This document shows, piece by piece, positions 1 to 38,897 of a stretch of 38,897 nucleotides of DNA. Numbering within the stretch: position 1 is the first letter of the stretch; every line of letters starts with the position of its first letter. Position numbers and translations under genes: made by a program. This DNA is from Microbacteriaceae bacterium PS02332 (GTDB taxonomy: Bacteria > Actinomycetota > Actinomycetes > Actinomycetales > Microbacteriaceae): contig JASCOJ010000011.1 in the NCBI GenBank assembly GCA_029959645.1, positions 1 through 38,897 on the forward strand, in the 5' to 3' direction. The notes under the pieces are model-generated. The model searched no databases and was not told the DNA's origin. It saw only the letters and a program-made list of their open reading frames with translations.

Positions 1-1
1 G

Positions 2-862
2 CCGGCGGGGCTCGGCGGCCCCGAGCCGGTGGGGGGAGGCCCGGCCGCCGACGTCGACCTCGACGTCGACGACGTGGAGGTCGACGTCGTCCCGGCGGAG
101 TCCACGCTCCCCGGCGGCCCCGCGCTGCCCGAGTACGACGTCTCCGACGACGTGGACCCCGACACGGTGGAGACCGTCCCGTACGTCCGCGCCGAGCAGG
201 AGCGCCGCCTCCGGGCCGCCGAGCGCGACCTCGGCCAGCTCGGCAAGGTGAACCCGCTCGCGCTCGAGGAGTTCCAGGCGCTCGAGCAGCGGCACGCGTT
301 CCTCACCGAGCAGCTCGACGACCTGCAGAAGACCCGCGCGGACCTCCTCACGATCATCGAGGAGCTCGACGGCAAGATGCAGACCATCTTCGCGGCGGCG
401 TTCGAGGACACCCGGGTGGCGTTCGACGAGGTGTTCCCGATCCTCTTCCCCGGCGGATCCGGGTCGCTCACGCTGACGAACCCGGACGACATGCTCACGA
501 CGGGCATCGACGTCCAGGTGAAGCCCGCGGGCAAGAAGATCGACCGGCTGACGCTGCTGTCCGGCGGCGAACGGTCCCTGGCCGCCGTGGCGCTGCTCGT
601 GGCGATCTTCACGGCCCGGCCGAGCCCGTTCTACATCATGGACGAGGTCGAGGCGGCGCTCGACGACGCGAACCTCGGACGGCTGCTCACCGTGTTCGGC
701 CGCCTGCAGGAGGCGTCGCAGCTCATCGTCATCACGCACCAGAAGCGCACGATGGAGATCGCGGACGCGCTGTACGGGGTGTCGATGCGCCAGGACGGCG
801 TCTCGGCGGTCGTCGGGCAGCGGGTGCAGCGGCCGGAGCCGGTCGAGCCGGCCGTCGCGTAG
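2..862 (+). CDS. smc: Chromosome segregation protein SMC, C-terminal part (5' end outside window)
   Basis: This is the C-terminal head half and end of the coiled coil of the SMC ATPase, which organises and segregates the chromosome as a dimer with ScpA and ScpB. The frame is open from the first bases, so the start lies upstream of the window. The ABC signature [10 protein letters not shown] is encoded near 556-585 and the Walker B/D-loop [13 protein letters not shown] near 631-669, followed by the switch histidine in VITHQKR. These are the diagnostic parts of an SMC C-terminal lobe. The acidic, Val/Asp-rich stretch at 47-170 is a lineage-specific part of the coiled coil. A strong palindromic terminator follows within 12 bp and is shared with the convergent terC-like gene. 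Confidence 0.95.
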
Positions 863-872
863 CGACGAGACA

Positions 873-912
873 GACGGGAGGCCCGCCACCAGCTGGTAGC
901 GGGCCTCCCGTC
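873..912. terminator. Bidirectional palindromic terminator, family copy 1
   Basis: The arms ACGGGAGGCCCGC (874-886) and GCGGGCCTCCCGT (899-911) are perfect complements, and the loop itself contains the palindrome ACCAGCTGGT. It lies between smc (+) and the terC-like gene (-), so it can end transcription from both sides. Closely related copies lie at 3287-3336, 5921-5966 and at the right window edge. No long U-tract follows the stem. Confidence 0.85.
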
Positions 913-924
913 GTGTCCGTGCGC

Positions 925-1953
925 CTACTTCGTGTCGGTCTCGACCTCGGCGGGGGCGTCACCGGCCGGGGTGAGGCCCCGCTCCTGGCGGCGCTTCGAC
1001 ACCACGAGGCTGGCGACGGTCGCGACGGTGATCGTCAGGAGGATGAACCCGAGCGAGAACCAGATCGGGATCTCCGGCGCCCACTCGACGTGCTGGCCGC
1101 CGTTGATGAACGGCACCTCGTTGACGTGCAGCGCGTGCAGCAGGAGCTTCACGCCGATGAAGCCGAGGATGACCGCCAGACCCTGGCCGAGGTAGATGAG
1201 GCGTTCGAGCAGCCCGGCGATGAGGAAGTACAGCTGGCGGAGACCGAGGAGCGAGAACGCGTTCGCGGTGAACACGATGAACGCGTCCTGGGTCAGCCCG
1301 AAGATCGCGGGGATCGAGTCGAGCGCGAACAGCACGTCCGTCAGGCCGATGGAGACCATGACGAGCAGCATCGGGGTGAAGAGGCGCTTGCCGTCCACCC
1401 GCGTGGTCATGCGGTCGCCGTCGAAGTGGTCCGAGGTCGGGATGACGCGGCGGAGGAGACGGATGAGCTTCGAGTCGCCCTCCTCGGCGCCGTGCTCGTC
1501 GCCGCCCTTGGCCTGCGACCACGCGAGCCAGAACAGCAGGAGGCCGAACAGGTAGAACACCCACGAGAAGTTCTCGATGATCGTCACACCGAGGGCGATG
1601 AAGACACCGCGGGCGACGAGGGCGATTGCGACACCGACGAGCAGGACCTTCTGCTGGAACTCCTTCGGCACCGCGAAGGTCGTCATGATGATGAGGAAGA
1701 CGAAGAGGTTGTCGACGGACAACGCCTTCTCGGTCAACCAGCCGGCGAAGTACTCACCGCCGGCCTGTCCGCCGCCGAACACCCAGACGCCGACGCCGAA
1801 GAGGATCGCGAGCGCGATGTAGACGACCGACCAGAAGGCCGATTCGCGGATGTGCGGCACGTGCGGGGTGCGCACGTGCGAGAAGAAGTCGAACACCAAC
1901 AGCGCCAGGATGCCGGCGATGGTGAGGAGCCACACGTACAGGGGGACGTCCAT
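925..1953 (-). CDS. TerC/Alx-family integral membrane protein, probable Mn2+ exporter
   Basis: The product has 342 residues and about nine hydrophobic membrane segments, typical of the TerC/Alx family. Family-type intramembrane acidic residues are visible in ALSVDNLFVF and LTDVLFALDSIP. Family members (Alx, MeeF/MeeY-like) are linked to manganese export and metal homeostasis, sometimes serving metal-dependent exoenzymes. The ATG at 1953 is well supported: GGAGGG lies 6 nt upstream. The leader carries a yybP-ykoY (manganese) riboswitch, which is strong independent support for a manganese role. It is transcribed divergently from ftsY and converges on smc. The exact transported ion is inferred from the riboswitch and the family. 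Confidence 0.9.
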   Translation of the reverse strand: MDVPLYVWLLTIAGILALLVFDFFSHVRTPHVPHIRESAFWSVVYIALAILFGVGVWVFGGGQAGGEYFAGWLTEKALSVDNLFVFLIIMTTFAVPKEFQQKVLLVGVAIALVARGVFIALGVTIIENFSWVFYLFGLLLFWLAWSQAKGGDEHGAEEGDSKLIRLLRRVIPTSDHFDGDRMTTRVDGKRLFTPMLLVMVSIGLTDVLFALDSIPAIFGLTQDAFIVFTANAFSLLGLRQLYFLIAGLLERLIYLGQGLAVILGFIGVKLLLHALHVNEVPFINGGQHVEWAPEIPIWFSLGFILLTITVATVASLVVSKRRQERGLTPAGDAPAEVETDTK

Positions 1954-1957
1954 GGAG

Positions 1958-2131
1958 AACCCTCCAGGTCAGGGGCGCACCACATCGAAAGTGGGTACGC
2001 CGGTGCCTGAAGGTCTCTTCCGCCGCGGTCCCGATCCGGCAGAGCCGGGAGGGCCGCGACCGACGCCCCGGGTCCGGGTCGTTCCGGGCCGTACTGACGG
2101 GGTCGCCGAGAGGGAATACTCCCCTTCGCGG
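1958..2131 (-). promoter_or_regulatory. yybP-ykoY manganese riboswitch upstream of the terC-like gene
   Basis: Read on the minus strand, the leader has the three hallmark blocks of this aptamer in order: GAAGGGGAGTA (2128-2118, ending near 2117), GTCAGTACGG (2098-2089) and AGACCTTC (2016-2009). GAAGG of the first block pairs with CCTTC of the last to form P1, placing the two conserved loops side by side as in known structures. The 3' strand of P1 extended to CCTTCAGG (2013-2006) is also complementary, with one G-U pair, to CCTGGAGG (1968-1961), which contains the Shine-Dalgarno sequence. This suggests Mn2+-dependent release of the ribosome binding site. A -10 box at 2142-2137 puts the transcript start just before the aptamer. 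Confidence 0.85.
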
Positions 2132-2136
2132 TTCCG

Positions 2137-2142
2137 ATGCTA
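2137..2142 (-). promoter_or_regulatory. -10 box of the terC riboswitch transcript
   Basis: TAGCAT on the minus strand predicts a start near 2131, immediately before the first conserved riboswitch block. The expected -35 position (about 2160-2165) overlaps the ftsY -10 box on the other strand, so the two divergent promoters share DNA. Confidence 0.55.
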
Positions 2143-2160
2143 GCCGGAGGGGCACCCCCC

Positions 2161-2166
2161 TAAGCT
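2161..2166 (+). promoter_or_regulatory. -10 box of ftsY, leaderless start
   Basis: TAAGCT ends 6 nt before the ftsY ATG, and no Shine-Dalgarno sequence is visible. Transcription would begin at or next to the start codon. Confidence 0.5.
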
Positions 2167-2172
2167 GGGAAC

Positions 2173-3042
2173 ATGGCGAGTTCCTGGTCCCTGTCGTCCC
2201 GCCTCCGCGGTCTGTTCCAGCGGAGGACCATCGACGAGACGACCTGGGAGGACCTCGAGACCGCCCTGATCGGCGCCGACTTCGGCCCGGACATCTCCGA
2301 GGAGATCATCGAGGCACTGCGCGCGAGCGTCGAGCGGTACGGCACGACCGACCCCGCCGACCTGAACCGCATGCTCCGCGAGGTGCTCGAGGAGCGGCTG
2401 TCGAAGCTCGACACGACGCTGAAGCTCAGCGCGCGACCCGCGGTGGTGCTCGTCGTCGGGGTGAACGGGGTCGGCAAGACCACCACGATCGGCAAGTTCG
2501 CCAAGTTCCTCCGCACCTACGACCGCACCGTCCTCGTCGGTGCCGCCGACACCTTCCGCGCCGCAGCGGTCGAGCAGGTCGCGACCTGGGCCCAACGTGC
2601 CGGCGTCGACGTCGTCCGGCCGTCGCAGCCCGGGCAGGACCCGGCCTCGGTCGCGTACCAGACCGTGGAGAAGGCGATGCGCGACGGCACCGAGATCGTG
2701 GTGATCGACACCGCGGGCCGGCTGCACACGAAGGCCGGCCTCATGGACGAGCTCGGCAAGATCAAGCGCGTCGTCGAGAAGCAGACCGAGATCTCCGAGG
2801 TCCTCCTGGTCCTCGACGCCACCACGGGCCAGAACGGCCTCGCGCAGGCACAGGCGTTCATCGAGGGCGCCGGCGTCACCGGGCTCGTCATCACGAAGCT
2901 CGACGGCTCGGCAAAGGCCGGGTTCGTGCTCAGCGTGCAGGAGAAGACCGGCATCCCGATCAAGCTCATCGGCCAGGGCGAGGGCATCAACGACCTGACG
3001 GGCTTCACCCCGCACGTGTTCGTGCAGAACCTCGTCGGCTGA
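2173..3042 (+). CDS. ftsY: Signal recognition particle receptor FtsY
   Basis: This GTPase receptor brings SRP-ribosome-nascent chain complexes to the Sec translocon at the membrane. It has 289 residues: a short N-terminal helix, the N domain (about 10-85) and the G domain. The SRP-GTPase motifs are complete: G1 GVNGVGKTT (96-104), DTFRAAA (126-132), DTAGR (179-183) and TKLDG (241-245). The long acidic A domain of E. coli FtsY is absent, so membrane contact probably depends on the N-terminal helix, as in other short FtsY proteins. The ATG at 2173 has no ribosome binding site, but a TAAGCT box 6 nt before it suggests a leaderless message. Its GTPase partner ffh lies about 1.3 kb downstream. Confidence 0.97.
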   Translation: MASSWSLSSRLRGLFQRRTIDETTWEDLETALIGADFGPDISEEIIEALRASVERYGTTDPADLNRMLREVLEERLSKLDTTLKLSARPAVVLVVGVNGVGKTTTIGKFAKFLRTYDRTVLVGAADTFRAAAVEQVATWAQRAGVDVVRPSQPGQDPASVAYQTVEKAMRDGTEIVVIDTAGRLHTKAGLMDELGKIKRVVEKQTEISEVLLVLDATTGQNGLAQAQAFIEGAGVTGLVITKLDGSAKAGFVLSVQEKTGIPIKLIGQGEGINDLTGFTPHVFVQNLVG

Positions 3043-3106
3043 TCCGAGTAGCGTCCGGGTCGACCGCCACCGTGGCCGTCACACCCCGACCGAACAGGAA
3101 CACCCC

Positions 3107-3274
3107 ATGCCCGCTCTGCTCATCATCGCGATCATCGTCGGCATCGTCCTGCTGATCACCGGCATCGTCAGCGCCGCCCTCAAGGTGCTGCTCTTCATCG
3201 GCATCGTGCTCATCGCCCTGGCGGTCATCGGCTGGATCGTCCGCCGTGTCCGCGGCGCGGGCTCGCGCGTCTGA
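3107..3274 (+). CDS. Small two-helix membrane protein (55 aa), function unknown
   Basis: A short open frame starts at ATG 3107 behind an AACAGGAA ribosome-binding-like sequence. It encodes 55 residues consisting almost entirely of two hydrophobic helices (about 2-22 and 26-45), then a basic tail rich in Arg (RRVRG). I do not recognise a family. It lies 64 bp after ftsY on the same strand, is followed by a strong terminator, and its codons are GC-rich at third positions like its neighbours, which supports a real gene. The positive-inside rule would place the C-terminus in the cytoplasm. It could be an envelope-stress or YtxH/PspC-like small peptide, but no motif shows this. Confidence 0.65.
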   Translation: MPALLIIAIIVGIVLLITGIVSAALKVLLFIGIVLIALAVIGWIVRRVRGAGSRV

Positions 3275-3286
3275 CACGCAGCACGA

Positions 3287-3336
3287 CGACGGACGGGAGG
3301 CTCCCCACCAGCGGGTGGGGAGCCTCCCGTCCGTCG
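3287..3336. terminator. Bidirectional palindromic terminator, family copy 2
   Basis: A perfect 23-bp stem has arms 3287-3309 and 3314-3336 and the loop AGCG. The core GGGAGGC/GCCTCCC and the flanking ACGGAC/GTCCGT match copies at 873 and 5921, while the inner part (TCCCCACC) differs. It lies between convergent genes. Confidence 0.88.
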
Positions 3337-3465
3337 GCGCCAGTCCGACGATCGGGTGGCCGGAGTGCGGGCGCGGCCTGCGCGGTTCCGACTCGCGCTC
3401 CATGGCCGTCGATGCCATCGGCTGCAGGGCGTCCCCGCCGAGGACCGCGGCGTCGCCAGGACGCG

Positions 3466-4248
3466 TCAGCGCCGCTGGACCTCGGCGCGGAAGTACGCCT
3501 CGGCCCGTTCGCGGGCTTCGGCAGACGGGTTCTCCGGCGGGAGGTCGTCGAAGTGCCGTCCCCGGGCGAGTTCGTCGGCGACGAAGCGCTGCAGGATCGT
3601 CGGCGCGGTGCCGGTGCCGACCTCGCGGGTCCGCGCCTTCAGCTCGATGAGTTCCGTGGCGGCGTCCCGCACCGCCGCGTCGACGGATGACTCCGCCAGC
3701 AGGGTCGGCAGGTCCATCGGCGGGGTCGCGTGTCCGGGGTGGTCGTGGAGCCAGCGGAGTGCCGCGGCCGTCCGGAGAACGTAGAAGAACCGCTTGAGTG
3801 TGAGTCCGCGCTCCTGTTGCCGCTTCGCGACGTGCAGGTAGTGCCGACCGATCCGACCGCGGTCAGCGACCGCCGCCGCCAGGTCGAGGAGCCGGTCTCG
3901 GAAGCCCTCGTCACCCGAGTACACGACGGGGGAACGCAGCCACTCGGTGACGGTCGCATTGCCGTTGACCAGCAGGCGCACCGCCTTCGCGAGTTCCCAG
4001 CCGTTCACGTCGAAGACGGCGTCGAGCGGGGTCTCGACCACGTCGCGTGCCGGCCACAGCGCGAGGTGGTCCTCGACCGGGCGGACGAACAGGAAACGGC
4101 AGTCGTAGTCGCTGTCCGGCGACGGGAAGCCCCAGGCTCGGCTGCCGCTCTCGATCGCCCACGGGATCCGCACGCCGTGCTCCCGTTCGACGCCGCGGAG
4201 GCGCGCGTCGATCTCGGCGACCACCGCGGGGTCGAGGGAGTCAGGCAC
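3466..4248 (-). CDS. YcgL-type predicted nucleotidyltransferase
   Basis: The product has 260 residues and a polymerase-beta-like nucleotidyltransferase core. The helical turn GSRAWG (35-40) is followed by the metal-binding acidic pair in SDYD (Asp47, Asp49), matching the GS-x-SD-x-D pattern. The overall arrangement resembles the COG3541 (YcgL) family of predicted nucleotidyltransferases, whose substrate is unknown. I chose the GTG at 4248 because homology-like sequence begins there and the frame upstream is low-complexity shadow coding. A TACCGT box lies about 15 nt upstream. It stands alone between ftsY and ffh and converges on the 55-residue membrane gene. No partner antitoxin is seen, so a toxin-antitoxin role is not supported. 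Confidence 0.85.
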   Translation of the reverse strand: MPDSLDPAVVAEIDARLRGVEREHGVRIPWAIESGSRAWGFPSPDSDYDCRFLFVRPVEDHLALWPARDVVETPLDAVFDVNGWELAKAVRLLVNGNATVTEWLRSPVVYSGDEGFRDRLLDLAAAVADRGRIGRHYLHVAKRQQERGLTLKRFFYVLRTAAALRWLHDHPGHATPPMDLPTLLAESSVDAAVRDAATELIELKARTREVGTGTAPTILQRFVADELARGRHFDDLPPENPSAEARERAEAYFRAEVQRR

Positions 4249-4345
4249 GTTCCGCACGGACCGACGGTACCGGGTGTGGCGGGACGGTCCAGCCGACGGC
4301 CGTGCCGGTCGGTGCCGCGCCTCCGGGGTCACGGCCGGTCGGCGG

Positions 4346-4351
4346 TAGGAT
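4346..4351 (+). promoter_or_regulatory. -10 box of ffh
   Basis: TAGGAT lies 9 nt before the ffh ATG, predicting a leader of only a few nucleotides. There is no Shine-Dalgarno sequence between it and the start. Confidence 0.5.
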
Positions 4352-4360
4352 GGTCGGATC

Positions 4361-5908
4361 ATGGCGCAATTCGGATCGCTTTCTGATCGGCTCACCGAGA
4401 CCTTCCGCAACCTGCGGAGCAAGGGGCGGCTGACCCCGTCCGACGTGGACGGCACCGTCCGCGAGATCCGCCGAGCCCTGCTCGACGCCGACGTCGCGCT
4501 CGAGGTCGTGAAGTCCTTCACCGCCTCCGTGCGCGAACGGGCGCTGTCGGACGAGGTCAACAAGGCCCTGAACCCGGCGCAGCAGGTCGTGCAGATCGTC
4601 AACGAGGAACTCGTCGGCATCCTCGGCGGCCAGCAGCGCCGCCTCGAGTTCGCGAAGCGCCCGCCGACGGTGATCATGCTCGCTGGCCTCCAGGGTGCGG
4701 GCAAGACGACCCTCGCGGGCAAGCTCGGCAAGTGGCTCAAGAAGGACGGCCACACCCCGATGCTCGTCGCGGCGGACCTCCAGCGTCCGAACGCCGTGCA
4801 GCAGCTTCAGGTCGTCGGCGAGCAGGCCGGCGTGCACGTCTTCGCCCCCGAGCCCGGCAACGGCGTCGGCGACCCGGTGAAGGTCGCCAAGAACGCGATC
4901 AAGGCCGCGGTCGACCAGCAGTACGACACCGTCATCGTGGACACCGCCGGCCGCCTCGGCGTCGACGCGGAACTGATGAAGCAGGCCGCGAACATCCGCA
5001 AGGCCGTCGACCCCGACGAGGTCCTCTTCGTCATCGACGCGATGATCGGTCAGGACGCCGTCACCACGGCCCGCGCGTTCCAGGAGGGCGTCGACTTCAC
5101 CGGGGTCGTCCTGTCGAAGCTCGACGGTGACGCCCGCGGTGGTGCCGCCCTCTCGGTCGCCTCGATCACCGGTCGCCCGATCATGTTCGCGTCCACCGGC
5201 GAGACGCTCGACGACTTCGAGCCGTTCCACCCGGACCGCATGGCGAGCCGCATCCTCGACCTCGGCGACATCCTCTCCCTCATCGAGCAGGCGCAGGGTG
5301 CCTTCGACGAGGAGGAGGCGCGCAAGGTCGCGGAGAAGATCGCGACCGACAACTTCACGCTGAACGACTTCCTGCAGCAGATGCAGCAGCTCCGCAAGGC
5401 CGGCTCGATCAAGGGCATGCTCAGCATGCTCCCGGGCGCCAAGGGCATGCGCGAGGCGCTCGACAACTTCGACGAGCGTGAGATCGTCCGGACCGAGGCG
5501 ATCATCCAGTCGATGACGCCGCAGGAGCGTGAGCTGCCGAAGCTCCTCAACGGCTCCCGCCGACTCCGCATCGCGCGGGGTTCCGGCTCGACCGTCACCG
5601 AGGTCAACGCCCTCGTGAACCGGTTCGAGCAGGCCGCGAAGATGATGAAGACCGTCGCCCGCGGTGGTGTGCCGCAGATGCCGGGCATGGGTCCGATCCC
5701 GGGCATGCACGGCGGCAAGAAGCAGCAGCCCCAGACGAAGAAGAAGAAGGTCGGCAACCCGGCGAAGCGTGCGGCGCTCGCCGCTGGTGCCCCGGCGGCC
5801 CCGCAGCAGGCGCCGAGCGGCGCGGGCCTCGGGCTCGGCATGGGCAAGGGCGGGAAGGCCCCCTCCGAGGAGGAGCTGGCCTCGCTGCAGAAGTTCCTCG
5901 GTCGCTGA
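4361..5908 (+). CDS. ffh: Signal recognition particle protein Ffh (SRP54)
   Basis: This is the protein subunit of SRP. It binds hydrophobic signal sequences on ribosomes and 4.5S/SRP RNA, and docks on FtsY. It has 515 residues: N domain, G domain with G1 GLQGAGKTT (about 109-117), DTAGR, and SKLDGDARGG, then the M domain from about residue 300. The M domain ends in a Met/Gly-rich segment (MPGMGPIPGMHGGKK) and a Lys-rich tail, followed by a low-complexity Ala/Gly C-terminus about 60 residues longer than in E. coli. The ATG at 4361 probably heads a nearly leaderless message. A perfect palindromic terminator follows 13 bp after the stop. Confidence 0.97.
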   Translation: MAQFGSLSDRLTETFRNLRSKGRLTPSDVDGTVREIRRALLDADVALEVVKSFTASVRERALSDEVNKALNPAQQVVQIVNEELVGILGGQQRRLEFAKRPPTVIMLAGLQGAGKTTLAGKLGKWLKKDGHTPMLVAADLQRPNAVQQLQVVGEQAGVHVFAPEPGNGVGDPVKVAKNAIKAAVDQQYDTVIVDTAGRLGVDAELMKQAANIRKAVDPDEVLFVIDAMIGQDAVTTARAFQEGVDFTGVVLSKLDGDARGGAALSVASITGRPIMFASTGETLDDFEPFHPDRMASRILDLGDILSLIEQAQGAFDEEEARKVAEKIATDNFTLNDFLQQMQQLRKAGSIKGMLSMLPGAKGMREALDNFDEREIVRTEAIIQSMTPQERELPKLLNGSRRLRIARGSGSTVTEVNALVNRFEQAAKMMKTVARGGVPQMPGMGPIPGMHGGKKQQPQTKKKKVGNPAKRAALAAGAPAAPQQAPSGAGLGLGMGKGGKAPSEEELASLQKFLGR

Positions 5909-5920
5909 CGCGACCGCCTG

Positions 5921-5966
5921 ACGGACGGGAGGCCCGGTACCAGCTGGTACCGGGCCTCCCGTCCGT
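5921..5966. terminator. Bidirectional palindromic terminator, family copy 3
   Basis: This is a perfect 46-bp palindrome: 21-bp arms (5921-5941 and 5946-5966) around a self-complementary AGCT. The core ACGGACGGGAGGCCCGG is identical to the copy at the right window edge. It lies between convergent ffh and the TPR membrane gene. Confidence 0.9.
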
Positions 5967-6004
5967 TCCGTGACCGCGTCGAACGCTCGACGTCCGCGCC
6001 GAGG

Positions 6005-7081
6005 TCAGCGGCGCCGCCGGTCCCTCCGGTGCAGGGTGCCGCTCAGCTCGGCGTGCGCGCGGGACTGGTAGGCGAAGGACAGGAGCAGGAAGACGAGCGC
6101 CGGTACCGTGACGACGACCTGCGCACGCCCGGGGAACGCGGCGACGAGCGCGCAGAGCACCGTGACGAGCATGAGTGCCTCCCACCGGGCCATGATCGCG
6201 ATCCCGTATCGCCGGACCGACCGGACGATCGGCCGGAGTCGGTGCGCCGTGGACCGGAAGAACCGGACCTGGGCGACGACGACGAGCGCCACCGCGAGTG
6301 CGTTGAGCCCGGACGCGACGATCGAACCGGTCCCCGGGCTGAGCACGCCGTGTTCCGGCGCCCAGCCGACGGCAGCCATCGTCCCCAGGACGGCGAACCC
6401 GAGCGGGAGCATCGACAGCGTACTGAGGTGGTCGACGGCGAGGAACAGCTGCCGGCGCTGCGCGATCGACGAGGGGTCCTCGGCGAGCAGGTCGACCAGG
6501 CGTGCGGCAGCATCCCCCGGGCGGCGGGCCGTGACTTGTGCCCGCGCGATCCCCGTCCGGGCCGCGATCGAGGTCGGGTCGATGCCGAGGGCTGTCCCGT
6601 AGGCCTCGAGCGCGTGTTGGACCTTGTTCGACGCCAGGAGCGCGTCGCCGAGGGCGACGTGCGCGCCGGGAGCGTCGGGTGCGAGGCGCACCGCGGTCTC
6701 CCCGGCGAGGACGGCCTCCCGGTACCGCTGGGTGGCGACCGCTGCGATCACCACCGTCGCGTGGACGTCCCAGTCGGTGGGAGCGAGGTGCACGGCCTCG
6801 GTCATGGCCTCCCACAGCGTCGCCCTGTCGCCCTGTCGGCCGGCGGCGAGCGCCAGGACCTGGAGGGCGCCCGCGGACTGTCCGTGCGCGAGTGCATGGC
6901 GGACGGTCGCCTCGGCGTCCTGGTCGCGGTCGAGCTGGAGGAGCGCCCGCGCGGCCAGCACGAGGACGTCGTGGTCGTCCGGCGAGCGGGTGAGCGGCCC
7001 CTGCAGCGCGCGGAGGGCGTCCTCGGGACGACCGGCATCGAGCAGCGCGTCGGCCGATGCGACGGCGGCGACGTCGGTCAT
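6005..7081 (-). CDS. TPR-repeat membrane protein (358 aa), last gene of the AAA+ unit
   Basis: The N-terminal 200 residues are tetratricopeptide-like helical repeats with an ALEAYGTALGIDP-type consensus near the end of the repeat domain. The C-terminal 140 residues hold about four hydrophobic segments and a basic tail (RRDRRRR). The repeats would be cytoplasmic scaffolding tethered to the membrane. Its ATG overlaps the AAA+ stop (ATGA), implying coupled translation. The stretch ALAVALVVVAQVRFFRST aligns with ALGLVLALVVVVRFVAGT in the 353-residue protein at 9139-10200, with the same repeat-plus-four-helix architecture, so the two are paralogues. No enzymatic motif is present and the function is unknown. 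Transcription ends at the palindrome at 5921-5966. Confidence 0.85.
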   Translation of the reverse strand: MTDVAAVASADALLDAGRPEDALRALQGPLTRSPDDHDVLVLAARALLQLDRDQDAEATVRHALAHGQSAGALQVLALAAGRQGDRATLWEAMTEAVHLAPTDWDVHATVVIAAVATQRYREAVLAGETAVRLAPDAPGAHVALGDALLASNKVQHALEAYGTALGIDPTSIAARTGIARAQVTARRPGDAAARLVDLLAEDPSSIAQRRQLFLAVDHLSTLSMLPLGFAVLGTMAAVGWAPEHGVLSPGTGSIVASGLNALAVALVVVAQVRFFRSTAHRLRPIVRSVRRYGIAIMARWEALMLVTVLCALVAAFPGRAQVVVTVPALVFLLLSFAYQSRAHAELSGTLHRRDRRRR

Positions 7082-8403
7082 CGCTTGCGCTTCTTGAGGT
7101 AGGCGCGGAGCTCTGCGTAGGTGCCGTCGTCCTCGCCGAAGGTCACCACGCTGCGGGCGGTCTCGAGCCAGGGGCCGGTCGAGGGGCGCAGTTCGCTGAT
7201 CGCGGCGGTGAGGTCGGCCATGCCGATGAGCCGGGGAGTACCCGTCGCGACGCTGTCCATCAGCGCCCGCTCGGCGGCGACCTCGCACGAGTACGCGATG
7301 TCCGCGCCGGAGAAGCCCTCGGTCCGGGCGGCGAGCGCGGCGACGTCGATCCCCTCGACCGGCCGACGGCCCAGTTCGGAGCGGAAGACGGCCTGGCGCG
7401 CCGGGGCATCCGGTGGGAGGACGAGCACCGTGCGGTCGAGGCGACCCGGGCGTCGGAGGGCGGGGTCGACGTCCCAGGGCTGGTTCGTCGCCGCGAGGAC
7501 GAACACCCCGTCGTTCCCGCCGTCCACACCGTCGAGTTCGGTGAGCAGCTGGTTGACCATGCCGCGGACGGAGGAGCTCCGCGTCTGGCTGCGCCGCTGG
7601 CCGAGGGCGTCGATCTCGTCGATGAACACGACGCAGGGTGCGGCGGCCCGGGCGGCCTCGAAGACGCCGCGGACGTTCTGTTCGCTCGCACCGAGGTACG
7701 GATCGAGGACGTCCGCGATGCCGACGCTGATGAACCGTGCGCCGAGTTCGCCCGCGACCGCGCGCGCGATGTACGTCTTGCCGCAGCCGGGCGGGCCGTA
7801 GAGGAGCAGGCCGCCGCGGAGGCTCTTGCCGTAGAGGGCGCGGAGCTCGGGGTTGGCGAGCGGTGCGAGGAACGACGCGTTGAGGCGGGCCTTGACGTGC
7901 TCCATCCCGCCCACGTCGGCGAAGGTCACGCTCGACGACTCGGGGGACCACACACTCGTCGGGTCGGTGTCCGGCGTGGCCCGGTCGTCGACGAACGCCC
8001 GCTCGGCGATGTGGTCGACCTGCTGTTCGGCGGCGTGCCAGTCGAAGTCCGGCGAGCCCTGCGGTGCCGCCGCAGGTCGGGCGGAGTCCGGGAGCGGGGC
8101 GGAGTCCGCAGCCGGTCCGGCGGACACGCTGGTCGGCACCGCGTCGGTCTCCGGCTCCGCGGGCGCACCCGTTCCCGGCCGCAGCGCCGCGAGCATGAGC
8201 GCCGCCGCCGAGGGGTCGGCCGGCGCCGACGCGAGTGCCGCGGCTGCCTCGGCGGTCGCCTCCGCGGTCCTCCCGGCGTCGAGCAGCAGCTGCCCGAGGT
8301 GTACCCGCAGCGCGACGTCGTCCGGGGCTGCCCGCACGGCGCGACGCAGCGCGTCGAGCAGCGGGTCCCGCTGCGGAGCGTCGTTCGGCGCGTCGTCGGT
8401 CAT
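7078..8403 (-). CDS. AAA+ ATPase with N-terminal TPR (CDC48/spastin-like module)
   Basis: This 441-residue protein has a TPR-like helical region (10-75), a disordered Pro/Ala-rich linker (76-150) and one AAA+ module. Motifs are complete: Walker A GPPGCGKT (203-210), an aromatic pore-loop YLG (236-238), Walker B VVFIDEID (258-265), sensor-1 Asn307 in ATNQPWD, arginine fingers in LRRPGR (317-321), and GFSGADI (363-369). The module resembles the classic remodelling clade (CDC48, spastin, FtsH) and lacks a protease domain. It should thread or remodel a protein partner, probably chosen by the TPRs. The ATG at 8403 overlaps the stop of the 127-residue TPR gene, and its own stop overlaps the next start. 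The target is unknown. Confidence 0.9.
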   Translation of the reverse strand: MTDDAPNDAPQRDPLLDALRRAVRAAPDDVALRVHLGQLLLDAGRTAEATAEAAAALASAPADPSAAALMLAALRPGTGAPAEPETDAVPTSVSAGPAADSAPLPDSARPAAAPQGSPDFDWHAAEQQVDHIAERAFVDDRATPDTDPTSVWSPESSSVTFADVGGMEHVKARLNASFLAPLANPELRALYGKSLRGGLLLYGPPGCGKTYIARAVAGELGARFISVGIADVLDPYLGASEQNVRGVFEAARAAAPCVVFIDEIDALGQRRSQTRSSSVRGMVNQLLTELDGVDGGNDGVFVLAATNQPWDVDPALRRPGRLDRTVLVLPPDAPARQAVFRSELGRRPVEGIDVAALAARTEGFSGADIAYSCEVAAERALMDSVATGTPRLIGMADLTAAISELRPSTGPWLETARSVVTFGEDDGTYAELRAYLKKRKR

Positions 8404-8783
8404 CGTGGTCCTCCGGGGTCGGGTTCGGATCCTGCGTGGGAACGGTCGGAGTGGGGCAGCGCGGCGCGCGAGGCGACGCCGAGGACGACCGCTCGGCGCC
8501 GCAGGGCACGCGGGTGCGTCGGGTCGACGGCGAGTGCGCGCTCGTCCGCGACCGCGGCGGTGTCGTACCGGCCGCTGGTAGCCAGGACGTCACCCATGGT
8601 GGTGACGACGTCTGGGGCGCCCGGTGCGGTGTCGTGGACCGCCGCGAGGTCGGCGAGCGCGAGCGCCTGCTCGAGGACGACCTCGCCGTCGGGCTGCGGC
8701 CGGGCGAGCCGCTGCAGTGCGTCGGCGGGGCGGTCGGCACCGCGCAACTCGCGGGTGGCGGTGAGCACTGCCGACGGGTTCAC
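8400..8783 (-). CDS. Small TPR-like protein (127 aa) upstream of the AAA+ ATPase
   Basis: The product is an all-helical 127-residue protein. One recognisable TPR unit is at about 60-97 (GDVLATSGRYDTAAVADERA followed by LAVDPTHPRAL), with weaker helical repeats before it and a disordered Pro/Gly-rich tail. The GTG at 8783 sits in a GTGA overlap with the stop of the 53-residue peptide gene, and its own stop overlaps the AAA+ start in the same way. It is therefore the second gene of a tightly coupled four-gene unit. It may be an adaptor for the ATPase, an inference from position and TPR content only. Confidence 0.75.
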   Translation of the reverse strand: MNPSAVLTATRELRGADRPADALQRLARPQPDGEVVLEQALALADLAAVHDTAPGAPDVVTTMGDVLATSGRYDTAAVADERALAVDPTHPRALRRRAVVLGVASRAALPHSDRSHAGSEPDPGGPR

Positions 8784-8941
8784 GGGTGCCCTCCGAACCG
8801 CGAGGTGCGGTCAGCCGACCGGACCGGGTCCGGTGCCGCAGCGCCCTGGCCCGCCGCGACGAGTCCGGTCGCGCCCGCGTGCGCCGACGCGTCGCTCACC
8901 GCGCGCCGCGTGACCGCAGGCCGCGCTTCCCCCCGCTCCAT
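8780..8941 (-). CDS. 53-residue peptide, first gene of the AAA+/TPR unit, leaderless
   Basis: A short frame from ATG 8941 encodes 53 residues beginning MERGEARPAVTRRAVSD and ending RFGGHP. It is too small to carry a recognisable domain and has no membrane segment or signal peptide; it is rich in Ala, Arg and Gly. Two things argue that it is translated. A TAGCGT -10 box ends exactly 6 nt before its ATG, the leaderless spacing seen at several other genes here. Its stop codon overlaps the GTG of the next gene by 4 nt, continuing the coupling pattern of the unit. It could be a functional peptide or mainly a leader cistron that delivers ribosomes to the downstream gene. Confidence 0.55.
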   Translation of the reverse strand: MERGEARPAVTRRAVSDASAHAGATGLVAAGQGAAAPDPVRSADRTSRFGGHP

Positions 8942-8947
8942 GCGAGA

Positions 8948-8953
8948 ACGCTA
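8948..8953 (-). promoter_or_regulatory. -10 box of the AAA+/TPR unit
   Basis: TAGCGT on the minus strand lies 6 nt before the ATG of the 53-residue peptide. Two direct repeats upstream (8982-9029) are placed where an activator or repressor could bind. Confidence 0.5.
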
Positions 8954-8981
8954 CCGCGGGCCGGTGGCTCGTACCGTCCCA

Positions 8982-9029
8982 CGACCAGGGGACGTCCGGT
9001 CCCGGAGAACGCGACCAGGGGACGGCCGG
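8982..9029. repeat. Pair of direct repeats upstream of the AAA+/TPR promoter
   Basis: CGACCAGGGGACG occurs at 8982-8994 and 9012-9024, each followed by one variable base and CCGG. The repeats are 30 bp apart, close to three helical turns, and about 41-88 bp upstream of the predicted transcription start at 8941. They could be operator half-sites; no known regulator consensus was recognised. Confidence 0.55.
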
Positions 9030-9100
9030 CAGGCTCGGTGCGGACCTGCCACGAACCTCCCGGGAGGCGGGTGGTCGCGCCGTACGCGGCGGCGGGGCGA

Positions 9101-9135
9101 ATCAGCTGGACGGGTCGCATCAGCTGGACGGGTCG
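9101..9135. repeat. 18-bp tandem duplication after the 353-aa TPR gene
   Basis: ATCAGCTGGACGGGTCG occurs at 9101-9117 and again at 9119-9135, separated by one base. It begins 3 bp past the stop codon of the minus-strand TPR gene and lies in the roughly 200-bp gap before the AAA+ unit promoter. That gap otherwise holds only the direct repeats and the promoter. Confidence 0.75.
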
Positions 9136-9138
9136 GGC

Positions 9139-10200
9139 TCAGGGGCGGGGGAAGGAGCTGATGACGGTGCGGATCTGGACCGACGCCACGACGACGCCCG
9201 TCAGTACCAGGCACTGCGCGGCGAGGTCGCCTGCCGGCGGCAGGAACAGCCCGACGACGGCGACCAGGAGCGCGGTGCCGAGCGTCACCGCCGTGGCGGT
9301 CCAGCCCGGGACGGCGCGCCGGGCGAGCCTGATGAGCCAGCCGAGTCGCCGGCCCGTCCCCGCGACGAACCGCACGACGACCACCAGGGCGAGCACGAGT
9401 CCGAGGGCCGGGGCGGTTGCGGTGAGCCATCGGTCAGTGGAGTCCCGCACCTCGTCGAGGAGGGTGACACCGCCGTACACGGCCATCACGCCGAGCACCG
9501 TCCGGATGCGCGCGAGCGGGTTCACGAGGCTCACCATGAGGTTCCGCCGCGCCAGGGCGTTGTCGGGTTCGCTCGCGAGGAGCCGGGCGAAGGCCAGGGC
9601 GGATTCGCCCTCGTGGCCGTGTCGCAGGCGGGCGACCGCGAGGTTGTGCCGTCCACCGCGGTCCTCCGGCGCGAGTCGGAGTGCGCGCCGGTACGCGGCC
9701 TGTGCGTCGCGTCGGCGGCCGGACGCGGCCAGCAGGTCGGCGTGCCGTCGGTGCACGTACGGCTCCGTGGGCGCGAGGCGGACTGCCTCCTCGCTCGCCC
9801 GGAGGGCATCCGGCCGGGCCGCGGCATCGGACCAGAGCGCCTCGACGACGGCATGGTGCGCGCGCCAGGAGTCGGGGTCGGCTGCCACCGCACGGCGGGC
9901 CGCGTCGAGCGCTCCGGGGACGTCCCCGACGCGGAGCAGCACCGACGACAGGACGCGCACCCCGGTCGCGTCGTCCGGGTCGAGTGTCACGGCGCGGCGG
10001 GCTGCGAGCAGCGCGTCCTCAGCGCGGTCGAGCGCGAGGAACGCCAGCGCCCGGACGCGCTCGGCGGCGGCCGACTCGCCGTCCGCGGTGTCGCCCGCGG
10101 CGAGTCCCGCGAGGGCGTCGCCCGGACGGCCGGCGTCGACCAGTGCTGCCGCACGCAGGACCGTGTCCTCTGGTCCTCGTCCCGCCGCATCCCCCGCCAC
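9139..10200 (-). CDS. TPR-repeat membrane protein (353 aa), paralogue of the 6005-7081 product
   Basis: About six TPR-like units occupy residues 1-220, with consensus pieces such as AYRRALRLAPEDRGGRHNLA. They are followed by four hydrophobic segments (about 230-245, 262-280, 300-322 and 328-345). The layout and the membrane-region sequence match the 358-residue protein 2 kb downstream, so this is a local gene duplication flanking the AAA+ genes. The GTG at 10200 has no ribosome binding site, but TACAGT lies 6 nt before it, so it is probably leaderless and independently transcribed. Function is unknown; a membrane-bound scaffold for the neighbouring ATPase is an inference from context. Confidence 0.85.
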   Translation of the reverse strand: MAGDAAGRGPEDTVLRAAALVDAGRPGDALAGLAAGDTADGESAAAERVRALAFLALDRAEDALLAARRAVTLDPDDATGVRVLSSVLLRVGDVPGALDAARRAVAADPDSWRAHHAVVEALWSDAAARPDALRASEEAVRLAPTEPYVHRRHADLLAASGRRRDAQAAYRRALRLAPEDRGGRHNLAVARLRHGHEGESALAFARLLASEPDNALARRNLMVSLVNPLARIRTVLGVMAVYGGVTLLDEVRDSTDRWLTATAPALGLVLALVVVVRFVAGTGRRLGWLIRLARRAVPGWTATAVTLGTALLVAVVGLFLPPAGDLAAQCLVLTGVVVASVQIRTVISSFPRP

Positions 10201-10206
10201 GGAGGA

Positions 10207-10212
10207 ACTGTA
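10207..10212 (-). promoter_or_regulatory. -10 box of the 353-aa TPR gene
   Basis: TACAGT lies 6 nt before the GTG start on the minus strand, matching the leaderless arrangement of nearby genes. Confidence 0.5.
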
Positions 10213-10296
10213 GCGGGCGGCGCGACCGGTACGCGCCCCTCGGACGGGAGGGTCATCGGGCTCCGCCGTGCGCCTCCCGCTCCCGGGACGCGGTGC

Positions 10297-11427
10297 TCAG
10301 AGCGAGTCGCGGAGCTCCGCGACGAGGTGTCGGACGACCTCGCGGAGGTCGCCACCGTGCTCCTGGGCGACGACGAGTTGGCGCTGGTACGAGGCGCCGT
10401 GCTCGATGACCGTGTCGAGGTGGTGCAGTTCCTCCTGGCAGCCGAGACGGTCGGCGATCGGGTCGAGGCGCTGCACGAGGTCGTGCACCTCGTCCGTCAC
10501 GAGACGCTCGTCACCGGCGACGTTCGTGATGATCTCCGCCTCCATGCCGTAGCGCGCCGCCCGCCACTTGTTCTCGCGGACGAACCAGGGCTGCATGGGC
10601 TGCAGGGTCTCGCCGGCGTCGAGGCGGTCGGAGGCCTCGGTGACGAGGCACTGGATGAGCGCCGTGACGGCACCGACCTCCTGCACGGTCGAGATGCCGT
10701 CGGAGACCCGGTTCTCGAGGGTGCCCCAGCGCGGCGACGGTCGGATGTCCCACTTGAGGTCGGCGACGCCGTCGATGACGCCGGTGTGGGTGAGGTCGCC
10801 GACGACCTCCTCGAAGTTCGCCCAGGCCCCGAGCTGCGGCGGGAGGCCGCCGGTGGGCAGCTGCTGGAACATCAGCGCGCGGTTCGAGGCGTACCCGGTG
10901 TCGGTGCCGGCCCAGAACGGGCTCGACGCGGTGAAGGCCTGCACGTGCGGGACGTAGGAGAGCAGGTGGCCGAGGACCGGCAGCGCTTTGTCGCGCGAAT
11001 CGATACCGACGTGGACGTGGACACCCCAGATCAGCATCTGCCGGCCCCACCACCGCGTCCGGTCGATGAGCTCGGTGTAGTGCTCGCTGTCCGGCGTGAT
11101 CTCCTGTTGGTCCCACACCGCGAAGGGGTGGGTGCCGGAGCACATGACCTGGGTGTCGAGGGCCTCGGCGGCGTCGGCGACCTCGCCGACGACGTGCGAG
11201 AGCTCCGCGGTGGCCGCCCCGACGGTGTCGTGGACGCCGGTCACGACCTCGACCGTGTTGGTGAGCAGCTCCTCGGTCACGCGGTCCGGGTCACCGAGTC
11301 GCTCCTGCACGGCGGCGATCACGGCGGGGGCGCGTGGAGCGAGGTCGCCCGTGCTCCGGTCGACCAGCGCGAGCTCCCACTCGACGCCGATGGTCGACGG
11401 TCGGGACTCGGTGAAACGGATGTCCAT
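10297..11427 (-). CDS. Carboxylate-amine ligase, YbdK/GCS2-type glutamate-cysteine ligase
   Basis: The product has 376 residues, the usual length for the GCS2 (YbdK) family of ATP-dependent carboxylate-amine ligases, which make gamma-glutamyl amide bonds. Characteristic stretches are GVEWELALVD near the N-terminus, the HVHVGID segment in mid-protein and ENKWRAARYG towards the end. Family members have weak glutamate-cysteine ligase activity, and the physiological product is often uncertain; in actinobacteria they may contribute to thiol or polyamine metabolism. The ATG at 11427 is favoured over an upstream in-frame ATG at 11463, because CAGGAT lies 6 nt before it and the family homology begins there. 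It is divergent from the flavin oxidoreductase gene. Confidence 0.9.
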   Translation of the reverse strand: MDIRFTESRPSTIGVEWELALVDRSTGDLAPRAPAVIAAVQERLGDPDRVTEELLTNTVEVVTGVHDTVGAATAELSHVVGEVADAAEALDTQVMCSGTHPFAVWDQQEITPDSEHYTELIDRTRWWGRQMLIWGVHVHVGIDSRDKALPVLGHLLSYVPHVQAFTASSPFWAGTDTGYASNRALMFQQLPTGGLPPQLGAWANFEEVVGDLTHTGVIDGVADLKWDIRPSPRWGTLENRVSDGISTVQEVGAVTALIQCLVTEASDRLDAGETLQPMQPWFVRENKWRAARYGMEAEIITNVAGDERLVTDEVHDLVQRLDPIADRLGCQEELHHLDTVIEHGASYQRQLVVAQEHGGDLREVVRHLVAELRDSL

Positions 11428-11433
11428 GGGGCC

Positions 11434-11439
11434 ATCCTG
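11434..11439 (-). promoter_or_regulatory. -10 box of the carboxylate-amine ligase gene
   Basis: CAGGAT lies 6 nt before the ATG at 11427. The same hexamer and spacing occur before the DivIVA-like gene at 31290. Confidence 0.45.
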
Positions 11440-11505
11440 CCCGTACCGTCCCGGACGGCGCACCTGGGACTCGCGGACGGTCCTGCGGTCCGCGGTGGTG
11501 TCGCC

Positions 11506-11511
11506 TAGTGT
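11506..11511 (+). promoter_or_regulatory. -10 box of the FadH-like gene
   Basis: TAGTGT lies 7 nt before the GTG at 11519, again with no room for a Shine-Dalgarno sequence. Confidence 0.45.
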
Positions 11512-11518
11512 TCGTTCC

Positions 11519-13624
11519 GTGACCGCTGTCGTTCATCCCGTCCCCGCCGGGCTCCCCACCGTCGTGTCGCCCTGGACGCTCGGCCCCCTGCGCCTGCCGA
11601 ACCGCATCGTGATGGGCTCGATGCACACCGGGCTCGAACTGCTCGACGACGGCGGGGTCGCACTCGCCGCGTTCTACCGGGAGCGTGCCGCCGGGGGAGC
11701 GGCGTGCATCGTCACGGGAGGCATCGCGGTCAGCGACGAAGCGCGAGGCGGACCGGACTTCGCGGTGTTCGGCGTGGGCGGCACCGACGAACGGTTCCGG
11801 GTCGCGGTCGACGCCGTGCACGAGGAGGGCGGCACGGTGCTCGCGCAGCTGTTCCACGCGGGCCGGTACGCGCTCGTCGGCGGACTCGTCGACCGGCACG
11901 GCGCTCCGCAGCGGGCCGTGGCGCCCTCTGCCCTGCCGTGGGCCGCTGCCCGTGGCGTCGTGCCCGAGGAACTCACGGCGACAGAGGTCGAGCGCACGGT
12001 CGCCGACTTCGCCGCCGCAGCCCGGACGGCGCGGGACATCGGCTTCGACGGGGTCGAGGTGATGGCGTCGGAGGGCTACCTGATCAACCAGTTCGCGTCG
12101 CCGCTGACGAACCTGCGCGAGGACGCATGGGGTGGCACACCCGAGCGACGCCGACGGTTCGCGGTCGAGGTCGTGCGGGCGGTCCGGGCGGCGGTGCCCG
12201 ACCTGGCGGTGACGATCCGGTTGTCCGGCGCCGACCTGATGCCCGGCTCGAGCACCGACGAGGACGTGGACGCGCTCGTGCGGGACCTCCTGCCACTCGG
12301 TCTCGACGCGGTGTCGGTGGGCATCGGCTGGCACGAGTCCCGGACGCCGACGATCCAGGCCGCGGTGCCGCACGGTGCGTGGATCCCGACCGTGACGCGC
12401 ATCGCCGACGTGGTGCGCGCCTCCGACCGCCCCGAGGTCCGTGTGATCGCCTCGAACCGGATGACCGACCTGCGGGACGCCGAGGCCGTGCTCGCCGACG
12501 GCCGCATCGACGCCGTGGCGATGGCGAGGCCGTTCCTCGCCGACGCGACGCTCGTCGAGCGCTCGCTCGCCGGCCGGTTCGACCTCGTCACCACCTGCAT
12601 CGGCTGCAACCAGGCGTGTCTCGACCGGTCGATCGTCGCGCAGCCCGTGTCGTGCCTCGTGAACCCCCGCGCCGGTCGCGAGCTCGAGTTCCCGCTCCGG
12701 CCGACCGTCGCCGCGATGCGCGTCGACGTCGTCGGGGGAGGCCCGGCCGGACTGGCCGCGGCGGTCGACGCCGCCCGTCGCGGGCACCGGGTCCGGCTCT
12801 GGGAGGCCGCCGACGAGCTCGGCGGTCAGTTCGGTCTGGCCGCGCTCGTCCCCGGCAAGGAGGACTACGCCGCACCCGTCCGTGCGGCCGCCGCCGAGCT
12901 CGTCGATCGCGGTGCCGAGGTCCTGCTCGGACGTGCGGCGACGGCGGCGGACCTCGCCGACAGCGACGCGGTCGTCGTGGCGTCCGGTGTCGTGCCCCGG
13001 TCCCTGGACGTCCCCGGCGCCGACCTCCCGCACGTGGTCCCGTACGAGCGTGCGCTCCGCGAGGGCGTCCCAGCGGGGACCGTCGCGGTGGTCGGTGGCG
13101 GCGGGATCGGCGTCGACACAGCGGCGTTCCTCACCGAGTCGCCGGACGAGCACGAGCGGGCGCTCGACTTCGCCGCCCGCTGGGACGTCACGCCGTCGAC
13201 GACGCTCGTCGGCGACCTGCCCCAGCGCGAGCCGACGGCCGACCGGGTCACCCGGCCCGGGGAGCAGGTCACGGTCCTCCGGCGCACCGGGAAGTTCGGT
13301 CAGGGGGTGGGACTGACCTCGCGGTGGGTGGCGCTCGGACGCCTCCGGGACGCGGGGGTGCGCATGGTCGGTGGCGTGCAGGAGTACCTGCGGATCGAGC
13401 CGGGCACGCTCTGGATCCGGGACGAGGCCGGCGACGAGGTCGCGGTGCCGGCCGACAGCGTCGTGGTGTGTGCCGGACAGGAGCGGCACGACGAGCTGAC
13501 CACGGGTCTCCAGGCCGCCGGCGTCCCCTTCGCCGTCGTCGGCGGGGCGCGCGACGCCCGCAGCGTGGACGCCGTCCGGGCGACCAGCGAGGCCATCGCG
13601 GCCGTCCGCGTGCTCGCCCCGTGA
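11519..13624 (+). CDS. FadH-like NADH:flavin oxidoreductase (FMN, 4Fe-4S, FAD)
   Basis: This 701-residue protein has the three-module layout of 2,4-dienoyl-CoA reductase and trimethylamine dehydrogenase relatives. An old-yellow-enzyme TIM barrel binding FMN covers about 15-350. A 4Fe-4S cluster follows with Cys360, Cys363, Cys367 and Cys379 (CIGCNQAC and a later Cys). Then come two Rossmann folds with VVGGGPAGLAAA (about 403) and VVGGGGIGVDTA (about 525) for FAD and NAD(P)H. The likely reaction is NAD(P)H-dependent reduction of an activated double bond, such as dienoyl-CoA in unsaturated fatty acid degradation; the substrate cannot be fixed from sequence. The GTG at 11519 is chosen from the -10 box and the start of homology. 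It is monocistronic. Confidence 0.88.
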   Translation: MTAVVHPVPAGLPTVVSPWTLGPLRLPNRIVMGSMHTGLELLDDGGVALAAFYRERAAGGAACIVTGGIAVSDEARGGPDFAVFGVGGTDERFRVAVDAVHEEGGTVLAQLFHAGRYALVGGLVDRHGAPQRAVAPSALPWAAARGVVPEELTATEVERTVADFAAAARTARDIGFDGVEVMASEGYLINQFASPLTNLREDAWGGTPERRRRFAVEVVRAVRAAVPDLAVTIRLSGADLMPGSSTDEDVDALVRDLLPLGLDAVSVGIGWHESRTPTIQAAVPHGAWIPTVTRIADVVRASDRPEVRVIASNRMTDLRDAEAVLADGRIDAVAMARPFLADATLVERSLAGRFDLVTTCIGCNQACLDRSIVAQPVSCLVNPRAGRELEFPLRPTVAAMRVDVVGGGPAGLAAAVDAARRGHRVRLWEAADELGGQFGLAALVPGKEDYAAPVRAAAAELVDRGAEVLLGRAATAADLADSDAVVVASGVVPRSLDVPGADLPHVVPYERALREGVPAGTVAVVGGGGIGVDTAAFLTESPDEHERALDFAARWDVTPSTTLVGDLPQREPTADRVTRPGEQVTVLRRTGKFGQGVGLTSRWVALGRLRDAGVRMVGGVQEYLRIEPGTLWIRDEAGDEVAVPADSVVVCAGQERHDELTTGLQAAGVPFAVVGGARDARSVDAVRATSEAIAAVRVLAP

Positions 13625-13819
13625 CGTGTGCCGCGGACCCGCAGGGGGCCCGGCGCGCCGCGGCTCGCTTCCGGCTCCGGAATCTGCAAGAATGAACGGT
13701 CGAATCGTGTCCGCTCGACCCTCTATCCAGCGGATTGCGATCTCATCGAGCTTCCACCGTGTGTGCCCCCACGCCCGCGGTTCCGGTTCAACCACAACAC
13801 GTACGCAACAGGAGCAATT

Positions 13820-14233
13820 GTGGCTGTCAAGATCCGTCTCAAGCGTCTCGGTAAGATCCGGGCGCCCTACTACCGCATCGTCGTCGCCGACTCGCGCACC
13901 AAGCGCGATGGTCGTGTCATCGAGGAGATCGGCAAGTACCACCCGACCGAGGAGCCCTCGTTCATCGAGGTGCAGTCCGAGCGTGCGCAGTACTGGCTCG
14001 GCGTCGGCGCGCAGCCGACCGAGCAGGTCGCCGCGCTGCTGAAGCTCACCGGTGACTGGGCCAAGTTCAAGGGCGAGAAGGACACCGAGTCCAAGGTCAA
14101 GGTCCGCGAGCCCAAGCCGGCCTTCACGGTCGACAGCTCGAAGAAGGCCGTCCTCAAGCCGAAGTCGGAGAAGACGGCCCCCGCCGCCAAGGCCGACGAC
14201 GCTGAGTCCGCCGACGAGACGACCGAGGCGTAG
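13820..14233 (+). CDS. rpsP: 30S ribosomal protein S16
   Basis: This is ribosomal protein S16, needed for 30S assembly. The conserved start [22 protein letters not shown]-like region and the following [17 protein letters not shown] blocks are clear. It has 137 residues; beyond the roughly 80-residue core there is a Lys/Ala/Glu-rich tail typical of actinobacterial S16. The GTG at 13820 is supported by AGGAG at 13809-13813, and an upstream in-frame extension to 13628 is rejected because it lacks family sequence. About 190 bp before it are non-coding leader, with a possible -10 (AAGAAT, about 13688-13693). It heads the rpsP-khpA-rimM-trmD unit. Confidence 0.97.
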
Positions 14234-14236
14234 TTC

Positions 14237-14473
14237 TTGCTCGCTTCCGCGCTGACGCACCTCGTCAAGGGGATCGTCGATCACCCTGACGACGTGCGCG
14301 TCGCCAGCTCCACCTCCCCACGCGGCGAGGTCCTCGAGGTGCGCGTGCACCCCGAGGACCTCGGTCGCGTGATCGGTCGCGCCGGACGGACCGCGAAGGC
14401 GCTCCGCACCCTCGTCTCGGCTCTCGCCGACGGCAAGCGGGTGCGGGTCGACGTGGTCGACACCGATTCCTAG
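14237..14473 (+). CDS. khpA: RNA-binding KH-domain protein KhpA
   Basis: This is a 78-residue single KH-domain protein with the RNA-contact motif VIGRAGR (45-51). Family members bind RNA, often with KhpB/Jag, and affect cell size, ribosome assembly or sRNA function. It starts with TTG at 14237, three bases after the rpsP stop, so it is translationally linked to rpsP. Position between rpsP and rimM is the standard one for this gene in actinobacteria and firmicutes. Confidence 0.93.
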   Translation: MLASALTHLVKGIVDHPDDVRVASSTSPRGEVLEVRVHPEDLGRVIGRAGRTAKALRTLVSALADGKRVRVDVVDTDS

Positions 14474-14492
14474 GGAAGAGACCCAGCTCCGG

Positions 14493-15080
14493 GTGGGTCG
14501 CATCACCAAGGCACACGGGCTCAAGGGCGGTCTCAAGCTCGAGCTCTACACCGACGACCCGGATCGTCGGTTCACACCGGGAGCGGTCTTCTCGCTCCAG
14601 GTCCCGGACGAGTCCCCGTGGTCGGGCAAGACCATCGCGATCGACGAGCTCCGCTGGTACAACGGCCACCCGGTCGCCTTCTTCGAGGGCATCGGGGACC
14701 GGTCCGCCGCCGAGACCCTCGCGCGGGCCATCCTCTGGGTCGATCAAGACCCCGACGAGGAGACCGGCGAAGAGGACGCCTGGTACGACCACCAGCTGGT
14801 CGGCCTGCGGGTCCTCCGCGACGGCGTCCAGGTCGGCACCGTCGCACGCGTCGACCACCTGCCGGCGCAGGACCTGCTCGCGGTCGACACCGCCGACCGC
14901 GGTGAGGTGCTCGTGCCGTTCGTCGCGGCGATCGTCCCGGCCGTCGACATCGCCGCCGGCACCGTCACGGTGACGCCGCCGACGGGCCTGTTCGAGGACC
15001 CGATCGCGGAGCTCGCGACGCCCGAGCCGCCGTCGTCGACGCCGCCCACGTCGGCACCGTCGTCGTCCGACGAGTCGTAG
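14493..15080 (+). CDS. rimM: Ribosome maturation factor RimM
   Basis: RimM binds S19 and helps mature the 3' head of the 30S subunit. The N-terminal RimM domain begins [19 protein letters not shown] and the C-terminal PRC-barrel runs from about residue 90 ([13 protein letters not shown]) to TPPTGLFED. It has 195 residues including a Pro/Ser/Thr-rich tail absent from most homologues. The GTG at 14493 is the only usual start codon near the homology boundary, with GGAAGAG at 14474-14480 as a distant ribosome binding site. Sequence resembling the family N-terminus (TQLR) continues a few codons upstream, where no ATG, GTG or TTG is available, so the exact start is slightly uncertain. Confidence 0.94.
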
Positions 15081-15085
15081 CGCGC

Positions 15086-15784
15086 ATGCGCATCGACATC
15101 GTCACGATCTTCCCGGAGTTCTTCGGCGTCCTCGACGTCTCCCTGCTCGGGAAGGCGCGCCAGGGCGGGATCCTGGACCTGCACGTGCACGACCTCCGCT
15201 CCTGGACCACCGACCGGCACCGCACCGTCGACGACACCCCGTACGGCGGCGGTGCCGGGATGGTGATGAAGCCGGAGCCGTGGGCCCAGGCGCTCGAAGC
15301 CCTGCTCCGGCCGGACGGGTCCTCGACCCTCGTCGTGCCGACGCCCGCCGGGACCCCGTTCCGGCAGACGACCGCCCGGACGCTGGCCGAGCACGAGCAC
15401 CTCGTGTTCGCCTGCGGCCGCTACGAGGGCATCGACGCGCGTGTCTTCGAGTGGGCGTCGTCCCGTTCCACCGTCGTCGAGCTCTCGCTCGGCGACTACG
15501 TGCTCAACGGCGGTGAGGTCGCGGCGATGGCGATCATCGAGGCCGTCGGTCGTCTCGTGCCCGGCGTCGTCGGCAACCCGGAGTCGCTCGTCGAGGAGTC
15601 CCACGAGGACGGCCTGCTCGAGTACCCCTCGTACACGAAGCCCGCGTCGTGGCGCGACCTCGACGTGCCGGAGGTCCTGCTCAGCGGGCACCACGGTCGC
15701 GTCGCCGCGTGGCGGCACGAGCAGCAGGTCGAGCGGACGCGGCGCGTCCGGCCGGACCTCCTCCCCGACGCGGATCGCGCGTAG
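15086..15784 (+). CDS. trmD: tRNA (guanine-N1-)-methyltransferase TrmD
   Basis: TrmD methylates G37 of tRNAs from S-adenosylmethionine, preventing +1 frameshifting. It has 232 residues with the SPOUT trefoil-knot motifs [10 protein letters not shown] and [14 protein letters not shown] forming the cofactor site, preceded by [13 protein letters not shown]. The ATG at 15086 follows the rimM stop by 5 bp, so the two are co-transcribed. It converges on map, and only 34 bp separate the two stop codons. Confidence 0.97.
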
Positions 15785-15818
15785 GGAGTCGTCCCGCGCG
15801 TCGGGAGTCGGATCGCGC

Positions 15819-16601
15819 TCAGTGTTCGCGCTGGGCGCGCCGGAGGGTGAGCACCTCGGGGCCCTGCTCGGTCACCGCGACCGTGTGCTCGACGTGTGCG
15901 GCGCGGGAACCGTCCACGCTGCGGAGGGTCCAGCCGTCGTCGTCCTGGTGGAGCTCGTCGGTGCCCTGCATGAGCCACGGCTCGATGGCGACGACGAGGC
16001 CGGGACGGAGCTTCAGGCCGCGCCCCGGTCGGCCGTCGTTCGGCACGTGCGGGTCGCCGTGCATGGTGTGCCCGACCCCGTGGCCGCCGAACTGCAGGTT
16101 GACCTGGTACCCGGCACCGCGGGCGACGGAACCGATCGCCGCGGAGACGTCGCCGAGCTTGTTCCCGGGCGCGGCCTGCGCGATGCCGGCGTCGAGCGCC
16201 TGCTGCACCGTCGCGATGAGCCGCTGGTCCTCCTCGCGCGGGGCGCCGACCTGGACGGAGACGGCCGAGTCGGCGACCCAGCCGTCGACGCTCGCGGCGA
16301 AGTCGAGGCTGACGAGGTCGCCGTCCTGCAGCACGAGGTCGTACGGCAGGCCGTGCAGGGCCGCGTCGTTCACCGACGTGCAGAGGTTCTTCCCGAACGG
16401 TGACCTGCCGAAGGACGGGTGGTAGTCGACGTAGCAGCTCTCCGCGCCCCGTTCGGCGATCATCCGGGCGGCCACTTGGTCCAGCTCGAGGAGGTTGACG
16501 CCCACGTCGACGGTGTCGAGCAGGGCGTCGAGGACGTCGGCGACGAAACGGCCGGCGACCCGGAGGCCGTCCAGCTCGTCCGGGGTGCGGAGTTCGATCA
16601 T
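15819..16601 (-). CDS. map: Type I methionine aminopeptidase
   Basis: This enzyme removes the initiator methionine from nascent proteins. It has 260 residues with the pita-bread fold and all five metal ligands: the two Asp of SLDF and WVADSA, the His of HGVGHTMHGDP, the Glu of AIEPW and the Glu of HVEHTVAV; the catalytic His is in NDAALHGLP. The ATG at 16601 is preceded at 6 nt by GAGGAT, suggesting a leaderless message. It sits on the opposite strand between trmD and rplS, interrupting an otherwise collinear translation cluster. Confidence 0.96.
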   Translation of the reverse strand: MIELRTPDELDGLRVAGRFVADVLDALLDTVDVGVNLLELDQVAARMIAERGAESCYVDYHPSFGRSPFGKNLCTSVNDAALHGLPYDLVLQDGDLVSLDFAASVDGWVADSAVSVQVGAPREEDQRLIATVQQALDAGIAQAAPGNKLGDVSAAIGSVARGAGYQVNLQFGGHGVGHTMHGDPHVPNDGRPGRGLKLRPGLVVAIEPWLMQGTDELHQDDDGWTLRSVDGSRAAHVEHTVAVTEQGPEVLTLRRAQREH

Positions 16602-16607
16602 GGGACC

Positions 16608-16613
16608 ATCCTC
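16608..16613 (-). promoter_or_regulatory. -10 box of map
   Basis: GAGGAT lies 6 nt before the map ATG on the minus strand. It departs from TANNNT at the first position but shares the GGAT end seen elsewhere in the window. Confidence 0.4.
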
Positions 16614-16781
16614 TCGCGTCCGTGCAGCGGTGTGTTCCGCTCCGGCGTGCCGGTGTGGCATGATGGTCGACTGTGCCCTGGCTGGACTCTGCCACGGGGG
16701 AGTCGCCGACACCGGGTACACAACGTTCTTCCCACCATCGATCCGCGGCGACCCGTGCGCGTCCGCAGGAAGTGACTCATC

Positions 16782-17135
16782 ATGCAGCTGCTCGACCACG
16801 TGACCGCCGGTGCCCTGCGCACCGACCACCCGGACTTCCGTCCCGGCGACACCGTCAAGGTGCACGTCAACATCGTCGAAGGCACGCGCTCGCGTATCCA
16901 GGTCTTCCAGGGTGTCGTCATCGGCCGTCAGGGCCACGGCATCGGCGAGACCTTCACGGTCCGCAAGGTGAGCTTCCAGGTCGGCGTCGAGCGCATGTTC
17001 CCCGTGCACTCGCCGATCATCGACCACGTCGAGATCGTCACCCGCGGTGACGTCCGCCGCGCGAAGCTCTACTACCTCCGCGAACTGCGCGGCAAGGCGG
17101 CCCGCCGCAAGATCAAGGAGAAGCGCGACAACTGA
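16782..17135 (+). CDS. rplS: 50S ribosomal protein L19
   Basis: This is ribosomal protein L19 at the 30S-50S interface, 117 residues, with conserved blocks [16 protein letters not shown]-like and the C-terminal [20 protein letters not shown]. The ATG at 16782 has AGGAAG about 9 nt upstream. The roughly 180 bp between map and rplS hold both promoters. A GC-rich hairpin (GGGAG...CTCCC, about 17150-17174) without a U-tract follows the gene. Confidence 0.97.
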
Positions 17136-17294
17136 TCGCCTTCACAGGGGGAGCCCGCGAGCCGGGCAGCTCCCACGGCCCCTCGCCCATGTACGGTTGT
17201 GCATCGGCGGGGGGCCTTCCTGCTCCCAGCGCCACCGGCCGGGAGCGCAGCTTCCCTCCGACGAGCTCCGGGGGACAGGTCGACGAGAGTGGAA

Positions 17295-18044
17295 ATGACG
17301 GACACGACTGAGGGTGCCGGCCGCAGGCCGCGGAACGAGAAGAAGCCGCGGAACGGTGTCCTGACCTTCCTGCGGGACCTCGTCATCATCTTCATCGCGG
17401 CCCTGCTCGTGTCCTTCCTCGTGAAGACCTTCCTGATCCGCTCGTTCTACATCCCGTCCGCGTCGATGCAGAACACGTTGCAGATCAACGACCGCGTGAT
17501 CGTGAACGAACTCGTGCCCAAGACCGTGGCGCTCAAGCACGGGGACATCGTCGTGTTCAAGGACCCGGGCGGCTGGCTCGACGGCGAAGCGCTGCCGAGC
17601 GTCGTGCCGCAGTCCTCGGTCGGCAAGGCCGCCGACTGGCTGCTGACCCAGGTCGGGTTGGGCACCGGGGACAGCGACGACCACCTGATCAAGCGCGTCA
17701 TCGGCCTGCCGGGCGACACCGTGTCCTGCTGCAACGACCTCGGGCAGATGTCGGTGAACGGCGTGCCGCTGACCGAGCCCTACCTCAAGCTGCCGCCGGG
17801 GATCACGCGCGCGTCCGCGAAGGACTTCTCCGTGACGGTGCCGAAGGGCACCATCTGGGTCATGGGCGACAACCGCGACAACTCGAAGGACTCGCGCTAC
17901 AACGGCGACACCCCGTCGAAGGGGTTCGTCCCGCTGTCCGACGTCACCGGGCGCGCGTTCGTCATCTCGTGGCCGACCAGCCGCTGGACGTGGCTGCAGG
18001 ACTACCCGCAGGTCTTCGCCGGGGTGGAGGAGCGGGACAAGTGA
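17295..18044 (+). CDS. lepB: Signal peptidase I
   Basis: This enzyme cleaves signal peptides of exported proteins on the outer face of the membrane. It has 249 residues: a basic N-terminus, one transmembrane helix (about 25-46), nucleophile Ser57 in SASMQNTL, the general base Lys133 in LIKRVIGLPGD, and box E GDNRDNSKDSR. The insert between boxes C and D (about 92-129) is longer than in E. coli relatives without the periplasmic domain. The ATG at 17295 has GAGAGTGGA before it; upstream in-frame starts lack ribosome binding sites. A TACGGT -10 candidate lies at 17192-17197. Its stop overlaps the rnhB GTG (GTGA). Confidence 0.95.
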   Translation: MTDTTEGAGRRPRNEKKPRNGVLTFLRDLVIIFIAALLVSFLVKTFLIRSFYIPSASMQNTLQINDRVIVNELVPKTVALKHGDIVVFKDPGGWLDGEALPSVVPQSSVGKAADWLLTQVGLGTGDSDDHLIKRVIGLPGDTVSCCNDLGQMSVNGVPLTEPYLKLPPGITRASAKDFSVTVPKGTIWVMGDNRDNSKDSRYNGDTPSKGFVPLSDVTGRAFVISWPTSRWTWLQDYPQVFAGVEERDK

Positions 18045-18745
18045 GCCCGGTCCGTCCGTCGCTGCGCCTCGAGAAGGCGCTGTTCGCACAGGGGCGGGTG
18101 ACCGTGATCGGGGTCGACGAGGTCGGACGAGGCGCGATCGCCGGTCCGGTCGGGGTCGGCGCCGCCGCCGTGACCCTCGACGTCCGTCGCGTCCCGGCGG
18201 GCCTCGCGGACTCGAAGGCACTGTCGCAGGCGAAGCGGACAGCGCTCGTGCCCCTCGTCACACGCTGGGCGCGGACGTCGGTCGGGATGGCGTCGGCGGA
18301 GGTCGTCGACCGGCAGGGCATCGTCGCGGCGCTCGGGCTCGCCGGTTCCCGCGCGCTCCGGGGACTCGTCGACGACGGGCTGTCCCTCGACGGCGCAGTC
18401 GTGGTGCTCGACGGCTCGTTCGACTGGCTCTCCCGCGCCCTGGACCCCGAGCACCGACCGCTCGACGTGCAGGTCCGGGTCAAGGCCGACCGGGACTGCG
18501 CGTCGGTCGCGGCGGCCTCGGTCGTGGCGAAGGTCGCGCGGGACGACCTGATGACAGCCGCACACGACGACGCTCCGCACTACGCCTGGGCCTCGAACAA
18601 GGGCTACGGCTCGACGGCCCACTACGACGCCATCCGCGCGGTCGGTCCGCATGCGCTGCACCGGAAGACATGGCTGCACCAGGCGTCGAGCGTCGCGCTC
18701 GACGGGTTCGAGGAGCTGGACGACCTCGGGCTCGCCGCGGGCTGA
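18041..18745 (+). CDS. rnhB: Ribonuclease HII
   Basis: This enzyme nicks RNA-DNA hybrids at ribonucleotides, removing misincorporated ribonucleotides and primers. It has 234 residues with the active-site DEVGRG (Asp26, Glu27), LADSK, and VVLDGSFDW plus the later KADRD region supplying the remaining acidic ligands. The GTG at 18041 overlaps the lepB stop by 4 nt, indicating coupled translation. The lepB-rnhB order is conserved in actinobacteria. Confidence 0.95.
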   Translation: MSPVRPSLRLEKALFAQGRVTVIGVDEVGRGAIAGPVGVGAAAVTLDVRRVPAGLADSKALSQAKRTALVPLVTRWARTSVGMASAEVVDRQGIVAALGLAGSRALRGLVDDGLSLDGAVVVLDGSFDWLSRALDPEHRPLDVQVRVKADRDCASVAAASVVAKVARDDLMTAAHDDAPHYAWASNKGYGSTAHYDAIRAVGPHALHRKTWLHQASSVALDGFEELDDLGLAAG

Positions 18746-18784
18746 CGCTCGCGGAGGGTGAGCGCCGGGGAGGGGTTGCCGCCG

Positions 18785-18790
18785 TAGACT
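18785..18790 (+). promoter_or_regulatory. -10 box of the DUF2469 gene
   Basis: TAGACT lies 9 nt before the ATG at 18800; no Shine-Dalgarno sequence is present. Confidence 0.45.
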
Positions 18791-18799
18791 GTGGGCGCG

Positions 18800-19123
18800 A
18801 TGGATGACGAAGAATTCGACGACTACGACCGCGAGGTCGAGCTTGCCCTGTACCGCGAGTACCGCGACGTCGTCGCGCAGTTCCGGTACGTGGTGGAGAC
18901 CGAGCGCCGGTTCTACCTGGCCAACGAGGTCGAACTCGTGCGGCGGGACACCGAGCACGACTTCTACTTCGAGCTCACGATGAGCGACGTCTGGGTCTGG
19001 GACGTCTACCGTTCCGACCGTTTCGTGAAGAGCGTCCGTGTCCTGACCTTCAAGGACGTCAACGTGGAAGAACTCACGACCCGGGAACTCGAACTCCCGA
19101 AGGAACTCGCACTCGACGAGTAG
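18800..19123 (+). CDS. DUF2469 family protein
   Basis: This acidic 107-residue protein begins MDDEEFDDYDREVELALYRE and contains the conserved aromatic segment MSDVWVWDVYR. It belongs to the actinobacterial DUF2469 family (mycobacterial Rv2901c-like), which almost always sits next to rnhB. The molecular function is not established. The ATG at 18800 follows a TAGACT box by 9 nt, giving a very short or absent leader. It is the last gene before the lsr2 promoter. Confidence 0.92.
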   Translation: MDDEEFDDYDREVELALYREYRDVVAQFRYVVETERRFYLANEVELVRRDTEHDFYFELTMSDVWVWDVYRSDRFVKSVRVLTFKDVNVEELTTRELELPKELALDE

Positions 19124-19183
19124 GTCGACTGTCCGGAATTGTCGCTGATCGCCGAATGTGCGACCGGCGACAATGCCATGCGT

Positions 19184-19189
19184 TAGTCT
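19184..19189 (+). promoter_or_regulatory. -10 box of lsr2
   Basis: TAGTCT predicts a start near 19196 and a leader of about 25 nt containing AAGGAG. An inverted repeat, TTGTCGC (19139-19145) and GCGACAA (19167-19173), lies just upstream over the -35 region and could be a regulator site. Confidence 0.5.
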
Positions 19190-19221
19190 TGGCGAGAATA
19201 CCCTGCCGAGAAGGAGTGCAA

Positions 19222-19578
19222 ATGGCGCAGAAGGTCACCGTCCAGCTCGTCGACGATCTCGACGATTCGCCGATCGCAGCGGGAGACGGTCGTACCGTCG
19301 AGTTCTCGTTCGACGGTTCGTCCTACGAGATCGACCTGTCCGACGACAACGTCGACAAGTTCCGCGAGGCGATCTCCGACTACATCGCTGCTGCGCGGAA
19401 GACCACCGGCCGTCGTTCCGGTTCCGGTTCCGCGCCGAAGAGCGGCGGCGCCCCCAAGCGCGGCAACTCCGAGGAACTCGCGAAGATCCGCGAATGGGCG
19501 AAGGAGAACGGGTACGAGGTGTCGTCCCGTGGACGTATCTCCACCCAGGTACAGGAAGCGTACGCAGCCGCACACTGA
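19222..19578 (+). CDS. lsr2: Lsr2-family nucleoid-associated protein
   Basis: Lsr2 is the actinobacterial H-NS-like protein that bridges DNA and silences AT-rich, often foreign, genes. This copy has 118 residues: an N-terminal oligomerisation domain (1-60), a Gly/Ser/Lys linker, and a C-terminal DNA-binding domain with the minor-groove motif RGR at 103-105. The ATG at 19222 has AAGGAG at 19211-19216. It sits between DUF2469 and yraN. A strong terminator follows. Confidence 0.95.
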   Translation: MAQKVTVQLVDDLDDSPIAAGDGRTVEFSFDGSSYEIDLSDDNVDKFREAISDYIAAARKTTGRRSGSGSAPKSGGAPKRGNSEELAKIREWAKENGYEVSSRGRISTQVQEAYAAAH

Positions 19579-19611
19579 GCAAGAACCGACTGATGCTCCG
19601 CATTGGTCCAC

Positions 19612-19654
19612 GACGAAGTCCGGACATTCCCTCGGGAATGGTCCGGACTTCGTC
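19612..19654 (+). terminator. Terminator after lsr2
   Basis: GACGAAGTCCGGAC plus ATTCC pairs with GGAAT plus GGTCCGGACTTCGTC, giving a stem of about 19 bp with one bulge and a 4-6 nt loop. It is followed by ATTCCT. The sequence is unrelated to the GGGAGGC palindrome family. Confidence 0.8.
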
Positions 19655-19743
19655 ATTCCTGCACAGGTCCACATCGGAGATCGACGGTCCCCAGATGCGC
19701 TGAGGGAGCGACGTGATCGTGCCGGGTCGGCGACCGTGGAGGC

Positions 19744-20265
19744 ATGAACGACCTCGAGAACCGCGCACCGCAATGTCCTCCCACTGACCGGGATCCGTCC
19801 GGTCGAACACCGTCGTCGATGCCGTCCCTGCCGCGCGGTGTCGCGTCGTCGCCCGGGGTCGCGGCGACGCACGGTGTCGCGTCGTCGCCCTCGGTCGGGT
19901 CCGCGCGGGGTCGGGGGCGCGCGGCGCTGGGCAAGCACGGCGAGGACGTCGCGGTCCGCTGGCTCGAGCGGCGCGGGATGGTCGTCGTCGACCGGAACTG
20001 GCGGTGTGCCCGGGGCGAGATCGACATCGTCGTCCGAGACGGCGACGTGCTCGCCTTCGTCGAGGTCAAGACGCGGAGCGGGCAGGGCACCGGGCACCCG
20101 TTGGAGGCGGTCACCGCACAGAAGCTCGGGCGGCTGCGTCGTCTCGTGCTGGCCTGGTTCCGGGCGCACCCCGGTCACCGTGCGCCGGCGATCCGGGTCG
20201 ACTGCATCGCGGTCACCGTCATCGGCGACCACGTCGGCGTCGAGTACGTCGCGGGCGCAGCATGA
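19744..20265 (+). CDS. YraN/UPF0102 family endonuclease-like protein
   Basis: The core (about 60-173) has the UPF0102 pattern: GKHGEDVAVRWLERRG, then RNWRCARGEIDIVV and VEVKTR. The E-x-D and E-V-K residues resemble the catalytic site of restriction-endonuclease-like nucleases; Holliday-junction-type roles have been proposed for the family. The first 59 residues are a low-complexity extension containing GVASSP twice, encoded by a 19-bp direct repeat (19836-19854 and 19872-19890). The ATG at 19744 has GGAGG too close (1 nt), so translation may begin downstream, for example at ATG 19819. The stop overlaps the comM ATG. Confidence 0.88.
   Translation: MNDLENRAPQCPPTDRDPSGRTPSSMPSLPRGVASSPGVAATHGVASSPSVGSARGRGRAALGKHGEDVAVRWLERRGMVVVDRNWRCARGEIDIVVRDGDVLAFVEVKTRSGQGTGHPLEAVTAQKLGRLRRLVLAWFRAHPGHRAPAIRVDCIAVTVIGDHVGVEYVAGAA
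19836..19890 (+). repeat. 19-bp direct repeat inside the yraN 5' region
   Basis: CGGTGTCGCGTCGTCGCCC occurs twice, 36 bp apart in start position, in phase with the reading frame. It encodes two copies of GVASSP in the poorly conserved N-terminal extension. Confidence 0.8.
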
Positions 20266-21785
20266 GCGACATCGGTCGGACGTCGGCGGTCGCGCTCGTC
20301 GGTGTCCAGGGGACCCTGATCGAGGTCGAGGCGCACATCACCAGCCAACTGCCGACCTTCAGCATCATCGGGTTGCCCGACACCTCGCTCGGCGAAGCGC
20401 GGGAGCGTGTCCGGTCCGCAGCGGCGGTGGCGGACTGTCCGCTGCCAGCTCGACGCATCACGGTGAACCTGACGCCGGCGAGTGTGCCGAAACGCGGGTC
20501 GGGCTTCGACCTCGCGATCGCCATGGCCGTCCTCGGGGCTGCCGGCACCGCACCCGGGGTCGATCGTGGCGTGGTCTACGTCGGCGAACTGGGGTTGGAC
20601 GGCCGTGTCCGACCGGTGCCCGGCGTCATCCCGATCGTCCTCGCGGCGAAGGACGCCGGGGCCGACCGGGTCGTGGTGCCCACCGGCAACCTCGCTGAGG
20701 CCGAGGTCGTCCCCGGCATCGAGCTGTCCGCGGTCGAGTCCCTGCGAGCGGCGGCGATCGACGCCGGCGCCGCGGTGCCCCCGGTGCCGGTGGAGCCGGT
20801 GACGCCGACGGCCACGGTCGGCGACCAGGTGCCGGACCGCGAACTCGCCGACGTCGTCGGCAACGAGATCGGGGTCCGTGCACTCGTCGCCGCGGCAGCC
20901 GGGGGACACCACATGCTGCTGCTCGGGCCACCCGGAGCCGGCAAGACGATGTTGGCGGAACGCCTGCCGCCACTGTTGCCCGACCTCGACCCGGACGCCG
21001 CGCTCGAGGTCGCGGCGGTGCGCTCGGTGGCCGGGCTCGGCGCCCGGTCGTGGACGGTGCGCCCCCCGTGGGAAGCACCGCACCACTCGGCCTCGGCGTC
21101 GGCCCGCATCGGGGGGGGGAGTGGTGCTCTGCGGCCCGGGGCGGTCTCGCGGGCCACCCGCGGAGTGCTGTTCCTCGACGAGGCCACCGAGTTCCCCCGG
21201 ACGGTGCTCGATGCGCTCCGACAGCCCCTCGAGTCCGGCAGCATCACGGTGCACCGTGCAGCCGGGTCGGCGCGCTTCCCGGCCCGCTGCCAGGTCGTGC
21301 TCGCGGCCAACCCGTGCCCGTGCGGGAACGCCGGGACCCTCGGCGGCCCCCCGTGCACCTGCGTGCCGAGCGCCGTCCGCCGCTACCTCGGGCGGCTCTC
21401 CGGCCCGCTGCTCGACCGCATCGACATCCGGGTCGCCGTGCCACGGGTCACCACCGGCTCGCTCCGGGCAGCGGACGGCCGGACCCCGACGACTGCTGCT
21501 GCCCGGGCGACGGTCGCTGCGGCGCGGGCGCGGATGGCGGCGCGGTTGTCCGGCACGGGGTGGTCCCGCAACGCCGAGGTCACCGGGACGTGGTTGCGCG
21601 CCGAGGGGCGGGCCGACCCGGGCGCGACGACGGTGCTCGACCGCGCGCTCGACCTCGGGACGCTGACGATGCGCGGCTGGGACCGGGTGATGCGGCTCGC
21701 CTGGACGATGGCCGACCTCGACGCAGCGGACCGACCGGGCCGCGAGCACATCGCGCGGGCACTGGCCCTGAGGACGGCACTGTGA
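20262..21785 (+). CDS. comM: ComM/YifB family Mg-chelatase-like ATPase
   Basis: The product is an AAA+ helicase-like protein of 507 residues. In Vibrio, ComM drives branch migration during natural transformation. It has the N-terminal Lon-like ChlI domain (1-170), Walker A GPPGAGKT (222-229), Walker B GVLFLDE, and the conserved Cys cluster NPCPCGN plus CTC, with the Mg-chelatase C-terminal domain. The ATG at 20262 overlaps the yraN stop, and its own stop overlaps the dprA GTG. The yraN-comM-dprA unit is therefore co-transcribed and joins three DNA-uptake or recombination genes. Confidence 0.95.
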   Translation: MSDIGRTSAVALVGVQGTLIEVEAHITSQLPTFSIIGLPDTSLGEARERVRSAAAVADCPLPARRITVNLTPASVPKRGSGFDLAIAMAVLGAAGTAPGVDRGVVYVGELGLDGRVRPVPGVIPIVLAAKDAGADRVVVPTGNLAEAEVVPGIELSAVESLRAAAIDAGAAVPPVPVEPVTPTATVGDQVPDRELADVVGNEIGVRALVAAAAGGHHMLLLGPPGAGKTMLAERLPPLLPDLDPDAALEVAAVRSVAGLGARSWTVRPPWEAPHHSASASARIGGGSGALRPGAVSRATRGVLFLDEATEFPRTVLDALRQPLESGSITVHRAAGSARFPARCQVVLAANPCPCGNAGTLGGPPCTCVPSAVRRYLGRLSGPLLDRIDIRVAVPRVTTGSLRAADGRTPTTAAARATVAAARARMAARLSGTGWSRNAEVTGTWLRAEGRADPGATTVLDRALDLGTLTMRGWDRVMRLAWTMADLDAADRPGREHIARALALRTAL

Positions 21786-23071
21786 CCGCCGCGACACCGC
21801 CGATCACCAGCGGCGGCGCCGACGGTCCGGTGTGGAGGGACGTCCGACGGCTCCGGGCCCGCGCGGGGACCGACCGGTCGTTGACGGACGACGAGGTCCT
21901 CGCACGGATCGCCTGGTCCGTCGTCGCCGAGCCGGGTGACGCGGTGGCGGCCGAGCTCGTGACACGCATCGGTGCCGAGCGGAGCATCCGGGCGGCTTCC
22001 GACGCGCTCGACACCGGCCCGGTCGACCTCGTGTCCATGCTCCTCGAGGCCGGCGCCGCTGCCGACGGTGCCGAGGAGGCGCTGCTCGCGGCGGTGTCCC
22101 TCGCACTCGACCGGTGGCGGCAACGCCTCCTGCGACTCGACCTGGCACCGGTGGTGCGCGCCGGAGCAGCGCTGGGCTGCGCGGTGCTCCTGCCCGAGGA
22201 CGACGCATGGCCGGCCGGGGTCGACGACCTCGGACCGCATGCCCCACTCGTGCTCTGGTGCCGCAGCGGTGTCCCCGACGCCTCCGCGGCGCCGTTCGAC
22301 GCCGGGCCGTCGGTCGCCGTGGTCGGCGCTCGCGCGAACACCGTGCTGGGGGCGGAAGCAGCGGCGGAGATCACCAGCGTCGCGGCGGACGCGGGGTGCA
22401 CGGTCGTGTCGGGAGGCGCGTACGGGATCGACGCCGTCGCCCACCGCGTCGCGCTGGCCGCCGACGGCCGTACCGTCGCGGTGCTCGCCGGCGGCGTCGA
22501 TCAGCTCTACCCGGCGGCGAACACCGAGCTGCTCCTGACGATCGCAGCCCGGGGTGCGCTCCTCGCCGAGTCGCCGCCCGGTACCCGCCCGTCACGGTGG
22601 CGGTTCCTGAACCGCAACCGACTCATCGCGGCGCTGGGCACGACGACCGTCGTGGTGGAGGCCGGAGCGCGGTCCGGCGCACTGAACACGGCGAACCACG
22701 CGGCGCAGCTCGGCAGGACCGTGTTCGCGGTCCCCGGGCCGTACTCGTCGGCGTCGTCGACCGGGTGTCACCGGCTCATCGCCGACGGACGAGCCGAGAT
22801 CGTGGTGCATCCCCGGGACCCGGTGGACGCGGCGGTGCGCGCGTGGACCGGTGTCGAGGAGCCGGCGGGACCGGCACTCGCACTCGTGTCCGCGCGGGAG
22901 GACCCGGACGTGCTCCGGGTCGTCGACGCGCTGAGCCGGCGTCGGCCGTCGTCGGTCGACGAGGTCGCCCGACGCTCCGGCATGTCGCTCGCCGACACCA
23001 CGGACGCACTCGCGCTGGCCGAACTCCAGGGTGCGGTGCACCGGACCCCACACGGGTGGAGTGCACTGTGA
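21782..23071 (+). CDS. dprA: DNA-processing protein DprA
   Basis: DprA loads RecA on incoming single-stranded DNA during transformation. It has 429 residues: an N-terminal helical region, the Rossmann-like DprA/Smf core with VAVVGARANT (about 180) and VSGGAYGIDAVAH, GGVDQLYPAAN, and a C-terminal winged-helix (about 370-429). The GTG at 21782 overlaps comM by 4 nt. The first 60 residues are less conserved. Whether the host is naturally competent cannot be judged, as DprA and ComM also occur in non-competent actinobacteria. Confidence 0.94.
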   Translation: MTAATPPITSGGADGPVWRDVRRLRARAGTDRSLTDDEVLARIAWSVVAEPGDAVAAELVTRIGAERSIRAASDALDTGPVDLVSMLLEAGAAADGAEEALLAAVSLALDRWRQRLLRLDLAPVVRAGAALGCAVLLPEDDAWPAGVDDLGPHAPLVLWCRSGVPDASAAPFDAGPSVAVVGARANTVLGAEAAAEITSVAADAGCTVVSGGAYGIDAVAHRVALAADGRTVAVLAGGVDQLYPAANTELLLTIAARGALLAESPPGTRPSRWRFLNRNRLIAALGTTTVVVEAGARSGALNTANHAAQLGRTVFAVPGPYSSASSTGCHRLIADGRAEIVVHPRDPVDAAVRAWTGVEEPAGPALALVSAREDPDVLRVVDALSRRRPSSVDEVARRSGMSLADTTDALALAELQGAVHRTPHGWSAL

Positions 23072-23094
23072 CCGCGCCGTCGACGGACGCGCCG

Positions 23095-23100
23095 TACCCT
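23095..23100 (+). promoter_or_regulatory. -10 box of xerC
   Basis: TACCCT lies 7 nt before the xerC ATG. The 36-bp dprA-xerC gap has no Shine-Dalgarno sequence, so this message is probably leaderless. Confidence 0.5.
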
Positions 23101-23107
23101 TGCGCAC

Positions 23108-24121
23108 ATGACGGACGACGGACGGCGGGGTGCCCGGACGCTGCCCGACGCCGTGACGGTCTTCCTCGAGGAAGCCCGCCACGCGCGCGGGCTCAGCGAG
23201 CAGACGGTGCGGGCCTACCGGACCGACCTCGAGGACCTCGTCGCCTTCGTCACCGGACGCGCGCGGGCAGCGGCGTCGGTCGACGACGTGGAGCAGCCGG
23301 ACGACGCCCCGCCGATGCCAGCGGTCGACGTGCTCACCCTCGACGTGCTCCGGGACTGGCTGTGGGCGGGGTCCCAGCGGGGGCTCGCCCGGTCGACCAT
23401 CGCCCGGCGTTCGGCCTCGGTTCGTGCCTTCACGCGCTGGGCGAGCGAGAACGGCGTCCTCGCGCTCGACCCCGGCGTCCGCCTCCGTGCCCCCAAGGGT
23501 GCCGCCCACCTTCCGCGGGTCGTCGCCCAGGACCAGGTCCGAACGATGCTCGACACCCTGGCGGACCGGGCAGCGGGTGACGACCCCGGTGCCCTCCGCG
23601 ACCGGGCGCTCGTGGAACTGCTCTACGCCGCCGGTGTCCGCGTCAGTGAGCTCGTCGGGCTCGACGTGACGGACGTCGACCGCACACGGCTGACCATCCG
23701 GGTCCTGGGGAAGGGCGGCAAGGAGCGGGTCGTCCCGTTCGGGGTCCCCGCGATGGACGCACTCCAGGCGTGGCTCGACCGCGGCCGTCCGGTGCTCGCG
23801 GCTGTCGGTGCAGTAGCAGCGCCTCCGGCAGCGTCACGGACCGACGCCGCACTGTTCCTCGGCGACCGGGGCCGTCGGCTCGGCACACGCGGGGCATACC
23901 GGACCGTCGCACGGCTCCTGCAGGCCCTGCCCGGCGACGGCCCGAGCGGCCCGCACACCTTCCGGCACACCGCGGCGACGCACCTGCTCGACGGGGGAGC
24001 GGACCTCCGGGCCGTGCAGGAGCTCCTCGGGCACGCCAGCCTCGGCACGACGCAGATCTACACGCACGTGTCCTCGGCGCGGCTCCGCGAGGTCTACCGG
24101 ACGGCGCACCCCCGCGCCTGA
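23108..24121 (+). CDS. xerC: Tyrosine recombinase XerC
   Basis: XerC acts with XerD at dif to resolve chromosome dimers. All catalytic residues are present: Arg178 (GVRVSELVGL), Lys202/Lys205 (GKGGKER), His283 and Arg286 (HTFRHTAATHLL), His309 (GHASL) and nucleophile Tyr318 (TQIYTHV). The protein has 337 residues, about 35 more than E. coli XerC. The extra length is an acidic insert in the core-binding domain (about 52-72) and an Ala-rich insert (about 232-243). Position after dprA is the usual actinobacterial one, arguing for the housekeeping recombinase rather than a mobile-element integrase. Its 3' end overlaps the convergent M23 gene by 28 bp. Confidence 0.93.
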   Translation: MTDDGRRGARTLPDAVTVFLEEARHARGLSEQTVRAYRTDLEDLVAFVTGRARAAASVDDVEQPDDAPPMPAVDVLTLDVLRDWLWAGSQRGLARSTIARRSASVRAFTRWASENGVLALDPGVRLRAPKGAAHLPRVVAQDQVRTMLDTLADRAAGDDPGALRDRALVELLYAAGVRVSELVGLDVTDVDRTRLTIRVLGKGGKERVVPFGVPAMDALQAWLDRGRPVLAAVGAVAAPPAASRTDAALFLGDRGRRLGTRGAYRTVARLLQALPGDGPSGPHTFRHTAATHLLDGGADLRAVQELLGHASLGTTQIYTHVSSARLREVYRTAHPRA

Positions 24122-24916
24122 CGTCGTCCGGCCCGGTCAGCGGGACGAGGAGGGCCGGCGACGGAGCGCCCCGTGGACACGCCGGTACCGTCGGGGAGCA
24201 GCACCGGCCACGCCGCCCGGGGCAGGAACGCCGCCGGGTCCACGTACCGACCGTCGAGCCGGGCGCCGATGTGCACGCACGGCTCGTCCGGGTCGCAGTG
24301 ACCGGCCACGGCGGTCCCGACCGGGGCGCCCTGCTCGACGTGGTCCCCGGGGACGACGGTCGGGTCGACGGCGTCGAGCGTGCTGACGAGGCCACCCCCG
24401 TGCTCGACCGTCAGGACGGGGCGCCCGCCGACCGCTCCGGCGAAGGTCACCGTGCCGGCAGCGACCGCGACCACCGGCGTGTGCGGTGCCGCTGCGACGT
24501 CCAGCCCACGGTGGCCCGGCCCGTACTCGCTCTCCGGGGCCGCCCACGGACGCAGGACGACGTGCGACCCGGTCGGCCACACCCACCGTGCACTCGACGT
24601 CGCCCCGCGTGCGGCCGGAGCGCCGAGCACCACGCCGCCGCCGCCCACAGGCTCCGCCGTGCTGCCCACCGCCGCCACGGCGCCCTCGCCGCTGACAGCC
24701 TCCCGCGTGGTGCCCGCCGCCGTCGCGGGCCCCCCCCCCCCCCGCCCCCCCCGCCCCCCCGGCGGCCCGGCCGGGGGCCGGCCCCCACCCCCCCCCCCGT
24801 CCCCCGGGCCCGCGACCGCCCCCGGGGGGGGGCCCCCCCGCCGGCGGGGCCCCCGCGCCCGCGAGCACGACCAGCACGACGGACGACAGGGCCGGGGACC
24901 GGAACGCACGCCACAT
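24094..24916 (-). CDS. Secreted M23 (LytM-like) metallopeptidase, reading frame broken in a C/G tract
   Basis: The C-terminal part (24094 to about 24700) encodes an M23 domain: GHRGLDVAAAPHTPVVAVAAGTV-like core, GNTV-type HGGGLVSTLDAV and CVHIGARLDGRYVDPAAF. The N-terminal part lies in another frame: ATG 24916, then RAFRSPALSSVVLVVLAGAG, a good signal peptide. The two frames meet in a 140-bp stretch made almost only of C and G runs, so a single product needs an indel there. This may be a sequencing or assembly error, or a true frameshift. The intact protein would be a roughly 270-residue exported peptidase-like protein. The usual HxH is CVH here, losing one family His. A CACGAT box lies 6 nt before the ATG. 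Confidence 0.7.
24727..24860. repeat. C/G homopolymer-rich tract inside the M23 gene
   Basis: Runs of 14 C (24730-24743), 8 C (24745-24752), 7 C (24754-24760), 11 C (24788-24798), 9 G (24824-24832) and 7 C (24833-24839) follow each other with hardly any A or T. Nothing else in the window resembles this. It coincides with the point where the M23 reading frame changes. Confidence 0.9.
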
Positions 24917-25074
24917 CCCGTCATCGTGCCGGTGTGGCGACGGCCGGCTCGTCGCGGTGACCGTCCCTGTGGAGGCCGCGCCGAGCCTCCCGTCCGGTGC
25001 AGGGCCGGGGAGTCGCCGCCGGTCGACGGCACGCCCGCGCGACCGCCCGGTGTGCCGACCCGACGCCGTCGGAG

Positions 25075-25080
25075 TAGGGT
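25075..25080 (+). promoter_or_regulatory. -10 box of the sugar porter gene
   Basis: TAGGGT lies about 100 bp before the GTG at 25181, giving an untranslated leader of about 95 nt that ends in CAGGAG. Nothing else was recognised in the 264-bp gap between the divergent M23 gene and this transporter. Confidence 0.4.
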
Positions 25081-25180
25081 CGGGCGCGCTCCGGACAACG
25101 CAACGCCGCTCGGACGGCGACAGGCCATCCGCCGGGGCACCGTGCAGCACCCCGCACGGCGGCGGAAACCCAGGAGCATC

Positions 25181-26617
25181 GTGGCGAACACGACCACCGG
25201 GCACGGCGACGACCGTGCGTTCAAGGGGAAGGTGACCCTCTTCGCGATCGCGGCGGCGGTCGGCGGATTCCTCTTCGGCTTCGACTCGTCCGTGATCAAC
25301 GGCGCAGTCGAGGCGATCAAGGGCGAGTTCGGGCTCTCCGAGGGCGCGAGCGGGTTCGCTGTCGCCTCCGCCCTGATCGGCTGCGCCTTCGGTGCCTTCT
25401 TCGCCGGCCGCCTGGCCGACCGTTGGGGCCGGACCCGGATCATGTTCTGGGCAGCCGTGCTGTTCTTCGTGTCCTCGATCGGCTCGGCCTTCGCCTTCGC
25501 CACGTGGGACTTCGTCCTGTGGCGTCTCGTCGGCGGTCTCGGCATCGGCACCGCGTCGGTGATCGCTCCGGCCTACATCTCCGAGGTGTCCCCGAAGGCC
25601 ATCCGTGGGCGGCTGGCGTCGTTCCAGCAGCTCGCGATCACGCTCGGTATCTTCGCCGCACTGCTCTCCGACCAGTTCTTCGCGGTCACCGCGGGCAGCG
25701 CGTCGGCCGAGGTCTTCGGGCTGCCGGCCTGGCGCTGGATGTTCCTCGTCGGGGTGATCCCGTCGGTCGTCTACGGCATCCTCGCGATCACGCTGCCGGA
25801 GTCGCCGCGCTACCTGCTCACGAAGGGCCGGAAGGACGACGCCCGCCAGGTGATGGGCAAGATCGTCCCGCGTGACACCGTCAACACGAGCCTCGACGAG
25901 ATCCAGGACGGCATCGAGCAGGAGGCGAAGCAGAAGAAGGGGTCGATCCGCGGCTCGCGCTTCGGGCTCCAGCCGATCGTCTGGGTCGGCATCATCCTCG
26001 CGGTGCTGCAGCAGTTCGTCGGCATCAACGTGATCTTCTACTACTCGACCACCCTCTGGCAGGCCGTCGGCTTCAAGGAGAGCGACTCGTTCCTCATCTC
26101 GACGATCACGTCGGTGGTCAACGTCGCGGTCACCTTCATCGCGATCTTCCTGGTCGACAAGGTCGGTCGGAAGCCGCTGCTGGTCACCGGCTCCGCGGGC
26201 ATGTTCGTCTCGCTGGCGATGGTCGCGATCGCGTTCTCGCAGGCGCGGATCATCGACGGCAACCCGAGCCTGCCGGGCTCGTGGGGCATCATCGCGCTGG
26301 TCTTCGCGAACCTGTTCGTCGTGTCCTTCGGCGCGACGTGGGGCCCGCTCATGTGGGTCCTCCTCGGTGAGATGTTCCCGAACCGCATCCGGGCCACGGC
26401 GCTCGGCATCGGGTCGGCGGCGAACTGGATCGCGAACTTCATCGTCACGATCTCCTTCCCGGTCCTGTCCGGCTTCAACCTGACGGTGACGTACGGCATC
26501 TACGCGCTGTTCGCACTCATCTCGTTCTTCTTCGTGATCGCGAAGATCCCCGAGACGAAGGGACGCTCGCTCGAGGAGATGGGCATCTCCGCCGAGGGCG
26601 ACACCGTCAAGGCGTAG
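25181..26617 (+). CDS. MFS sugar porter (sugar:H+ symporter)
   Basis: The product has 478 residues, twelve predicted membrane helices and the sugar-porter signatures: DRWGRTR after helix 2, VAPAYISEVSPKAIRG-like after helix 4, PESPRYL before the central loop, QQFVGINVIFYYS in helix 7 and PETKGRSLEE at the C-terminus. It is expected to import a monosaccharide such as glucose, xylose, arabinose or myo-inositol with protons; the substrate cannot be read directly. The GTG at 25181 has CAGGAG 5 nt upstream. It lies alone between the M23 gene and rpsB, where many actinobacteria have no transporter, so it is probably a lineage-specific insertion in this cluster. Confidence 0.93.
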   Translation: MANTTTGHGDDRAFKGKVTLFAIAAAVGGFLFGFDSSVINGAVEAIKGEFGLSEGASGFAVASALIGCAFGAFFAGRLADRWGRTRIMFWAAVLFFVSSIGSAFAFATWDFVLWRLVGGLGIGTASVIAPAYISEVSPKAIRGRLASFQQLAITLGIFAALLSDQFFAVTAGSASAEVFGLPAWRWMFLVGVIPSVVYGILAITLPESPRYLLTKGRKDDARQVMGKIVPRDTVNTSLDEIQDGIEQEAKQKKGSIRGSRFGLQPIVWVGIILAVLQQFVGINVIFYYSTTLWQAVGFKESDSFLISTITSVVNVAVTFIAIFLVDKVGRKPLLVTGSAGMFVSLAMVAIAFSQARIIDGNPSLPGSWGIIALVFANLFVVSFGATWGPLMWVLLGEMFPNRIRATALGIGSAANWIANFIVTISFPVLSGFNLTVTYGIYALFALISFFFVIAKIPETKGRSLEEMGISAEGDTVKA

Positions 26618-26630
26618 ACAGCTCCGGCCT

Positions 26631-26679
26631 GGAGGCCCGGACCACGCGACCTGCAGAGGTCACGTGGGCCGGGCCTTCC
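26631..26679 (+). terminator. Terminator after the sugar porter gene
   Basis: GGAGGCCCGGACCACG... pairs with ...CACGTGGGCCGGGCCTTCC over about 21 bp with two or three mismatches and a GCAG loop, then TTCTGTT. The GGAGGCCCGG core recalls the palindrome family, but the rest differs. It ends 6 bp before the rpsB -10 box. Confidence 0.75.
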
Positions 26680-26685
26680 TTCTGT

Positions 26686-26691
26686 TAGGAT
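26686..26691 (+). promoter_or_regulatory. -10 box of rpsB and start of a long leader
   Basis: TAGGAT predicts a start near 26698 and a leader of about 195 nt. The leader holds GC-rich hairpins such as GCCGG-CCTC-CCGGC and CCCGCTC-TCGC-GAGCGGG, in keeping with autogenous control of rpsB by S2 known in other bacteria; this is an inference. Confidence 0.5.
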
Positions 26692-26894
26692 CGGCACAGC
26701 AGCGCGCTGTGCGCGCTGACTTCGCGTGTCCACCAGCGCCGGCCTCCGGCGCGTCCCGCGGCCATCGGTCCCGCTCTCGCGAGCGGGCGGCCACGGGGCT
26801 GGGCACCAGGGGCCACGACCACCGGTCATGACCGACACAACCGCAACCGTGCGCGCGGCTCAACCGCTGCGCGCCGAGAACAAGGAGGGACGGC

Positions 26895-27818
26895 ATGGCC
26901 GTCGTCACCATCCGCCAGCTGCTCGACAGCGGCGTCCACTTCGGACACCAGACCCGTCGGTGGAACCCGAAGGTGAAGCGCTTCATCCTCGCCGAGCGCT
27001 CGGGCATCCACATCATCGACCTGCAGCAGTCGCTGGCCTTCATCGACCGCGCGTACGACTTCGTCAAGGAGACGGTCTCGCACGGCGGCACCATCCTCTT
27101 CGTGGGCACCAAGAAGCAGGCACAGGGCTCCATCGCCGAGCAGGCGACCCGCGTCGGCCAGCCGTACGTCAACCAGCGTTGGCTCGGCGGTCTGCTCACG
27201 AACTTCCAGACGGTCTCCAAGCGCCTCGCGCGCATGAAGGAGCTCGAGGAGATCGACTTCGACGACACGACGAAGGGCTTCACCAAGAAGGAGCTCCTCA
27301 TCAAGAAGCGCGAGCTGGACAAGCTCCACAAGACCCTCGGTGGTATCCGCAACCTCACGCGGACCCCGAGCGCGCTCTGGATCGTCGACACGAAGAAGGA
27401 GCACCTCGCCGTCGACGAGGCGCAGAAGCTCGGGATCCCGATCATCGGCATCCTCGACACCAACTGCGACCCCGACGAGATCACGTACCCGATCCCGGGC
27501 AACGACGACGCGATCCGCTCCGTCGGCCTCCTCACCCGCATCGTCGCCGACGCCGCGGCCGAGGGCCTGAAGACCCGCCACAACGGTGGCGACGACGAGC
27601 CGGCCGAGCCGCTCGCCGAGTGGGAGCAGGAGCTCCTCGGTGGCGACAGCGCGACCCCGGCCGCCGACGCCGCTCCGGAGGGCGCGACCGTCCAGGAGAA
27701 CGACGCCGACGCGCAGGTCGCCGCGAAGGAGATCGGCGAGCCGATCGCCGACGCCGACAAGAACGCCGAGCCGACCGCCGAGGCCGAGAAGGCCGCGGAG
27801 ACGACTCCCGCCGAGTGA
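26895..27818 (+). CDS. rpsB: 30S ribosomal protein S2
   Basis: This is ribosomal protein S2, 307 residues, with conserved [20 protein letters not shown] at the N-terminus, [12 protein letters not shown] and [15 protein letters not shown]. The C-terminal 70 residues are an acidic Ala/Glu/Asp-rich extension common in actinobacteria. The ATG at 26895 is preceded by AAGGAGG. A strong hairpin separates it from tsf, so tsf expression may depend on read-through or its own promoter. Confidence 0.97.
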
Positions 27819-27822
27819 ATCC

Positions 27823-27858
27823 CAGGGGCGCCGGACCGACACCGGTCCGGCGCCCCTG
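27823..27858 (+). terminator. Terminator or attenuator between rpsB and tsf
   Basis: A perfect 16-bp stem, CAGGGGCGCCGGACCG with CGGTCCGGCGCCCCTG, has the loop ACAC. Only a weak pyrimidine tail (TCTCACCC) follows, so partial termination is plausible. Confidence 0.8.
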
Positions 27859-27910
27859 TCTCACCCCCAACACTCTCCACACACGCACAGTCCAGAAAGG
27901 ACGCCTGTCA

Positions 27911-28738
27911 ATGGCAAACTTCACCGCACAGGACGTGAAGAAGCTCCGCGAGGACCTCGGGGCCGGCATGATGGACGCGAAGAACGCGCTCGTCGAGGCC
28001 GACGGCGACTACGACAAGGCCGTCGAGCTCCTCCGCATCAAGGGTGCCAAGGCCGTCGCCAAGCGCGATGACCGCGCCACCTCCGAGGGCGTCGTCGTCG
28101 CGACCTCCGAGAACGGTGCCGCGACCGTCGTCGAGCTCGCCAGCGAGACCGACTTCGTCGCGAAGAACGAGAAGTTCACGACGCTGGCCGACAAGGTCCT
28201 CGGCGCGGTCGCCGCCGCCGGTGCGTCCGACGTGGCCGCCGCGAACGCCGCCCCGCTCGACGGCAAGACCGTCCTCGAGGTCGTCAACGAGAACGCCGCC
28301 GCACTGGGCGAGAAGCTCGAGGTCCGCACGGTCCGCCGTGTCGAGGGCTCGTCCTTCGAGATCTACCTGCACAAGACGAGCCAGGACCTGCCGCCGCAGA
28401 TCGCCGTCGTCGTCGCCTACGAGGGTGACAACGCCGCCGAGGCCCGCTCGATCGCGCAGCACGTCGCGTTCGCGAACCCGTCGTACCTCACGCGCGACGA
28501 GGTCCCGACCGAGGCCATCGAGAAGGAGCGTGCGACTGTCGAGGCGATCACGCGCGAGGAGGGCAAGCCCGAGGCCGCCCTCCCGAAGATCGTCGAAGGC
28601 CGTGTCAACGCCTTCATCAAGGGCATCTCGCTCCTCGACCAGGACTACGCGAAGGACAACAAGATCTCCGTCGCGAAGGCCGCCGAGAACGCGGGCATCA
28701 CCATCCAGGGCTTCGCCCGCGTCAAGGTCGGCGCGTAA
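27911..28738 (+). CDS. tsf: Translation elongation factor Ts
   Basis: EF-Ts exchanges GDP for GTP on EF-Tu. It has 275 residues with the N-terminal UBA-like domain containing [16 protein letters not shown] and the TDFVAKN motif that contacts EF-Tu, followed by the two core subdomains. The ATG at 27911 has AAAGGA 13 nt upstream. It follows rpsB in the universal order and is closed by a U-rich terminator. Confidence 0.97.
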
Positions 28739-28749
28739 CGAACCCGATG

Positions 28750-28787
28750 ACGGGGCCAGGGACCGAACGGTTCCTGGCCCCGTTTTC
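28750..28787 (+). terminator. Rho-independent terminator after tsf
   Basis: CGGGGCCAGG (28751-28760) pairs with CCTGGCCCCG (28773-28782); the loop can pair further (ACCG with CGGT), and TTTTCT follows. This is the only hairpin in the window with a clear U-tract. Confidence 0.88.
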
Positions 28788-28874
28788 TGTGCGCAACGAG
28801 CGCGCTTGTGCGCCCGTGTGCACGGCGCCCGGCCTGGAGGCGGTCCCGCCTCCGCCGGACCGGCTGCGGCCGGG

Positions 28875-28880
28875 TAGATT
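28875..28880 (+). promoter_or_regulatory. -10 box of pyrH
   Basis: TAGATT predicts a start near 28887 and a leader of about 25 nt with GAGAGG as ribosome binding site. Confidence 0.5.
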
Positions 28881-28911
28881 CAACGAGACCCGCGACGAGA
28901 GGCACGACCAC

Positions 28912-29631
28912 ATGACCGACGAGAAGACCGGACGCCGACGAGTCCTGCTCAAGCTCTCCGGAGAGGCGTTCGGCGCCGGCTCCCTCGGGGTGAACCCCGA
29001 CGTCATCGGCACCATCGCCAAGGAGATCGCGGCCGCCGCGTCCGACGTCGAGGTGGCCATCGTCGTCGGCGGCGGGAACTTCTTCCGCGGCGCCGAACTG
29101 TCGCAGCGCGGCATGGACCGCGGCCGCGCCGACTACATGGGCATGCTCGGCACCGTGATGAACGCCCTCGCGCTGCAGGACTTCCTGGAGCAGGCCGGGG
29201 CCGCGACGCGCGTGCAGTCCGCCATCTCGATGACCCAGGTCGCCGAGCCGTACATCCCGCGTCGCGCCGAGCGGCACCTGGAGAAGGGCCGCGTCGTGAT
29301 CTTCGGCGCCGGTGCGGGCCTGCCGTACTTCTCCACCGACACCGTGGCCGCCCAGCGCGCACTCGAGATCGGTGCCACCGAGGTGCTGGTCGCGAAGAAC
29401 GGCGTCGACGGCGTCTACACCGCCGACCCGAAGAAGGACGCCACGGCCGAGAAGCTGCACCACGTCACCTACCAGGACGCCCTGCTCAAGGGGCTCAAGG
29501 TCGTCGACGCCACCGCCTTCTCGCTGTGCATGGACAACGGCATGCCGATGCACGTCTTCGGCATGGAGGGCGCGGGCAACGTCAGCGCGGCGATCCGGGG
29601 CGAGCGCATCGGGACCATCGTCAGCAACTGA
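28912..29631 (+). CDS. pyrH: UMP kinase
   Basis: UMP kinase phosphorylates UMP to UDP. It has 239 residues of the amino-acid-kinase fold, with [12 protein letters not shown] (phosphate-binding), [10 protein letters not shown], and the nucleotide-site [11 protein letters not shown]. The ATG at 28912 has GAGAGG about 9 nt upstream; the longer upstream frame is not family-like. It precedes frr as in most bacteria, but a separate promoter box before frr suggests partly independent transcription. Confidence 0.96.
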
Positions 29632-29654
29632 CCGGCCCGACACTGCCGACTGAC

Positions 29655-29660
29655 TAGACT
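29655..29660 (+). promoter_or_regulatory. -10 box of frr
   Basis: TAGACT lies 26 nt before the frr GTG, giving a leader of about 20 nt that contains GAAGGAG. Confidence 0.5.
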
Positions 29661-29686
29661 CGACGACGTACCGAAGGAGAACCACC

Positions 29687-30241
29687 GTGATCAGTGATGT
29701 CATGACCGAGGCCACCGAGAAGATGGCGAAGGCGGTCGACGTCGCCAAGGACGACTTCAGCACCGTCCGCACCGGCCGCATCAACGCCGCGCTGTTCCAG
29801 AAGATCCCGGTCGAGTACTACGGTTCGCCGACCCCGCTGGCCCAGCTCGCGTCGCTGCAGACGCCCGAAGCCCGCACGCTGATCGTGACGCCGTACGACA
29901 AGACGGCGCTCAAGGAGATCGAGCGGGCGATCGCGACCTTCCCGAACCTCGGCGCCAGCCCGACGAACGACGGTGAGATCGTCCGCGTGACGATCCCCGA
30001 GCTCTCGGCCGAGCGCCGCAAGGAGTTCGTGAAGATCGTCAAGGGGAAGGGCGAGGACCACAAGGTCGTCCTCCGCAACATCCGCCGCAAGGCGAAGGAC
30101 GACCTCGACGCGCTGAAGGGCGAGGTGTCCGACGACGACATCGCGCGCAGCGACAAGGAACTCGACGCGCTGACGAAGAAGCACGTCGACCAGATCGACG
30201 ACGCGCTGAAGAAGAAGGAAGCCGAACTCCTCGAGGTCTGA
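29687..30241 (+). CDS. frr: Ribosome recycling factor
   Basis: RRF splits post-termination ribosomes with EF-G. It has 184 residues, three-helix bundle plus sandwich domain, with conserved [24 protein letters not shown] and [12 protein letters not shown]. The GTG at 29687 has GAAGGAG 7 nt upstream. Its stop overlaps the cdsA ATG by one base (TGATG), so cdsA is co-translated. Confidence 0.97.
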
Positions 30242-31233
30242 TGCGCCGCCGGGACGAGGGCGGTGCACGCCCGACAACAGATGAGCGCTCCGGCAGGGGA
30301 GTCCGCCAGGACTTCGACGCCCGGGCGCGAGCGGCGCGCACCGACTTCGAGGCGCAGATCCGACAGCGTCGCGCCGAGTTCGGGGCCCGCAACGAGGCGC
30401 TGACCGCGCGCACCGGGCGGAACCTGCCGGCGGCGATCGCGATCGCCCTCGCGTTCGCCGCGGTGATGCTGGGCTCGCTGCTCATCTGGACGCCCTCGTT
30501 CATGGTGGTCGCGGCGTTCCTGCTCGGGTTCGGCGTGTACGAGCTCGCGAGCGCGATGCGCTTCGCCGGCCGGGACGTCCCGCGGATCCCGAGCGTCGCC
30601 GTCGCGGTCGCCGTGGTCCCGGCCGCCTTCCTCGGCGGTCAGGTGTGGGCGCTGTTCACCCTGCTCGGCGGCATCGTGCTCATCTCGGTGTGGCGCCTGG
30701 TGGAGGTCGCGGTCGCGCGGACGAAGCCGGCTTCGGGCAGCGTGGTGCGCGACCTGACGAACGGGTTGTTCGTCCAGGCGTACGTCACGCTGCTCGGCTC
30801 GTGCGTGGTGCTCCTCGCGACGCTGCCCCGCGGTCCGCTGTGGGTGATCGGCTTCATCCTGGTCGTCGTCGCGGTGGACACCGGGGCCTACGCGACGGGC
30901 CTGAACCTCGGCAAGCACCCGATGGCACCGCGGATCAGCCCGAAGAAGACCTGGGAGGGCTTCGCCGGTTCCGTGGGCGCGAGCATCGTCATGGGGATCC
31001 TCGTCTCCTGGCTGATGCTCGGGCTGCCGTGGTGGGCGGGGATCATCCTCGGCGTGCTCATCTCCGGGTCGGCCACGCTCGGCGACCTCACCGAGTCGAT
31101 GATCAAGCGTGACCTCGGGATCAAGGACATCTCGTCGTTCCTCCCGGGTCACGGGGGGCTCCTCGACCGGATCGACAGCATCCTGCCGTCGGCGGCGATC
31201 GCCTACCTGCTCTACCTCGTCGTCAACCACTGA
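30241..31233 (+). CDS. cdsA: Phosphatidate cytidylyltransferase
   Basis: CdsA makes CDP-diacylglycerol from phosphatidate and CTP, the branch point of phospholipid synthesis. It has 330 residues: a basic cytoplasmic N-terminal extension of about 60 residues, then eight or so membrane helices. The family signature is intact: SPKKTWEGFAGS and the terminal SMIKRDLGIKD...LPGHGGLLDRIDS with its metal-binding acidic residues. The ATG at 30241 overlaps the frr stop. Confidence 0.95.
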   Translation: MRRRDEGGARPTTDERSGRGVRQDFDARARAARTDFEAQIRQRRAEFGARNEALTARTGRNLPAAIAIALAFAAVMLGSLLIWTPSFMVVAAFLLGFGVYELASAMRFAGRDVPRIPSVAVAVAVVPAAFLGGQVWALFTLLGGIVLISVWRLVEVAVARTKPASGSVVRDLTNGLFVQAYVTLLGSCVVLLATLPRGPLWVIGFILVVVAVDTGAYATGLNLGKHPMAPRISPKKTWEGFAGSVGASIVMGILVSWLMLGLPWWAGIILGVLISGSATLGDLTESMIKRDLGIKDISSFLPGHGGLLDRIDSILPSAAIAYLLYLVVNH

Positions 31234-31277
31234 CCGGCTCGCCCGAGCGTCCAGGCGATGTCCTGGTCGGACCATGG

Positions 31278-31283
31278 CAGGAT
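31278..31283 (+). promoter_or_regulatory. -10 box of the small DivIVA-like gene
   Basis: CAGGAT lies 6 nt before the GTG at 31290, the same arrangement as the carboxylate-amine ligase gene. Confidence 0.4.
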
Positions 31284-31289
31284 GACGCC

Positions 31290-31838
31290 GTGTCCACGAC
31301 CTTCCCGACAGCCCCCCGCTCGGTCCTCGGCTACGACATCGACGAGGTCGAGCGGTTCCTCACCGACGCGCGCCGCGCCTACACGGCGAACGACAGCGCG
31401 CCGGGCATCGAAGCGGCGAAGATCCGCGCCACCGCGTTCTCGATGCGGAAGGGCGGGTACTCGACGCAGCACGTCGACGCGGCGCTCGAGCGTCTCGAGG
31501 ACGCCTTCGCGACGCGCGAGCGTGAGCGGGAGATCGGGGCCGTCGGGCAGAAGGCCTGGTACTCGGAGGCGCGGGGCAAGGCGACCGACGTCGTGGCGCG
31601 TCTCGAGCGTCCGGCCGGGCAGCGGTTCTCGCGTGTGAGCTTCCTCGGGACGGGGTACCACCCGAAGGACGTCGACGCCTTCGCGGAGCGCCTGCACGGC
31701 TACTTCAAGGAGGGCAAGGCCCTCAGCCTCACCGAGGTGCGGTCGGTCGTGTTCCGGCCGAAGCACGGCGGCTACCGGGAGGCCCAGGTCGACGCCGTCC
31801 TGGACGCCGTCGTGGAGGTCATGCTCGCCGTCCGCTGA
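31290..31838 (+). CDS. Small DivIVA-domain-like protein (182 aa)
   Basis: The product has two similar halves, each with a DivIVA-type membrane-binding motif: SVLGYDIDEVERFLTDARR (about 11-29) and the later GYHPKDVDAFAERLHGYF (about 121-138). Each half continues with a KIRATAFSMRKGGYSTQHVDAA or VRSVVFRPKHGGYREAQVDAV stretch. This duplicated arrangement matches actinobacterial DivIVA-domain proteins found next to cdsA. A role at curved membrane or cell poles is inferred from the family. The GTG at 31290 is probably leaderless. It is separated from cdsA by 56 bp. Confidence 0.85.
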   Translation: MSTTFPTAPRSVLGYDIDEVERFLTDARRAYTANDSAPGIEAAKIRATAFSMRKGGYSTQHVDAALERLEDAFATREREREIGAVGQKAWYSEARGKATDVVARLERPAGQRFSRVSFLGTGYHPKDVDAFAERLHGYFKEGKALSLTEVRSVVFRPKHGGYREAQVDAVLDAVVEVMLAVR

Positions 31839-31917
31839 CGTCCAGGAGGACGTCGTCGGATCACCTGGGTGGCGGTGCTTCGTTTTCCGTGATCGTTCCG
31901 TTATCCTGGACGGACTC

Positions 31918-32868
31918 ATGGGCAGGCACACGGCAGAACCTCGATCCGACCGCGGAACCCGCTCGCAGCACGATCTCCCGATCGTCAGCGAGCGCCGGGC
32001 CGCGATGAACCGAACCCGCACGCCGGAGACCCCGGTCATGGCTGCGGCAACGACGGAGCACGGCACGGTCGCGCAGACCGCTCCGGTGTCCGTCGCCGCG
32101 AACCGCGTGTCCGACGCCCGGGTCGTCCGCTCCGCCGTCGCACCCGCCGCGGGCCCGCGCGCTGTCCGGCGGAGCCGCCCGGCCGCTGCGCCAGCGCCCG
32201 CCGCCGCGCGCACCACGAGCGGGTTCCTCCGCGCCCGTGCCACCATCCCCGCGCTCTCGTTCTTCGCCGTGTTCGGGTTCGTCGGCGGGTCGCTCTTCAA
32301 CACGATGCCCGGCGACATGGCCCAAGCCGCGACGACCGCGCCCGTGCTCGCGCCCGCGCCGGTGCACCTCGCGTCGCAGCAGTTCACCGCGCACGGCACG
32401 TACGCGTCGTTCGACGCCGGCCGTGACGCCTACGGCGTGACCAAGCCCGCGCCGAAGCCGACCCCGACGCCGACGCCCACCGAGGCGGCGACCACGTCGT
32501 CGACGACCGCCACCGCGACGACCGCGGGGAAGCCCGCAGCGGCTGCCGCCCCCGCTGCCACGCCGAACCCGGGCAGCGCCCAGGCCATCGGTCAGCAGAT
32601 GGTCGCCGCGCGTGGCTGGGGCAACGACCAGTTCAGCTGCCTCGTCTCCCTGTGGAACAAGGAGTCCGGCTGGCGGGTCAACGCCTACAACCCGAGCGGT
32701 GCGTACGGCATCCCGCAGTCCCTCCCGGGCAGCAAGATGGCCTCGGTCGGTGCCGACTGGCAGACGAACCCGGCCACGCAGATCACCTGGGGCCTCAACT
32801 ACATCAGCGGTGTGTACGGCACGCCGTGTGGTGCGTGGGCGCACAGCGTCGCGAACAACTGGTACTGA
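31918..32868 (+). CDS. Exported lytic-transglycosylase-like protein
   Basis: The product has 316 residues: a long basic, disordered N-terminus (1-105), one hydrophobic segment (108-126), a Pro/Thr/Ala-rich linker (140-220), and a C-terminal SLT-like domain (about 222-316). The domain has Glu249 in LWNKESGW and AYNPSGAYGIPQ, as in actinobacterial transglycosylase or aggregation-promoting-factor C-terminal domains acting on peptidoglycan. More than 100 residues before the export segment is unusual, so starts at ATG 32005 or 32038 are possible. A TATCCT box (31902-31907) lies 10 nt before the first ATG and favours that start. Confidence 0.88.
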   Translation: MGRHTAEPRSDRGTRSQHDLPIVSERRAAMNRTRTPETPVMAAATTEHGTVAQTAPVSVAANRVSDARVVRSAVAPAAGPRAVRRSRPAAAPAPAAARTTSGFLRARATIPALSFFAVFGFVGGSLFNTMPGDMAQAATTAPVLAPAPVHLASQQFTAHGTYASFDAGRDAYGVTKPAPKPTPTPTPTEAATTSSTTATATTAGKPAAAAAPAATPNPGSAQAIGQQMVAARGWGNDQFSCLVSLWNKESGWRVNAYNPSGAYGIPQSLPGSKMASVGADWQTNPATQITWGLNYISGVYGTPCGAWAHSVANNWY

Positions 32869-32880
32869 TCGGCGACCGGG

Positions 32881-33186
32881 GTGCCGCGCAGCAACCGCCC
32901 GCGTCGCCCCGCCGCACGGGGGTACGAGGACGAGCCCGAGTCGTCGGGCTTCGACCGGATGCTCAACGGGTGGCGACGGACCGAACACCGTCGCGGTCGT
33001 GAGTGGACCGTCCAGCCGATCTCTGCGACCTCGGCGCAGAAGGAGTACCTCTGCCCGGGCTGCCGCCTGGCGATCGAGCCCGGCGTCGCCCACGTCGTGG
33101 TGTGGCGCGCTGACGGGGTGCTCGGCGACGCGGCCGACCTCGCCGCCCGCCGGCACTGGCACCACCACTGCTGGAGCATCGCGTGA
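32881..33186 (+). CDS. Small putative zinc-binding protein (101 aa), function unknown
   Basis: The product is basic at the N-terminus and carries a likely zinc site: CPGC at about 58-61 and HWHHHC near the C-terminus (about 92-97). The middle (IEPGVAHVVVWRADG) looks like a treble-clef or ribbon fold. I do not recognise a named family. The GTG at 32881 lies 12 bp after the transglycosylase stop, and its stop overlaps the GTG of the hydrolase gene by 4 nt. The three genes therefore probably form one transcript, with the hydrolase as translational partner. Confidence 0.8.
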   Translation: MPRSNRPRRPAARGYEDEPESSGFDRMLNGWRRTEHRRGREWTVQPISATSAQKEYLCPGCRLAIEPGVAHVVVWRADGVLGDAADLAARRHWHHHCWSIA

Positions 33187-33926
33187 CCGAGGAGAACGGC
33201 TCGGACGAGATCCGGTCGGGCACGGTGCTGCCCGCGCGTCGGACCGACATCGAGCTCGTCACCGACGACCACCTGACGCTCGTCGGGGAGCTCGCCGAAC
33301 CGCTCGACCGACCGGCCGCGGGCACCCTCGTCACGCTGCACCCGCTGCCGACGGCGCAGGGCTTCATGGACTCGCACGTCCTGAAGAAGGCCGCCGCCCG
33401 GCTGCCCGCCCTCGCCGACATCGCCGTGAGCCGCTTCAACTTCCGGTCGGTGACCTCGCCGCGCGGGACCTCCGAAGGCGTCTTCGGGGACGGGGTCTCC
33501 GAGGGCTTCGACCTCCGAGCGGCGGTCACGGACGTCGTCGACCGCGGGCTCCCGACGCCGTGGCTCGTCGGGTGGTCGTTCGGCACGGAGGTCGTGCTCA
33601 AGCACGGGATCGAACACGTCGAGGCGGGCACCGTCGCGGGTGTGGTCCTGCTCTCGCCGCCGCTGCACCGCACCTCGGACGCCGAGCTCGCGCGGTGGGC
33701 GGAGGTCGCGGTGCCGGTCGTGGCGCTCGTCCCGGAGCACGACGACTTCCTCCAGCCGGCGGAGGCCGTCGAGCGGTTCGCCGTCGCCCCGTCGGTCCGG
33801 GTCGTGCCGGTCGCCGGCGCGAAGCACCTGTGGGTGGGGGAGCGGTACGTGCGAATCGTCCTCGACGCGATCGCCGACCTCGTGGTGCCGGGCAGCGCGC
33901 CGTTGCCGACCTCCTGGCCGGTCTGA
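33183..33926 (+). CDS. Alpha/beta hydrolase
   Basis: The product has 247 residues with an alpha/beta-hydrolase fold: oxyanion region TLHPLP (51-56), nucleophile Ser132 in GWSFG, acid Asp187 or Asp188 in PEHDDFL, and His215 in GAKHLW. It resembles the short, capless hydrolases of the YqiA/dienelactone-hydrolase type; the substrate is unknown. The GTG at 33183 overlaps the stop of the zinc-binding protein. The stop codon lies within the 17-bp tandem array that begins in the last codons. Confidence 0.88.
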   Translation: MTEENGSDEIRSGTVLPARRTDIELVTDDHLTLVGELAEPLDRPAAGTLVTLHPLPTAQGFMDSHVLKKAAARLPALADIAVSRFNFRSVTSPRGTSEGVFGDGVSEGFDLRAAVTDVVDRGLPTPWLVGWSFGTEVVLKHGIEHVEAGTVAGVVLLSPPLHRTSDAELARWAEVAVPVVALVPEHDDFLQPAEAVERFAVAPSVRVVPVAGAKHLWVGERYVRIVLDAIADLVVPGSAPLPTSWPV

Positions 33927-34058
33927 CGAGACGGCCGGTCTGACGAGACGGCCGGTCTGACGAGACGGCCGGTCTGTCGAGCCCGGCGGACTGACGAGGT
34001 CGCCCGTCTGCCGCGCCCGCTCGTCTGCCGCGCCTACCCGTCCGACGCACCCACCCGT
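33906..34058. repeat. Degenerate 17-bp tandem array at a convergent gene junction
   Basis: The unit CTGACGAGACGGCCGGT is repeated three times exactly (33923-33973). One diverged unit precedes them (33906-33922) and five more follow with the same 17-bp phase, decaying progressively to CCGACGCACCCACCCGT (34042-34058). Nine units cover the last codons and stop of the hydrolase gene and most of the 176-bp gap to the convergent coiled-coil gene. The gap holds no gene and no clear terminator hairpin. Confidence 0.88.
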
Positions 34059-34102
34059 GGGGCACCGCCGCCTCCCGGGCGCAGTCCCCGGCTCGGAGTC
34101 GG

Positions 34103-35932
34103 CTAGCGGCCCTGGTCGTCCTGCTCGGCGCCGGTGTCGCCCCCGTCGCGGTCGGCGATGACGCCGGTCGCGTCGGAGAGCACGCTCCGGAGGTTCTCGA
34201 GGTAGCCGGCCACCGCCTCGCGCTCGGTCCGGATCGCGGCGAGCCGGTCCTCCGCCTCGGCGACGAGGGTCGCGGTGCGGTCCTCGGCGTCCCCGACGAG
34301 CCGGTTCGCCCGCTGCTGGGCGTCCCGCACGAGCTCGGCAGCGCGGTCCTGCGCGGCACGCTCCTGGTCGCGAGCGAGGTCGGCCGCCTGGCGCTCGGCG
34401 CGGTCGGCCGTCTCCCGCGCGGTGGTCGCCCGCCGGGTCGCCTCGGCGAGCTGCAAGTTGGCCTCGTCGAGGTACTTCTGCGTCTCCGCGACGGTCTCGT
34501 GGTGCTTCCGGAGGTAGTCCTGCTCGGCGTCGTCGCGCCGGGCCGCCAGCTCGGTCTCCAGTGCCGACCGTGCTTCCTCGCGCTCACGGTCGAGTTCGGC
34601 GTGTACGGCGTCCCGCTCGGCGGCGAGGTCGGCACGGGCGGTGTCGATCTCCGCACGGAGGGCGGTGCGCTCCGCGAGGAGGTCGCCGAGTTCGTCGGAG
34701 CGACGATCGGCCATCTCGGTGTCGAGTTCGGCGTGCTCCCGCTCGCGACGGGCGGCGAGTTCCTCGGCGTGCTCCCGTGCGGCACGTTCCACCGCGGCGG
34801 CGGCCTCGGCACGTTCGCGGGCGATGCGTGCCTCGTGCTCCGCGGTCTCGCGGGCGATGCGGTCGGCGGCCTCCTGCACGAGCCGGTCGTTCTCGGCTGC
34901 CGTCTGCTCGGCGTCGACGCGCAGCTGGGCGTGGGCCGCGGCGACCTCCTGCTCGAGGGCGGCCCGGGTGCCGGCGAGTTCGCGGTCCCACTCGGCGCGG
35001 GCGGCGGCGAGCTCCTCGTCGTGGAGTCGGAGGCGATCGGCGAGCTCGGCGTCCAGGTCGGCACGGCGGTCGGCCACCTCGGACTCGAGCGCGGCGCGGC
35101 CGGTCTCGAGTTCGAGCTGCAGCGCACGGCGGGCTTCGGTGTGCTCACGCTCCCACGCGGCGCGGGCGTCGGCGATGCTCCGCTCGAGGTCGGCACGTCG
35201 GGTCGACTCCTCGCGGTCGAGGTCCTCGACACGGCGGGCGTGCTCGGCCTCGAAGACGCCGCGGCGGTGCTCGGTCTCGCGGTCGAGGTCCGTGGCGTCC
35301 TGGCGGGCCCGCGCGGTCTCGCGCTGAGCGGTCTCGCGCAGCTCGGCGACCTCGTGCTCGACGGAGGCACGGAGGGCGTTCGTCTCACGGATGGCGACCG
35401 AGCGGGTCTCGGCGGCCTCGGTGACGGCGGCACCGCGCTCCGCGGCGGCCTCGTTGCGGGCGTCCTGCACGAGGATGCCGGCCTCGGACCGCGCACGCTC
35501 GAGCGTGTCGGACGCCTCGGCGCGGGCGCGGGAGAGTTCCTCGGTCGCGCGGGTGCGGGCGTCCTCGAGGGTGTCGCGCGCCTCGTCGCGGGCCTCCCGG
35601 AGCGTCCGGTCGGCCTCGATGCGGCTCGAACTGCGGAGGCGCTGCGCGTCGATGTCCGCCTGGCTGATGAGACGCGTGGCCTGCTCCTCGGCGACACGGA
35701 GGGTCGACTCGAGGCGCGTGCCGAGGCCGCTGTACGTGGGCGTCCCGGCCTCGTCCAGTTCGCCCTGCAGGTCCGAGACCCGCGACTGCAGCAGTCGGAT
35801 CTCCTTGGCGGCCTCCGCCCGGTCGGTGTTCGACTTGATGAGCTCCCGACGGAGGTCGTTCAGCGCCCGGTCGACCTCGTCCTTGCGGTAGCCCCGCAGT
35901 TCGGTCCCGAACTCTGCCTCGTCGTTCGCCAC
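34103..35932 (-). CDS. Large DivIVA/Scy-like coiled-coil protein (609 aa)
   Basis: The N-terminus has a DivIVA-like motif (FGTELRGYRKDEVDRALNDL, about 6-25). Nearly all the rest is Ala/Glu/Arg-rich heptad coiled coil (about 30-590) with an acidic tail ending GAEQDDQGR. It resembles the polarity and cytoskeletal coiled-coil proteins of actinobacteria (Scy, FilP, DivIVA-associated), which organise tip growth or division. The GTG at 35932 has AGGGAG 6 nt upstream. A TACACT box lies further up in the roughly 180-bp divergent region shared with the 581-residue membrane gene. Repetitive codons give long spurious frames on the other strand. Confidence 0.88.
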   Translation of the reverse strand: MANDEAEFGTELRGYRKDEVDRALNDLRRELIKSNTDRAEAAKEIRLLQSRVSDLQGELDEAGTPTYSGLGTRLESTLRVAEEQATRLISQADIDAQRLRSSSRIEADRTLREARDEARDTLEDARTRATEELSRARAEASDTLERARSEAGILVQDARNEAAAERGAAVTEAAETRSVAIRETNALRASVEHEVAELRETAQRETARARQDATDLDRETEHRRGVFEAEHARRVEDLDREESTRRADLERSIADARAAWEREHTEARRALQLELETGRAALESEVADRRADLDAELADRLRLHDEELAAARAEWDRELAGTRAALEQEVAAAHAQLRVDAEQTAAENDRLVQEAADRIARETAEHEARIARERAEAAAAVERAAREHAEELAARREREHAELDTEMADRRSDELGDLLAERTALRAEIDTARADLAAERDAVHAELDREREEARSALETELAARRDDAEQDYLRKHHETVAETQKYLDEANLQLAEATRRATTARETADRAERQAADLARDQERAAQDRAAELVRDAQQRANRLVGDAEDRTATLVAEAEDRLAAIRTEREAVAGYLENLRSVLSDATGVIADRDGGDTGAEQDDQGR

Positions 35933-36056
35933 GTGTCGCTCCCTGTGGTCGTGCGGACGGCCCCGCGCCGTCCGGTGGTCGAGTGTAGTGGTGCCCCTCC
36001 ACCGCAGCCTGAGGCCCCGGTCACCGCTCCGGGATGCGCCACACAGCTGTCCTCGG

Positions 36057-36062
36057 TAACCT
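36057..36062 (+). promoter_or_regulatory. -10 box of the 581-aa membrane protein gene
   Basis: TAACCT predicts a start near 36069 and a leader of about 47 nt with GGAGGGAG as ribosome binding site. Confidence 0.45.
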
Positions 36063-36115
36063 GGGTGGCTGATCCGGCGCCGACATCCCACCCCGGCGCG
36101 GAGGGAGAGAGATCC

Positions 36116-37861
36116 GTGCGGTTCGTCCTGGCGATCGTCAGTTTCGTGATCGGGGTGCTCCTCGTCGGTCTGGGGGTCGGCCAGCGGACGGTGTTCGCAC
36201 CGCCGACGTCCATCGTCGCCAGCGCCACCGGCACGAGTTCCGCCCCCGTCACCGTCATCCCGGGGAGCGTCCTGAACGCGAACCCCGGCTACCAGCGCGT
36301 CACGATCTCCGGGTCCGGGAAGGTGTTCGCCGCCTACGGCAAGACCTCCGACGTCGACGCGTGGGTCGGGAAGGCGCGGCACAACACGCTCCGGTGGGAC
36401 GCCGAGTCCTCGTCGCTGCAGTCCCGGACGACCGGCAGTGCCACCGAGGTCCCCGATCCACGAGGCAGTGACCTCTGGTACCAGGAGTACGACGACGCCG
36501 ACCGGTTCACGGTCCGGCTGCCCTCGGACGTGTCGCTCCTGGTTGCCGGCAGCGGCTCGTCCGCCGCGCCGTCGGACATCTCCCTGACCTGGCCGCGCGA
36601 CACGGCGACGCCGTCGGTCGGGCCCCTCCTCACGCTCGGCGGGCTGTTCGTGCTCGGCGGCATCGTCCTGTTGATCTGGGCCCTGCTGCACCAGCGTCGG
36701 TCCCGTGGGCCGCGCCGTCGGAGTGGCGGGACGCGCCCGCCGCGCGTGCGCGCTTCCCGTCGTGCCGCCGCCGCCGGTGCACAGGTACCCGCGCGGTCAC
36801 GGCGCGGCCGACGTGCCTTCGTCGCCGTCCCCGTGCTGGTCGCCGGGGCCCTCGTGCTCTCCGGCTGCTCCGCGGAGTACTGGCCGCAGGGCGGCGGGGA
36901 CGCGAGCGCGACCGCGACGCCGACCGCCGCCGCGACCTCCGCAGCCGACCCGGCCGCGTCGGTCTCGGCGACGAAGCAGCAGATCGCCCGCATCGTCTCG
37001 CGCGTCGCCGAGGTGGCGCAGAAGGCCGACGCGGACCGCGACGCCGACCTCGCCGCGACCCGGTTCGCCGGGCCGGCGCTCGAGCTGCGGAAGGCGAACT
37101 ACGCCATCCGCAAGGCGGACGACGGCGCCGAGGCGCTGCCCGCCATCGCCGCCGACGACGTCTGCGTGGCGCTCCCGCAGCAGACCACCACGTGGCCGCG
37201 CACCGTGTTCGTCGTGGTCGCCGCGGACTGCTCCGACAAGAAGACCGCCCCGCAGGCGCTCACGCTCGTCCAGGAGGACGCCCGGGCCGACTACAAGGTC
37301 GCGTACGACGTGTCGCTCGAGGCCGACGCACAGCTGCCGTCGCTCGCACCGACGACCATCGGCGCGGCGGCGCTCCCCGGCAACAGCCCGCTCCTGGCCC
37401 TCAGCCCGGACGCCGTCGCCCCGGCGTACGCGGACGTGCTGGCGAAGGACACCGAGAGCAGCTCGGCGAAGCTGTTCGCCGACCAGGGCGACGACCTCCG
37501 CTCCCGGATCGGCAAGGCCTACAAGGACAAGAAGGCGGCCGACCTGCCGGACACGGCGAAGATCGAGTACTCGTCGGAGACGCCCGACGACGCCGCGCTG
37601 GCCCTCGCGACGAACGACGCCGGCGCACTCGTCTCCGTCGACGTCAGCGAGATCGAGAAGGTCACCCCGACCGCCGACGGCGCCGAGGTCAACACCGAGG
37701 GCGCCGTCAAGGCCCTCTCCGGGGTCGGCTCCAGCAAGAAGGGCGTCACCGCCACGTACGGTGTCCAACTGCTCTTCTCCGTGCCCCCGGTCGGATCCGA
37801 CGACAAGATAGAACTGCTCGGGTTCACCCAGGGCCTGATCGCAGCGAGTGAGGTGTCATGA
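36116..37861 (+). CDS. Membrane protein with internal lipobox-like segment (581 aa), function unknown
   Basis: The product begins with a membrane helix (2-22), followed by an extracytoplasmic beta-rich region (about 25-160) and a second helix (about 165-190). An Arg-rich basic loop (191-235) follows, then a third hydrophobic segment ending LVLSGC (Cys251) and a roughly 330-residue Ala/Asp-rich extracytoplasmic domain. The third segment looks exactly like a lipoprotein signal peptide but lies inside one frame. A GTG at 36746 could start a separate lipoprotein. I do not recognise a named family, although similar long proteins are expected in Microbacteriaceae. The GTG at 36116 has GGAGGGAG upstream, and the stop overlaps the next ATG. 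Confidence 0.82.
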   Translation: MRFVLAIVSFVIGVLLVGLGVGQRTVFAPPTSIVASATGTSSAPVTVIPGSVLNANPGYQRVTISGSGKVFAAYGKTSDVDAWVGKARHNTLRWDAESSSLQSRTTGSATEVPDPRGSDLWYQEYDDADRFTVRLPSDVSLLVAGSGSSAAPSDISLTWPRDTATPSVGPLLTLGGLFVLGGIVLLIWALLHQRRSRGPRRRSGGTRPPRVRASRRAAAAGAQVPARSRRGRRAFVAVPVLVAGALVLSGCSAEYWPQGGGDASATATPTAAATSAADPAASVSATKQQIARIVSRVAEVAQKADADRDADLAATRFAGPALELRKANYAIRKADDGAEALPAIAADDVCVALPQQTTTWPRTVFVVVAADCSDKKTAPQALTLVQEDARADYKVAYDVSLEADAQLPSLAPTTIGAAALPGNSPLLALSPDAVAPAYADVLAKDTESSSAKLFADQGDDLRSRIGKAYKDKKAADLPDTAKIEYSSETPDDAALALATNDAGALVSVDVSEIEKVTPTADGAEVNTEGAVKALSGVGSSKKGVTATYGVQLLFSVPPVGSDDKIELLGFTQGLIAASEVS

Positions 37862-38844
37862 CCAACGTCCCCCCGACCCCGTCCAGCCTGCGCGGCGCCG
37901 TCGACCTGTCGTCGCTCGTCGACCGGGCGCAACGACCGCCGCAGACCACCAGCGCGCCCGACCCCGCGGCACCACCGGCCGTCGCCGGGAGCGGCGCGGT
38001 CACCCTGCCGTCGCTGGTCATCGACGTCACCGACGAGACCTTCCAGGACGTCCTGCAGCTGTCCGACGTCGTGCCGGTCATCGTCGACATCTGGGCCGAG
38101 TGGTGCGGGCCGTGCAAGCAGCTGTCACCGGTGCTCGAGCGGCTGACCGAGGAGTACGCCGGGCGCCTGGTGCTCGCGAAGGTCGACGCCGACACGAACC
38201 CGCAGCTCGTGCAGGCGTTCCAGGCGCAGTCGATCCCGACCGTCGCGGCCGTCATCGGCGGGCGGCCGCTCGGCCTCTTCGTCGGTGCCCTGCCCGAAGC
38301 GCAGGTCCGCGACGTGTTCGAGCAGGTACTCGCGGCCGCCGAGCAGAACGGCATCACCGGCAGCGTCACGGTGGACGGGGCAGCGGCACCCGGTGACGGC
38401 GCCGACCAGGGCGAGCCGGAGCCGGAGCCGCTCCCGCCGCACCACCAGGCGGCCTACGACGCCATCGAGCGCGGCGACTACGCGGCAGCCGTGCAGGAGT
38501 ACCGCACCGCGATCGCGCAGGACCCGCACGACCAGATGGCCGTCGCCGGGCTCGCGCAGGTGTCGCTGCTCGACCGCCTGCAGGGGCGGACCGCGGAGGA
38601 GATCCGCTCCGCAGCAGGGGCAGCGCCGCAGGACGTCGAGGCGCAGCTCGCCGTCGCCGACCTCGACGTCAGCGGCGGGCACGTCGAGGACGCCTTCGGA
38701 CGGCTCCTCGACCTCGTCCCGACGGTCTTCGGGACCGAGCGTGAGGCACTCCGGGTCCGCCTGGTCGAGTACTTCGAGCTGATCGGTGCGGAGGACCCGC
38801 GGGTCGTCGCAGCCCGGCGTCGCCTGGCGAACGCCCTGTACTGA
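37858..38844 (+). CDS. Thioredoxin-TPR protein (CnoX-like)
   Basis: The product has 328 residues: a disordered N-terminus (1-50), a thioredoxin domain with active-site WCGPC (82-86) and the cis-Pro in SIPTVAAV, an acidic linker, and a C-terminal TPR-like helical domain (about 190-328). This matches the CnoX/YbbN architecture, where the thioredoxin and TPR parts act as a redox-linked holdase chaperone with GroEL or EF-Tu. The two Cys are intact, so true oxidoreductase activity is possible, unlike E. coli CnoX. The ATG at 37858 overlaps the preceding stop (ATGA). A palindromic terminator begins 19 bp after the stop. Confidence 0.93.
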   Translation: MTNVPPTPSSLRGAVDLSSLVDRAQRPPQTTSAPDPAAPPAVAGSGAVTLPSLVIDVTDETFQDVLQLSDVVPVIVDIWAEWCGPCKQLSPVLERLTEEYAGRLVLAKVDADTNPQLVQAFQAQSIPTVAAVIGGRPLGLFVGALPEAQVRDVFEQVLAAAEQNGITGSVTVDGAAAPGDGADQGEPEPEPLPPHHQAAYDAIERGDYAAAVQEYRTAIAQDPHDQMAVAGLAQVSLLDRLQGRTAEEIRSAAGAAPQDVEAQLAVADLDVSGGHVEDAFGRLLDLVPTVFGTEREALRVRLVEYFELIGAEDPRVVAARRRLANALY

Positions 38845-38862
38845 CGCGGACGCGTCGCGGAG

Positions 38863-38897
38863 ACGGACGGGAGGCCCGGTGCCAGCTGGCACCGGGC
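38863..38897. terminator. Bidirectional palindromic terminator, family copy 4 (cut by window end)
   Basis: The left arm ACGGACGGGAGGCCCGG plus TGCC, the central AGCT and the first ten bases of the right arm are present. The rest lies beyond the window. It differs from the 5921 copy by one base in the inner arm (TGCC for TACC), with the compensating change in the partner arm. Confidence 0.85.

Follow-up and report, generated by a model that had tools for sequence, protein, structure and literature searches.

A mobile two-gene module of a TPR-AAA+ ATPase and a TPR-membrane partner in actinobacteria, with a possible role in remodelling at the cell membrane

Gene content of the locus between ffh and ybdK

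The window analysed in this work is the whole 38,897-nucleotide stretch from Microbacteriaceae bacterium PS02332 (assembly GCA_029959645.1, contig JASCOJ010000011.1, positions 1 to 38,897). The module described here occupies the gap between the convergent genes ffh and ybdK, a gap that is empty in most of the genomes of the genus that were judged. An earlier reading, made from the sequence alone, had placed five minus-strand open reading frames between ffh and a YbdK-type gene, with 4-nt overlaps linking the frames of 53, 127, 441 and 358 aa, and our analyses confirm the frames, the overlaps and the gene order. Genes were called by a codon-usage script written for this analysis, which gives rough start sites. 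The features of the locus are as follows:

10207..10212, minus strand: -10-like TACAGT, separated by 6 nt from the GTG start codon of the 353-aa partner upstream
9139..10200, minus strand: second TPR-membrane partner, 353 aa; dN/dS 0.418, dS 0.92
8948..8953, minus strand: -10-like TAGCGT, separated by 6 nt from the ATG at 8941; block kept in the nearest relative, G025
8780..8941, minus strand: 53-aa frame, uncalled by codon usage; frame differs in G025
8400..8783, minus strand: relic of a third TPR-membrane partner, 127 aa; membrane region missing, TPR part and C-terminal tail retained
7078..8403, minus strand: TPR-AAA+ ATPase, 441 aa; PF00004 143.9 bits, PF17862 29.7 bits
6005..7081, minus strand: membrane partner, 358 aa, overlapping the ATPase gene by 4 nt; dN/dS 0.252
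5907..5980, no strand: inverted repeat in the space where the module and ffh converge; 37-nt arms, 84% complementary

The sequence-only reading had treated the five genes as one unit. Our analyses do not bear this out, and a five-gene operon is rejected as the unit because neither the 127-aa gene nor the 53-aa frame is conserved. The 127-aa gene had been described as a TPR protein, and its TPR part is indeed present, at 22.8 bits just below the Pfam cut-off of 23.5, but it is a truncated TPR-membrane protein rather than an intact gene; its counterpart in G025 is 265 aa long and includes the membrane part, and its dN/dS is 1.01, calculated over 50 codons. The 53-aa peptide loses its place as a gene of equal standing, since it is uncalled, has no family match in Pfam or NCBIfam and has a frame that is not common to G025; it is probably what is left of the third partner's leader after a frame break, and not a conserved peptide. 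Both thus look like decay products. As one of the five is truncated and another is without support, the locus holds three intact genes, a relic and a frame that is either spurious or itself a relic, and the core unit is two genes, viz. the TPR-AAA+ ATPase and one TPR-membrane partner.

The TACAGT hexamer is found upstream in all six type I loci that have an intact upstream partner (spacing to the start of 6 nt in five of them and 8 nt in G025) and is likely a leaderless promoter; the 353-aa partner gene is probably a separate transcription unit upstream. The TAGCGT hexamer is likewise the likely leaderless promoter of a unit comprising the relic, the ATPase and its partner, and the inverted repeat is terminator-like.

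The ATPase and its membrane partner

The ATPase consists of N-terminal TPRs, a Pro/Ala-rich linker with a DW..E box, a single classical AAA domain, AAA_lid_3 and a C-terminal segment, PS..W...ARN..F, that is conserved in a 57-member alignment. The Walker A and B, sensor 1 and Arg residues are invariant in these 57 members, except for one C/T site in Walker A, and the pore-loop aromatic residue is present in 54 of them. The AAA+ motifs are complete by both the Pfam matches and the alignment, and a protease domain is absent from the listed Pfam matches, as had been noticed earlier. The TPRs that had been assigned to this protein are less clear in the window itself, where TPR_19 reaches 24.2 bits, just below the Pfam cut-off of 25, but this model is found in 53 of the 57 family members at E<=0.1. 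The dN/dS of 0.128, relative to G025, indicates that the ATPase is under purifying selection, and it is very probably an active threading ATPase.

Profile searches of the window ATPase recovered the AAA domain and the lid in Pfam, with the TPRs just below cut-off, and the protein exceeded no NCBIfam cut-off. Membership of the FtsH, Cdc48, CdvC, PAN/Mpa, EccA and IteA families is rejected, the window protein being far under the NCBIfam cut-offs; this comparison of bits with cut-offs covers the window ATPase, and E-values only are used for the other 56 members. In a tree of AAA domains, which contained no archaeal Vps4/CdvC sequence and no EccA sequence, the family forms a clade that adjoins Cdc48-type domains and lies away from FtsH (domains had to reach 60 bits and 150 aa to be included, and the FtsH and Cdc48 labels were set from length and match position). 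A phage origin is also rejected: the 15 matches in a phage collection at E<=1e-20 span 37-57% of the protein at an identity of <=43%, and the four that are annotated are FtsH-type metalloproteases.

The 358-aa partner has a TPR array over approximately residues 1-210, predicted to be cytosolic, followed by four predicted TM segments arranged as two hairpins, with a basic loop in the middle between the hairpins and a basic tail. The 353-aa protein is paralogous to it over both the TPR and the membrane parts, as had been proposed (32.8% over 314 aa, E 5e-29). Type I loci carry 1-3 partner copies, and partners beyond the first are products of local amplification; hence, the two scaffolds of the sequence-only reading are not a defining feature. 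Four TM segments are predicted in 27 of 48 partners, and seven type II partners have 6-8. In five examples with four TM segments, the middle loop holds 6-8 K/R residues and the hairpin loops are charge-poor. The membrane region has no invariant or near-invariant column among the 48 aligned partners. It matches no recurrent Pfam family among the matches listed, so a role other than that of an anchor (transport, sensing) is possible.

Coupling of the two genes across genomes

The related loci are those of the 80 nearest relatives listed; among all the stretches analysed, a few are duplicates (e.g. L082/L042, L124/L217, L161/L219). The membrane partner is the next downstream gene of the ATPase at 65 of 79 of these loci, and the next commonest neighbour family occurs at 12 of the 79 at most. 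The partner is missing at the next position in the other 14 named loci, some of which are contig ends or have a more distant membrane protein at that position. Among 15 order-level loci, two (L273 and L275) are without a same-strand membrane partner, and two others (L269 and L276) have, as the next gene, one for a TPR protein in which no TM segment is predicted.

A phyletic profile had been proposed as a check on the gene set, and the homologues do co-occur: 11 of the 37 genomes of the genus have both genes, none has the ATPase only, one has the partner only and 25 have neither (Fisher p=1.4e-8, with two weak partner matches, G022 at 45.6 bits and G030 at 42.6 bits, set aside). When these two matches are counted, the table becomes 11/0/3/23 (p=4.3e-7). 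The trees of the ATPase and the partner also match (r=0.79; none of 2000 shuffles is as high) for the 66 pairs that remained after the exclusion of L082, L084, L112, L135 and any pair in which a protein was short or interrupted. Part of this match between trees is due to shared species history.

The pair is found in Streptomyces, Actinoplanes, Nocardia, several mycobacteria and Curtobacterium. The AAA and TPR/TM genes are neighbours too in genomes that were reached from a record with the title Acidobacteria, and in one case a PspA_IM30 gene follows them. In M. komossense, both the ATPase and the partner are nearest to those of Subtercola, which suggests that one apparent cross-family transfer moved the two genes together. 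The ATPase is also present on nine plasmids. In the three that were inspected, the two genes of the pair overlap by 4 nt and the partner has four predicted TM segments; they stand there under the annotations "AAA family ATPase" or "ATP-binding protein" and "tetratricopeptide repeat protein" or "hypothetical protein". The two-gene unit is mobile and occurs in many actinobacteria and in some other bacteria, and the sequence comparisons leave little doubt that the ATPase and the partner are a functional pair. The membrane-linked AAA+/TPR system is real and its parts co-occur and co-evolve, but its unit is the ATPase with one partner and not with two scaffolds.

No constant third gene stands beside the pair at the 79 loci. 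Among the neighbour families, named mostly by eye, Streptomyces has genes of the HIT, metallo-beta-lactamase-fold and RNA-methyltransferase groups, and mycobacteria have FtsX with an ABC ATPase (FtsE by position); a functional link through such neighbours, the NlpC/P60 genes included, was rejected as they are lineage-specific (one member of each scanned with Pfam). The only peptidase group seen, the NlpC/P60 genes at 9 of the 79 loci, look like cell-wall enzymes (Pfam for one member). A general link with PspA was likewise rejected. A PspA-type gene occurs in one of 125 stretches, which include duplicates and controls, and is absent from the window (of the seven rows behind the psp HMM, one is an antisense frame and one the match itself); two module-bearing genomes, G356 and G589, have no PspA match at all.

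Relation to known systems and possible mechanism

Vps4 and CdvC are single AAA rings behind a small helical N-domain that act at membranes. The window ATPase is like them in its classical AAA domain and lid, but its N-terminus matches TPR models, MIT and Vps4_C are not among the best 25 of 29 Pfam families matched, its score with the CdvC model is 156.1 bits against a cut-off of 650, and PspA-type genes, the ESCRT-III-type genes searched for, occur in one of the 125 stretches. By sequence, its closest AAA domain is that of Cdc48/p97 (including the two-domain Cdc48-like ATPases of actinobacteria), which similarly has no protease domain, and the Cdc48 model is its best NCBIfam match (203.2 bits vs the TIGR01243 cut-off of 802.65); unlike Cdc48, it has one AAA domain, a TPR N-terminus, no Cdc48 N-domain match and a linked membrane partner. 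FtsH is a membrane-linked hexameric AAA protein with an aromatic pore loop. The window ATPase differs from it in having neither a zinc protease domain nor a TM segment of its own, the putative anchor being a separate gene, and the FtsH model TIGR01241 matches over the AAA part only (198.8 bits vs 600). In IetAS, the partner gene encodes a subtilisin-like protease. The IetA/IteA ATPase also has a classical AAA domain (IteA model 119.9 bits, below its cut-off of 510), but the conserved neighbour here is a TPR-membrane protein; no subtilisin-like protease was recognised by eye among the recurrent neighbour clusters, few members of which were profile-scanned. EccA of the T7SS, as described in the sections of PMC10659427 considered here, has TPRs ahead of its AAA domain; the window ATPase differs from the EccA/SpoVK/CbbX clade, with 32.8 bits vs the EccA TIGR03922 cut-off of 466.65. 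The systems described in the sections considered of PMC8467076 and PMC7159879 are different from the present module.

The sequence-only reading had called the system a candidate undescribed one, which agrees with the NCBIfam result but has to be qualified in view of the sections considered of Ravi et al. (2024; PMC11237479), where, in several lineages of bacteria, VPS4-like AAA+ genes adjoin a gene for a TPR + 6TM protein (example ACB74714.1). That paper names the ATPase VPS4-like, gives it an archaeal origin and describes VPS4-like AAA+ proteins as having MIT and an oligomerisation domain at the C-terminus; in it, the TPR-multi-TM gene stands where an ESCRT-III gene would, and membrane-proximal action is proposed. 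The present pair, compared with that description by gene layout and domain content, is similar in the adjacency of an AAA+ and a TPR-multi-TM gene and, in seven type II partners, in the number of TM segments; it differs in the TPR N-domain of its ATPase and in the listed matches, which lack MIT and Vps4_C.

We propose, at a probability of about 0.5, that the pair forms a two-component, membrane-docked AAA+ remodelling machine, whose cytosolic unfoldase would act in a manner similar to Vps4, Cdc48 and Msp1. Topology prediction places the TPR array, basic middle loop and tail of the partner in the cytosol, and the partner is probably a membrane dock that holds the ATPase at the cell membrane. 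The ATPase would assemble as a hexamer and dock, by way of TPR contacts, on the TPR array at the membrane, if TPR-TPR docking is assumed; ATP-driven threading would then exert a pull on proteins at the inner membrane face, or extract or disassemble them, with clients released, as by Vps4, Cdc48 and Msp1, and not degraded. Extraction or disassembly of membrane-proximal proteins by the predicted ATPase has, at best, an even chance of being its activity, and extra partners, where present, would alter the docking sites or clients. If this proposal is true, the pair is a membrane remodeller or extractase distinct from FtsH, tractable with its two genes, and provides a testable route into bacterial membrane-protein quality control and membrane remodelling, for which the series of partner copy numbers and truncations within one genus offers natural, ready-made comparisons.

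Some of the same observations could be accounted for by a dedicated assembly chaperone (EccA/CbbX/SpoVK-like), in which the ATPase matures a single specific enzyme or complex bound to the membrane, with the TPR-membrane protein either supplying this client or being the client itself. The TPRs of EccA and the narrow client roles of its clade in the sections considered of PMC10659427 are in keeping with this, and a single dedicated neighbour and a patchy range would suit a narrow client; however, the low EccA score, an AAA domain that adjoins the Cdc48 type in a tree without EccA, and the lack of a constant third gene as a possible client at the 79 loci make it unlikely. Less likely still is a mobile conflict or defence module that detects the activity of phages or competitors and has its effect at the membrane. 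Its patchiness in the genus (11 of 37 genomes), insertion in gaps next to housekeeping genes, plasmid carriage, apparent transfer between families and cross-matches to IetA/IteA ATPases would all fit, but the IteA score is well below cut-off, the partners match PADLOC through a generic TPR model in 4 of 48 cases and otherwise by three single-member matches only, the AAA protein is constrained, and Pfam reveals no effector domain in the window proteins.

The variable TM number and a membrane domain outside the recurrent Pfam families listed would permit a partner that is a channel or sensor regulated by the ATPase, with no extraction, but the lack of conserved columns in the membrane region and the recurrence of the hairpin layout and loop charge in the five examples make this very improbable. 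No more credible is a ring that serves as a proteolysis adaptor, unfolding membrane proteins on behalf of FtsH or the Pup proteasome: an unfoldase-type AAA domain with an aromatic pore loop would serve such a role, but there is no protease domain, the NlpC/P60 neighbours resemble cell-wall enzymes, and the ATPase ends in the conserved PS..W...ARN segment.

The pair, read as a membrane-docked remodelling machine, recalls the membrane-reshaping machines of archaea and eukaryotes. By analogy, and very tentatively, the TPR-membrane protein may substitute for the ESCRT-III polymer in a counterpart of the ESCRT/Vps4 principle that would be widespread among bacteria. In this counterpart, an AAA+ ring would dock on, and possibly remodel, arrays of its own membrane partner or of PspA at the inner membrane, and would have spread as a two-gene cassette. 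PspA is a member of the ESCRT-III superfamily in the sections considered of PMC11746142, and the one locus here with a PspA_IM30 gene is like an ESCRT setting in this respect.

Composition of the module

Our analyses have identified the TPR-containing AAA+ ATPase of 441 aa and the adjoining TPR-membrane protein of 358 aa (the partner) as a real, widespread and mobile two-gene module of a membrane AAA+/TPR kind. The sequence-only reading had proposed a five-gene membrane-linked AAA+/TPR system; the kind of system stands, and its composition is revised from five genes to two. The five minus-strand frames lie where that reading placed them, the last four linked by three 4-nt overlaps, on a complete 38.9-kb contig of a draft genome totalling 3.52 Mb.

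6005-7081, minus strand, 358-aa TPR-membrane partner
7078-8403, minus strand, 441-aa TPR-AAA+ ATPase
8400-8783, minus strand, 127-aa relic of a partner
8780-8941, minus strand, 53-aa frame
8982-9029, direct repeats, 2 x 18 bp (CGACCAGGGGACGTCCGG, 30 bp apart), upstream of the start of the relic-ATPase-partner unit
9093-9128, tandem repeats, 2 x 18 bp, 89% alike, directly 3' of the 353-aa gene
9139-10200, minus strand, 353-aa second intact partner

The 441-aa protein carries a classical AAA domain and lid (Pfam), and, as proposed, no protease domain is present among the Pfam matches listed for the window proteins. TPRs were matched by Pfam in four of the five proteins, those of the 127-aa protein and the ATPase falling slightly below the curated cut-offs. 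The suggested paralogy of the 353-aa and 358-aa proteins is borne out (32.8% identity over 314 aa, including the membrane region). None of the NCBIfam matches listed for the window proteins reaches its cut-off, PADLOC gave only cross-matches to the AAA domain, and no characterised family member was found in searches of the open-licence PMC literature.

Distribution and co-inheritance

Orthologues of the ATPase (at least 370 bits; next match 176) are present in 11 of 37 genomes of the genus, with two copies each in the window's own genome and in G031. At E<=1e-10 the partner profile has a match in 14 of 41 genus genomes, of which two with weak matches were set aside. Among the 37 genomes searched for both genes, 11 have both, none the ATPase only, one the partner only and 25 neither (p=1.4e-8; p=4.3e-7 with the two weak matches counted); in G032 the sole partner is truncated. 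Type I modules, with one to three partners, lie between ffh and ybdK, and type II modules lie at other sites with a single larger partner (6-8 predicted TM segments in the seven scored). The window's genome also holds a type II copy (G000:C317:10392-11756; locus L039, 4768-7760), whose ATPase is ~50% identical and whose partner has 539 aa and six predicted TM segments.

Loci at ffh were obtained for 30 of the 40 genomes having this gene. In 21 of them 70-519 bases separate ffh from ybdK and no module protein has a match, five contain the module and four could not be judged; three gene-called empty sites have 63, 132 and 239 bases between the convergent ffh and ybdK. In our reading, the module has been inserted at a neutral site. 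On the opposite side of ffh, an RlaP-family gene (3466-4257; PF10127, 209.6 bits) adjoins ffh in just five of the 30 genus loci, its own included (a flank-limited count), and is a second variable spot. Solitary TPR-membrane paralogues with no adjoining ATPase occur at a common site beside a PTS HPr gene (Pfam, G010 copy) in G010 (L212, 4563-5663; the profile match crosses one TGA) and G021 (L213, 5731-6822).

A scan of named genomes, whose at least 80 loci are a sample of the nearest relatives, yielded 79 loci in which the ATPase gene was called; the TPR-membrane partner is the next gene in 65, and the next commonest neighbour families reach 12 of 79 at most. Counting the window's genome, the ATPase was found in 25 of 198 sampled genomes of the order (E<=1e-90) and in nine of 296 of the phylum (at least 320 bits). 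A same-strand partner lies within two genes in 11 of 15 order-level loci (partner profile, 37.5-236 bits) and was not found there in L269, L273, L276 and L275, the last having an opposite-strand match only. In L269 (4550-7080) and L276 (4356-6880) the gene after the ATPase encodes a 438-aa TPR protein with no predicted TM segment. With L220 (2096-5894) these loci represent a variant in which the ATPase is followed, in place of the membrane partner, by one or two TPR-matching proteins of ~425-440 aa with no predicted TM segment (in L220 a match below cut-offs, for the first of its two genes).

Within an acidobacterial-type phylum the ATPase is present in six of 149 genomes, the starting genome counted. 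Four of the five further loci have a TPR/TM partner, none being found in L259, on a short contig. In three of these four (L260, 6400-9091; L261, 4621-7375; L262, 4341-7096) an extra 155-156-aa membrane protein, with no Pfam match in the two of three scanned, separates the ATPase from a TPR protein with two TM segments. The ATPase also occurs on nine plasmids, and the three inspected carry the pair (partner profile 158-272 bits, four predicted TM segments). Actinobacterial or Curtobacterium-like copies were seen on contigs labelled Candidatus Melainabacteria or Cellulosimicrobium MAG (L092, L101, L083), which are possibly misbinned.

The trees of 66 ATPase-partner pairs are correlated (r=0.79; 0 of 2000 label shuffles as high), a match to which shared species history adds. 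Placement of the Mycolicibacterium komossense genes is a sharper sign of co-inheritance: ATPase and partner are each nearest to Subtercola, which narrowly beats the window's own sequence for the ATPase, and the five closest sequences to each include none from another mycobacterium.

The ATPase, its partner and their putative action

An alignment of 57 ATPases shows no variation in Walker B, sensor 1 or the SRH arginines and, in Walker A, only C/T at one site; 54 members have an aromatic residue (W, Y or F) at the pore-loop position. Two signatures mark the family, a DW..E box in the linker and a PS..W...ARN..F segment at the C-terminus. When 27 family members were placed in a tree together with FtsH-like and two-domain Cdc48-like proteins of the same genome sets, labelled by length and match position, they grouped as a single clade (support 0.978) next to the Cdc48 type. 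Among the best 60 of 270 matches to solved structures, Cdc48/p97 is closest in sequence, with NVL, AFG2 and Rix7 among the next.

TPR models dominate the Pfam matches of 48 partners: they make up almost all of the 25 most frequent families, none of which recurs over the membrane part. PADLOC matched a generic TPR model in four of the 48, plus three single-member matches. Hydrophobicity gives four TM segments in 27 of the 48 (range 1-6; one in four proteins). In five of the four-TM partners, the tail is basic and the TM2-TM3 loop contains 6-8 K/R with no more than one acidic residue. Basic loops lie on the cytosolic side of membranes (the positive-inside rule), and the TPRs, the TM2-TM3 loop and the tail are therefore predicted to face the cytosol.

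The ATPase is apparently intact and genetically coupled to a membrane TPR protein. Its ring may dock onto a membrane TPR array and would then pull on membrane-proximal proteins at the expense of ATP, without degradation. In the acidobacterial-type locus L258 (6209-9739, G572:C4) genes for the ATPase, a TPR-membrane protein, a 221-aa protein (weak DUF948 match) and a PspA_IM30 protein (79.9 bits) follow one another on one strand. The last would suit an ESCRT-like role; a PspA-type gene was found in this one of 125 stretches, and two genomes with the module lack a PspA match. The nearest precedent for the pair is in section 18 of PMC11237479, which reports VPS4-like AAA+ genes beside a gene for a TPR protein with six TM segments in several bacterial lineages; these pairs may include relatives of the window's ATPase family.

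Small genes and start signals

Where the window has the 127-aa gene, the nearest relative, G025, encodes a TPR protein of 265 aa that includes membrane segments. The 127-aa protein aligns with the TPR part of this counterpart (72% over 60 aa) and with its final 22 residues (68%); the membrane part in between is missing. Among the other type I loci, this third-partner position holds an intact copy in G002, a membrane-side remnant alone in G032, a fragment in G028 and no copy in G031 and G033. The 50-codon TPR part shared with G025 has a rough dN/dS of 1.01, compared with 0.032 for ffh, 0.128 for the ATPase gene and, for the intact partners, 0.252 and 0.418. Codon-usage gene calling did not pick up the 53-aa frame, which G025 does not share.

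At both upstream starts a -10-like hexamer precedes the start codon by six bases. All six type I loci in which the upstream partner is intact have TACAGT, at a distance from the start of six bases in five of them and of eight in G025, and we infer that both starts are probably leaderless. The 18-bp direct repeats at 8982-9029, part of which is found in G025, are a possible regulator site.
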